From: Bacteroidaceae bacterium
GTDB lineage: Bacteria; Bacteroidota; Bacteroidia; Bacteroidales; Bacteroidaceae
Assembly: GCA_017442855.1 (NCBI GenBank)
Contig: JAFSPM010000005.1
Span: 1-40,533 of the forward strand
Reading direction: 5' to 3'
Length of the DNA stretch: 40,533 bases
The translations under genes were made by a program, and so were the position numbers. Positions within the stretch are counted from its first letter, which is position 1. Every line of letters starts with the position of its first letter. The notes under the pieces are model-generated. The model ran no database searches and was not told the origin of the DNA. It saw only the letters and a program-made list of their open reading frames with translations. Below are positions 1 to 40,533 of the stretch, in pieces.

Positions 1-317
1 GTAATGACAAAATAGTCTTTCTGCTTTACCACATCCCACAACAGCCGATAAAGTGGCAGGGCCTCGGGGCGGTAACGGGCAAACCAGATGTGCTTGGCCC
101 AACAAGCCCACAATTCTTCTTCAGTCTGGAACGGATAGAACGAGGCAGCATAGAGGTCGGTAATGCCGTAACGGTCTATCCACTCACGAAACTCCCGACG
201 GAAATCCTCACCAGCATAGTCGAGTCCTGCGGCAGCAGATAGTCCTGCGCCGGCACCTATCAGCACATAGTCGGCATCGGCAATCAGTTGGCGTAGTAAT
301 TGAATCTTGTCCATCAT
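1..317 (-). CDS. Sir2-family protein, class M (macrodomain-linked sirtuin), 3' part missing
   Basis: About 105 N-terminal residues are visible and the gene runs off the left edge. Residues 20-34 carry a Rossmann NAD-binding motif of sirtuin type (I-G-A-G-A-G-L-S-A-A-A-G-L-D-Y), which departs from the canonical GAGIS..SGIPDFR in the way macrodomain-linked sirtuins do. The start is ATG at 317, overlapping the macrodomain stop by 4 nt (ATGA), which implies coupled translation. A second ATG follows at once at 314. Class-M sirtuins (SirTM) are known as protein ADP-ribosyltransferases that modify a lipoylated GcvH-like carrier, while the partner macrodomain removes the mark. Neither a GcvH-like nor an LplA-like gene is visible here; they could lie beyond the left edge. 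The family call rests on the motif plus the neighbour; the activity is inferred. Confidence 0.8.
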   Translation of the reverse strand, partial: MMDKIQLLRQLIADADYVLIGAGAGLSAAAGLDYAGEDFRREFREWIDRYGITDLYAASFYPFQTEEELWACWAKHIWFARYRPEALPLYRLLWDVVKQKDYFVI

Positions 318-1078
318 TTCACCTCTTGCAAAATATCTTTGTAAATATCATAATCCTTGTCTAAGAATACATTAAATACAATCTTCTTAACTGATTGTTT
401 AAGATGATTCTTCACCGTCTCGACAGCTATTTCTGCAGCACGCTGATTGGGAAAATTGAATACGCCAGTGGATATGCAGCAGAAAGCAATGCTGTGCAAC
501 TGGTTAGTTTCGGCTATATCCAGACACGAACGGTAGCACGATGCCAACAGCTTTTCCTGCTCCTTGGTTGGAAGAGAACCTTGGGGAATAATAGGTCCTA
601 CAGTATGGATCACATGCTTGGCTGGAAGGTTATAGCCCAGCGTTATCTTGGCTTGTCCTGTCGGTTCATCGTGCCCCTGAGCCGTCATCAGTTCATAGCA
701 TTCCTGTCGGAGTTGGATGCCTGCAGCTGAGTGAATGCAGTTGTCGATACAGTTGTGTAGCGGTGCCCAGCAACCCAGTAGCTGACTATTGGCAGCATTG
801 ACGATGGCGTCCACTTTCAGGCGGGTAATATCGCCCTGCCATAGCAACAATCCTTCTCCTTCAAGAGTAACAACACCCTTCTCCTCTGCCTGCCATTGAA
901 GTTCCTGGTCTTGTGCACGCAAGAATTCTTTAGATGCAGCGATGGGCTGACGAATGTTCATCAATGCCCGCATCATGCGTTGTTTTTCTATCAGTGTGGC
1001 AGGTATGGCATACTGCTGACCGTTGTCGGTCATCAGTTGCCGTATGATATTGTCAAGATTTTCAGCCCTATTTATCAT
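314..1078 (-). CDS. Zinc-type macrodomain protein-ADP-ribose hydrolase
   Basis: 254 aa. An alpha-helical N-terminal extension (about residues 1-65) precedes a macrodomain (about 70-254). Visible family motifs are N-A-A-N at 94-97 for ADP-ribose binding, a G-C-x4-H-N-C-I-D-N-C-I-H segment at 102-116, and I-S-T-G-V-F-N-F-P at 202-210. Cys103, His108 and Cys110 match the zinc-binding pattern of the macrodomains encoded beside class-M sirtuins. Known members hydrolyse mono-ADP-ribose from proteins. The ATG at 1078 lies inside the end of the HxlR gene (11-nt overlap) and the stop overlaps the sirtuin start, so the three genes form a tight operon. The protein has no signal peptide and should act in the cytosol. 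The family is clear; the substrate is unknown. Confidence 0.9.
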   Translation of the reverse strand: MINRAENLDNIIRQLMTDNGQQYAIPATLIEKQRMMRALMNIRQPIAASKEFLRAQDQELQWQAEEKGVVTLEGEGLLLWQGDITRLKVDAIVNAANSQLLGCWAPLHNCIDNCIHSAAGIQLRQECYELMTAQGHDEPTGQAKITLGYNLPAKHVIHTVGPIIPQGSLPTKEQEKLLASCYRSCLDIAETNQLHSIAFCCISTGVFNFPNQRAAEIAVETVKNHLKQSVKKIVFNVFLDKDYDIYKDILQEVK

Positions 1079-1418
1079 TTTCTTTAAAGTAAACCATATT
1101 ATTACGTCCCCACTCCACCAAACCGTTGATGTGTGGCATCAGCGAAACGCCCACCTCGGTCAAGGAATAATCCACTTGGATGGGCATCGTATTAATAACC
1201 GTTCGTTTCACCAAACCGTTTTGTTCCAAGTTTTTCAGCGTGGCACTCAGCATCTTCTGCGAGCAATCCAACATCTTTTTGCTCAAGTCAGAATAACGCA
1301 ATCTACCCTCCTTGCTTTGGTTAAGTTCATACAAAACCAGCATAGACCATTTATCACCAAACCGACTGATGACGTGTCTGATAGGACAACCGATATAATC
1401 AGATACTACATTCTCCAT
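1068..1418 (-). CDS. HxlR-family winged-helix transcriptional regulator
   Basis: 116 aa, the usual length for HxlR/DUF24 regulators. It has the N-terminal C-P-I-R-H-V segment (Cys11), then S-R-F-G-D-K-W-S-M-L-V-L-Y-E-L, the winged-helix core, and a C-terminal S-L-T-E-V-G-x-S-L-M-P motif. Many HxlR proteins sense electrophiles or quinones through the conserved N-terminal cysteine (family knowledge). The 3' end overlaps the macrodomain gene by 11 nt. The SDR gene lies upstream on the same strand behind a terminator, so the regulator seems to have its own promoter. By analogy with other HxlR loci it probably controls the SDR gene, itself, or both; this is inferred from position. Confidence 0.9.
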   Translation of the reverse strand: MENVVSDYIGCPIRHVISRFGDKWSMLVLYELNQSKEGRLRYSDLSKKMLDCSQKMLSATLKNLEQNGLVKRTVINTMPIQVDYSLTEVGVSLMPHINGLVEWGRNNMVYFKENDK

Positions 1419-1442
1419 AATGATTCATTATTGATTACGAAG

Positions 1443-1474
1443 CTAAGATATGAATTGTTCAGCAAAAATGCAAA
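1443..1474 (-). promoter_or_regulatory. Candidate promoter of the HxlR-macrodomain-sirtuin operon
   Basis: Reading the minus strand, TTTG (1471-1474) is followed after 20 nt by TATCTTAG (1443-1450), one mismatch from the Bacteroidota -7 consensus TAnnTTTG. It lies about 25 nt upstream of the HxlR ATG. Confidence 0.4.
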
Positions 1475-1483
1475 TGTTCCCAT

Positions 1484-1512
1484 AAAAAAGGGACACCCTT
1501 TTGAAGTGTCCC
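1484..1512 (-). terminator. Rho-independent terminator of the SDR gene
   Basis: A perfect 7-bp stem, GGGACAC (1490-1496) with GTGTCCC (1506-1512), and a 9-nt loop. On the minus strand it is followed by six T (1484-1489). It lies about 20 nt past the SDR stop and separates that gene from the HxlR operon. Confidence 0.75.
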
Positions 1513-1531
1513 CCCCATGATGATTATTGAA

Positions 1532-2194
1532 TCAATAAGCAGCAGTGAAACGCTCCTTGTGGTGATTCTCCTGCTCTAACTCGTCAACCATCGCAACGGC
1601 ATAATCCTCAACAGAGATGAAGCTCTCGCCCTTCTCGTCAAAGAGCATGTCATCCTTACCAAGACGGTACTTGCCAGTGCGGGTACCTGGCTGCAAGTTA
1701 CCCAGATTACCTGCTGGTGAGAAGAAGATCCAGTCGATGTCCTGTTCCTTCATAAGCGTGTTCAAATAGAACTCACCCAGAGACTTCACACCAGGAATCC
1801 ACTCTGCAGGCAGTGTGCCAGTGTCAATAAGACGCACACCAGGTGCAACGAAAAGCGTACCTGCACCTCCTACAATCAGCAATCGACGGACACCAGCTTG
1901 CTTTACGCCCTCTACTATTTTTGGATAGTTCTCCAACGTATCTTCATACAAGCGGGGATTTGCCCAACCTGGGTTGTAAGCAGAGATCACAGCATCCATC
2001 CCCTTCGCAATAGTTGCCAACTGAGCAGGGTTCGTTGCATCAGCCTCAACGTATGTCAGGTTTTCATTCTGCACCTTCACCTTCTTAGCGTCGCGCACAA
2101 TGGCAGTCACCTGATGACCACGGTTTAACAACTCGTTCAATAATGCAAAACCTACAAATCCTGTTGCACCAATCAATAATACATTCTTTGCCAT
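1532..2194 (-). CDS. NAD(P)-binding atypical SDR (NmrA/YwnB-like)
   Basis: 220 aa. The N-terminal G-A-T-G-F-V-G motif (residues 9-15) in the Rossmann fold, the acidic end of strand 2/3 (V-E-A-D-A-T) and the overall length match atypical short-chain dehydrogenases of the NAD(P)H-binding/NmrA-like group. No classical Y-x3-K catalytic pair stands out, as is common in this group, so the protein may be a reductase or a redox-sensing protein. No signal peptide, so cytosolic. Such genes are often next to HxlR regulators in stress-response loci (family knowledge), as here. It has its own promoter at 2236-2266 and its own terminator. Confidence 0.88.
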   Translation of the reverse strand: MAKNVLLIGATGFVGFALLNELLNRGHQVTAIVRDAKKVKVQNENLTYVEADATNPAQLATIAKGMDAVISAYNPGWANPRLYEDTLENYPKIVEGVKQAGVRRLLIVGGAGTLFVAPGVRLIDTGTLPAEWIPGVKSLGEFYLNTLMKEQDIDWIFFSPAGNLGNLQPGTRTGKYRLGKDDMLFDEKGESFISVEDYAVAMVDELEQENHHKERFTAAY

Positions 2195-2235
2195 AATTCC
2201 TATAATTTTTAGTTTGTTATTTCTTAATCACACTG

Positions 2236-2266
2236 CAAAGGTAATACGTTTTTAAACACCTGTCAA
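2236..2266 (-). promoter_or_regulatory. Promoter of the SDR gene
   Basis: On the minus strand TTG (2264-2266), 20 nt, then TACCTTTG (2236-2243), a full match to the Bacteroidota -7 consensus. The -7 box ends about 41 nt before the SDR start codon. Confidence 0.65.
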
Positions 2267-2279
2267 GAAGGCACTAAAT

Positions 2280-2304
2280 GGTAACGCACTTACCAAAAAG
2301 TAGG
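2280..2304. promoter_or_regulatory. Candidate operator upstream of the SDR promoter
   Basis: GGTAA-CGCAC-TTACC (2280-2294) is a perfect 5-bp inverted repeat, overlapped by a looser dyad TTAC..GTAG running to about 2304. It lies just upstream of the -33 box. HxlR regulators bind short dyads of this general look, so the adjacent HxlR protein is the candidate ligand. This is inference only. Confidence 0.3.
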
Positions 2305-2423
2305 AACAGTGAAGGCATGGGCATTCTCTAAAAACAACCTTAACATACATTAACCAAATTGCACAATAGGGATATTAATTCTGAAAGTTAAAGGTACTCA
2401 TGCTCGAAAAAGCATAAATTCAC

Positions 2424-2453
2424 TTGGCCTTTAGCTCACTTAATTGTATCTTT
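2424..2453 (+). promoter_or_regulatory. Bacteroidota-type promoter reading toward the TIGR04076-like fragment
   Basis: TTG (2424-2426), 19 nt, TATCTTTG (2446-2453): exact consensus and exact spacing. Transcription would begin near 2458. The TTG that could pass for a start codon of the next reading frame is therefore more likely the -33 box. Confidence 0.5.
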
Positions 2454-2454
2454 G

Positions 2455-2720
2455 TGCGTGACGAGCAGAACGACCATTTCTGGCATGGTGGTCTGAATAC
2501 TCTGGTAAAGACAACGGCAGACCCTGATACAGTGGCAGGAGGTACGAAGATGCCCCATTGCTCAGAAGCCTGGAATGCCATCTCCCGCTATATCTACACA
2601 GGCTTGCAGGGTGGCTCCATCATGAAGGGCTGGATGAAGCGTGAGAACGAAATGATCTGCTGTTGCTCTGACGGCACACGACCTGTAATCTTCAAGATTG
2701 AACGGATTGAAGAGGAATAG
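2455..2720 (+). pseudogene. TIGR04076-like small protein, 5' truncated
   Basis: The open frame ends at 2720. Its last 55-60 residues resemble the C-terminal half of TIGR04076 proteins: C-S-E-A-W-N-A-I, a G-G-S-I-M-K-G-W-M-K stretch, then C-S-D-G-T-R-P-V-I-F-K-I-E-R-I. The usual N-terminal strand (M-K-x-V-K-I-T type) is missing and nothing like it is found in the other forward frames. The first ATG in frame downstream of the promoter is at 2550, which would leave only about 56 residues. I therefore read it as a decayed gene under a still-intact promoter. The function of the family is unknown. A short expressed peptide from 2550 cannot be ruled out. Confidence 0.5.
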
Positions 2721-2737
2721 TGTGAAATGTAAATAGA

Positions 2738-2956
2738 TTACTTAAGCTCATTGTAAGCTTCATCATCCACAGGCTCTAACCACTCGTTGTTCTCCTCGCC
2801 ACTTGTCTTGATATGAGCAGTCAGGTGTTGAAACCAACTGTCTTTCTGAGCTCCATGCCAATGCTTCACTCCCTCTGGGATATCGATAACCATGCCGGAA
2901 GTGAGGGCAATGGGTTCCTTGCCCCACTCCTGATACCAGCCATTGCCCGGTACAAT
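2738..2956 (-). pseudogene. 3' fragment of a cupin gene (CMD-cupin paralogue)
   Basis: Reading from 2956 to the TAA at 2738 gives 72 codons that align almost residue for residue with the C-terminus of the CMD-cupin fusion at 9249-10307. Shared landmarks are G-W-Y-Q-E-W-G-K, the cupin motif I-P-E-G-V-K-H-W-H-G-A, D-S-W-F-Q-H-L-T and the ending E-W-L-E-P-V-D-D-E. Immediately upstream is an in-frame TAG (2957-2959), then the end of the GNAT gene. The conserved first cupin motif (the HxH histidines) and everything before it are gone, so it cannot make a working cupin. It looks like the rear end left by a rearrangement that put the GNAT gene in front. Confidence 0.85.
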
Positions 2957-2964
2957 CTATTGAA

Positions 2965-3513
2965 TTATAGAATCTTCTGGAATCGGAACATACCATCATG
3001 GTCAACATCCTCCACTCCCGCCTCTGGATCGTTGGGATCGGGATGATGGCTATTGAAGAACTCCACGATGTGAAAGCCACAACGGTTGACATAGAAATGA
3101 ATGTTTCGTTTCTCGAAATAAGGCGTCACCGTTTCCCAAACCTTCACTTCCGAATGTAACTGTTCAACAGCCATCCAAGCGGCATAGCCGATGCCTTTGC
3201 TATGAACATGAGGTGATACGAACAACAATTCCAGTTCACCCTTACATTCCTCAGGATCAACACTAATCACCACTCCACCAACCTTTCCCCCATTACAAAC
3301 GATGCGATAAGCCTCAGCATGTTCTCCATCGATAGATTGAATAATGGTTTGCCGGGAGATAATCTCGCCCTCCTCCTCAAAATGGTCATCACGCATCCCA
3401 AATTCCTGGGTTGCCCCAAACTTAAACGCCTCTTGGTTGTCACGAACAAACTGTTCTCGATCCTCTTCCTGTAACGCCACCAGCGTCACTTCCCTATTGT
3501 CTTTTGTTTTCAT
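2965..3513 (-). CDS. GNAT-family N-acetyltransferase
   Basis: 182 aa from the chosen ATG. The core L-E-L-L-F-V-S-P followed by H-S-K-G-I-G (about residues 94-109) is the strand 4/P-loop acetyl-CoA site of GNAT enzymes. The Y-F-E-K-R-N-I-H-F-Y-V-N-R-C-G-F segment further on is the usual C-terminal helix-strand. An ATG exists 18 nt upstream (3531), but the -7 promoter box ends at 3534, so that codon would sit at or before the transcription start; the ATG at 3513 is the likelier start. The substrate is unknown. Its 3' end abuts the cupin remnant, marking a recombination joint. Confidence 0.85.
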   Translation of the reverse strand: MKTKDNREVTLVALQEEDREQFVRDNQEAFKFGATQEFGMRDDHFEEEGEIISRQTIIQSIDGEHAEAYRIVCNGGKVGGVVISVDPEECKGELELLFVSPHVHSKGIGYAAWMAVEQLHSEVKVWETVTPYFEKRNIHFYVNRCGFHIVEFFNSHHPDPNDPEAGVEDVDHDGMFRFQKIL

Positions 3514-3533
3514 ACTCTTATTTTTCAACATGG

Positions 3534-3564
3534 CAAATTTAGTGATTATATCCTAAATGCCAAA
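3534..3564 (-). promoter_or_regulatory. Promoter of the GNAT gene
   Basis: On the minus strand TTTG (3561-3564), 19 nt, TAAATTTG (3534-3541): consensus boxes at consensus spacing. This decides the downstream ATG at 3513. Confidence 0.7.
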
Positions 3565-3661
3565 CATATTTTACACCAGTAGCCCATATCTGGTGACGAA
3601 TGACGAAAAGGAGAATAGAAAGCTATTCGTCCCAGCAAACGGGGCATTGGTGTAAAAGTTA

Positions 3662-3692
3662 CTTGCCAACTGAATTCATGAACATACCTTTG
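3662..3692 (+). promoter_or_regulatory. Promoter of the outer-membrane beta-barrel gene
   Basis: CTTG (3662-3665), 19 nt, TACCTTTG (3685-3692). The start codon at 3711 lies 18 nt after the -7 box, so in-frame codons upstream of it (for example 3600) cannot be used. Confidence 0.7.
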
Positions 3693-3710
3693 CACAAAAA
3701 AAACAAAGGT

Positions 3711-6164
3711 ATGAAAAAGATTGAATTTACACTCATCATGCTATTAGCAGGATTATTAAACACATTTGCACAGCAGACTTCAGTGACTGGTCTGTTACTT
3801 GACTCCATTTCCCAACAACCAGAAATGTATGCCACCATTCGCATATACAAGATTGACAAGCCAGATCAGCCTATCTCTATGGGAATCACTGATATGGAAG
3901 GACAAATTTCACAAGAAGTAACAGGTGAAGGAGAATTCAATATGCTTATCAGTTCTGTTGGCAAGACCGACATCAACAAGCATTTCACGCTGAATGGCGA
4001 GAAGAAACTTGACTTGGGTACCATATTAATTACAGATGACGTACAGATGTTAGGGGCTGTTGAGATAGTTGCCCATAAGCCTTTGGTGAAGATGGAAGCT
4101 GATAAGATGAGCTATGATGTGCAAGAAGACGTTGACTCAAAATCAAACACGGTATTGGAATTGCTACGCAAAGTGCCGATGGTGACGGTTGATGGACAAA
4201 ATAACATTACCGTAAACGGAAGTAGCAGCTTCAAAGTATATGTAAACGGGAAACCCAATACGATGATGAGCAGCAACCCCAAGCAAGTGTTTCGCAGTAT
4301 GCCTGCAAGTAACATCAAAAGCATAGAGGTTGTTACCAATCCTGGAGCGAGATACGATGCCGAAGGTGTAGGCGGTGTTTTGAATATCATTATGAAACAA
4401 ACGAAATTCAATGAGAATGAAGGACACCAGTACACGGGTAATCTACGCGCATCCTATGGCTCCACAGAGAAAGGGGTAAGTGCGTTTGTCAGTGGGCAAA
4501 AAGGCAGGTTCAACTATAGTCTGAACCTGATGAGCGAGCGGATGGATTCAAAGAACACCGAAACAGAGACTACACAAGAGCAGTTGGATAAAGCAGGAAA
4601 AACAACCATCTACAGCTATGACAAAAGCGACATGAAGTTCCCCTTCAAGATGGGAGAACTCAGTCTTGGTTACGAACTTGACTCCATGAGTTCCATCAAC
4701 GCATCGCTTTCCTACACTGCATTCAAGATGAAGCAAAACAGCAGTCCGCTGACTCGCATCACGGGCGGATATGCAGGGAGCGGATTTGAATATTTGAATC
4801 GTTCATTCTTGCAAGAACGTGAATCCTCTTTGAACATCAACCTCAATTATCAACGATTTCTTAATTCAAGTCGCACCAGCAACATACTGCTCACCTATAT
4901 GCTGGCAACAGCCCCAACCAAGACCAAGCAACAGAGCCTATTTGAGAAAAACGGCTCTACAATGATTGATCTGACAGACCGATATTCCGACGCAAAGGAG
5001 AACAACACGGAACATACGTTGCAGACCGACTATACCACTCCACTCAGTGAGCATCAGCTATTAACCACAGGCGTGAAATATGTCAATAGCAAAAACACTT
5101 CTGATGCTGCCTACTATACCAAAAAAGGAGACACATTCGTAAAAGACGACCAAAACAGTTTGAACTACCACTACCTAAACAACATACTGGCAGGCTATGC
5201 AGAATATGATGGTACTTTTGGAAAATTAAACATCAAAGGAGGCCTCAGGTATGAACACACCTGGCAGGATGTAAAATACCTCGCTGGTATGGGACAGAAT
5301 TTCACCAAGAACTACGGACATCTGGTTCCTACAGCCAGTGCCGTGTTGAACATCAGTGAAGGCCAAAACATTGGACTAAATTACAATATGCGTATCAACC
5401 GACCTGTCATCAGCCAACTTGACCCGTATGTAAACCGCACAGATCCAACATCCATCTCGTATGGAAACACTAACTTGGATGTGGAGAAAACCCATAACAT
5501 GAACATGGTTTATAACCTGTTTAACACAAAGTTCTCCCTGAACATTACCTTGCGGCATTCAATATGCAACAATGCCATAGAGCAACATAGTTTCTATCAG
5601 GATAACCTGTTGAACACCACTTATGGAAACATTGTGAAGCGACGTCAGAGCGGTCTCAACCTATATCTCAACTGGAGTATGACTAAAAACACTCGGGTAA
5701 TTGTAAACGGAGAAGCAACCTATACAGATCTACGTAGCAAGGCTCTTGACACCAAGAATCACGGCTGGTCAGGCAGCTTGATGCTTGGCGTTCAACAAAA
5801 CCTACCTTGGAACATGAAGCTTAGCACCAATTTGATTACTTCCACCAAACAATACAACCTGCAAGGATGGGAGTCAGGCTTCAATATGCTGGATGCAAGT
5901 TTAGACAAAGCATTCTTCAAAGACAAGCTCCATGTAACCCTATCTGCCGAAACAGGGATTGGTCATGGAGGAGCCATGAATATGACGCTATATAGTAAAG
6001 GAAAGGATTTCGAAACGACACAAAGGATGAGGATTCCATTACAGCAAATCAGTATAGCCGTTTCCTTCAACTTTGGAAGCAAGGCAAAGCCAAAAAATGT
6101 GGCTAAGGAAATAAGTTCACAACCTGGAACTACCAACATTTTGCAAAAAGTGAGCAGACGTTGA
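3711..6164 (+). CDS. Outer-membrane beta-barrel protein with N-terminal carboxypeptidase-regulatory-like domain (TonB-receptor-like)
   Basis: 817 aa from ATG 3711, beginning with a signal peptide (M-K-K-I-E-F-T-L-I-M-L-L...F-A-Q). A beta-sandwich of the carboxypeptidase-regulatory type follows (about residues 22-115), then a plug-like domain with S-N-T-V-L-E-L-L-R-K-V-P-M-V and the V-x-V-N-G-K-P motif. A long barrel comes next, with frequent alternating aromatic strands and N-P-G-A-R-Y-D-A-E-G-V-G-G-V-L-N-I at the plug/barrel junction. This is the architecture of the outer-membrane beta-barrel family (OMP_b-brl_3 type) common in Bacteroidota. A sensor kinase and regulator follow on the same strand, so it may be a receptor or transporter serving that system. 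The ligand is unknown. Confidence 0.88.
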   Translation: MKKIEFTLIMLLAGLLNTFAQQTSVTGLLLDSISQQPEMYATIRIYKIDKPDQPISMGITDMEGQISQEVTGEGEFNMLISSVGKTDINKHFTLNGEKKLDLGTILITDDVQMLGAVEIVAHKPLVKMEADKMSYDVQEDVDSKSNTVLELLRKVPMVTVDGQNNITVNGSSSFKVYVNGKPNTMMSSNPKQVFRSMPASNIKSIEVVTNPGARYDAEGVGGVLNIIMKQTKFNENEGHQYTGNLRASYGSTEKGVSAFVSGQKGRFNYSLNLMSERMDSKNTETETTQEQLDKAGKTTIYSYDKSDMKFPFKMGELSLGYELDSMSSINASLSYTAFKMKQNSSPLTRITGGYAGSGFEYLNRSFLQERESSLNINLNYQRFLNSSRTSNILLTYMLATAPTKTKQQSLFEKNGSTMIDLTDRYSDAKENNTEHTLQTDYTTPLSEHQLLTTGVKYVNSKNTSDAAYYTKKGDTFVKDDQNSLNYHYLNNILAGYAEYDGTFGKLNIKGGLRYEHTWQDVKYLAGMGQNFTKNYGHLVPTASAVLNISEGQNIGLNYNMRINRPVISQLDPYVNRTDPTSISYGNTNLDVEKTHNMNMVYNLFNTKFSLNITLRHSICNNAIEQHSFYQDNLLNTTYGNIVKRRQSGLNLYLNWSMTKNTRVIVNGEATYTDLRSKALDTKNHGWSGSLMLGVQQNLPWNMKLSTNLITSTKQYNLQGWESGFNMLDASLDKAFFKDKLHVTLSAETGIGHGGAMNMTLYSKGKDFETTQRMRIPLQQISIAVSFNFGSKAKPKNVAKEISSQPGTTNILQKVSRR

Positions 6165-6186
6165 GGCAATAATTAACAATAATGAC

Positions 6187-6194
6187 TATATTTG
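6187..6194 (+). promoter_or_regulatory. Possible -7 box before the histidine kinase
   Basis: TATATTTG matches the -7 consensus, but the nearest TTG (6161-6163) is 23 nt upstream. The kinase ATG at 6201 would then have an almost leaderless transcript. Co-transcription with the upstream gene is also possible. Confidence 0.3.
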
Positions 6195-6200
6195 TGCACG

Positions 6201-7208
6201 ATGACAATAAAAAAGAGAAACTTTATAGTGTTATGCATTCAGGCAGCAGTGATGGTTATACTAATCATCCTGCCTGCATTGGGTACTTATTTCACGACCC
6301 ACAACCGTCAGGAGGCAATCATTGCCTTGCAAGAATCCTTGCCTTGGTTTCTGCCTATCATTTTGGTTTATCTGGTCAATTATTATTTGCTGGTACCCTA
6401 TTTATACCAACGCAACAAGTGGCTTTTCATTTTAGCCAATGCCCTATTAATGCTATTGATGAATCTGGGATGGTATGAGGATGATTTCTATAATGAGCCT
6501 TTCTATTCCGATTATTATATATTCATCATCTTGGATTTGTTAATGAACGCCCTTTCGGCAGCATGTGCCTTGGGTGTACGCCATATCCTACGACTGCATG
6601 AAGTAGAGATACAACTGGAAGAAATGAAGCATAAGAGCATGGAAGCCGAATTGGTATGGTTGAAAAACCAGCTCAACCCCCATTTCCTCTTCAATACGTT
6701 GAACAACATCTCGAGTCTGGTTTATATCGATGCCGACCAAGCACAGGACAGCATCACCAAGCTCAGCGACCTGCTTCGCTATGCACTGTATGAGTCGAGC
6801 AAAGCGGAGGTTTCGCTATTCGATGAGGTGGATTTTATGCAAAACTATATCAGCCTGATGAAGCTACGATGCAGTGACAAGGTAAAAGTGGAAACTCATT
6901 TCGACCTTTCACAACCTAGTGTGAAGATAGCCCCCATGCTTTTCATCTCTGTTTTAGAAAATGCCTTTAAACATGGGGTAAGCACACACCAGACTTCGTT
7001 CATCCATGCATCGCTATGCGTAAACGACGACAATATTGTCTTTACTTGTGACAACAGCAACTTCCCCAAGAAAGACAAGAACCTGTCAGGTGGTGTAGGC
7101 ATAGAAAATACCCAGCGTCGTTTGGAGTTGCTTTATCCGCAACGCAGTGAGTATGTGCATACTTTGCAGGATGACATTTATCATGTGGAAATCAAAATCA
7201 AACTCTAA
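6201..7208 (+). CDS. LytS-type membrane sensor histidine kinase
   Basis: 335 aa. Four hydrophobic segments (about residues 8-30, 47-70, 73-92 and 106-127) form a bare membrane module with no recognisable extracytoplasmic sensor domain. A short coiled linker leads to the His_kinase domain: Q-L-N-P-H-F-L-F-N-T-L-N carries the phospho-accepting His161, L-E-N-A-F-K-H-G (about 252-259) is the N box, and G-G-V-G-I-E-N-T-Q-R-R-L is the G box. The start is ATG 6201 rather than TTG 6192, because that TTG is inside a -7 box. The regulator begins 9 nt after the stop, so the two are a cognate pair. The membrane segments may sense the envelope state or the preceding barrel protein. Confidence 0.92.
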   Translation: MTIKKRNFIVLCIQAAVMVILIILPALGTYFTTHNRQEAIIALQESLPWFLPIILVYLVNYYLLVPYLYQRNKWLFILANALLMLLMNLGWYEDDFYNEPFYSDYYIFIILDLLMNALSAACALGVRHILRLHEVEIQLEEMKHKSMEAELVWLKNQLNPHFLFNTLNNISSLVYIDADQAQDSITKLSDLLRYALYESSKAEVSLFDEVDFMQNYISLMKLRCSDKVKVETHFDLSQPSVKIAPMLFISVLENAFKHGVSTHQTSFIHASLCVNDDNIVFTCDNSNFPKKDKNLSGGVGIENTQRRLELLYPQRSEYVHTLQDDIYHVEIKIKL

Positions 7209-7217
7209 TATCGCACT

Positions 7218-7958
7218 ATGGAATCAATCAGATGTATGGTCATTGACGATGAGCCGCTGGCAGTAGAGATGGTGAAGAACTTCATCACTCGCACTCCCTT
7301 CCTGCAATTCACAGCGTCCTATACAGATGCAGTTGATGCCTTGACGGCACTCAAGGAGCATCCGGTTGACTTACTATTCCTCGACATCAACATGCCCGAC
7401 CTTGATGGTATGAGTTTGGCTGCGATGGTGCCTCCAGAGACGCGCATCATCTTCACTACAGCCTTCAAGGAATATGCTTTCGAGAGCTACAACGTGAATG
7501 CCCTTGATTTCCTGCTGAAGCCCATCAACTACGCCCGTTTCCTGGCTGCTGCTGAGAAGGCTCGTCAATGGTTCGAATTGAATACCGCTACTCATCAGGT
7601 TTCGGAGAATAAAGCTGAGATGAAACGTAACACCTTGTTTATCCGTATCGATGGCGAGTTGAAACAGATCGACATCAGCCAAATACTCTATGTTTCAGGA
7701 CTCAAGAATTATGTAATGTTCTATATGGAGAATGAGCAGCGTCCGCTCGTCACCCACCTTACCATGAAAGCTGTTGAGGACATCCTTCCACCAGATGATT
7801 TCATGCGTGTACACCGTTCCTACATTGTAGCCCTCCACAAAATCAGCTCTGTTGACCGAAACAACACCATCCACATCGGCAAAGAGTTTATCCACGTATC
7901 CGATAGCTACTTAGACAGTTTCAACAAATATATCCAAGCTAACCAAATCGGCTTGTAG
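7218..7958 (+). CDS. LytTR-family response regulator
   Basis: 246 aa. The receiver domain (1-120) has the acidic pair Asp10/Asp11, phospho-acceptor Asp56 in L-F-L-D-I-N-M-P, a T-T-A-F switch segment and the conserved Lys before Pro in F-L-L-K-P. The LytTR DNA-binding domain (about 140-240) shows L-F-I-R-I-D-G-E, I-L-Y-V-S-G-L-K-N-Y and F-M-R-V-H-R-S-Y-I-V. It acts in the cytosol with the kinase encoded 9 nt upstream. Targets probably include this operon, but I see no clear paired LytTR sites. Confidence 0.95.
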   Translation: MESIRCMVIDDEPLAVEMVKNFITRTPFLQFTASYTDAVDALTALKEHPVDLLFLDINMPDLDGMSLAAMVPPETRIIFTTAFKEYAFESYNVNALDFLLKPINYARFLAAAEKARQWFELNTATHQVSENKAEMKRNTLFIRIDGELKQIDISQILYVSGLKNYVMFYMENEQRPLVTHLTMKAVEDILPPDDFMRVHRSYIVALHKISSVDRNNTIHIGKEFIHVSDSYLDSFNKYIQANQIGL

Positions 7959-7999
7959 CATGTTAATAATAATTGAAAAATAAGATAATAACTAATCTT

Positions 8000-9268
8000 A
8001 TGGCACATTTCTGTTTCATGGCATTCGGTAGCAGGGGCGATATCCAACCTATGGTTGCTGTTGCCTCGCAATTAGTAAGATTGGGACATCAAGCAACACT
8101 CTGTACAGAAGGCCGTTTCAAGAAGATGACAGAAGATCAAGGCATTATCTTTCAAGAGACGGTTCTTGATCTAATGGAGCTGGCCGACTCCTCTGAAGGG
8201 AAACGCATTTTCCAGGCTCCCATGAAAAACATGTCGTTGGCACACAAAATATTGAAGGATTATATATTACCCCGATTCAGGGCTTCACTTACCCAATGCT
8301 ATGAAGCTGCTAAAAAAGCCGATATCATCATCTATCATCCCAAGGTGTTTGGAGCTGTAGATATGGCAGAACTGTTAGGCATCCCTTGTATAGTTATGCC
8401 TGCCGTACCCATCATCTACCCTGTTGAAGAGTTTCCCAATTTAGGATTAACTACCCTGTCATTGGGTAGCTGGCTAAACAGGCTTTCCTACAAAGTGAAT
8501 GACTGGGCAGAAGGTTCCTATATTAAAAAAGTGAATGATTTCCGCGAGAAAGACCTTCAGCTGCCTTTAAGAAAAGCGGGTATCTATGCCCGTTACAGGA
8601 AAGGGAAAGAAATACCTATACTCTATCCGTTTAGTAAGTTGCTGTTCCCTGAGGTGCAGAGTTGGAAGGGGCATGTTGAGCTTTCGGGATTCTGCTTTTT
8701 GGAACGAGATGTAAAGCTAAATAGCATCACAGAAGATTTTCTGCTACAGGGTGAGAAACCTGTGTTGGTGACTTTTGGAAGTGTGGAGATTCCTCAATTG
8801 CCCGAATTCTTTCAAAAACTATGTACGGCTTTGGAAAAGACAAATAACCGTGCTATCTGTATAGGTAACAGGGAACATTATTTAGGTGGAAACCAACTTT
8901 CTGAATTTGCGGAATCCAATGTACTCTTCCTGCAAGAGGCACCTTTCTTTGCTCTGTTTCCAAAAATGAAAGGAGTAATGTGTCATGGAGGCATCGGCAC
9001 CGGTTCTACAGCCTTGCAATGTGGTGTGCCTTTGATACCAATACCTATCTCTGCCGATCAACCTTTCTGGGCAAAACGATATGAACTGACTGGCTGCTCA
9101 ACAGCAGCCATTAACATCAAGCACTGCTCGGAAGCAGACTTTATCAAAGCCTGCAAGGAGTTGGAAAACCCTCAACTGCTCCAGAACGTAGAACGAATGG
9201 CTGCGCAACTTCAGCAAGAGAACGGAACACAGAATGCAGCTGAATATCTTATTTCCCTCGTGGGCTGA
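8000..9268 (+). CDS. UGT-like glycosyltransferase (GT1/MGT type)
   Basis: 422 aa from ATG 8000; a TTG at 7973 would add nine residues, but the family start (M-A-H-x-x-F-x-x-F-G-S-R-G-D-I-Q-P) fits the ATG. The N-terminal glycine-rich loop G-S-R-G-D and the C-terminal donor-site signature C-H-G-G-I-G-T (His329) with G-V-P-L-I-P-I-P-I-S-A-D-Q mark the GT-B fold of sterol/macrolide/flavonoid-type glycosyltransferases. Such enzymes transfer a sugar from a nucleotide donor to a small hydrophobic acceptor. No signal peptide. It follows the response regulator by about 40 nt and could modify a lipid or detoxify a small molecule. The last 20 nt overlap the converging CMD-cupin gene. Confidence 0.88.
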   Translation: MAHFCFMAFGSRGDIQPMVAVASQLVRLGHQATLCTEGRFKKMTEDQGIIFQETVLDLMELADSSEGKRIFQAPMKNMSLAHKILKDYILPRFRASLTQCYEAAKKADIIIYHPKVFGAVDMAELLGIPCIVMPAVPIIYPVEEFPNLGLTTLSLGSWLNRLSYKVNDWAEGSYIKKVNDFREKDLQLPLRKAGIYARYRKGKEIPILYPFSKLLFPEVQSWKGHVELSGFCFLERDVKLNSITEDFLLQGEKPVLVTFGSVEIPQLPEFFQKLCTALEKTNNRAICIGNREHYLGGNQLSEFAESNVLFLQEAPFFALFPKMKGVMCHGGIGTGSTALQCGVPLIPIPISADQPFWAKRYELTGCSTAAINIKHCSEADFIKACKELENPQLLQNVERMAAQLQQENGTQNAAEYLISLVG

Positions 9269-10307
9269 ACCCATCTTTATTATACTGCTCATCATCCACC
9301 GGCTCCAACCACTCGTTGCTCTCCTCGCCGCTTGTCTTGATGTGGGCTGTCAAATGTTGGAACCAACTGTCTTTCTGTGCTCCGTGCCAGTGCTTTACAC
9401 CCTCGGGAATATCGATAACCATGCCGGAAGTAAGGGCGATGGGGTCCTTGCCCCACTCTTGGTACCAGCCTTTGCCAGAAACACAAATCAAAACTTGGCG
9501 GACGCCACGATGCACATGCCAGTTGTTGCGGCAACCTGGCTCAAAAGTAACGTTCGACAAAGGAAGTGCCGTCTGTTCACCCTCAGCAAGGTTGGCCGGT
9601 TTGATACGGGCCAGGTAACTGTCATTGATGAAATACTGGGCATAATTGACGTTGGGATCTCCCTTGGGGAAACCGTTTCGCAGGGTGTATCCCTCATGAT
9701 TGAGCCATGCACAGAGTTCATCGACTTGCTCTTGGGTGTTGCCCATATTCACAGCACCAGCCTTGTGGGCAGCCAACTGCGGAGCCACACCGTCGAGTCC
9801 CATCAGTGCAGCAACAGTCACTATCTCACGGTCGGCACGAGAGAGTTGGTCACTGGCAAAGATGTCGCCGAAGAGATGAGCCCTAAGGTAATATTCATCC
9901 TGAGGACAGAAGTCAAAGTTGAACGGACGGCCTGAGAGCTGTGTCTGGTTCTTCAGTCCCAGTTCGTAAGCAGCTTTGGCATCGTCCCACTCAGCAGGGC
10001 GTGTCCAAGGCTTACCTTCCTGCCAATTCACCTGCTTGTTTTCCAACACTTTGCTTAATACTCCCAACGCATTCAGCGAGCGAGGGAATCCCGTGTAGGC
10101 ATAGAGCTGTGAGAACGCCTCCTTCAGTTCGTTGATGGTTACTCCATTGTCGAGCGCCATCTTTACAGCAGGCTCTAATCTTGTCAAATCACCCTGTGCC
10201 ATCAGGCAGGCACATGCCGCCAATCCCTTCTGACGCTCTGTCAGCGTCTGTGCATTTACTGTTGCCATAGTTAATATTACCAATATGAGTGCTACAATCC
10301 TTTTCAT
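9249..10307 (-). CDS. Exported carboxymuconolactone decarboxylase-cupin fusion
   Basis: 352 aa. Signal peptide (about 1-20, ending N-A-Q), then two CMD/AhpD-like helical repeats (about 22-100 and 155-210), and a cupin domain (about 225-345) with G-C-R-N-N-W-H-V-H, G-W-Y-Q-E-W-G-K and I-P-E-G-V-K-H-W-H-G. The histidines are placed to bind a metal. The fusion is known among Bacteroidota proteins annotated as CMD family with cupin; the reaction is not settled, and peroxide, quinone or lactone chemistry is plausible. ATG 10307 was chosen because it starts the signal peptide and lies 25 nt after a consensus -7 box. Its cupin half is paralogous to the protein at 18712-19191 and to the fragment at 2738-2956. 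Confidence 0.9.
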   Translation of the reverse strand: MKRIVALILVILTMATVNAQTLTERQKGLAACACLMAQGDLTRLEPAVKMALDNGVTINELKEAFSQLYAYTGFPRSLNALGVLSKVLENKQVNWQEGKPWTRPAEWDDAKAAYELGLKNQTQLSGRPFNFDFCPQDEYYLRAHLFGDIFASDQLSRADREIVTVAALMGLDGVAPQLAAHKAGAVNMGNTQEQVDELCAWLNHEGYTLRNGFPKGDPNVNYAQYFINDSYLARIKPANLAEGEQTALPLSNVTFEPGCRNNWHVHRGVRQVLICVSGKGWYQEWGKDPIALTSGMVIDIPEGVKHWHGAQKDSWFQHLTAHIKTSGEESNEWLEPVDDEQYNKDGFSPRGK

Positions 10308-10332
10308 GGTTATCATCATAAATCTTTCATTG

Positions 10333-10362
10333 CAAATATACAACGATTTCTTGATTCCGCAA
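10333..10362 (-). promoter_or_regulatory. Promoter of the CMD-cupin gene
   Basis: On the minus strand TTG (10360-10362), 19 nt, TATATTTG (10333-10340): exact consensus. The receptor fragment ends only 12 nt upstream, at 10375. Confidence 0.7.
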
Positions 10363-10374
10363 GGGTCGTGAAGC

Positions 10375-10632
10375 TTAGAATGAAATCCTTGTGCCAAACT
10401 CCAGGGTGAAGGGTCGGATGTAGGTGCCCGATGTAAGGTAGTTCTTAAACGGAGTGGCATCGGTGGCAAGACTGGCTGCCTGGATGCCAGCGCTGGCTCC
10501 CTTCTGGTTGAGGAAATTCACCACATTGAGGCTGAACGATACCTTTGGACTGAGGTTGAAATCTACACCACCGAAGGTTTCCCAACGCGGATTGAAGTAC
10601 AGCGTATTGGTAATGTTGATATACAGACTCTG
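10375..10632 (-). pseudogene. C-terminal fragment of a TonB-dependent receptor
   Basis: About 85 codons that match the last strands of the receptor at 15456-17714: Y-I-N-x-T-N-x-L-Y-F-N, R-W-E-T-F-G-G-V-D, V-V-N-x-L-N-Q-K-G-A-S, T-P-x-K-N-Y and I-R-P-F-T-x-E, ending in the outer-membrane C-terminal Phe. By eye about 50 of 82 positions are identical. Upstream of about 10632 the similarity stops abruptly and no signal peptide, plug or rest of barrel exists. It is therefore the tail of a deleted paralogue that once preceded the CMD-cupin gene. A short protein from ATG 10647 would not be functional. Confidence 0.85.
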
Positions 10633-10957
10633 TACTCCCCAAAGCAACTATGGTACCATCGGTCACATGTCGTTGTTTGAGAATCCCATTATGAGATGCT
10701 GGAACGGGGAGACATGCGTCAGAATCGCGACATATGTTCGGTTTTACCTCACTCTCCCACTTTACCCGCTACATCACCAACAACTAAGGAGCAAAGACTT
10801 CGGAGTTACGGGAATAAAAAGATAGCATGGTATGACAAAGAAAGGTGCTTTGCTATAGCAAAACAAGTTGTTTTGCTTCGTTTAAGTACTACTTAACGCC
10901 CCAAAGGAGGCATCTTAACGACACCAAAACAACTTGTTTTGCACCTATGATTAACTA
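10633..10957. other. Gene-poor stretch between receptor fragment and GH43 gene
   Basis: About 310 nt with no convincing gene. Short frames exist on the plus strand (to about 10825 and 10896), but they lack family motifs and a promoter-linked start. The left end is the break-point of the deleted receptor; the right end holds the palindrome cluster at 10849-10942. It reads as a deletion scar. Confidence 0.5.
10849..10942. repeat. Palindrome cluster (three inverted repeats)
   Basis: TTTGCTATAGCAAA (10849-10862) is a perfect palindrome. It overlaps GCAAAACAA-G-TTGTTTTGC (10858-10876). A second, near-identical dyad CAAAACAA-C-TTGTTTTG lies at 10925-10941. The two outer dyads are mutual inverted copies (18 nt identical) flanking about 48 nt. 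They lie downstream of the minus-strand GH43 gene and might act as its transcription end, or be termini of a small decayed mobile element. No transposase is present. Confidence 0.6.
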
Positions 10958-12607
10958 TTAATATTGAGAGACAGCCTTATACTCTGTTCCTGATTGATAA
11001 TCGAACCAGTCGATGACAGCTGTGGCCTTCGTACCCTCAATACCCTCAGCAAAGAGGCCGAAGAGCATGCCCGTGAAACCGCCCAAGGTCTCGGTTGAGA
11101 GAAAGAAACTGTCCATCTTGCCTAATGGCAGGAAATTCTTTCCGTCTGCGCTATAGGAGAATGCATAATGGCTATTTGTCGCATCAACCTTAAACTGGAC
11201 AGCACCCTTAGTATTCAGTTTTACTGTCTTCTCCACATGCTTCAGCTCACCCAAACGGTAGCTCAGTTCCACTTGTTGTGAGCCATCAGCCCCAGCCACC
11301 AACGCTACATCATAGTGCCCACGTGGCTCCATATAGACCGTCAAGCCAGCACGGTCGCCCACCTTTGCATCCCGTAAAGTCATACTGGTAGTGACAACAC
11401 AGTTCACATCCGTCTGTCGGCGGGCAACAAAAGTTGGAGTCTTTCTGGGGTCATCCAGCGTTACCGCCGTAGCATTCAACTGCAACTGGTTGTTGGCATA
11501 GCTGTAGTTCTGTTCCACAGGGTTATTGATGTATATCCACTCGAAGCCCAGCTTCTTACCACCCTTGAAATCCACATGGTTCGAAGCCTGTGGCATCAAT
11601 ACCTGTGTCAAGGTCTTCACATCTGGCATATTCACATCCACCCAGCCTTTGCCATAAACCACCGGCCAGGCATTCTCTTCCCAAGTAACAGGAGCTAAGC
11701 ATGTCTCTCTACCCAACAGGTGATGCTGCTTGCCAACGGTATCACGGAAACCCAAGAATACGATCCACCAGGAGCCATCGGCTGCCTGAATCAGATCGGG
11801 ATGACCTGCACCCTGCAGTATGCTGCTGACAGAATCCCTGCGCTTCTGCGTCAAGATAGGGTTAGAGGGATTGCTGGTATAAGGACCGTCGATATTCCGA
11901 CTGCGGGCAATATTTACCTTGTGTCCCATCTCTGTACCACCCTCTGCAATAAGCAGGTAGTAGTAGCCGTCCTTCTTATAGATATGAGGACCCTCAGGAC
12001 TGCTGTCGCCATCACCGTCCCACACATTGCGAGGTTCACCGATAAACTGGAAAGTTTGTGGGTCAAGTTCCACCAAAGCAATATAATTCATGGCACTCCA
12101 GCATAGATACATCTTGCCGTTTTCCCAATAGAGTGAAGGGTCGATACCCCCTACTCCCTCTAAGAACACGGGGTCGCTCCAAGGACCAGCAGGATTGTCG
12201 GCTGTTACGATAAAATTGCCAGCTTTTCTTTGATAGAGCATATTGATATTGGTAGTAATCATGTAGTACTTGCCCTCATGGTAACGAATGGTAGGAGCAA
12301 AGATGCCGCTGCTGGCACCACCATAGCTCAAATCCACCTGAGAGGGTCTGTCAAGTACATTGCCGATTTGTTCCCAATGAATTAGGTCTTTGCTATGGAA
12401 TACTGGCACGCCCGGGAAAAACTGGAACGTGCTGTTTACCAAATAGAAATCATCCCCCACCCTACATATACTTGGGTCAGGATAATAACCTGGAATCACA
12501 GGATTATGATATCCACGCTCCGTAATTTTAGCGTTCAACACATTGTCTTGGCAGATCATTGGCAGAGCTATCACCACTGCCAACAAAAATAACAATACTC
12601 TTTTCAT
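10958..12607 (-). CDS. Secreted glycoside hydrolase family 43 (beta-xylosidase/arabinofuranosidase type)
   Basis: 549 aa with a signal peptide (about 1-20). The five-bladed propeller domain shows all three GH43 catalytic carboxylates: Asp44 in Y-Y-P-D-P-S (base), Asp156 in G-G-I-D-P-S (pKa modulator) and Glu205 in S-P-E-G-P-H (acid). A C-terminal beta-sandwich (about 345-545), like the concanavalin-type domain of GH43 xylosidases, follows. It should release xylose or arabinose from plant polysaccharide in the periplasm or at the surface. The ATG at 12607 was chosen because it starts the signal peptide; the codon at 12643 lies upstream of the -7 box. It stands alone between two transcription units. 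Confidence 0.93.
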   Translation of the reverse strand: MKRVLLFLLAVVIALPMICQDNVLNAKITERGYHNPVIPGYYPDPSICRVGDDFYLVNSTFQFFPGVPVFHSKDLIHWEQIGNVLDRPSQVDLSYGGASSGIFAPTIRYHEGKYYMITTNINMLYQRKAGNFIVTADNPAGPWSDPVFLEGVGGIDPSLYWENGKMYLCWSAMNYIALVELDPQTFQFIGEPRNVWDGDGDSSPEGPHIYKKDGYYYLLIAEGGTEMGHKVNIARSRNIDGPYTSNPSNPILTQKRRDSVSSILQGAGHPDLIQAADGSWWIVFLGFRDTVGKQHHLLGRETCLAPVTWEENAWPVVYGKGWVDVNMPDVKTLTQVLMPQASNHVDFKGGKKLGFEWIYINNPVEQNYSYANNQLQLNATAVTLDDPRKTPTFVARRQTDVNCVVTTSMTLRDAKVGDRAGLTVYMEPRGHYDVALVAGADGSQQVELSYRLGELKHVEKTVKLNTKGAVQFKVDATNSHYAFSYSADGKNFLPLGKMDSFFLSTETLGGFTGMLFGLFAEGIEGTKATAVIDWFDYQSGTEYKAVSQY

Positions 12608-12631
12608 GGTCATAGTTAATAATTGATTGCA

Positions 12632-12639
12632 CAAATATA
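12632..12639 (-). promoter_or_regulatory. -7 box of the GH43 gene
   Basis: TATATTTG on the minus strand, 24 nt before the start codon. No TTG is seen at the right distance, so the promoter may need an activator. Confidence 0.45.
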
Positions 12640-12651
12640 GCACTTATCGTA

Positions 12652-12687
12652 ATAATAAAAAAAAGTGGAAGCAAAAAAGCCTCCACT
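12652..12687 (-). terminator. Rho-independent terminator of the AraC-to-ABM operon
   Basis: Stem AGTGGA (12664-12669) with TCCACT (12682-12687), extended by GC/GC around a six-A loop after one mismatch. On the minus strand a T-rich run (12652-12664) follows. It lies about 50 nt past the ABM lipoprotein stop. Confidence 0.75.
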
Positions 12688-12737
12688 CGTCCACTTATCA
12701 ACCATCTTTTGCGTCTTTCAGGACGAAACTATGTTTA

Positions 12738-13178
12738 TCATTTTTTAAAAATATAAGACATCGCGGTTGGATCAAGCGGATCCATGTCAATCAGCTCTAG
12801 ATTCTTGACCATGTGCAGGGTGCCTTGCTTGTAGGTCTGGAAATGGTCTGTCTTGATATGACTCTGGTAAGCTTCTTGGTCGCGGTAAATCTCTAGAATG
12901 CGAATCTGGGCAGCATCGCTCTTCAATTTCGAAGGATAGATGCATATCACGCCTGGCTCCTTCTTGACCGATTCGCCACCCACTGTAGCGGCAGCAGCCA
13001 AATACTCATCCAGATACTCCGGATAAACCTCGATTACAGAAAGGCGCACCAGCATCTTGGCTGGGTCATACACTTTCATCTCTTCCTGGGGCTCGTTAGC
13101 CGCAGACTTACTTTCGTTACAACTTGTCATCATTCCCATCATCATGAGGCCCATTAGGGCGATTATTAGTTTCTTCAT
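12738..13178 (-). CDS. Antibiotic-biosynthesis-monooxygenase (ABM)-domain lipoprotein
   Basis: 146 aa. The signal sequence ends in a lipobox M-T-S-C (Cys20), so it should be a lipoprotein. Residues about 40-140 form a ferredoxin-like ABM fold with L-V-R-L-S-V-I-E-V, E-P-G-V-I-C-I-Y-P and the D-Q-E-A-Y-Q-S-H segment followed by T-D-H-F. Small ABM proteins such as YgiN act on quinols without a cofactor, so quinone chemistry at the membrane is plausible, though unproven here. The start overlaps the amidohydrolase stop (ATGA), and the gene is the last in the operon before the terminator. Confidence 0.85.
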   Translation of the reverse strand: MKKLIIALMGLMMMGMMTSCNESKSAANEPQEEMKVYDPAKMLVRLSVIEVYPEYLDEYLAAAATVGGESVKKEPGVICIYPSKLKSDAAQIRILEIYRDQEAYQSHIKTDHFQTYKQGTLHMVKNLELIDMDPLDPTAMSYIFKK

Positions 13179-14182
13179 TTCTCAAACAGTTTGATAGCAT
13201 TATCTTTCATAAACAGATCCACATAGGGAGCCAAGGTGGCATCGGCCTCCAACTCTTCGCGCAACTGCTTGATCTTCTGCACAAGCACAGGAGCAGCCAC
13301 ATACGGATAGTCGGTACCATAGAGAATATGCGAAGGCTCGGTGATGGTCAGCATCATCCGGATAACCTGGGGTGATGCGGCACCTGCCAAATCGTAATAC
13401 AGGCACTTCAGATTGGCCTCCCAGTCGATATCACCCACCATATCAATGGCCCTGACTGCAGGATATACAGCCTTCATGCGAGGAATGGCCAAAGGCATAT
13501 AGGCACCGCAATGGGGCACTACTACCTTCATGCCCGGATAACGGGCCAGCACATTGCGCGTAATCATATTGGCCAAGGCACGGGTGGTTTCGGCCACATA
13601 CTCATACATGGCCAAAGGCGTCTGCTTCATCACCTCGGGCGAATAAGGCTCAGGCTTGTGTGGGTGCAGGATAACCACTGCCCCCCTATCACTTAGCAGC
13701 TGCATCAAGGGGTCAAGCGTAGGATCACCCAGATACTGTCCACGAACGTTGGTAGCCAGCTTGATGCCATCAGCATGGAGCGTATCCAGCGCATAGATTA
13801 CTTCTTTCATAGCAGCCTCAACGTTGGGCAAAGGCAAAGCGGCACAAAACAGGAACCTGCCCGGATGCTCAGCCTTGAGACGGGCACCGGCCTCGTTGGT
13901 CTCACGAATAGCGGCCACCAACTCGGCCTTGTCGCCAAAATAGGGTTGCGGAGCCGGCAATGTGAGCACAGCCGTCTCTATACCGGCATTGTCCATAAAA
14001 GCCAGGTGGTTTTCTACTGTCCAGTCAGGTATGGGGAAACCTTCTTCCAACAAAGCACCATGCTTCTCCAACACCTGCAGATAGGCTGGTGTAGTAAAAT
14101 GACTATGCAAATCAATCGCCATCTGGGCATTCACCGTTACACTCATAGCCATCCAAGCTAAAAAGGTTACAAACCTATTCAT
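13175..14182 (-). CDS. Exported ACMSD-like amidohydrolase (metal-dependent decarboxylase/hydrolase)
   Basis: 335 aa with a signal peptide (about 1-20). The TIM barrel keeps the full metal site of the ACMSD/aromatic-decarboxylase branch: His26 and His28 in D-L-H-S-H-F, His173 (with His175) in I-L-H-P-H, His224 in V-P-H-C-G and Asp291 in Y-G-T-D-Y-P. Members decarboxylate or hydrolyse aromatic and semialdehyde acids. An exported version is unusual because most relatives are cytosolic. It lies 6 nt after the flavin reductase and overlaps the ABM lipoprotein by 4 nt. The substrate is unknown; an aromatic or lactone compound is a reasonable guess from the neighbours. Confidence 0.9.
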   Translation of the reverse strand: MNRFVTFLAWMAMSVTVNAQMAIDLHSHFTTPAYLQVLEKHGALLEEGFPIPDWTVENHLAFMDNAGIETAVLTLPAPQPYFGDKAELVAAIRETNEAGARLKAEHPGRFLFCAALPLPNVEAAMKEVIYALDTLHADGIKLATNVRGQYLGDPTLDPLMQLLSDRGAVVILHPHKPEPYSPEVMKQTPLAMYEYVAETTRALANMITRNVLARYPGMKVVVPHCGAYMPLAIPRMKAVYPAVRAIDMVGDIDWEANLKCLYYDLAGAASPQVIRMMLTITEPSHILYGTDYPYVAAPVLVQKIKQLREELEADATLAPYVDLFMKDNAIKLFEK

Positions 14183-14188
14183 ACGTAT

Positions 14189-14758
14189 TTATTTATCCAA
14201 ATGTGCACCAAACTCTTTGCCCAACTTCACACAGTCGCCTATCACCTCACCCGTGCGCAGATACTTATAAGTAGGCATCTCGAAGAGCACAGGCTTCAAC
14301 AGGTTATAGTCAATCTTGCCGTTGGCATCCAGCAGGTTTTCCTCAATATAGGTATTCTTAATCTCGCAAATGAAATTCTCGAAATTGTCAATGCAATAAG
14401 TATCAATCACTTCGCACTCCATACACAACGGCGACTTCTCAATAACGGGTGTGCCATTCTCGCCCATATGATATTCGTAAGCCTTTGCCTTGTCAGCCTT
14501 GGCACCACTCACTGTTCCTGCATAATCAGCCTGAGCCACCCAATCCTCGCTAATCAGGTTGATCGACAGCTTCTTGGTTTTTCTCACTGCCTCGTTGCTG
14601 TAATGAACACTGTGCATGCTGACCAGCAATTTGCTATGACTTACGATGCCGATATGAGCCACCAACAGGAAATTTACTTTTCCATCTTCGCCTACTGTAC
14701 CCACCACCGTTGCTGGGGTTGGATACAACGCAAACTTTGAACCAATATTCTTTTTCAT
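14189..14758 (-). CDS. Flavin reductase-like (FMN-binding split-barrel) protein
   Basis: 189 aa, cytosolic. It begins with Y-P-T-P-A-T-V-V-G-T-V, the entry strand of flavin-reductase-like split barrels, followed by V-S-H-S-K-L-L-V-S-M and K-L-S-I-N-L-I-S-E-D. The length is normal for the family. Such proteins reduce free flavin with NAD(P)H or serve as flavoprotein redox partners. It lies between the exported flavoprotein (22 nt) and the amidohydrolase (6 nt) in the operon and could feed electrons to its neighbours, although several of those are predicted outside the cytosol. Confidence 0.9.
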   Translation of the reverse strand: MKKNIGSKFALYPTPATVVGTVGEDGKVNFLLVAHIGIVSHSKLLVSMHSVHYSNEAVRKTKKLSINLISEDWVAQADYAGTVSGAKADKAKAYEYHMGENGTPVIEKSPLCMECEVIDTYCIDNFENFICEIKNTYIEENLLDANGKIDYNLLKPVLFEMPTYKYLRTGEVIGDCVKLGKEFGAHLDK

Positions 14759-14780
14759 ATTCGTTGATTTAGTTAATATA

Positions 14781-15422
14781 TTACAAACTTTTGCCTAACT
14801 GATAAGCTTTTTCTCCATAATTGGTGTTGCGGATGGAGCCTGCTGTCCATACTCCTGGAGCTATCACCATACCCATATCCTTCCATCCCAAATAAGAAGC
14901 CAAAGTCTTATAATGCAACCTCATCGGTTCTGCCTCTGAGTCTGCAGTATCAGCATAGGTCATCAGGAAGGCAGTCTTCTTGGCAGCACCCTTGATTTTA
15001 CCGTTGATGGCATAGAAACGGTCGATGGCTCGCTTGATTTGGGCAGAGAAGCCAAAATAATACATGGGTGTGACAAATACCACCATGTCTGCCTCGATCA
15101 ACTTTGGACGCAATTCTTTGGAGAAGTCGTCGTTGAAGATGCAATTGCCGTTCATGCCACAACGGTTGCAAGCTCGGCAAGGGTTGATGTTCTTGTGGGC
15201 ACAGTCGAAGCGGAACACCTCATGCCCGTTTTCCTGTGCGCCTCTGATAAACTCATCTGCTAAAAACGAAGAGTTGCCTCCGTTTCTCGGACTGCCTGTC
15301 ATTACCACAATCTTCATTTTCTCACTGCTCCTTTCCTTGTTGTTTATCATTGCATGCAGGGGTTTCGTCAGCAATGCACCTACTGCTGCCCCTGCATACA
15401 TCATGAATTTTCTCCTTTTCAT
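14781..15422 (-). CDS. Exported flavodoxin-fold NAD(P)H oxidoreductase with Cys cluster
   Basis: 213 aa. The N-terminus M-K-R-R-K-F-M-M-Y-A-G-A-A-V-G has a twin-arginine-like start and a hydrophobic stretch ending near P-L-H-A. The FMN phosphate loop T-G-S-P-R-N-G-G-N-S-S is at 42-52. A cysteine cluster, Cys82-x2-Cys85-x2-Cys88-x5-Cys94, resembles the iron-sulfur-flavoprotein branch. A later P-M-Y-Y-F-G-F-S segment lines the flavin. Most relatives are cytosolic; here the leader suggests folded export via Tat, if the organism has it. An internal ATG at residue 36 would give a leaderless cytosolic form, as in the usual family start. It sits 33 nt downstream of the receptor. Confidence 0.88.
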   Translation of the reverse strand: MKRRKFMMYAGAAVGALLTKPLHAMINNKERSSEKMKIVVMTGSPRNGGNSSFLADEFIRGAQENGHEVFRFDCAHKNINPCRACNRCGMNGNCIFNDDFSKELRPKLIEADMVVFVTPMYYFGFSAQIKRAIDRFYAINGKIKGAAKKTAFLMTYADTADSEAEPMRLHYKTLASYLGWKDMGMVIAPGVWTAGSIRNTNYGEKAYQLGKSL

Positions 15423-15455
15423 GCGATTGATATAAAACTTTTATATGTTTGATTT

Positions 15456-17714
15456 TCAGAATGTCAAGCGGGTTGCTAGTTCAAACGTGAAGGGACGAAT
15501 GAATGTTCCTGCCATCACGTAATTCTTATATGGTGTTGGGTCGGTCACCAAATCGGCTGAGGTGATGCTGCCACTTGCACCTTTTTGGTTCAGGATGTTC
15601 ACCACACTTGCCGCAAAGCTCACATGATTGTTCAGCTTATAGTCAACACCTCCGAATGTTTCCCAACGGCCGTTGAAATACAGCGAGTTGGTTTTGTTGA
15701 TATATTGGCGACTGAAATACCTCGCACTGAGCCATACGCGCCAGTCTCCAAACGTGTAGCTGGGTTCAATCTCCAACTCGGTTTTCGACATGGCTGTAAT
15801 CGTGTTGCCGCTGAAGTCGTGCTCCTCTGTCACCCCATCGAGGAACGTTGGCGTGAGTTTGTAATCCTTATACTGTGGATTGCGAACGGTGAACATCACG
15901 TGGATGTTCAAGCCCTTCAAAGGCGTGATCACTGCATCGGTGAGCCAACCTATGGTAGCCAAGTTGTAATAAGTAAACATGGTGAGGTTTTGCTCTTGTC
16001 CTGCCTTCATGCCACCGGCATCTTTTGTCAGTGTATGGCTGAATGAAGGACGCTCCTGAGCGTTCTTCTGGGTGATATAAGTCAACTGTGAAGTCAGGTC
16101 AATCCAGTTATTTTTCCAATAGATACCCCCACGGAAATAGTTGGCAGTGATGCCCTTTTGGGACGGATATCTATAGGTGCCATAATGGAACAGCTGTGAA
16201 TGGATGGTGGCAGATGTATATTCAGCCTGCAAGCCGAAACCGTCGAGCAAGGCAAATCTCGCACTGGCAATATAGGAATGATTGAAGTGGCTGTCGCTGA
16301 AATGATTCTTTACTACGCCGTTATCCACCAAGCTGAATCCTGTGTGGCGGGCGTTGCCTTCGTTGGTGTCGTTGGCTGCCCAACCTCTCACGTTGAGGTA
16401 TTCCAGGCGAAGACCAGCCTTCAACCAAAGGCGGTCGTTCACTGTCCATTCGTCGCTGGCAAAAGCAAAGAGCTTGTGCTCGTGGCCACTGTAATACTCT
16501 GCATAGCTGTTGTAGGCATAGCCCGATTGTCCGTTCAGGTAAAGCAGTTTGGGGTCTTTCTTCACCTCGTGGGCAGCCATCCACATAGATGTATGGGTTC
16601 CTGCACGATTCAGCCAATAATCGGCCTCCACCTGCCACTTGTGACGGCGGTTGGAACTAAGGCCTGAAAGCTCTACATTGGTCATCCAGCTCTTTTCAAA
16701 CGCATCGAAATGCAAGTAGCGGCGATTCTGAACCTTACCGGTATAAACGGTGCCATCGGCGTATGTAAAGCCACTCTCAGCTGTTGCATTTGTCACACTG
16801 GCGATGCTGGGATTGGCACGATAGGTATGACCATTCTTATATTTGCTGTGGATAGCCAGTTTCATGCCGTTGTCGAAGTTGTAGTCCAGCACGAAGTTTA
16901 TGTTGTGTATCTTGTCGGTATTGGCATCATCCACATGCTGCTCCATCATTTGTCCCGTCTCTAAATCCAGATACTGTATATAGTTGTCGGCAGGGCGATA
17001 GTTGTCATGCCCCAGTTCGAAGCCGTCGAACTCCTTCACACTGCCATCGCCCACGAAGATAAACGGTCCGAAGTTCTCAATATGGTTCTTAAATCGGGAA
17101 TACTGATAGATGAGACCTGCCTTGCCTTTTCCCCCGGCAAAAGTCTTTGAGATGCTACCTTTATAGAACTGAGTACGCTCTTTCAGGTCTGTCATTTTTA
17201 GTTTATTACTACTTGGGTCAAAGTTCTGGTAAGTGCCTATGCTCAAGCCCCATCCATTGCCTATTGGGGTGGAAAGGTTGGCATCGACGGCCTGACGGCC
17301 AAACTGGTTGAGGGTATAGTTCACACGTCCCTCAAACTTGTCGCCTGCCAGTTTTGATTTGCTGTCAACGCTGTAAGAAATGATGCCATATTTCAGTACC
17401 ATATCCTGCGGACTCATAGTTTGCACCGACTCATGACTCACACCACTATGCCATGACTTGTAGGGATAGAGCTGGTAATTATAATATGACACAGGTAAAC
17501 CGTCCTCAAAGATGTAGGCATTCAGGTCTGTGGGCAGTCCTAAAGATATTTGTCTGGGCTGAGAAGCCGAAGCTGCATTCAGCAAGAGGTTTCGGTTGCT
17601 ACCACTGGAAGAAGTCTTGGTGCTGTCGGCCACAGCCGTCTGAGCGTAAGAGGCAGACATTCCACATGTCATAACGAGGAATGAGGCAAATAAGTTTTTA
17701 AGCTGTCTTTTCAT
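15456..17714 (-). CDS. TonB-dependent receptor-like outer-membrane protein
   Basis: 752 aa with a signal peptide (about 1-25). It has no carboxypeptidase-regulatory domain and only a shortened plug (about 55-125, with L-N-A-Y-I-F-E-D-G-L-P-V and T-M-S-P-Q-D-M-V-L-K-Y-G). A 22-strand-type barrel rich in aromatic strands ends in the outer-membrane C-terminal Phe. It is about 25 nt downstream of the AraC gene and upstream of the flavoprotein, so it probably imports the inducer or substrate of this operon. The truncated copy at 10375-10632 is a paralogue of its end. The ligand is unknown; by context it is not an obvious glycan receptor because no SusD partner is present. Confidence 0.87.
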   Translation of the reverse strand: MKRQLKNLFASFLVMTCGMSASYAQTAVADSTKTSSSGSNRNLLLNAASASQPRQISLGLPTDLNAYIFEDGLPVSYYNYQLYPYKSWHSGVSHESVQTMSPQDMVLKYGIISYSVDSKSKLAGDKFEGRVNYTLNQFGRQAVDANLSTPIGNGWGLSIGTYQNFDPSSNKLKMTDLKERTQFYKGSISKTFAGGKGKAGLIYQYSRFKNHIENFGPFIFVGDGSVKEFDGFELGHDNYRPADNYIQYLDLETGQMMEQHVDDANTDKIHNINFVLDYNFDNGMKLAIHSKYKNGHTYRANPSIASVTNATAESGFTYADGTVYTGKVQNRRYLHFDAFEKSWMTNVELSGLSSNRRHKWQVEADYWLNRAGTHTSMWMAAHEVKKDPKLLYLNGQSGYAYNSYAEYYSGHEHKLFAFASDEWTVNDRLWLKAGLRLEYLNVRGWAANDTNEGNARHTGFSLVDNGVVKNHFSDSHFNHSYIASARFALLDGFGLQAEYTSATIHSQLFHYGTYRYPSQKGITANYFRGGIYWKNNWIDLTSQLTYITQKNAQERPSFSHTLTKDAGGMKAGQEQNLTMFTYYNLATIGWLTDAVITPLKGLNIHVMFTVRNPQYKDYKLTPTFLDGVTEEHDFSGNTITAMSKTELEIEPSYTFGDWRVWLSARYFSRQYINKTNSLYFNGRWETFGGVDYKLNNHVSFAASVVNILNQKGASGSITSADLVTDPTPYKNYVMAGTFIRPFTFELATRLTF

Positions 17715-17738
17715 ATTACGAGTGTTATTTGTTATTTC

Positions 17739-18551
17739 TTATGCCAATGTTGGCGCATAGCCATACATATCTTTGAATACACGCGAGAAGTGTGACAAGT
17801 TCTTGAATCCCACTTCAAAGCAAATGTCGGATACACTCCTTTGTCCCTCGCGCAACTGCTTTAAAGCAGCTTCAAGTCTTCTGTTGATGAGCCATTTCTC
17901 AGGGGTAGTATCGCTCACCTTTTTGAAATCCCTTTTAAACGAGGCGAGGCTACGACCTGTATAATAGGCAAACTCTTCCATCGACAAATGGCTGGTGAAG
18001 TTCTTCTCCATAAACTCCATGATGTCAATCTTCCAAGGATCCACAAAGTCGAATAAAGACGCGTAGAGGTTGGCGTCAGTATGGAGAATCATCTGCATTC
18101 CCTTATCCAATATAGCCTTTACGCTTGATTCGTCGATCACAGTGCCGGCATCGAAATAGGGGAGCAATGACTCGAAAAGTTCGGTAAACTCATTGCTCTC
18201 AGACGTGAACTTCATCAGGCTGGCTTTCTCCTTTTTTATATGATAGGGGAGTTTGCTGTCAATATGCTGATAGTAATCCTTCAGGTATTTGCGCGAGAAC
18301 TTCATGACGACTGAACGGTAAGGCTCGCCGTCTTTCACCCATTTTTGCAGCCACATTCTGTTGTCCCTGCGCATGAAGGCACAATCGCCAGGGCGAAGCA
18401 CAGACTTCTTCCCATTCTCAGTGATTTCCAATTTACCTGAAGCCAGGTAGATTAGTGTGTGCTCACGATTGCAGTGAGCACATCCCTTGTCATCGGTGAA
18501 GTAACTTCCAATCAAGGAATCAGCGCATTCAAAAACTTCTAACTTTTCCAT
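17739..18551 (-). CDS. AraC-family transcriptional regulator
   Basis: 270 aa. The N-terminal half (1-110) is a cupin-like sensor region with C-A-H-C-N-R-E-H-T-L (a Cys/His-rich patch) and L-R-P-G-D-C-A-F-M-R-R. The C-terminal pair of helix-turn-helices (about 175-268) has the typical S-L-A-S-F-K-R-D-F-K-K, R-R-L-E-A-A and V-G-F-K-N-L-S-H-F-S-R-V-F-K signature. It heads the minus-strand redox operon and diverges from the cupin gene at 18712. An 11-bp inverted repeat between them is the likely operator. The Cys/His patch hints at thiol, metal or redox sensing (inference). Confidence 0.92.
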   Translation of the reverse strand: MEKLEVFECADSLIGSYFTDDKGCAHCNREHTLIYLASGKLEITENGKKSVLRPGDCAFMRRDNRMWLQKWVKDGEPYRSVVMKFSRKYLKDYYQHIDSKLPYHIKKEKASLMKFTSESNEFTELFESLLPYFDAGTVIDESSVKAILDKGMQMILHTDANLYASLFDFVDPWKIDIMEFMEKNFTSHLSMEEFAYYTGRSLASFKRDFKKVSDTTPEKWLINRRLEAALKQLREGQRSVSDICFEVGFKNLSHFSRVFKDMYGYAPTLA

Positions 18552-18570
18552 AATTTTTCTGTTTCGGTTA

Positions 18571-18578
18571 CAAAGGTA
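18571..18578 (-). promoter_or_regulatory. -7 box of the AraC operon
   Basis: TACCTTTG on the minus strand, 19 nt before the AraC start. No TTG lies at the -33 position, which fits an activator-dependent promoter. Confidence 0.5.
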
Positions 18579-18598
18579 ATGCTTTTTGGGAGTAATGA

Positions 18599-18636
18599 TT
18601 TTGCTGACAGGCTCAAATTTTGTCTTGTCAGCAAAA
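18599..18636. promoter_or_regulatory. 11-bp perfect inverted repeat between AraC and cupin genes
   Basis: TTTTGCTGACA (18599-18609) and TGTCAGCAAAA (18626-18636), 16-nt centre. It lies just upstream of the AraC -7 box and about 40 nt from the divergent cupin -7 box, both of which lack good -33 boxes. A binding site for the AraC protein is the natural reading. Confidence 0.55.
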
Positions 18637-18675
18637 AAGGGGTGTTTTTGTATAAACGGATTGAAAAAACTGACT

Positions 18676-18683
18676 TAACTTTG
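18676..18683 (+). promoter_or_regulatory. -7 box of the cupin gene
   Basis: TAACTTTG, 28 nt before the cupin ATG. The nearest TTTG (18647-18650) is 25 nt upstream, longer than optimal. Confidence 0.45.
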
Positions 18684-18711
18684 CTGGCGGAACGAAAAAA
18701 ACAAACAATAT

Positions 18712-19191
18712 ATGAAAACAAGAATCATTTTGGCTGTGATGGCACTGATGTTTGCCAGCAGCGTTTTAGCACAAGAGAATATGGAAATAAAGACAGTAGA
18801 TTTTAGTGTGTGGCCCAAGGGCGAGTTCAACTCTGCCTATGCCCAGTATTTCATTGGCAACAGTTATCTGGCTCCGATGGATGTTCAGAACAGTGGACTT
18901 GTGAATGTTACCTTCGAACCAGGTTGCCGCAACAATTGGCACATCCACCACAAGGCGGTTCAGGTGCTGATTTGTGTGGCCGGTCGTGGATGGTATCAGG
19001 AGTGGGGCAAGGAGGCTGTGGAGATGACTCCTGGCACAGTGATTGCCATTCCTGCAGAGGCAAAACACTGGCATGGTGCAGCTAAGGATTCATGGTTTCA
19101 GCATCTTACCTACAACACTCACATGGAGGAGGGGTGGAGCAACGAGTGGCTGGAGCCTGTGACTGATGATGTATATGGTAAACTTAGGTAG
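18712..19191 (+). CDS. Exported single-domain cupin protein
   Basis: 159 aa with a signal peptide (about 1-21). Cupin motifs are G-C-R-N-N-W-H-I-H-H (His77, His79), a Gln at 84, G-W-Y-Q-E-W-G-K, and I-P-A-E-A-K-H-W-H-G (His119 and His121), so a metal site is likely. It is closely similar to the cupin half of the CMD fusion at 9249-10307 but has no CMD repeats. It is transcribed away from the AraC operon from a shared control region. The enzyme reaction is unknown. A role alongside the ABM, amidohydrolase and reductase proteins in handling a small periplasmic compound is inferred. Confidence 0.9.
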   Translation: MKTRIILAVMALMFASSVLAQENMEIKTVDFSVWPKGEFNSAYAQYFIGNSYLAPMDVQNSGLVNVTFEPGCRNNWHIHHKAVQVLICVAGRGWYQEWGKEAVEMTPGTVIAIPAEAKHWHGAAKDSWFQHLTYNTHMEEGWSNEWLEPVTDDVYGKLR

Positions 19192-19205
19192 TTACAATTT
19201 ACTAG

Positions 19206-19227
19206 GAGACGGGGCACGCCCCGTCTC
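19206..19227. repeat. GC-rich palindrome between convergent genes
   Basis: A 9-bp perfect stem, GAGACGGGG (19206-19214) with CCCCGTCTC (19219-19227), and loop CACG. It sits between the cupin and aldo/keto reductase genes, which converge. It lacks T-tracts on either side and has the look of small dispersed palindromes found in many copies in some bacterial genomes. It may also stop transcription. Confidence 0.6.
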
Positions 19228-19232
19228 TACTG

Positions 19233-20174
19233 TTAATCCATTGGATGCTCCCAAGAACCACGGGTGTCAACGCCAGTAGCCTCTGCCAAGCGCTCTAACT
19301 CTGCAACCTCAGCCTCTGTGAGCACAATCTTGGCAGCTTCAGCAGCTTCAACCACATGCTTTGGCTTGGTGGCACCGATGATAGGCTGGGTGCCTTTGGC
19401 AATGGCCCAAGCAATGCCAACCTGAGATACAGAAGCACCATACTGCTCGCCAATAGTCTTCATACCGTTGATCAGTGCCTCTAATTGTGGCAACACCTTA
19501 TTGTATTTCTCACCGCGGTCACTGCCTGCAGGCAACGGATTCTGGGTGTTGTACTTGCCCGACAAGGCGCCTTGCTCCAACACCATGTATGCCCAAAACT
19601 CGATGCCATTTTCCTTGCAGTAATCCAATACGCCGCCACGCTCGGAAGAGCGATAGAGCAGGGAGAAGTGGTTCTGTACGGCACTCACCTTGAAGCCAGC
19701 TTCGCCCAAAATCTCATTGGCACGCTTCAGCTCTGCCAGGTTGTGGTTGGAAATGCCCACGCGCTTCACCTTACCACTCTGCAACAGAGGAATCAAGCCG
19801 GGAGTCCAACGCTCCACATCGGCAGGGTTGTGAATCCAATACATATCAATATAGTCGGTCTGCAACAGCTTCAGACTATTTTCCAACATCTCTGTAACTG
19901 CCTCTGGAGTGTTTGATGCAATCTGAGGAGTAAACTTGGTGGAAAGAATCACCTCCTGACGGGGATAGGCCTTCGCCAACTCGCCCAAGATGGACTCAGA
20001 AGCTCCCATGCCATATACTGTTGCAGTATCCCACACATTCAATCCTGCCTGCATGGCAGCATCGAACACAGGTTTCAGGTTGTCCTTTTCCAAATGGTTA
20101 CCAAAAACCTGATCACCACCTACTGCACCCAATCCCCATGACCAGGTACCCAAAGCTATTTTCGTCTCCTTCAT
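19233..20174 (-). CDS. Aldo/keto reductase
   Basis: 313 aa (beta/alpha)8 barrel with the full catalytic tetrad: Asp49 and Tyr54 in N-V-W-D-T-A-T-V-Y-G, Lys80 in S-T-K-F and His115 in W-I-H-N-P. The NADPH-site end P-I-I-G-A-T-K-P is also present. No signal peptide, so cytosolic. It reduces aldehydes or ketones with NADPH; the substrate is unknown. It lies 8 nt downstream of the second ABM gene, under one promoter at 20621-20650. Confidence 0.95.
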   Translation of the reverse strand: MKETKIALGTWSWGLGAVGGDQVFGNHLEKDNLKPVFDAAMQAGLNVWDTATVYGMGASESILGELAKAYPRQEVILSTKFTPQIASNTPEAVTEMLENSLKLLQTDYIDMYWIHNPADVERWTPGLIPLLQSGKVKRVGISNHNLAELKRANEILGEAGFKVSAVQNHFSLLYRSSERGGVLDYCKENGIEFWAYMVLEQGALSGKYNTQNPLPAGSDRGEKYNKVLPQLEALINGMKTIGEQYGASVSQVGIAWAIAKGTQPIIGATKPKHVVEAAEAAKIVLTEAEVAELERLAEATGVDTRGSWEHPMD

Positions 20175-20182
20175 ATTATTCC

Positions 20183-20587
20183 TTATTGATTATTACTATT
20201 GTTCCCTGGTTCTTGCCTTCTGGGAGGTGTAACCGGTGTAAACATACGAACGGTGCGACCACCTAGGCCGTATTTCTCTCTCAGAGCAGCAGCCTCAGTC
20301 ATGGCTGGTGAACTGTGATAGCGATTCAGGGCTTCCTGATTCTCCCAGCTGTCAATCAACAGCAGGCCATTAGGATCGTCAGCCGGAAAGAAATACTCGT
20401 AGCCTAAGCATCCCTCTACGGCACGAATCCGTGCAGCAATGCCACTTGACTCCATCTCTTCCACATATTTTCGTACATTTCCGTTCTCTGCTGTATATCT
20501 GATGTTGATGGTAATTTGTGCATCAACATTCATTGATGACAAAAGGAACATTGCAAAAGCAAAAGCAAAGAATAATTTCGTTTTCAT
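20183..20587 (-). CDS. Exported ABM-domain (quinol-monooxygenase-like) protein
   Basis: 134 aa with a signal peptide (about 1-23, D-A-Q). The ABM fold shows I-N-I-R-Y-T-A, R-A-V-E-G-C-L-G-Y-E-Y-F, L-L-I-D-S-W-E-N-Q-E-A-L-N-R-Y-H-S-S and a final M-F strand. The C-terminus is Pro/Asn-rich. It is the second ABM protein in the cluster; unlike the one at 12738 it has no lipobox and should be soluble in the periplasm. It is co-transcribed with the aldo/keto reductase. A role in oxidising quinols or small phenolics is possible but inferred. Confidence 0.85.
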   Translation of the reverse strand: MKTKLFFAFAFAMFLLSSMNVDAQITINIRYTAENGNVRKYVEEMESSGIAARIRAVEGCLGYEYFFPADDPNGLLLIDSWENQEALNRYHSSPAMTEAAALREKYGLGGRTVRMFTPVTPPRRQEPGNNSNNQ

Positions 20588-20620
20588 AATCCAAAATTTT
20601 AATGTTTAACTTTTCTGCTG

Positions 20621-20650
20621 CAAAGTTACTGCAAATAATATGATAACAAA
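20621..20650 (-). promoter_or_regulatory. Promoter of the ABM-aldo/keto reductase operon
   Basis: On the minus strand TTTG (20647-20650), 18 nt, TAACTTTG (20621-20628). The -7 box ends 33 nt before the ABM start codon. Confidence 0.65.
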
Positions 20651-20694
20651 TAAACAATTTCTCGGTCGAGCATACCAATTTTACGGATTTTGAT

Positions 20695-20702
20695 TATCTT
20701 TG
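20695..20702 (+). promoter_or_regulatory. -7 box of the GH35/GH78/AraC operon
   Basis: TATCTTTG, 31 nt before the ATG at 20734. No TTG at -33, which suggests activator control, perhaps by the AraC protein encoded third in the operon. Confidence 0.5.
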
Positions 20703-20733
20703 TAAAATAATATCATAAAAAACGCAAATAACA

Positions 20734-22413
20734 ATGAGAAAAGTATTCTGTTTTATCCTATGGATATTTACCTTGTCATCTATGGCACAGATTCCTTCGT
20801 TACAGAAAGTGGGGACATCCACCTGCCTGATGGTGGACGGGAAACCATTCGTGATGTATTGTGGTGAGTTACACAATTCTACAGCTTCATCCATGAGCTA
20901 CATGCATGAAAATAGGATATGGGAGAAACTGGAGGATATGCATCTCAATTCGGTGATTGCTACAGCTTCTTGGGAACTGGTTGAGCCACAAGAAGGGAAG
21001 TTTGACTTCACCTTAGTGGATGGCGTGATTGCCGAAGCCAAGAAGCACGGCATGAAGGTAGCGTTCATTTGGTTTGGTGCTTTCAAGAACCCGATGATGA
21101 CTTATGCTCCTTCGTGGGTAAAATCCAATCCAAAGAAATATCCCCATGCGATAGATGAACAGGGGCAAGAGATGGAACACATCTCAGTCTATGGCTCAGA
21201 GATTCTGAAAGCAGATACCAAGGCTTACAAGGCTTTCTTGCAGCACCTGAAAGAAACCGACCAGGATCATACAGTTGTTCTGATCCAGCTGCAGAATGAA
21301 CCAGGCTTGCGAGGAACAAAACGTGATTTCAGTACCGATGCCAACAAAGCGTGGAAAACTCAAGTGCCAAAGGCTATTACCGATTACCTGAAAGCCAACA
21401 AAGGTTCGTTGCAACCTGACATGGAGCAAATTTGGGCCAAGTATGGTAACAAGACCACAGGCAATTGGGAAGATATCTTTGGCAAGAGCGAGGTAAACAA
21501 CCAGGCCGAGAACCCTATTCCAAACTTCACAGAACATATATTCACAGCATATGGCTATGCCAACTATTTGGAGCAGATGGCAAAGGCTGGCAAGGAGGTT
21601 TATCCGTTGCCGGTATTTATCAATGCCAGTGTGTTTGGCATGAATACCCGTGGCAGAAGCTTAGGCAACGGTTGCTCCATACCTGAGTTCTTCGATATCT
21701 ACAAGGCTGCAGCTCCGAGCATCGACATCCTCACACCCAACAGTTACATGCAGCAGTTAGACTGGATAGGCAAGAATTTCTCTTGGAAGGGCAACCCGAT
21801 ACTGATTCCTGAAAGCACCATCATTGGTGCTCGTGGGCTATATATCATCGGAGAGTATGATGCCATTGCCTTCTCACCCTTCGGAATAGATTATGAAGAC
21901 AATGAGCTAACCCCTACCTTAGAGAAACAGCACAGACTTTTAGGCGAAAGCTACAACCAGATGCAGCAGATGGGCAAGCTGATCACTGATAACCTTGGCT
22001 CTGACAAGATGCGTGGCATCTACCTTTACACGGGACATGAGACCGACACGGTGGAGATGGGTGACTATGTGCTGACTTTCAGTCCCCGCAAGGGGTTCGA
22101 CATCGGAGCGCTGATGGCTCCAGCAGGTGGTGGCTTCGCTGCCGAAGGAGAGCAGAAGCAGATAGAGCAAGGTGGTGCTGTAATTGTGCAGACATCTGCT
22201 GATGAGTTTTATGTGGTGGGCTATGGTTTCAATGCCGACATCAAGCTAAAGGACGGTGTGAAGAGCCGCTTCTGTGGCTACGATAGCATCTGGGAAGGTC
22301 GTTTTGAGAACGGTGAGTTCATTCCTGGCCGTTTACTCAATGGCGATGAGCGCAATGTGTTTGCTACTTATGATAAAGTGAATGCCTTGAAGGTAAAGAT
22401 GTATCATTATTGA
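20734..22413 (+). CDS. Secreted GH35-like beta-galactosidase (DUF5597-containing type)
   Basis: 559 aa with a signal peptide (about 1-19). The TIM-barrel domain carries Glu189 in Q-L-Q-N-E-P-G (acid/base) and Glu360 in L-I-P-E-S (likely nucleophile), the GH-A pattern. The N-terminal M-Y-C-G-E-L-H-N and A-S-W-E-L-V-E-P-Q-E-G-x-F-D-F motifs match GH35/GH42-like enzymes. The C-terminal 150 residues form a beta domain of the DUF5597 type. It should remove terminal galactosides from an oligosaccharide outside the cytosol. It is followed 12 nt later by a rhamnosidase, which points to a galactose- and rhamnose-containing pectin side chain. Confidence 0.88.
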   Translation: MRKVFCFILWIFTLSSMAQIPSLQKVGTSTCLMVDGKPFVMYCGELHNSTASSMSYMHENRIWEKLEDMHLNSVIATASWELVEPQEGKFDFTLVDGVIAEAKKHGMKVAFIWFGAFKNPMMTYAPSWVKSNPKKYPHAIDEQGQEMEHISVYGSEILKADTKAYKAFLQHLKETDQDHTVVLIQLQNEPGLRGTKRDFSTDANKAWKTQVPKAITDYLKANKGSLQPDMEQIWAKYGNKTTGNWEDIFGKSEVNNQAENPIPNFTEHIFTAYGYANYLEQMAKAGKEVYPLPVFINASVFGMNTRGRSLGNGCSIPEFFDIYKAAAPSIDILTPNSYMQQLDWIGKNFSWKGNPILIPESTIIGARGLYIIGEYDAIAFSPFGIDYEDNELTPTLEKQHRLLGESYNQMQQMGKLITDNLGSDKMRGIYLYTGHETDTVEMGDYVLTFSPRKGFDIGALMAPAGGGFAAEGEQKQIEQGGAVIVQTSADEFYVVGYGFNADIKLKDGVKSRFCGYDSIWEGRFENGEFIPGRLLNGDERNVFATYDKVNALKVKMYHY

Positions 22414-22425
22414 GCATAGAGCGTC

Positions 22426-24609
22426 ATGAAGAGAAATATCATTATATCTGTTCTTGCAGGGCTGTTAGCAATGCCTGTGTTGGCGCAACAGAAAATTTAT
22501 GACCCTGTACTGGATCCAGAGGTGAGAGTAATGCCTTTGGAAAAACAGGAGGTATGGGAAAACACTTCTTACATGTGGTATCCTGGTCAGTTGGCTGCTT
22601 ACCGCCAGCAATGGTTGAGGGAACAAAGCCAGTCCCGTTGTATGGATGTTGGATATGTGGGTAAGTTCAATCCCATGCAAGAGGTTACTTGGTTTAAGAC
22701 GAATGTCAATGTGAAGGAGGCAACTGCCTTAGCATTCGCTTCCGCTGGTGCAGAAAATGTTGAGGTTACTGATAATGGAAAGCCCTTTTCAGGAGAGTTG
22801 TCAAAAGGCAAGCATGAGTTAGTTTTCAAGGTTAACACCAAGAACCAGTTGCCTGCCTTAATAGTCAATCATCATGGGAACGCTTCATGGAAGGCCAGTT
22901 TGGATGGCAAGAACTGGATGCCTGTAGAGACTGATGCTCGCTATAACCAACCTGGGGTTTCGCCCAATAACAGGATCAACGAATTAGCAGTTATCAATCC
23001 CAAGAATATCATTCCCATAAAAAATTACGGAGTTGGACAATCTATTAACGGTATTTCATTGGGAAAGAACGGTGCTGTTATCTATGATTTCTGGTACGAT
23101 GAGGTTGGTACCATTGTTATAGATGCTTCTAGCACAGGCAAGTTGCATTTCACTGTGGGAGAGTCAGTTGAAGAGGTAATGAATGAAGTTACGAAGAAGT
23201 TTGAACAACGCCCCATTGAGGATGTTCAACTAACTGGTGAGAGGCAGACTATTTCCTTGCCAGAGAGGGCTTTGCGCTATGTAAAAGTATCTGCTACCGA
23301 GCCAATGACTATTTATGGCGTTAAGTTTGAGGCGAAGATGTGGCCCGTAAAAGAAATGTTGATGACCTTCGAGAGTAGCGACCAAGGTTTGAACGACTTG
23401 TTTAATGCCGGTGTTGCTACCTTGCATACCTCGATGCATGACTTCAATTTGGATGGTATCAAGCGTGACTTCCTGCCTTGGTCAATGGATGCGGTGGCCA
23501 GTATGTTGGGTATGAACCTCTTGATGGGCGACCGCCAAGTGGCACGCAATAATATCAGCATTGCCCTCATGCCACCCTCGCCACAGCAGAGTGACTGGGG
23601 CATTGTAGATTACCCGCTCCATGCGCTCATCGCACTCAAGCAGGATTACCTTCGTTATGGTGACCTCACTACTTTCGAGATGTTCCGCGACCGTATCTTC
23701 CAGCAAATGGATTTCTATATCCAAGTGCAGGATGAAAACGGATTCATCCATGCCTCCAAGCCCTCCTCGGGTTTCATCCCTGGCTGGAGTCGTGACAATG
23801 GACCAGACGACTATGGCGTGGCCTGCTATCCGCAAATCATGCTCTATGAAAACTTCCGCATTGCAGCCTACTTCTGTCGTCTGCTGAAAGACAATGCCCG
23901 TGCCAAGGAATATACCCGCAGAGCGGACCAGTTGGAGAAAAACATCCTCAACCACTTTTGGGACACCGAGCAGAAGGCTTTTGTAAATGGCTATCGGGAG
24001 GATGGTTCTTTAGACAAACGTATCTCCCACCATGCACAATATTGGGCTGTATTGGCAGACATCTATCCGGAAAGGCTGTATGACTATTTGTATGAAACTG
24101 TCATTCCATCTATTCCTCGCTATAAGGACAATATCTCCTACGAGAAGGGCTATGAAGCCTTGGCTTATATCAAAGCAGGACGAACGAAGGAGTTCCTGCA
24201 ACTCTTGGACGAGGTATGGGGCGACTGGCTACGTCAAGGCTACTCCCGCTTCCCTGAGAACTTCATGGTAAACGAGGATGTGACCAAACAGTTGATGTTT
24301 TATGGACGTTCGTTCGGCTTGAGTCTTTGTCATGGAGCCAACGGAGCGCCTCCTGTGGTCTTGGCAGCCTACGGCATCTTCGGTTTCAGCCAGAATGACC
24401 AAAAGCCCAACGAATACATCCTCTCGCCCAACCTGCTTAATCTGGATTGGGCAAAAGGGCGCATCCCTGTTAAGGAAGGTTTCATACATATTAGTTTGAC
24501 TAAAAATGGGACAAGCGAAATTGAAATTCCTGTCGGATGCCAACTAACTATAAACTACGGTGGCAAGACAAAGGTTTTTAAAAAGGCTGGAAAACATAGA
24601 TTAACATAG
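22426..24609 (+). CDS. Secreted alpha-L-rhamnosidase-like protein (GH78 type)
   Basis: 727 aa with a signal peptide (about 1-20). N-terminal beta-sandwich domains (to about 310) precede an (alpha/alpha)6 barrel (about 320-660) with D-G-I-K-R-D-F-L-P-W-S-M-D, the position of the conserved D-x-x-x-R-(D/E)-x-x-x-W-x-x-D region of GH78. A C-terminal beta domain contains the G-x-I-P-V-K-E-G-F-I pattern. It is expected to cut alpha-L-rhamnose from plant glycans in the periplasm. It sits between the GH35-like and AraC genes in one operon. Substrate specificity cannot be read from the sequence. Confidence 0.87.
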   Translation: MKRNIIISVLAGLLAMPVLAQQKIYDPVLDPEVRVMPLEKQEVWENTSYMWYPGQLAAYRQQWLREQSQSRCMDVGYVGKFNPMQEVTWFKTNVNVKEATALAFASAGAENVEVTDNGKPFSGELSKGKHELVFKVNTKNQLPALIVNHHGNASWKASLDGKNWMPVETDARYNQPGVSPNNRINELAVINPKNIIPIKNYGVGQSINGISLGKNGAVIYDFWYDEVGTIVIDASSTGKLHFTVGESVEEVMNEVTKKFEQRPIEDVQLTGERQTISLPERALRYVKVSATEPMTIYGVKFEAKMWPVKEMLMTFESSDQGLNDLFNAGVATLHTSMHDFNLDGIKRDFLPWSMDAVASMLGMNLLMGDRQVARNNISIALMPPSPQQSDWGIVDYPLHALIALKQDYLRYGDLTTFEMFRDRIFQQMDFYIQVQDENGFIHASKPSSGFIPGWSRDNGPDDYGVACYPQIMLYENFRIAAYFCRLLKDNARAKEYTRRADQLEKNILNHFWDTEQKAFVNGYREDGSLDKRISHHAQYWAVLADIYPERLYDYLYETVIPSIPRYKDNISYEKGYEALAYIKAGRTKEFLQLLDEVWGDWLRQGYSRFPENFMVNEDVTKQLMFYGRSFGLSLCHGANGAPPVVLAAYGIFGFSQNDQKPNEYILSPNLLNLDWAKGRIPVKEGFIHISLTKNGTSEIEIPVGCQLTINYGGKTKVFKKAGKHRLT

Positions 24610-24630
24610 TAATGTAACCAAGAACGTTTC

Positions 24631-25548
24631 ATGAGCAGCATCCGACATATTAAAAATGTGGAGGATTATACCTCATACGTAGGAAGTCCTTTGCAACATC
24701 CGCTCGTCAGTGTAGTTTGCTTTGATGAGCTGGGTGAGGTACGCCACAGCCTGAACAACTGGGATATCTATGGTTTTTTCCTCCATGACGAGGAAGAAGT
24801 GGCCATTACCAAAGGCATAGCCCAATACCATTATACCAAAAACTCACTGATATGTATATCCCCTGGAAATGTAGGAGGCAAAGCCGACGATGGTACTACC
24901 ATCCATCTTACCGGCTGGGCTCTGCTGTTCCACCCTACCCTGTTGGCCGGTACCCACTTGGAAAAGACGATTAACGGCTATGGTATCTATGCTTACCAAA
25001 GTAACGAGGCATTGGCCATTGATCCTTATGAGCGCAACATTATGGCAAGCATTATGCGCAGCATACGCTATGAGTTGGAAAACTTCAAAGGCAAACAAAC
25101 CTTAGACATTGTCGTTTCCTACATCGGTCTGTTGCTGAACTATTGCCAGCAAGCCTTTAACCGTCTACACAATACCCACCCTAACGAACAAACTAACGAC
25201 CGATTATCGCAACTTTATTACATATTAAGTAGTTATTACAAAGAAGAAAAGCAACACAAGCAAGGATTACCCAGCGTGAGTTATTGTGCGGAGCAAATGT
25301 GCATCACCCCTAACTACTTAGGTGATATCATCAAGCAAGCCACTGGCAGCACAGCCATTGCCTATATCCAACGCTTCATTATTGCCAAAGCTAAAAACAT
25401 GCTGATAAATGGCCTGTCGGTATCAGAAACAGCCTATGCCTTAGGCTTCGACTATCCGCACCACCTAAGCCGTATGTTTAAAAAAGTGGCGGGCGTTTCT
25501 CCTACCGACTATTCCCGCCATTCACAGCCTCTGGCGTCCAGCTCTTGA
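24631..25548 (+). CDS. AraC-family transcriptional regulator
   Basis: 305 aa. The sensor half (1-180) has a short cupin-like core (N-S-L-I-C-I-S-P-G-N-V-G-G). The C-terminal HTH pair (about 210-300) shows Y-C-A-E-Q-M-C-I-T-P-N-Y-L-G-D-I-I-K, S-V-S-E-T-A-Y-A-L-G-F-D and H-H-L-S-R-M-F-K-K-V-A-G-V-S-P-T-D-Y. It follows the rhamnosidase by 21 nt and probably controls the glycosidase operon in response to a released sugar. The last 47 nt overlap the converging thioredoxin gene. Confidence 0.92.
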   Translation: MSSIRHIKNVEDYTSYVGSPLQHPLVSVVCFDELGEVRHSLNNWDIYGFFLHDEEEVAITKGIAQYHYTKNSLICISPGNVGGKADDGTTIHLTGWALLFHPTLLAGTHLEKTINGYGIYAYQSNEALAIDPYERNIMASIMRSIRYELENFKGKQTLDIVVSYIGLLLNYCQQAFNRLHNTHPNEQTNDRLSQLYYILSSYYKEEKQHKQGLPSVSYCAEQMCITPNYLGDIIKQATGSTAIAYIQRFIIAKAKNMLINGLSVSETAYALGFDYPHHLSRMFKKVAGVSPTDYSRHSQPLASSS

Positions 25549-26017
25549 AGAATCGCAGCACCTTCTCTTGGTTGTAGCTCTGCCCCTCTTCCAAGAAGCT
25601 TGAATCTTGCAGATGGATTACCTTGCCTTCTTCATTCAAGACGACGAACACTGGGTAGCCGAAACGACCGCAGTTATCAAGGCGCTGCATCAAAGCCTTT
25701 GCCTGCTGTTGTTTCTCCTCACCACCCGACTTGCGAGGATTGTAGTTCACGTGGATGTAATTGAAGTTGTCTGCAATGACCTTGCTGATGTCACTGTCTT
25801 TGGAGATGAAGTCGGCAAAGCGCAGGCACCACGGACACCAGTTGCCTCCTACCTGACAAATAACGAACTTTCCCTCAGCTTTTGCCTTGATAACTGCTTG
25901 GTCAATCTGCTCCAGCGGGTTGATGTCCTCATCATATAACTTTTTCGACTCAGTCTGGGCTTGTGCGGCCATCACAAAGAATACGGCCAGCAACGATAGG
26001 ATGATTCTCTTTTTCAT
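25502..26017 (-). CDS. Exported thioredoxin-family protein
   Basis: 171 aa with a signal peptide (about 1-20, A-Q-A). The thioredoxin fold has the redox pair Cys61/Cys64 in N-W-C-P-W-C-L-R-F, and the cis-Pro segment Y-P-V-F-V-V-L-N. This is the DsbD-gamma/thioredoxin_7-like type rather than a classical WCGPC. It probably reduces or oxidises disulfides in the periplasm and could serve the CxxCH apocytochromes of the nearby operon, but no cytochrome c maturation gene is present. Its 3' end overlaps the AraC gene by 47 nt on the other strand. Confidence 0.9.
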   Translation of the reverse strand: MKKRIILSLLAVFFVMAAQAQTESKKLYDEDINPLEQIDQAVIKAKAEGKFVICQVGGNWCPWCLRFADFISKDSDISKVIADNFNYIHVNYNPRKSGGEEKQQQAKALMQRLDNCGRFGYPVFVVLNEEGKVIHLQDSSFLEEGQSYNQEKVLRFFKSWTPEAVNGGNSR

Positions 26018-26042
26018 ATTATTGGATTATTTCTTTATGGGG

Positions 26043-26050
26043 CAAAGATA
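26043..26050 (-). promoter_or_regulatory. -7 box of the thioredoxin gene
   Basis: TATCTTTG on the minus strand, 25 nt before the start codon. The nearest TTTG is 26 nt upstream, so the -33 box is poor. Confidence 0.45.
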
Positions 26051-26102
26051 ATCACTTTTAGCGAAGGAAAGAGAAACAAATCAAAAAAAATATTGTTGGT
26101 CG

Positions 26103-26171
26103 TCAAATCTTTACCGCTGAGATATCTACCAGTCCGTTGACGATGGCATAGATGGTGAGACCTGCTATACT
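26103..26171 (-). pseudogene. Decayed C-terminus of a LuxR-type regulator
   Basis: Reading the minus strand to the TGA at 26103-26105 gives S-I-A-G-L-T-I-Y-A-I-V-N-G-L-V-D-I-S, which matches the last helix of the regulator encoded at 26278-27231 (L-A-G-L-T-I-Y-A-I-V-N-K-L-V-E-L). Similarity may extend a few residues further upstream (S-S-K), then stops. It is a remnant of a paralogue in the opposite orientation, about 110 nt from the intact gene. Confidence 0.7.
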
Positions 26172-26225
26172 AATTTTTGATGATGCATGGGCAAACGAAT
26201 AATAGCTTATACCCAAAAATAATGA

Positions 26226-26256
26226 TTGCACTCATCATAAAAAAAATGTAACTTTG
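26226..26256 (+). promoter_or_regulatory. Promoter of the di-iron/LuxR regulator gene
   Basis: TTG (26226-26228), 20 nt, TAACTTTG (26249-26256). A TTG that could pass as a start codon (26254) is part of the -7 box, so the ATG at 26278 is the start. Confidence 0.65.
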
Positions 26257-26277
26257 CAGCAAAATTTACTTATTACG

Positions 26278-27231
26278 ATGAGAAGGATGAAACTATATGA
26301 GGCTGATGACAAGATGATTGACTTGATCAGCGATAACTACAGTATGTTGCAAGGGTTGAGCGCTTTTGGCATTCAGCTGGGGTTTGGTGACAAGACGGTA
26401 AACGTGGTTTGCCAAGAACAGGGAGTTGACTGCTACACCTTTCTTACAGTAGTGAACTTCCTAATCAATGGATATGCTCCCAAAGAAACGGATGACAAGA
26501 TTTCTGTTGATACTCTCCTCGCCTATCTGCGGGCCTCACATCGCTATTTCCTCGACTATCAGTTGCCTTCTATCCGCAAGAAACTGGAGGAGTCGCTGGT
26601 GCATGGCGACAATCTTGACACGTTAATCTTGCGGCTCTACGACGAATATGCCCACGATATCCGCCAGCACATGAAATATGAGGAGAAGACGCTCTTCCCT
26701 TATGTGGAGGCTTTGCTATCGGGTGAACAGAAGTCTAACTACAACGTGGACATTTTCTCCAAACATCATAGCGATACTACTGGCAAGTTTCAGGAATTGA
26801 AGAACATCATCATCAAATATTTGCCTAACGACGGACTGGTGAACAACCAACTGACGGCTACACTCTACGACATCTACAACAACGAAGAATGGTTGTTGAA
26901 CCACAGCAATGTGGAAGAGGTGTTGTTTGTTCCTGCCATTCGCTTGCTGGAACAGCGACTGAAAAACGAAGATGTGACGGTACGCATCTCGAATATGATC
27001 AATAATGTAGATGCTACGGAATCTATTTCCGACCGTGAGAAGGAAATCATCGTGTGCTTGGTGCAAGGGATGTCGAACAAAGAGATTGCCGACCAACTAT
27101 ATATATCGGTCAATACCGTCATCACCCACCGTCGCAACATCGTGCGCAAGCTGCAGATTCATTCACTGGCCGGCCTTACCATTTATGCTATTGTTAACAA
27201 ACTGGTTGAATTGAAAGACATAGAACGATAA
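26278..27231 (+). CDS. RIC/YtfE-like di-iron hemerythrin domain fused to LuxR-type HTH (putative iron/O2/NO-sensing regulator)
   Basis: 317 aa. Residues about 20-62 resemble the ScdA_N/DUF542 domain of RIC proteins (G-I-Q-L-G-F-G-D-K-T, then A/V-C-Q-E-Q-G-V-D), but the paired cysteines usual in the C-C-G-G motif are replaced. Residues 85-225 form a hemerythrin-like bundle. His88, His109, His131, Glu135, His163 or 164, His209 and Glu213 match the spacing of the seven iron ligands of E. coli YtfE (84, 105, 129, 133, 160, 204, 208). Residues 249-312 are a NarL/LuxR HTH (S-D-R-E-K-E-I-I, G-M-S-N-K-E-I-A-D-Q-L, T-V-I-T-H-R-R-N-I). The protein is therefore a one-component regulator with a di-iron sensor. 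Its likely targets are itself and the converging imelysin/di-haem operon; this is inferred. Confidence 0.9.
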   Translation: MRRMKLYEADDKMIDLISDNYSMLQGLSAFGIQLGFGDKTVNVVCQEQGVDCYTFLTVVNFLINGYAPKETDDKISVDTLLAYLRASHRYFLDYQLPSIRKKLEESLVHGDNLDTLILRLYDEYAHDIRQHMKYEEKTLFPYVEALLSGEQKSNYNVDIFSKHHSDTTGKFQELKNIIIKYLPNDGLVNNQLTATLYDIYNNEEWLLNHSNVEEVLFVPAIRLLEQRLKNEDVTVRISNMINNVDATESISDREKEIIVCLVQGMSNKEIADQLYISVNTVITHRRNIVRKLQIHSLAGLTIYAIVNKLVELKDIER

Positions 27232-27246
27232 ACTATGCTCCCTACA

Positions 27247-27297
27247 AAAGGTAATCCTTGTAAACCGATTCACATCGGAATACAAGGACCTTTCTTT
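27247..27297 (+). terminator. Long three-tier hairpin after the di-iron/LuxR gene
   Basis: Nested stems AAAGGT/ACCTTT (27247-27252 with 27288-27293), CCTTGTA/TACAAGG (27256-27262 with 27281-27287) and CCGAT/ATCGG (27265-27269 with 27274-27278) with a TCAC loop. It is followed by a U-rich but imperfect tail. It begins 16 nt after the stop and probably ends the transcript. The length is unusual for a simple terminator. Confidence 0.65.
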
Positions 27298-27430
27298 CAA
27301 AAAAGTGGTTACGTAATTATGACTAACTAATTCATTAAATCTGACAATGCAAAGTTACTGCCTTTAGTCCTCCCTTGCAATAACTAAAAGTAGGTATATT
27401 TATCACAACTTATTCATTATTCGTAGGTAA

Positions 27431-28552
27431 TCAATAAGATGAAAAGGCAGCATTGGTTTGGGCTTTTACCGCCATACACTCCATCTCTATCAACCAACCT
27501 GGACGACATACTGAGGCATAGACAAACACCTTAGGCTTATCTGGAAAGCGTTCGTCATACAGGGATTTCACTACAGCATAGTCGGCCATATCGCGCAGAT
27601 AGACTATCATCTGTCCTACCTCATTGAAGGTACAATCGGCCTCATTGAGCAAAGCTTCCACATTCTCCCACATATGATAAGTCTGCTTGCGAATGTCACG
27701 ATGATACATGATTTCACCTTTATTATTGATGCTGGCGGTACCAGAAATGAATACCTGTCGGCGATCGCCATAATCCACCATCGTGCCTCGCTCGAAGCTC
27801 ACCCCATATTCCGAAGTACGGTTCAGATGGGTGGGTGCATAGAGATGATGAACCTGAGCAGGTTGGAGTCCATTGACGGAATAGGCATCCATCTGCACAA
27901 ATGATGCAGGATTGGCCATTCTGCCACCAATGCCTGTAGAGGCAATGAAATGCGTCTTGTCAGTTAGACCTTGTGTAACGAACACATCGTTGCGTGCCTT
28001 AACCATGCCCGCATATTTATTGTCGATATCTTGTACGAAAAACCAGGTACGCAGGCAGTTATCTGACAAGGTGCAACCTTCTTGCATGAGACTCATCACA
28101 TAGTCGTTGAGCAACAGGCGCGTCTGGTATTCCGAGTTTGCCGCTTGGTTAGTGTTACTGCCTGTCCACAAATGACGATAGTCACCATGCTTTGCCTCAA
28201 ACAAGCCATCGGACAAAGCTTTCATCTGCACATCTCCTTGCAACAGATATGCCCAAAGTGCTATCTTTGTACCGTCTAATGGTGGTTGTTGTACTAAAGA
28301 GAGAGCGCAACTGGTACCCTCGGTGGTCATGGCCAACAGCAAATCAGCTTGATTGGCGGCATCGCTCAGGAAATAACGTTTGAACACCGCCTCTGCTCCT
28401 GGCAAACTGGCCAACGCCTCATCATAAGCAGTCAACAAGGTTTCCACCTGCTGGGTATAGGTAAGTGTAGGATCAGTGACATGCACCATGAGGTGATATT
28501 CGTTCACCTCTCCTGCTACGAACTTAAATAATTCAACTTTTGCTTTATTCAT
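27431..28552 (-). CDS. Rid-superfamily (YjgF-like) two-domain protein, chorismatase-like architecture
   Basis: 373 aa from ATG 28552, 2 nt after the cytochrome gene stop; an ATG at 28585 would overlap it. The C-terminal third (about 255-365) is a Rid domain: V-F-I-S-G-T-A-S-I-N-N-K-G-E-I, Q-T-Y-H-M-W-E-N-V-E-A-L-L and C-R-P-G-W-L-I-E-M-E-C. The middle part (about 185-240) looks like a second, diverged Rid domain, giving the layout seen in chorismatases of the FkbO/Hyg5 group and in related uncharacterised proteins. No signal peptide, so cytosolic. It is last in an otherwise envelope-located haem/iron operon. It may be an imine deaminase, a chorismate-cleaving enzyme, or neither. Confidence 0.78.
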   Translation of the reverse strand: MNKAKVELFKFVAGEVNEYHLMVHVTDPTLTYTQQVETLLTAYDEALASLPGAEAVFKRYFLSDAANQADLLLAMTTEGTSCALSLVQQPPLDGTKIALWAYLLQGDVQMKALSDGLFEAKHGDYRHLWTGSNTNQAANSEYQTRLLLNDYVMSLMQEGCTLSDNCLRTWFFVQDIDNKYAGMVKARNDVFVTQGLTDKTHFIASTGIGGRMANPASFVQMDAYSVNGLQPAQVHHLYAPTHLNRTSEYGVSFERGTMVDYGDRRQVFISGTASINNKGEIMYHRDIRKQTYHMWENVEALLNEADCTFNEVGQMIVYLRDMADYAVVKSLYDERFPDKPKVFVYASVCRPGWLIEMECMAVKAQTNAAFSSY

Positions 28553-28554
28553 TT

Positions 28555-29295
28555 CTAATCTTTTTTTGCCCCATGCGTTATCCACTGACGAATCAGTGCC
28601 AAAAGACCATCGTCCACCACCTCACCCGTATGGTTGTAATGCCACTCGTCGGTAATGGTCACATCAGTAGAAATAGCTTGATACAAAGCACTCTTGGCTG
28701 CATCACCAGGCTCTACAATATTCATATCTGGCAACTTCTTGGAAGGCACATTCACTATGGCAGCATGACTTTTCTCCGCCGTGAGGTAAAGACCAGCTGC
28801 TGCTGAGGTTGCTGCACCGTGACAGTTGGCACAAGTAGCATTGAATACACGCTCTTGGATGGTGTTATACATCCCGACATTCAGGCTACCTGCATCTACC
28901 TCAATCTCATTGGCGGAAGTCAGCTTATTCTCATCAATGGTATAGAACGACACGATGTGTTTCCTCAGACGGTTGATGACGCATAGCTCTACACGGGTAA
29001 CATTCTCCTTGATGCCTGAAAGGACCACCGACACCTCATCGCCTTCTGTCGTAGGAACAGGCACCGACTTATTGATGAGCGCATAGTCGCTATCGTCATT
29101 AAAACCTGCCAGCACAACATACATAGAGGGGTCAGGCCATGAACTGAGTCCTGTAAGTTTGGCCGTCAGTGTCACCACACGTCCTTCTGGTGAGATAGGC
29201 ACTTCATCTTCATAGAGTCTGCCTTCATCGCACGACTGCAAGCTTACGAGCAGCAAACAGCATGTTAACAAATAACTTACTATTTTTCTAAACAT
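28555..29295 (-). CDS. Cytochrome c-domain lipoprotein
   Basis: 246 aa. Signal sequence with lipobox L-Q-S-C (Cys22). An N-terminal beta-sandwich-like region (about 30-145) precedes a small cytochrome c domain with haem-binding C-A-N-C-H (155-159) and a likely distal Met in P-D-M-N-I-V-E-P. A D-D-G-L-L-A-L-I-R-Q-W-I helix near the end is typical of class I cytochromes. The ATG at 29295 (or 29301, two codons upstream) starts the lipoprotein signal; both lie directly after the porin stop. It should carry electrons at the outer face of a membrane, probably with the di-haem protein. Confidence 0.87.
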   Translation of the reverse strand: MFRKIVSYLLTCCLLLVSLQSCDEGRLYEDEVPISPEGRVVTLTAKLTGLSSWPDPSMYVVLAGFNDDSDYALINKSVPVPTTEGDEVSVVLSGIKENVTRVELCVINRLRKHIVSFYTIDENKLTSANEIEVDAGSLNVGMYNTIQERVFNATCANCHGAATSAAAGLYLTAEKSHAAIVNVPSKKLPDMNIVEPGDAAKSALYQAISTDVTITDEWHYNHTGEVVDDGLLALIRQWITHGAKKD

Positions 29296-29302
29296 AACCA
29301 TA

Positions 29303-30514
29303 TTAGAAAGAGTATTGTAGCATAACAGTAGCCGAATGGGTAGCCAATCCCAAGTCATCGATGTCACGATCCAACTGGGTAGCATGTCCTGTACGACCAA
29401 TAAACTGATACATGGCTTGCAGCTTCACGTTGCTGTTGGGGAAGAAATAGTTGATGCCCACAGCTGGCATATTCAGTAAACCTTTCGCATCGGTACCATT
29501 GCGGTCCATTAGGTCATAACGCAAAGCAGCCTGCACACGAGGCGCCACAAAATAGCCCGCTTGTACATAACCTCCCCAGTAGTTGAAACCATCGTCAATC
29601 TTCATGCGTTTGGTAAAGCCCACATGCATGTAGTAAGCCTCAGCAGCCAAATAAAGTCGGCCTTTCAGCATGGCGAACTCCAATCCGGCACGAAAGTCGT
29701 TGGTACTCTCACTCTCACTTTCCACATTCAGCGATGCCGATGCGCCAAAAAGTATCTTGTCCTCGTTCAAGCGTTTGGGATTGCCCTGTGTAGCTGGCAT
29801 CACACCCTTTGGCATATAGGTAAGGCGACCGGCATAGAGCATGGCAGGAATATGCCAATCGTCGCTAAAGGTTTTGCCAGCTGTATTGACAGCTGCTCCT
29901 GTACCGTTAAAAATGCCCACTTCATAGCCCACCTTATTCAACAATCCGTGTATCTCAATACCCAGGTCAAAACCCGTACCAAAATTAGGATTTACCGCAT
30001 TGAGGGCATGGGGTAAGATAACTGGTGCAGTGAGTGATGTGGGCAACACAGGCATCAGCGTTTCGCCCAAAGTAGTAAGATAGGCATGTGTGAAGGGCGT
30101 TTTGAACTTACCGGCTCGAATGGCGAACTTCTCACTGAAAGCATAGTCAAACCACACCTGTTGCAGTAAAGCGCCTCCACTGGCAGCAGCATTGATGCTC
30201 AGGTTAAACGACAACTTATTGAATGCCTTACCTGTAAAGCCCAGCACAGCGTATGGGATTGAGAAACCTGAATTGGCTACATTATCTTGATTATATGCCT
30301 TGTCCAATCCTTCATCATCGTAATAGTTAAACTTGCCAGCTGCCTGCATCAGCAGGTAGGGTTTGAACACAAAGTCGCCTTTCTTGGTGGCAATAGAGAA
30401 GCCTTCCCTACCCGCCAATGATACCACACCATTGTCAGTATCTTCTTCATATTGTGCCATAGCGGTAAGTGGCAACAATACTGTCAATATCATTAATATA
30501 ATCTGTTTTCTCAT
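29303..30514 (-). CDS. Phosphate-selective porin O/P-like outer-membrane protein
   Basis: 403 aa with a signal peptide (about 1-21). It is a 16-strand-type barrel with F-V-F-K-P-Y-L-L-M-Q-A near the start, G-K-F-K-T-P-F and Y-x-A-G-R-L-T-Y segments, and a C-terminal Phe after alternating strand residues (T-V-M-L-Q-Y-S-F). The pattern fits the porin O/P family; the true solute is uncertain. It begins 2 nt after the di-haem gene and ends next to the cytochrome gene, so it belongs to the iron/haem operon and may pass the substrate of those proteins. Confidence 0.88.
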   Translation of the reverse strand: MRKQIILMILTVLLPLTAMAQYEEDTDNGVVSLAGREGFSIATKKGDFVFKPYLLMQAAGKFNYYDDEGLDKAYNQDNVANSGFSIPYAVLGFTGKAFNKLSFNLSINAAASGGALLQQVWFDYAFSEKFAIRAGKFKTPFTHAYLTTLGETLMPVLPTSLTAPVILPHALNAVNPNFGTGFDLGIEIHGLLNKVGYEVGIFNGTGAAVNTAGKTFSDDWHIPAMLYAGRLTYMPKGVMPATQGNPKRLNEDKILFGASASLNVESESESTNDFRAGLEFAMLKGRLYLAAEAYYMHVGFTKRMKIDDGFNYWGGYVQAGYFVAPRVQAALRYDLMDRNGTDAKGLLNMPAVGINYFFPNSNVKLQAMYQFIGRTGHATQLDRDIDDLGLATHSATVMLQYSF

Positions 30515-30516
30515 AT

Positions 30517-31959
30517 TTATAGTGATTTTAAAAATTCCACCAAATCGTCTCGTTCTTCCTTCGTCATGTTCTTGAAGATATTCTTCGATGCCTCACCCTC
30601 GCCACCGTGCCACATAATGGCCTCAACAAAATTTCGGGCACGTCCATCGTGCAGAAAATAGGTATGTCCGTTCACCTTCTGTTGTAAACCGATGCCCCAC
30701 AAAGGTGTGGTACGCCACTCGTTGCCACGAGCCAATCCGCTGACATAGTTGTCGTTCAGACCTACACCCATGATTTCGGAACCCATATCGTGCAAGAGGA
30801 AGTCGGAATAAGGATGAATGACCTGACTACCCAGCCAAGGTAACTCGGTGCCATTGAGCAACGTGGAACCACGAGGTTGTGTGTGCAAGGTCGTGGTGTG
30901 GCATAACTGGCACGATGCCTTATAGAACATCTGTTCGCCATGAATCACACGAGGGTCATTCACATTACGTCGTGCAGGCACGCCCAAGCTCTGCATATAG
31001 AGGTCCACATCCTCCATATCTTCGGTAGAGACATCCAGTTGGTCGTAGAGCAAGCCTATCATACTTCCCTGGTTGATTTGCAGTTGTCCCTCGCTAATCT
31101 CCTCAGGATAACGACTATTGGTCATTCCCATATCACTGCTGAAGCCCAGTTCCACTGTCAGGTCAGCATGTTGTGCCTTGTTGCCCGACAAGCCCAACTG
31201 AAGCTTACCCCGTTCGTTGATATAGTTAGCCTTGCCACTGATGCCAAACTCGGGATAGTTGCTCTGGCGAGCCAGTGCCTCAATCTCATTGCGGTCAATG
31301 GCCATGATCTGTCCCATACCCACATGTCGCAAGGGGATGCGTACCGTACAGAACAAGTCTTCTGGAGCAATGCTGTCGGCATACCATTCATATATCTCAT
31401 AGTTAGGCTTCGCCAACTCGTACTTCTCACCATCAGGAAACTCAAACGTCTCGAAATCATAAGTTACCCTCAGTTTCCCTTCTGGCTGAACACCATAGAT
31501 GGCATTGTCGTGAATCACACGCCCATAGTCTTGAAAGAAAGCACCGTTCTTGCGGGTGACATAGATCAAGGCTGAGGTAAAGCCGTAAGTGCCCGAGCCA
31601 CCTTGCGTCCACAGGGTGGGTTCCGTGCGTCCTGCATTACGATGGCAACTGCCACACGAATAACCTGCATAGACAGGTCCTAAACCACCATTATGACCAT
31701 TGTTATTGGTGCTTTTCACATTGTCATACAGTCGGTCACCACGATTAAAGCGGGTATCATAAACCCCACTTACCCAGTTGGCTGGCTGATCATAGGCCAC
31801 GGCCGAGTTGAAGAACACTGTGGATGTGCCGGCCGACAGGGCATAACCTTCGATGACTTCTATGTCTTCAGCCGTGAAATGGTCTCCTGTCTCATCGCAG
31901 GAAACCATTATCAATGCGGCTATAACAACCAATAAACAACGAAAACAGTTATTCTTCAT
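30517..31959 (-). CDS. Di-haem oxidoreductase family (DHOR/DUF1111) lipoprotein
   Basis: 480 aa. The lipobox V-S-C (Cys21) makes it a lipoprotein. Two c-type haem motifs are visible: Cys102-G-S-Cys105-His106 and Cys350-Q-L-Cys353-His354. Flanking signatures are G-L-G-P-V-Y-A-G-Y-S-C, R-I-P-L-R-H-V-G-M-G and F-L-H-D-G-R-A-R-N-F-V-E-A-I-M-W-H-G-G-E. This is the family found next to imelysins, distantly related to di-haem peroxidases. It overlaps the imelysin stop by 4 nt (ATGA). A role in electron transfer during iron handling at the envelope is inferred from that pairing. Confidence 0.93.
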   Translation of the reverse strand: MKNNCFRCLLVVIAALIMVSCDETGDHFTAEDIEVIEGYALSAGTSTVFFNSAVAYDQPANWVSGVYDTRFNRGDRLYDNVKSTNNNGHNGGLGPVYAGYSCGSCHRNAGRTEPTLWTQGGSGTYGFTSALIYVTRKNGAFFQDYGRVIHDNAIYGVQPEGKLRVTYDFETFEFPDGEKYELAKPNYEIYEWYADSIAPEDLFCTVRIPLRHVGMGQIMAIDRNEIEALARQSNYPEFGISGKANYINERGKLQLGLSGNKAQHADLTVELGFSSDMGMTNSRYPEEISEGQLQINQGSMIGLLYDQLDVSTEDMEDVDLYMQSLGVPARRNVNDPRVIHGEQMFYKASCQLCHTTTLHTQPRGSTLLNGTELPWLGSQVIHPYSDFLLHDMGSEIMGVGLNDNYVSGLARGNEWRTTPLWGIGLQQKVNGHTYFLHDGRARNFVEAIMWHGGEGEASKNIFKNMTKEERDDLVEFLKSL

Positions 31960-33182
31960 TTATTCAATATCTTTTGCATGAAAGGCTTCAACTCTCCTGT
32001 CAGCACAGTCTCAAGATCACCACAAGCATCCATAGCTTTCTTGGCTTCAGCACTGTTGATGTTGTTTCTGAAAGGCTGTGGGATAGCCTGAATGGCATCG
32101 GCAGCTGCCTGGATAGCATTCTTCACCTTGGTATCGAATGCTTCATCTACCTTCTTGACCAAAGCCGACAACGACTTTTCGTTGACGCTACCATCCAATG
32201 AACCAAAATATGCATTGCGGATGGAATAGATATTATTGGTATAGTCGTCGCGTGAGTGCCAACTGTACCAAGATTCAACCGCATAGAGGGCCTCTTGTGT
32301 CTTGCCATCTTCATACAAGCTCACAGGATCACCAATCTTGGAGGCACCCACCTCACTGGCAATGTCGGCACAGCCATCGATGATCTGCTCAATGCAATTG
32401 ATGGCACTGTTAAAGCCCTCGGTACCATCGTGTGCCTTGAATATCTCAGCATAACTTTTGCCTCCGTTATAACTATCGTTCCAGTCGGCATACAACGTAT
32501 TGGCATCGGCGCGCAACAAAGCTGCTACAGCTTGCATATAGTTGGCCCATGCATCTTTGTTAGCATCGGCATACTCCATCGTATTTGGGTCAGCAGAGCC
32601 TGTTGTAGCAGAAACGGTACGGGGCTCACCATCCTTGAAGGTCAGGTATTCCAATGTATGGAAACCACGAACACTTTGCACTGCCTCAATGTCTTCGTCA
32701 TCCTCGTCATAGTCACCACTCCACTCCAAAGCTGCCCAGTCGGCTGAATTCAGGATAGCAGCAATGGATACTTGATCAAGTGGCCAACTGTCCATGTTTG
32801 GATCAAGACCTTTATCTGCCACAGGGCCAAATAGGAATGCTTCGCTCGACTCCCAAGGCTCGCGTGCATCCAGCCAAGCATTGGCCACTTCCTCGAAATT
32901 GGCATCAGATGGTGATTGACGGAACTTTTCAACGGCTTTGTTCAGTGCTTCGTTTTTCTCTGCCAAAGCCTTGTAGGTAGGTAATACTACACCATCTACA
33001 TACTGTGCTACAGCAGCGCTCAAGTCGGCCTCAGTGACACTAACTGTAGGTGATGGTGTAGGTGTTGGAGAGGGACTTGGTGTAGGTGAAGGAGTTGGTT
33101 CGTTTTTATCACTGCCACAAGCCATGAAGGCAAACGCCATCGCAAATGCCATCAATCCATTAAAAAAGTCTTTTCTTTTCAT
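31956..33182 (-). CDS. Imelysin-family lipoprotein (peptidase M75-like)
   Basis: 408 aa. Lipobox M-A-C (Cys22), then a Pro/Ser/Thr linker (about 28-48) that holds the domain off the membrane. The helical imelysin domain (about 50-405) has the diagnostic G-x-H-x-x-E motif at 173-178 (G-F-H-T-L-E) and a W-L-D-A-R-E-P-W-E-S-S-E-A-F-L-F-G-P block. Imelysins are linked to iron uptake and are not proven peptidases. It follows the first porin by 26 nt and overlaps the di-haem gene, as in other imelysin loci. Confidence 0.95.
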   Translation of the reverse strand: MKRKDFFNGLMAFAMAFAFMACGSDKNEPTPSPTPSPSPTPTPSPTVSVTEADLSAAVAQYVDGVVLPTYKALAEKNEALNKAVEKFRQSPSDANFEEVANAWLDAREPWESSEAFLFGPVADKGLDPNMDSWPLDQVSIAAILNSADWAALEWSGDYDEDDEDIEAVQSVRGFHTLEYLTFKDGEPRTVSATTGSADPNTMEYADANKDAWANYMQAVAALLRADANTLYADWNDSYNGGKSYAEIFKAHDGTEGFNSAINCIEQIIDGCADIASEVGASKIGDPVSLYEDGKTQEALYAVESWYSWHSRDDYTNNIYSIRNAYFGSLDGSVNEKSLSALVKKVDEAFDTKVKNAIQAAADAIQAIPQPFRNNINSAEAKKAMDACGDLETVLTGELKPFMQKILNK

Positions 33183-33208
33183 AATTATAAGGATTTAATT
33201 TTCAATTA

Positions 33209-34552
33209 TCATTTTTTAAAGAACCAGCCAGCATACGCAATGCCGATATTAAACTCATTCTCACTATTAAAGCCCGTAGTGCCAAACACTTTCTGGGTAC
33301 CAATCTGGCGAGTGGTAAAATCTGCCTTTACCACCAAGTTGGGAAGTGGTTTCCAGTTCAGACCCATGCGCCACATGCTAACTTGACATCGGGCATCGGC
33401 CGTCTGGCCTTCATCCATCACCTGCTGAGGATTGTAATACTCATAATGGGCAAAAGGTATCACATCGGGGAATTTCTCGCTTTTAACAAGCGACTTGACC
33501 CTCACACCGAGGTCAACACTATAGGTTAGGGCCCCTGATGCAAAGGGTGCCTTACGACCATAGGGGGATAGTTTGGAATAGCTGTTGTTGATACGGGTGA
33601 TTCCTGCGGCTTTTCCCACATGGCCACTGATAATGTTACCCCTCATAATGAAATACTTATTGATATATTCACCATCAATATTCCAGATGGTAACAGGTAT
33701 CTTGCCTAATGAAGTATAGGTATTCAGTTTGTCGGCATTACCACCAGCATCGTTGATGTAATAGAACGAGCCTCCGATTCTTAGACCAGGCACACCTACA
33801 TAGTCAAGACGTGCTACCCATGCTGGCGAGGTGAAGTTATCAAGTTCAAAGAGGTTCTGGCGGCCACCTTTCACCCAATCGTACTTGCTGAAACCATTGG
33901 GATTCAAGCCTGCCACCACCATCGCCTGATAATTAAATGTAGAATACCTTTTACCAAACGTTCCAAAGAAGGAGATACCTGTCTCGTGCCAAGTGGAAGG
34001 AAATATGGTAGTTTCTCCTTCTGGGCGTGTTGTTCCGAAGAAATTTGTTGGCTCATGATGAGCATTGGTTAATCCAACAGGAAGCACTAAATGTCCAACA
34101 CGGACATTAAATTCTCGCGTAATCAATCGGGTGATATGAAATTGCTCCAACGCCACCTCACCACCTTTTTCAAATTCCTGCTCGTATTCACCATTCTCAC
34201 TGCCTGTACCCGTTTCCAGTTCGTAGGCCGTACCTACTCCACCCGATTCAAACTCTATCTCAGCACCCAGTATCCACTTGGAAGAGAATTTGTAGTCGAG
34301 CGCCAATACAAAACGAGGTATGGCAATCTGTGCATGGTTTTTCTTGCTATTGCCGACGGTAGAGCCATTCCAACGATTCAAACCATAGTCTTTCCAACTG
34401 GCATACATCTCGCCATAACCTCCGAAACGAAAGCGCCAATTACCACTGTACTCAGAAGTAACCGACTGATATTCATCACTCTTTTTATTCTGAGCAAAGA
34501 CTGTTGTCAACGGCAAAAGAGCCAATATGCAAAGGGTAATAATTCTATACAT
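33209..34552 (-). CDS. Outer-membrane porin-like barrel protein, first gene of the imelysin operon
   Basis: 447 aa with a signal peptide (about 1-20). The start F-R-F-G-G-Y-G-E-M-Y-A, the repeated amphipathic strands, R-V-G-H-L-V-L-P-V-G-L-T-N-A-H-H-E-P, and the C-terminal aromatic strand fit an outer-membrane barrel of porin type. I cannot name the solute. It is the first gene of a six-gene minus-strand operon and has a -7 box and a large inverted repeat upstream. A role in letting an iron source into the periplasm for the imelysin and di-haem proteins is inferred. Confidence 0.85.
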   Translation of the reverse strand: MYRIITLCILALLPLTTVFAQNKKSDEYQSVTSEYSGNWRFRFGGYGEMYASWKDYGLNRWNGSTVGNSKKNHAQIAIPRFVLALDYKFSSKWILGAEIEFESGGVGTAYELETGTGSENGEYEQEFEKGGEVALEQFHITRLITREFNVRVGHLVLPVGLTNAHHEPTNFFGTTRPEGETTIFPSTWHETGISFFGTFGKRYSTFNYQAMVVAGLNPNGFSKYDWVKGGRQNLFELDNFTSPAWVARLDYVGVPGLRIGGSFYYINDAGGNADKLNTYTSLGKIPVTIWNIDGEYINKYFIMRGNIISGHVGKAAGITRINNSYSKLSPYGRKAPFASGALTYSVDLGVRVKSLVKSEKFPDVIPFAHYEYYNPQQVMDEGQTADARCQVSMWRMGLNWKPLPNLVVKADFTTRQIGTQKVFGTTGFNSENEFNIGIAYAGWFFKK

Positions 34553-34575
34553 AATTCTGCTTGATTAATTCGCTG

Positions 34576-34583
34576 CAAAATTA
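34576..34583 (-). promoter_or_regulatory. -7 box of the porin-imelysin operon
   Basis: TAATTTTG on the minus strand, 23 nt before the porin start. No TTG at the right distance upstream; the inverted repeat at 34607-34657 begins there instead. Confidence 0.45.
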
Positions 34584-34606
34584 GACAGAACCCAGATAGG
34601 AAGAAA

Positions 34607-34657
34607 TACCTAAAAATATGTAAAATACATTGACAACGTATTCATCATTTTTAGGTA
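34607..34657. promoter_or_regulatory. 11-bp perfect inverted repeat upstream of the imelysin operon
   Basis: TACCTAAAAAT (34607-34617) and ATTTTTAGGTA (34647-34657), centres 40 bp apart (about four helical turns). The half-site start TACCTA resembles NarL-type heptamers (TACYYMT), and the local candidate regulator has a NarL/LuxR HTH. A partial half-site TAGGTATAT also occurs near 27392. Operator function is inferred. Confidence 0.5.
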
Positions 34658-34660
34658 TAT

Positions 34661-34783
34661 ATGGGTGTGAAGAATGAAAATGGTTCTGTATGTTACATTC
34701 TAGGCATGCTGAAAGGCATACGTAAGCAGCTAAACAGGCAGCTGGACGATGTGGTTCATGTAACGATTAGTGCCATACTTTAA
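34661..34783 (+). other. 40-codon open frame, doubtful
   Basis: ATG to TAA, encoding a short basic helix-like peptide (G-M-L-K-G-I-R-K-Q-L-N-R-Q-L-D-D). No family is recognised and no -7 box is seen. It fills the gap between two minus-strand genes. It may be chance or the end of a lost gene. Confidence 0.2.
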
Positions 34784-34784
34784 G

Positions 34785-37433
34785 TTACTGCAACTTCACC
34801 AGTTTAACCATACTATTTAGTCCACTTGGCATGGGTTCCCAATGCTCATAAGTAGTGTGCTCATAATGAATGTCCACCACATTGATGTTTTCAAACTTCC
34901 GCCAAGGAACCCCTCTTCGATCCATATCGCTGATACGATTGGCTGGTAAGTTTGTTACTTCAATGCGAAGGTCATTATTTCCGACCTTCAGATTCCGTAG
35001 TTTCAAGACGTATGGTACCGACCATACTGTACCAACATATATGCCATTCACGAAAACGCGCGCACTTTCACGCACATCTCCCAAGTCTATGGCCCAGTCA
35101 TTGTTCATCTCACTTCTGCTAAGCGTGAAACGGCATGAATAAACACCCGTTCCCATAGTTACCTTCACAGAATCATCATCGAGCGTTTCCCATGCTTGTA
35201 CCTTAGGCAATTTGAATGTCTGCTTTACAGCTGGAGCACTTTCCTCAAAACGAAGGGTCCATGCACTTGTTGTCAAGTCCTTTGTAACCGCATAATCCAG
35301 CACAGGTTGCTTTCCTGCATGGGGAACAGGCATATTGAATGTTTGCAAAATGACGGACTCTCCTGAACGCAGACGAATCCGCACCTTTCCATCGCGCTTT
35401 TCCACCGTATAGCGTTCACTGTCATTCAATGGATTGAAGAGCATGGCATCCAGAAAGTCCACCCCTAAGGTCACATACTGGTCAACATCATTGGAAGTCA
35501 AATTGGAGATAAAATAATGATACCCTGTAGGATTGCTCCGACGAATCATGTGAAGTCCACATACCGTCTTTAGCTCTTCCGGCTTTGCCAATCTGTTCAT
35601 TTCAGCATTGTCGATGCGATACAAGATAGGTGCCCCTTGTGCTTTCAGACAATCTAAGTGTGCTTTCAGTTGGGTAGTCATTCTTACTTCTCCAGGGATA
35701 ATCAATGCCTTATAGCTTACGCCTGCAGCCGTTTTAAGCTTGCCATCCTGATAGGTGGTTCCCAACAGATAGCTGTCACTGATGTAGTCGCAGTCGTATC
35801 CTAAAGAATCAATCAGCAATACATCACGAATAAACTCTGGCGCATTCTTGTCCATATTGCTGATCTCAAACATCATTAGTAAATCAGAAGTACGCCTTGC
35901 CCACATGTCGCGCACTGGCAAATAGACCAAGAAATCATTGTCGGGTTCACCCCATTGCAGGAAACGTTGGCAGTTGTTCACATAATCCGTGAAATTGGCA
36001 GCATCACGCCAGATGCTATTAGTAGGCGACATATCTATGGTTGCATAGAACTTCCATCCAGGCCAGGGATCATTTGTGGGAGAATAGGCAGTACCATGAA
36101 AAAACACACGATTCACCCCTGCGCAGAATATCAAATCCACGTCAGGCTTCAACTGTGATAGTGAGGTGCGGAAATGTTCTGTCAACCAAGTGAATGATTC
36201 GCAACTGGTCAAAGGCTTTCCTGTGATATGGGCAGCTGATGAGGCATACTTCAGCATGGATAGGTCGCTGTAATTTGGACGCACTTTATCCACATCCGTA
36301 CGCAGTCCTTTGATGCCAAAGTCGGACAATCCGAAACCTTCTATCTCTGGAATATCCACTGCTGCATAATGGTCAATCAGATTAGCAGGAGAGCCATGTG
36401 CTTGATTGCGTGTCTTCACGTTATGACTATGTGCCCATTCTGTCCATTGTTTCGTGAAATTCTCTAAGAGAAGGTCGCTCAATGTTTCTCTATAATCTAT
36501 CAATACCTGCGTAGGATCTTCACCTTCGTTGAGGAAGAGTTCTGGCAGATATTCCTCCAATTTATATCCTCTTCGTTTGGCAAATTCCGTAAAAATGCCA
36601 GGTGTCCAATCTGCACCATACACCTCATAACTGTCGTTAAAGAATGTATCAGGATAAGGTGTGCCGTTCTCTGCAAAAGCTTTGTCAAAACGTTCGAGAT
36701 AATGCTTCACTGCCTTTGCATCAAAATGGTCAATCACCCAACCTTCCCCACCTGGAGCAGCGCGGTTGACACGTTGCTTGGTACGCGCCTGATAGACGGA
36801 AAAGATCTGCCAAGTACCAGCTTTCATTATCTTTGGCTCCCACGTCAGCACATTGTCTTGCACCAATGATGTCAGATCCAGCGTTTCTGTAGGGATGTCC
36901 AACCGATAAGCCATCACCCTTTGCAACAGGGCTGTTTGTTGTACGTTTTCGCCGTCTTCTTCTGTGGTCGATGCCACTTTCAGACGATCGTCTGGTGTAA
37001 GATCTAAGCTCAGCTGATTTAACACCTGGACAGTATCCACTCTATACATCACTCTACATGTGGCTTCCTCCAATGGCACATCAGGACCGCCAAATGGCCA
37101 TCCTGTCCCACAGTTCATATCTATCTGCATGTGGTTTCTAACGCCAACTTCTTCCACGTATTTCAGTATCTCCATCCATCGGGGAGACAGAAAACTCACA
37201 TTGTTGGCCTCATTGCCCTTTACTCCATAAATAGGTGTAATCTCTAAAGTGCGGATACCATGACTGGAATACTCTTTCATCAGTTCATTAAGCTCTGTTT
37301 CTTCTACAGCACTACCCATCCACCACCAACGGGTTCCTGCATGTGTCTGAATTGAAGAGTCAGGCCATTTCTGTGCTTGAACAGTCAAGGCCATCATACA
37401 GAACAATAATAAGAGTATCTTTTTCATTTCCAT
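34785..37433 (-). CDS. Secreted GH106-like alpha-L-rhamnosidase
   Basis: 882 aa with a signal peptide (about 1-21); ATG 37427 is an equally good start. The motifs are those of the GH106 group: T-R-W-W-W-M-G-S near the start, M-N-C-G-T-G-W-P-F-G-G-P, F-F-N-D-S-Y-E-V-Y-G, R-N-Q-A-H-G-S-P-A-N-L, a V-F-F-H-G-T-A-Y-S-P segment, and a C-terminal jelly-roll with W-x-I-D-L-G-D-V-R-E-S-A-R-V-F-V-N-G. It should cut alpha-L-rhamnose from pectin (rhamnogalacturonan) or rhamnosides. It is monocistronic with its own consensus promoter. It is a second, unrelated rhamnosidase besides the one at 22426. Confidence 0.9.
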   Translation of the reverse strand: MEMKKILLLLFCMMALTVQAQKWPDSSIQTHAGTRWWWMGSAVEETELNELMKEYSSHGIRTLEITPIYGVKGNEANNVSFLSPRWMEILKYVEEVGVRNHMQIDMNCGTGWPFGGPDVPLEEATCRVMYRVDTVQVLNQLSLDLTPDDRLKVASTTEEDGENVQQTALLQRVMAYRLDIPTETLDLTSLVQDNVLTWEPKIMKAGTWQIFSVYQARTKQRVNRAAPGGEGWVIDHFDAKAVKHYLERFDKAFAENGTPYPDTFFNDSYEVYGADWTPGIFTEFAKRRGYKLEEYLPELFLNEGEDPTQVLIDYRETLSDLLLENFTKQWTEWAHSHNVKTRNQAHGSPANLIDHYAAVDIPEIEGFGLSDFGIKGLRTDVDKVRPNYSDLSMLKYASSAAHITGKPLTSCESFTWLTEHFRTSLSQLKPDVDLIFCAGVNRVFFHGTAYSPTNDPWPGWKFYATIDMSPTNSIWRDAANFTDYVNNCQRFLQWGEPDNDFLVYLPVRDMWARRTSDLLMMFEISNMDKNAPEFIRDVLLIDSLGYDCDYISDSYLLGTTYQDGKLKTAAGVSYKALIIPGEVRMTTQLKAHLDCLKAQGAPILYRIDNAEMNRLAKPEELKTVCGLHMIRRSNPTGYHYFISNLTSNDVDQYVTLGVDFLDAMLFNPLNDSERYTVEKRDGKVRIRLRSGESVILQTFNMPVPHAGKQPVLDYAVTKDLTTSAWTLRFEESAPAVKQTFKLPKVQAWETLDDDSVKVTMGTGVYSCRFTLSRSEMNNDWAIDLGDVRESARVFVNGIYVGTVWSVPYVLKLRNLKVGNNDLRIEVTNLPANRISDMDRRGVPWRKFENINVVDIHYEHTTYEHWEPMPSGLNSMVKLVKLQ

Positions 37434-37456
37434 ATTTTGTTTGATTTTGGCAATTG

Positions 37457-37489
37457 CAAATATACAAATAATCCATACTATTTCGCAAA
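37457..37489 (-). promoter_or_regulatory. Promoter of the GH106-like gene
   Basis: On the minus strand TTTG (37486-37489), 21 nt, TATATTTG (37457-37464). It lies back to back with the divergent promoter at 37495. Confidence 0.65.
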
Positions 37490-37494
37490 CAGAA

Positions 37495-37525
37495 TTTGAA
37501 TAGATAGCAATTATTTGTATTTTTG
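37495..37525 (+). promoter_or_regulatory. Promoter of the metallophosphoesterase gene
   Basis: TTTG (37495-37498), 19 nt, TATTTTTG (37518-37525). The two divergent -33 boxes are only 5 nt apart, so the promoters probably compete or share a regulator. Confidence 0.7.
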
Positions 37526-37577
37526 CCTCGTAATCCTTATAACTTTAGTTTTTTGACATGCGCAAATAAAAACGATT

Positions 37578-38699
37578 ATGCGAATAAGTATTTTCATAGC
37601 GATTCTGGCATTTGTCTTGTTGTTAGTCGGATATGTCAGTTGGCACCTTTGGCGTATTGCTCCAGGTGGTTATAAATGGGGAGCAATGGGCGTTTTCGTG
37701 TTATGGATGATAACCTTTTTTGTAGGTTTCTTCATCACGGAGCGCATCTCCATCGGGGCTGCAACTGTGGTGTATGAGGTTGGTAACACCTGGCTGATAG
37801 CGTTTCTTTATCTGCTGCTGATTTTCATCGTAGCTGACATCGTTTCCCTATGTCATCTATTGCCGAAAGAGTATCTTAAAAACAGCATGGTGGGTCTGCT
37901 TGCTGTAATCGGTATCGTGACAGTCATCATGGCAATTGGAGCTTTTCACTACCACCACAAATACCGAGAGGAGATAACCGTTTTTACCAACAAGCCATTG
38001 GAGAAAGAGCTGACCGTCGTGATGGCGAGTGACTTGCACCTTGGATATCACAATCGTAAGACGGAGTTAGCTCGGTGGATTGATCTTTTCAACGATGAAA
38101 AACCCGATCTGGTGCTTATTGGTGGAGACATCATAGATTTAAGCATCCGTCCTGTGCTGGAGGGCAACTATGCAGAGGAATTCCGACGCACGAAGGCGCC
38201 AGTATATGCTGTGCTTGGTAACCACGAGTATTTTAGTGATGTCGGAAAGGCAGAGTCCTTCTTCAAGGAAGCTGGCATCATCCTGCTAAAAGACTCTGTA
38301 GCCCACTTCAATGGATTAGACATCGTAGGACGTAACGACCGCACAAACACTATGCGGAAGAATCTTTCTGAACTGACGGCAGACCTTAATGGCTTTACCA
38401 TCTTGCTCGACCACCAACCCTATCTTCTTGAGGAGGCTGAAAAGGCTGGTATCGACTTTCAGTTCAGTGGACACACCCACCGCGGACAGGTTTGGCCAAT
38501 ATCATGGATAACGGATAGGGTGTACGAAAAGTCATGGGGGCATCATCGTCGTGGTAATACGCAATACTATATCAGTTCAGGACTTGGCATCTGGGGACCC
38601 AAAATCCGTATCGGCACACGTTCTGAATACTTGGTAGTGCACATTGTGACAGATAATAGCAGAATAAGTAATAAAGTTGAAGATGGACAAAATCAATAG
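37578..38699 (+). CDS. Membrane-anchored calcineurin-like metallophosphoesterase
   Basis: 373 aa. Four transmembrane segments (about 3-23, 35-55, 70-92, 104-124) are followed by a metallophosphoesterase domain with all motifs: D-L-H (Asp152, His154), G-G-D-I-I-D (Asp184), G-N-H-E (Asn215, His216), L-D-H-Q-P and S-G-H-T-H-R-G-Q near 300. This is the YkuE-like layout. Such proteins act on lipid or nucleotide phosphates near the membrane; the substrate is unknown. The methyltransferase gene overlaps its end by 17 nt. Confidence 0.93.
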   Translation: MRISIFIAILAFVLLLVGYVSWHLWRIAPGGYKWGAMGVFVLWMITFFVGFFITERISIGAATVVYEVGNTWLIAFLYLLLIFIVADIVSLCHLLPKEYLKNSMVGLLAVIGIVTVIMAIGAFHYHHKYREEITVFTNKPLEKELTVVMASDLHLGYHNRKTELARWIDLFNDEKPDLVLIGGDIIDLSIRPVLEGNYAEEFRRTKAPVYAVLGNHEYFSDVGKAESFFKEAGIILLKDSVAHFNGLDIVGRNDRTNTMRKNLSELTADLNGFTILLDHQPYLLEEAEKAGIDFQFSGHTHRGQVWPISWITDRVYEKSWGHHRRGNTQYYISSGLGIWGPKIRIGTRSEYLVVHIVTDNSRISNKVEDGQNQ

Positions 38700-39438
38700 T
38701 AAAATGGACCCGATGGGAAGAGCCATTGCAGAGTACCATAAGACAGGAACGGCAGACAGGCTTAGGGTGTTCTCCCCCATGTTTGAGGAGGATGAGCTAC
38801 CCTTGCCTACTCTTTTCCGTAGCTACGAAGAGATGCCAGAGATAGAGCGAAAGGCGCTTGACTTGGCAAAGGGAAAGACGCTTGATGTGGGTGCTGGCGC
38901 TGGCTGTCATTCGCTTGTACTTCAGCAAAGAGGCATAGATGTAACTGCTATCGACATTTCTCCTCTTTCCGTTAAAACCATGAAGGAACGTGGCATCAGG
39001 AAAGTGCTTGAACAAGATTTCTTCACCCTACATGAACAGTATGATACCATTCTGATGCTTATGAACGGTATAGGTATTATGGGAACCTTGGAGCGTATGC
39101 CTGTATTCTTCAAGCTACTTGACAGGATTCTGGCTCCTGGGGGGCAGGTATTGTGCGACTCATCGGATATCTGCTACGTATTTGAGACAGATGACGGTAT
39201 CATAGAGTTGCCTGATGATACGGACTATTATGGTGAGCTTACTTTCCAAATACAATATAAGGACACCATAGGAGAACCATTCGACTGGCTCTATATTGAT
39301 GCAGATACGCTAACTCAACAAGCTGAGGAAAACGGCTATACAGTAGAGGTGTTGGCAGAAGGTAAGCATTACGATTACTTAGCTTCCATACGCCACCGTG
39401 ATCTTCATGTTCTAAGTGCCCTACAAAAAAACACGTAG
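38683..39438 (+). CDS. Class I SAM-dependent methyltransferase
   Basis: 251 aa from ATG 38683, inside the previous gene; ATG 38704 is an alternative. Motif I L-D-V-G-A-G-A-G (67-74) is followed by acidic-loop I-D-I-S and motif IV-like I-L-M-L-M-N-G-I-G-I-M-G. The SAM fold is clear; the acceptor is not. Translational coupling to the phosphoesterase suggests a shared pathway. No signal peptide, so cytosolic. Confidence 0.9.
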   Translation: MDKINSKMDPMGRAIAEYHKTGTADRLRVFSPMFEEDELPLPTLFRSYEEMPEIERKALDLAKGKTLDVGAGAGCHSLVLQQRGIDVTAIDISPLSVKTMKERGIRKVLEQDFFTLHEQYDTILMLMNGIGIMGTLERMPVFFKLLDRILAPGGQVLCDSSDICYVFETDDGIIELPDDTDYYGELTFQIQYKDTIGEPFDWLYIDADTLTQQAEENGYTVEVLAEGKHYDYLASIRHRDLHVLSALQKNT

Positions 39439-39682
39439 AATTATAAAAAAGATTTTTGTAACAGTAATGGCTTTGATGGCTGTTCTTGGAACAATGAACA
39501 TGAACGCAGCGAACGATGACGAAGTGACTTACCATGCAAACGCAAAGAGTTTGGGTAAGTATCTGGAATTGGCTATTGAGCAGCAAGAGATTGTGGAACA
39601 TCTGAATGATGACTTCATCAAGGCACAGGTTGCCAGCACGAGTGATCAGGAACTGGACACGACATTACATTGCCATGAATGA
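39416..39682 (+). pseudogene. Small secreted protein with lost start codon (likely decayed)
   Basis: The frame I-K-K-I-F-V-T-V-M-A-L-M-A-V-L-G-T-M-N-M-N-A is a perfect Bacteroidota signal peptide, but the expected ATG before K-K-I-F is ATA (39443-39445). The only in-frame starts are a GTG at 39416 inside the methyltransferase gene and an ATG at 39467 within the signal peptide. The mature part (about 56 residues) has a short helical segment (Y-L-E-L-A-I-E-Q-Q-E-I-V-E-H-L) and ends in an odd tail, as if frameshifted or truncated. No family is recognised. Translation from the GTG or from AUA cannot be excluded. Confidence 0.45.
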
Positions 39683-39726
39683 CTGATGAATGATTAACTA
39701 ACAAGAGAGATTCTGTTCTATTAGCG

Positions 39727-39764
39727 ATGAGGGGTGGCTGTATGATGTAACTACCCCTCATTTT
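39727..39764 (+). terminator. Rho-independent terminator
   Basis: Perfect 9-bp stem ATGAGGGGT (39727-39735) with ACCCCTCAT (39753-39761), 17-nt loop, then TTTT. It closes the phosphoesterase-methyltransferase unit and the small decayed gene. Confidence 0.7.
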
Positions 39765-39776
39765 AAACTAAATTGT

Positions 39777-39807
39777 AGAAAGCAGATGGTTTTAATCTGC
39801 GTTTTCT
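39777..39807. terminator. Second hairpin, possibly a bidirectional terminator
   Basis: Stem GCAGAT (39782-39787) with ATCTGC (39795-39800), 7-nt loop, flanked by AAA on the left and GTTTTCT on the right. It lies about 95 nt before the flavodoxin start. Confidence 0.5.
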
Positions 39808-39900
39808 GTAAAATGTGTAAAAACAACAGTAATTTGGGCATCATATCTATGGAAATTATGGTGTTACTTTGCATCCAGAAACAATTAAAGTATTTAGACT

Positions 39901-40533
39901 ATGAATATTATCAAAACGTTATTGACATCTGCCATAGGCTTGCTGATGACAACAACATCGTGCAACGCCGCGCAGAAAAGTGAGAATAACAACAGTAATG
40001 AACCTAAAGAAGAGGAAATAGTGATGAAACAAACAGGAAAGGCTTTGATCGTGTTCTTCTCTCATGCAGGGGAGAACTATGCAGTGGGAAATATTACAGT
40101 GGGCAATACAAAAGTGGTGGCCGACTATATCAAGGAACTGACTGGTGCCGACCAGTTTGAGGTGGTAGCAGAGAAGAGTTACGATATGCCTTATCGTGAC
40201 CTCATCAAGGTGGCGCAGGAGGAACAACGCAAGGGTGAGAAGCCAGCCTTCAAGGGCAGTGTGAACATAGACGAGTATGACACCATATTTGTTGGTACGC
40301 CTATCTGGTGGGGCACCTTCCCACAGGTGATGTTCACTTTCTTCGACAAGTACGACCTGAACGGCAAGACGATTATCCCTTTCACAACGCATGAGGGCAG
40401 TGGATTAGGAAGTACCGTCAACGACCTGAAGAAACTCTATCCTAATGCCAAGTTTGAGAAGGCATTGGCTGTGAAGGGCACAGATGCCCGTTCTTCTAAG
40501 GATCGTGTGGAGAAATGGCTGAAAGAAGTTGGA
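39901..40533 (+). CDS. Flavodoxin-family lipoprotein, 3' end beyond window
   Basis: 211 codons are open to the window end. The signal ends in a lipobox T-S-C (Cys21). The flavodoxin domain shows V-F-F-S-H-A-G-E-N-Y-A-V-G (a variant FMN loop), N-T-K-V-V-A-D-Y-I, Y-D-T-I-F-V-G-T-P-I-W-W-G-T-F-P and T-T-H-E-G-S-G-L-G. This is the flavodoxin_4-like pattern of Bacteroidota envelope flavodoxins. It should be an FMN electron carrier or quinone reductase at the membrane. An imperfect -7 box (TTACTTTG, 39864-39871) lies 29 nt upstream. Confidence 0.9.
   Translation, partial: MNIIKTLLTSAIGLLMTTTSCNAAQKSENNNSNEPKEEEIVMKQTGKALIVFFSHAGENYAVGNITVGNTKVVADYIKELTGADQFEVVAEKSYDMPYRDLIKVAQEEQRKGEKPAFKGSVNIDEYDTIFVGTPIWWGTFPQVMFTFFDKYDLNGKTIIPFTTHEGSGLGSTVNDLKKLYPNAKFEKALAVKGTDARSSKDRVEKWLKEVG

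Follow-up and report, generated by a model that had tools for sequence, protein, structure and literature searches.

The locus and its fused regulator

The window (the whole 40,533-nucleotide stretch of Bacteroidaceae DNA analysed here) carries a gene for a one-piece hemerythrin–LuxR protein, an operon on the opposite strand, a candidate small RNA and several operator-like sites:

26207..26228 (+): operator-like palindrome at the regulator's own promoter, with the -7 box TAACTTTG at 26249-26256 (motif)
26278..27231 (+): fused hemerythrin–LuxR regulator, 317 aa (open frame, Pfam, relatives, conservation)
26515..26937 (+): hemerythrin-like domain, residues 80–220 (Pfam; H88 and five YtfE-aligned ligand candidates lie inside)
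27022..27189 (+): LuxR/GerE helix-turn-helix, residues 249–304 (Pfam)
27251..27341 (-): small RNA convergent with the regulator gene, a candidate for iron sparing (operator, conservation, covariation, folding)
27378..27399 (-): operator-like palindrome of the small RNA, 22.9 bits, the top score in the window, with a -7 box at 27350-27357 (motif)
27431..28585 (-): RidA-like protein at the end of the operon, Endoribonuclease L-PSP PF01042 (Pfam)
28555..29400 (-): CxxCH protein, c-type cytochrome-like (by eye; no Pfam match)
29303..30514 (-): Porin O/P, PF07396 (Pfam)
30517..31959 (-): di-haem oxidoreductase DHOR, PF06537 (Pfam)
31956..33182 (-): imelysin, Peptidase_M75 PF09375 (Pfam)
33209..34552 (-): porin-like outer-membrane protein at the head of the operon (without a Pfam match; named by eye and from relatives)
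34604..34625 (-): operator-like palindrome at the porin/imelysin operon promoter, with a -7 box at 34576-34583 (motif)
34647..34658 (-): second operator core, with the sequence ATACCTAAAAAT, on the upstream side of the preceding palindrome (motif)

The regulator frame runs from the ATG at 26278 to the stop at 27231 and codes for 317 aa; the TTG at 26254 is a further open start for it. As the original prediction had it, a hemerythrin-like bundle and a NarL/LuxR helix-turn-helix share this one frame: PF01814 (Hemerythrin) matches residues 80–220 (E 1.8e-9), and PF00196 (GerE/LuxR) residues 249–304 (E 1.6e-18). Pfam found no receiver domain in the protein. The DUF542-like N-terminus that had also been proposed stands in part: no Pfam family, DUF542 included, matches there at E <= 1; ScdA, however, can be matched to residues 8–220 with a profile built from the N-terminal part (E 3e-5).

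The fusion is real, with hundreds of relatives in Bacteroidota. At least 529 relatives are encoded among the 595 matched contig stretches listed, and the loci of the best 80 of these carry full-length versions, so that the fusion is no accident of assembly. Some match, those to the helix-turn-helix alone being counted, occurs in 190 of 201 sampled family genomes. The window's own assembly, 80% complete and in 49 contigs, holds a second fused paralogue (L002, G000:C30:7314-8270) that is 47% identical to the window protein and has a palindrome ~88 nt before its start. Several Prevotella-type loci have a second LuxR-type regulator, of ~205 aa, directly adjoining the fused gene (L048, at 8963-9583, and L052, L061, L068, L082, L089, L090, L094, L096 and L097).

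Seven YtfE di-iron ligands had been proposed for the protein, and six of the residues named hold up. H88, H131, E135, H164, H209 and E213 are invariant in all 116 aligned sequences, comprising the window protein, 105 other fused proteins and 10 split ones. The last five align with H129, E133, H160, H204 and E208 of YtfE in a profile alignment; H88 corresponds to YtfE H84 by order and spacing only, since the YtfE alignment stops short of it, and in the ScdA alignment a His of ScdA lies one residue off. The seventh, His109, we reject: the position varies, Glu being commonest among close relatives (45 of 96) and Cys occurring in 7 of 9 distant fused relatives. The passage of a review that deals with the YtfE crystal structure gives six protein ligands, H84, H204, H129, H160, E133 and E208, with H105 not among them, and an earlier section counts H105 among the conserved residues (PMC9268430). 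In the His163/His164 pair the ligand candidate is H164; H163 is variable, and occupies the position of E159, which RIC proteins keep. We regard the six residues as candidate YtfE-type di-iron ligands, whose convergence in space is predicted from the ScdA/YtfE alignment.

The paired cysteines of RIC proteins are indeed replaced, as had been noticed: the ScdA pair falls on the Gly–Phe of a conserved LGFGDKT in the regulator. A cysteine at a different place, C45, is present in 115 of the 116 sequences. Against the RIC equivalog model TIGR03652 (NCBIfam) the protein scores 54.3 bits, where the cut-off is 204.7; judged by score, the fused protein is not a RIC.

Split relatives and the iron context

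In related genomes the two parts are encoded separately, by a hemerythrin gene of ~234 aa and, directly behind it, a LuxR regulator gene of ~200 aa, an order found in all 10 family split loci read. Identity between the window protein and the split forms is 47–52% in the hemerythrin part and 58–71% in the helix-turn-helix, L120 standing at 44%. By its domain content—hemerythrin plus LuxR helix-turn-helix, in one gene or in two adjacent ones—the window protein is a Bacteroidota hemerythrin–CdhR regulator. Pfam found GerE, and no receiver domain, in the seven split-pair regulators scanned (five from the family, two remote), and at what we take to be the position of the phospho-Asp these have, by eye, an Asn. 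That a di-iron-type domain is joined directly to a DNA-binding domain, with no kinase between, gains support from these seven partners as a probable arrangement.

Other families of the phylum have the split pair at six loci (L128–L130, L132–L134), and the fusion at L131, where 1504-2583 encodes a 359-aa hemerythrin–LuxR protein beside feoB; its relative L130 is split. The L131 fusion is apparently independent. A tree of 49 hemerythrin domains needs five changes between fused and split, at least three of them forced by well supported branches, and hence either at least two separate fusions took place, or fusion and separation alternated. The fused forms lack the N-terminal half of the partner regulator, and since L131 is far from the window's lineage, replacement of this half by hemerythrin apparently took place more than once, a pattern that points to the hemerythrin as the probable input. 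The same replacement tells against the idea that the hemerythrin part stores or donates iron, the signal coming from elsewhere, for example from a kinase that acts on the regulator. RIC relatives do donate iron, according to the parts of the review that treat them (PMC9268430), and the titles of papers link P. gingivalis tyrosine kinases with CdhR; we nevertheless consider this decidedly unlikely, and take the hemerythrin domain as the probable sensor.

The domain pair is not novel. A 2023 paper, in the sections drawn on here, notes the same fusion in Prevotella intermedia, where the operon is joined into one protein, PIN17_RS10465, and describes the split hemerythrin–CdhR operon of Porphyromonas and Bacteroides as induced by iron starvation (PMC10434189). 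A literature search that combined hemerythrin, LuxR and Bacteroides found no paper; since the fusion is published, the difference is one of wording, not of kind.

Genome G149, placed in the window's genus, has in order hemerythrin, regulator, a small RNA on the opposite strand, cytochrome c biogenesis, DHOR, imelysin and porin. This is the window's plan, with the fused gene replacing two genes. The sampled genus-mates of the window carry split forms, and for that reason we considered an acquired fused gene that replaced a split pair. We do not claim it, because G149 shares with the window the order of regulator, small RNA and convergent imelysin operon, whereas in sequence the genes of the window's operon are like those of the fused clade.

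The search for the domain pair across Bacteroidota that the original prediction called for gave many relatives, with an imelysin operon, feoAB, flavodoxin and TonB genes as tabulated neighbours. In the flanks of 81 fused loci, where counts are limited by contig ends, a porin occurs at 37 and imelysin and DHOR at 35, most often directly upstream of the fused gene and divergent from it. A TonB receptor adjoins some fused genes where the imelysin operon is absent (L021, L032). FeoB or feoAB adjoins five of the seven remote relatives (L129, L130, L131, L133, L134) and L115 as well, and flavodoxin adjoins L113 and L114. In the expression results of the 2023 paper that we draw on, iron depletion raises PG1236-37 7-fold and BT0519-20 16–20-fold, and a B. 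thetaiotaomicron locus with the same content as the window operon 63–324-fold; CdhR is there said to regulate hmuYR, with iron binding by CdhR yet to be demonstrated (PMC10434189). Activation of the hmu genes by CdhR is stated in excerpts of a further paper (PMC10101095).

O2, NO, peroxide and iron had all been named as possible signals. Genomic context and published expression favour iron, with oxygen as the main rival. Hemerythrin domains are known as O2 or redox sensors. In P. gingivalis cdhR and hmu fall under microaerophilic conditions, as passages of two papers report (PMC10101095, PMC9388753); the fall of cdhR (PMC10101095) counts against our best reading, and fits an oxygen signal too. 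But the ligand set is of the RIC type rather than that of the canonical sensors, and gene neighbours and published induction point to iron. We therefore think oxygen or redox sensing unlikely as the function of the domain, although iron and oxygen signals may coincide, and take iron as the favoured signal.

An operator-like palindrome and its promoters

De novo motif discovery first brought up the -7 promoter box rather than an operator. Common to 30 divergent intergenic regions is ATACCYAWAAAT, present with one mismatch or none in 24 of the 30, against a mean of 0.66 and a maximum of 3 in shuffled controls. Exact ATACCYAWAAAT cores lie at 34606-34617, 34647-34658 and 26209-26220, and the core at 34647-34658 forms an inverted pair with the first. 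Binding had been predicted at 34607-34657 and at the regulator's own promoter; with exact cores at both places, the motif supports these positions as candidate sites.

The palindrome to which this core belongs fits the 7-2-7 form of NarL sites. When 50 promoters are aligned on TAnnTTTG, the -7 box follows its centre at a distance of 31 or 32 nt in 45 of them; in the other five the palindrome scores below 5 bits. Used as a matrix, it passes 12 bits upstream of 61 of the 75 held-out fused genes (shuffled mean 0.35) and of 10 of 10 held-out split genes (shuffled mean 0.2), one of 116 upstream regions being too short for the scan. The other 14 of the 75 are without an operator in the 200 nt upstream. 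In 1.49 Mb of loci, 148 sites have a box at the right distance, a count in which training and overlapping loci are included; a single base-shuffled copy gave 0. At the remote relatives L129, L130, L131 and L134, feoB or feoAB is preceded by a related palindrome that lacks the TAnnTTTG box, and no palindrome site was found at the remote split loci L132 and L133; these two, with the 14 fused genes, count against our best reading. A literature search for a CdhR binding site found none. What is new here is a conserved palindrome that sits ~31 nt ahead of the -7 box, in front of both the regulator and the imelysin/di-haem operon, and that is also met before feoAB, flavodoxin and TonB genes.

The window's assembly holds seven sites at three mismatches or fewer (controls, 0), four of them inside the window, and five other genomes hold 37 at two mismatches or fewer, with one control match in each of two genomes. 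We surveyed the genes behind 23 of these 44 sites. They are TonB receptors, a PepSY protein, enolase, pyruvate formate-lyase, a TetR regulator, a porin and a methyltransferase, named by eye and, for pyruvate formate-lyase, by Pfam too; about five of the 23 have no convincing gene behind them. Several of these classes belong to the iron stimulon as given in the relevant sections of the 2023 paper (PMC10434189). The palindrome precedes pyruvate formate-lyase and enolase genes at L116 (9748-9769), L209, L213 and L220, a placement that suggests a shift of fermentation at low iron.

This survey bears on whether the regulator senses NO or nitrite, given that RIC relatives react with NO. Its ligands are of the RIC type, an Hcp-like gene, recognised by eye, lies near the split pair in L114, and YtfE is described in one account as a nitrite reductase. 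The genes behind the palindrome, however, are those of iron uptake and iron replacement; NO-defence genes stand behind none of the 23 sites (of 44) examined, and no second link with Hcp was found. We hold an NO or nitrite sensor to be highly improbable.

A candidate small RNA, its predicted targets and the overall reading

The window's best site, 27378-27399 (-), faces no gene, and the stretch behind it recurs beside the regulators of other genomes. What this site would drive, and what seems to be new, is a candidate small RNA absent from Rfam: Rfam 15 gave no match at gathering in 68,431 bases, and none at E <= 5 in 27200-27450. The RNA is ~95 nt long, with a conserved UUAGUCAUAA and UUACGUARCCAC followed by a hairpin with a GNRA loop, and it folds better than 200 of 200 shuffles (z -3.64), a strength to be expected of a terminator hairpin. 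Covariance models place it in 43 (R1) or 47 (R2) of 201 family genomes, among them all 13 sampled genomes of the window's genus; they did not find it in 154 of the 201, nor in any of 83 loci around close fused relatives. In an alignment of 30 sequences fitted to the model, pairing holds for 96.4% of hairpin cells, both sides vary in 11 of the 13 pairs, and 0 of 500 shuffles reach as high a covariation. Of 31 small RNA loci, one a weak match, 28 could be parsed for the operator, which exceeds 13 bits in 24 and 10 bits in 26, with a spacing of 31. The RNA lies 3.5 kb or less downstream of the hemerythrin gene in 21 of the 32 genomes compared (from the 43 that have it). Short frames in the candidates do not recur, and a coding RNA seems improbable.

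Genome G149 has two copies of the RNA 7 kb apart (G149:C1:1627689-1627784 and 1634679-1634774). Behind a Prevotella-type fused gene, L123 has two back-to-back operator-promoters without an open frame (6198-6266); one transcript would end in a hairpin with a GUGA loop, and has no match to the small RNA model. The listings and main text of the literature on Bacteroides iron small RNAs contain none near this operon; possibly the RNA is an unnamed entry in small-RNA catalogues, the supplements being outside the search. Antisense or hemin-linked small RNAs of P. gingivalis are mentioned in the sections of the 2023 paper used here (PMC10434189).

We picked sdhC, rbr and pfor as targets because they fall in iron depletion, according to those same sections (PMC10434189), and then examined the duplexes. 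Scores based on energy only were mixed: z was -6.0 for pfor of G149 and -0.1 for pfor of G072, -0.4 for sdhC of both G149 and G000, and +0.9 for rbr of G126. The idea of a seed arose from this output, and its tests came later. At many pfor and rbr genes the start codon lies within UUAUGACUAA, to which UUAGUCAUAA is exactly complementary. With G-U allowed, nine or more contiguous pairs form at 23 of 25 target starts (sdhC 5/5, sdhA 4/5, rbr 4/5, pfor 10/10) against 1 of 254 other starts, in a test that covered part of the loci from genomes with the RNA and omitted G072, where the seed differs. The one exception among the 254 is an apparent ATG inside a feoB gene. Of 1206 starts, from genomes with or without the RNA, 34 reach nine pairs, and ~20 of these belong to sdhC, sdhA, rbr and pfor.

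Among genomes that have the RNA, the pfor start has nine or more pairs in 19 of 20 (16 of 20 if G-U is disallowed), and among those without it in 0 of 13; two loci without the RNA had no start, and G162 had no full gene. Fourteen of the 20 were unseen when the seed idea arose, and 13 of these fit, the exception, G044, having only a weak RNA match. In G072 the seed differs, UUAACCAUAA, and the pfor start differs too, UAUGGUUAA; a common seed was assumed for the other genomes. For the window's genome itself, a G-U pair is needed in both the pfor and the rbr match. Target rows share ancestry and the presence of the RNA follows clades, so that these counts are not independent and the p-values of the target tests are not evolutionary probabilities. 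The predicted complementarity of the seed to the start codons of pfor, rbr, sdhC and sdhA is, we believe, also new.

Put together, these observations suggest the following course of events. The hemerythrin domain would carry a di-iron centre that, when iron is scarce, would be lost or changed in state. In the resulting apo-type state the helix-turn-helix would bind the palindrome as a dimer, next to the -33 region, where it would recruit RNA polymerase; activation rather than repression is indicated by the position of the site and by the published induction. The regulator would thus activate its own gene, genes of iron uptake and iron replacement, and the small RNA, which in turn would pair with the pfor, rubrerythrin and succinate dehydrogenase/fumarate reductase messages across their start codons, and so lower the translation of these iron-rich enzymes. 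Metal sensing, DNA binding, expression of the RNA and repression by it are all steps that we infer. Besides the operator gaps and the fall of cdhR, what tells against this course is the low RIC score, the lack of the RNA in most family genomes and around the close fused relatives, the mixed energy scores, and the G-U pair needed in the window's genome. Unless we are mistaken, and we think the odds reasonably in favour, the window encodes a one-piece Bacteroidota hemerythrin–CdhR activator of the iron-starvation response, with an iron-sparing small RNA that acts over the starts of iron-rich enzymes. Operator, promoter rule and small RNA with its predicted targets are testable in B. thetaiotaomicron by ordinary genetics.

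The nearest known systems are PG1236-37, BT0519-20 and PIN17_RS10465, which have the same two domains, in split and fused forms, and the same link with iron starvation, their orthology with the window protein being a matter of description only; the operator, regulon and small RNA reported here do not figure in that paper's text as drawn on (PMC10434189). The hemerythrin–diguanylate cyclase sensors, as presented in excerpts of another paper, likewise have a hemerythrin input domain, but their output is enzymatic, whereas that of the window protein would be DNA binding (PMC10101095). With the RIC proteins YtfE and ScdA the regulator shares the ligand pattern, and ScdA can be aligned over residues 8–220; unlike them, it is without the N-terminal DfCCgG cysteine pair, has a residue other than Glu at the E159 position, scores far under the RIC cut-off and has an added helix-turn-helix domain. 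NarL/LuxR response regulators have the same GerE helix-turn-helix and a form of palindrome that the one here fits, but the fused form is without a receiver and none is recognised in the split partner.

In E. coli, Fur and RyhB answer low iron with a small RNA that represses iron-rich enzymes. Here, too, low iron would lead to a small RNA repressing such enzymes, with the differences that an activator would be at work rather than a repressor that is lost, and that the small RNA has no match in Rfam. We lean, if only by a little, toward the view that Bacteroidota possess an activator counterpart of Fur–RyhB: a sensor of di-iron occupancy, linked directly to DNA binding, would turn on iron uptake together with an unlisted small RNA which, by pairing at start codons, would silence pfor, rubrerythrin and succinate dehydrogenase/fumarate reductase.
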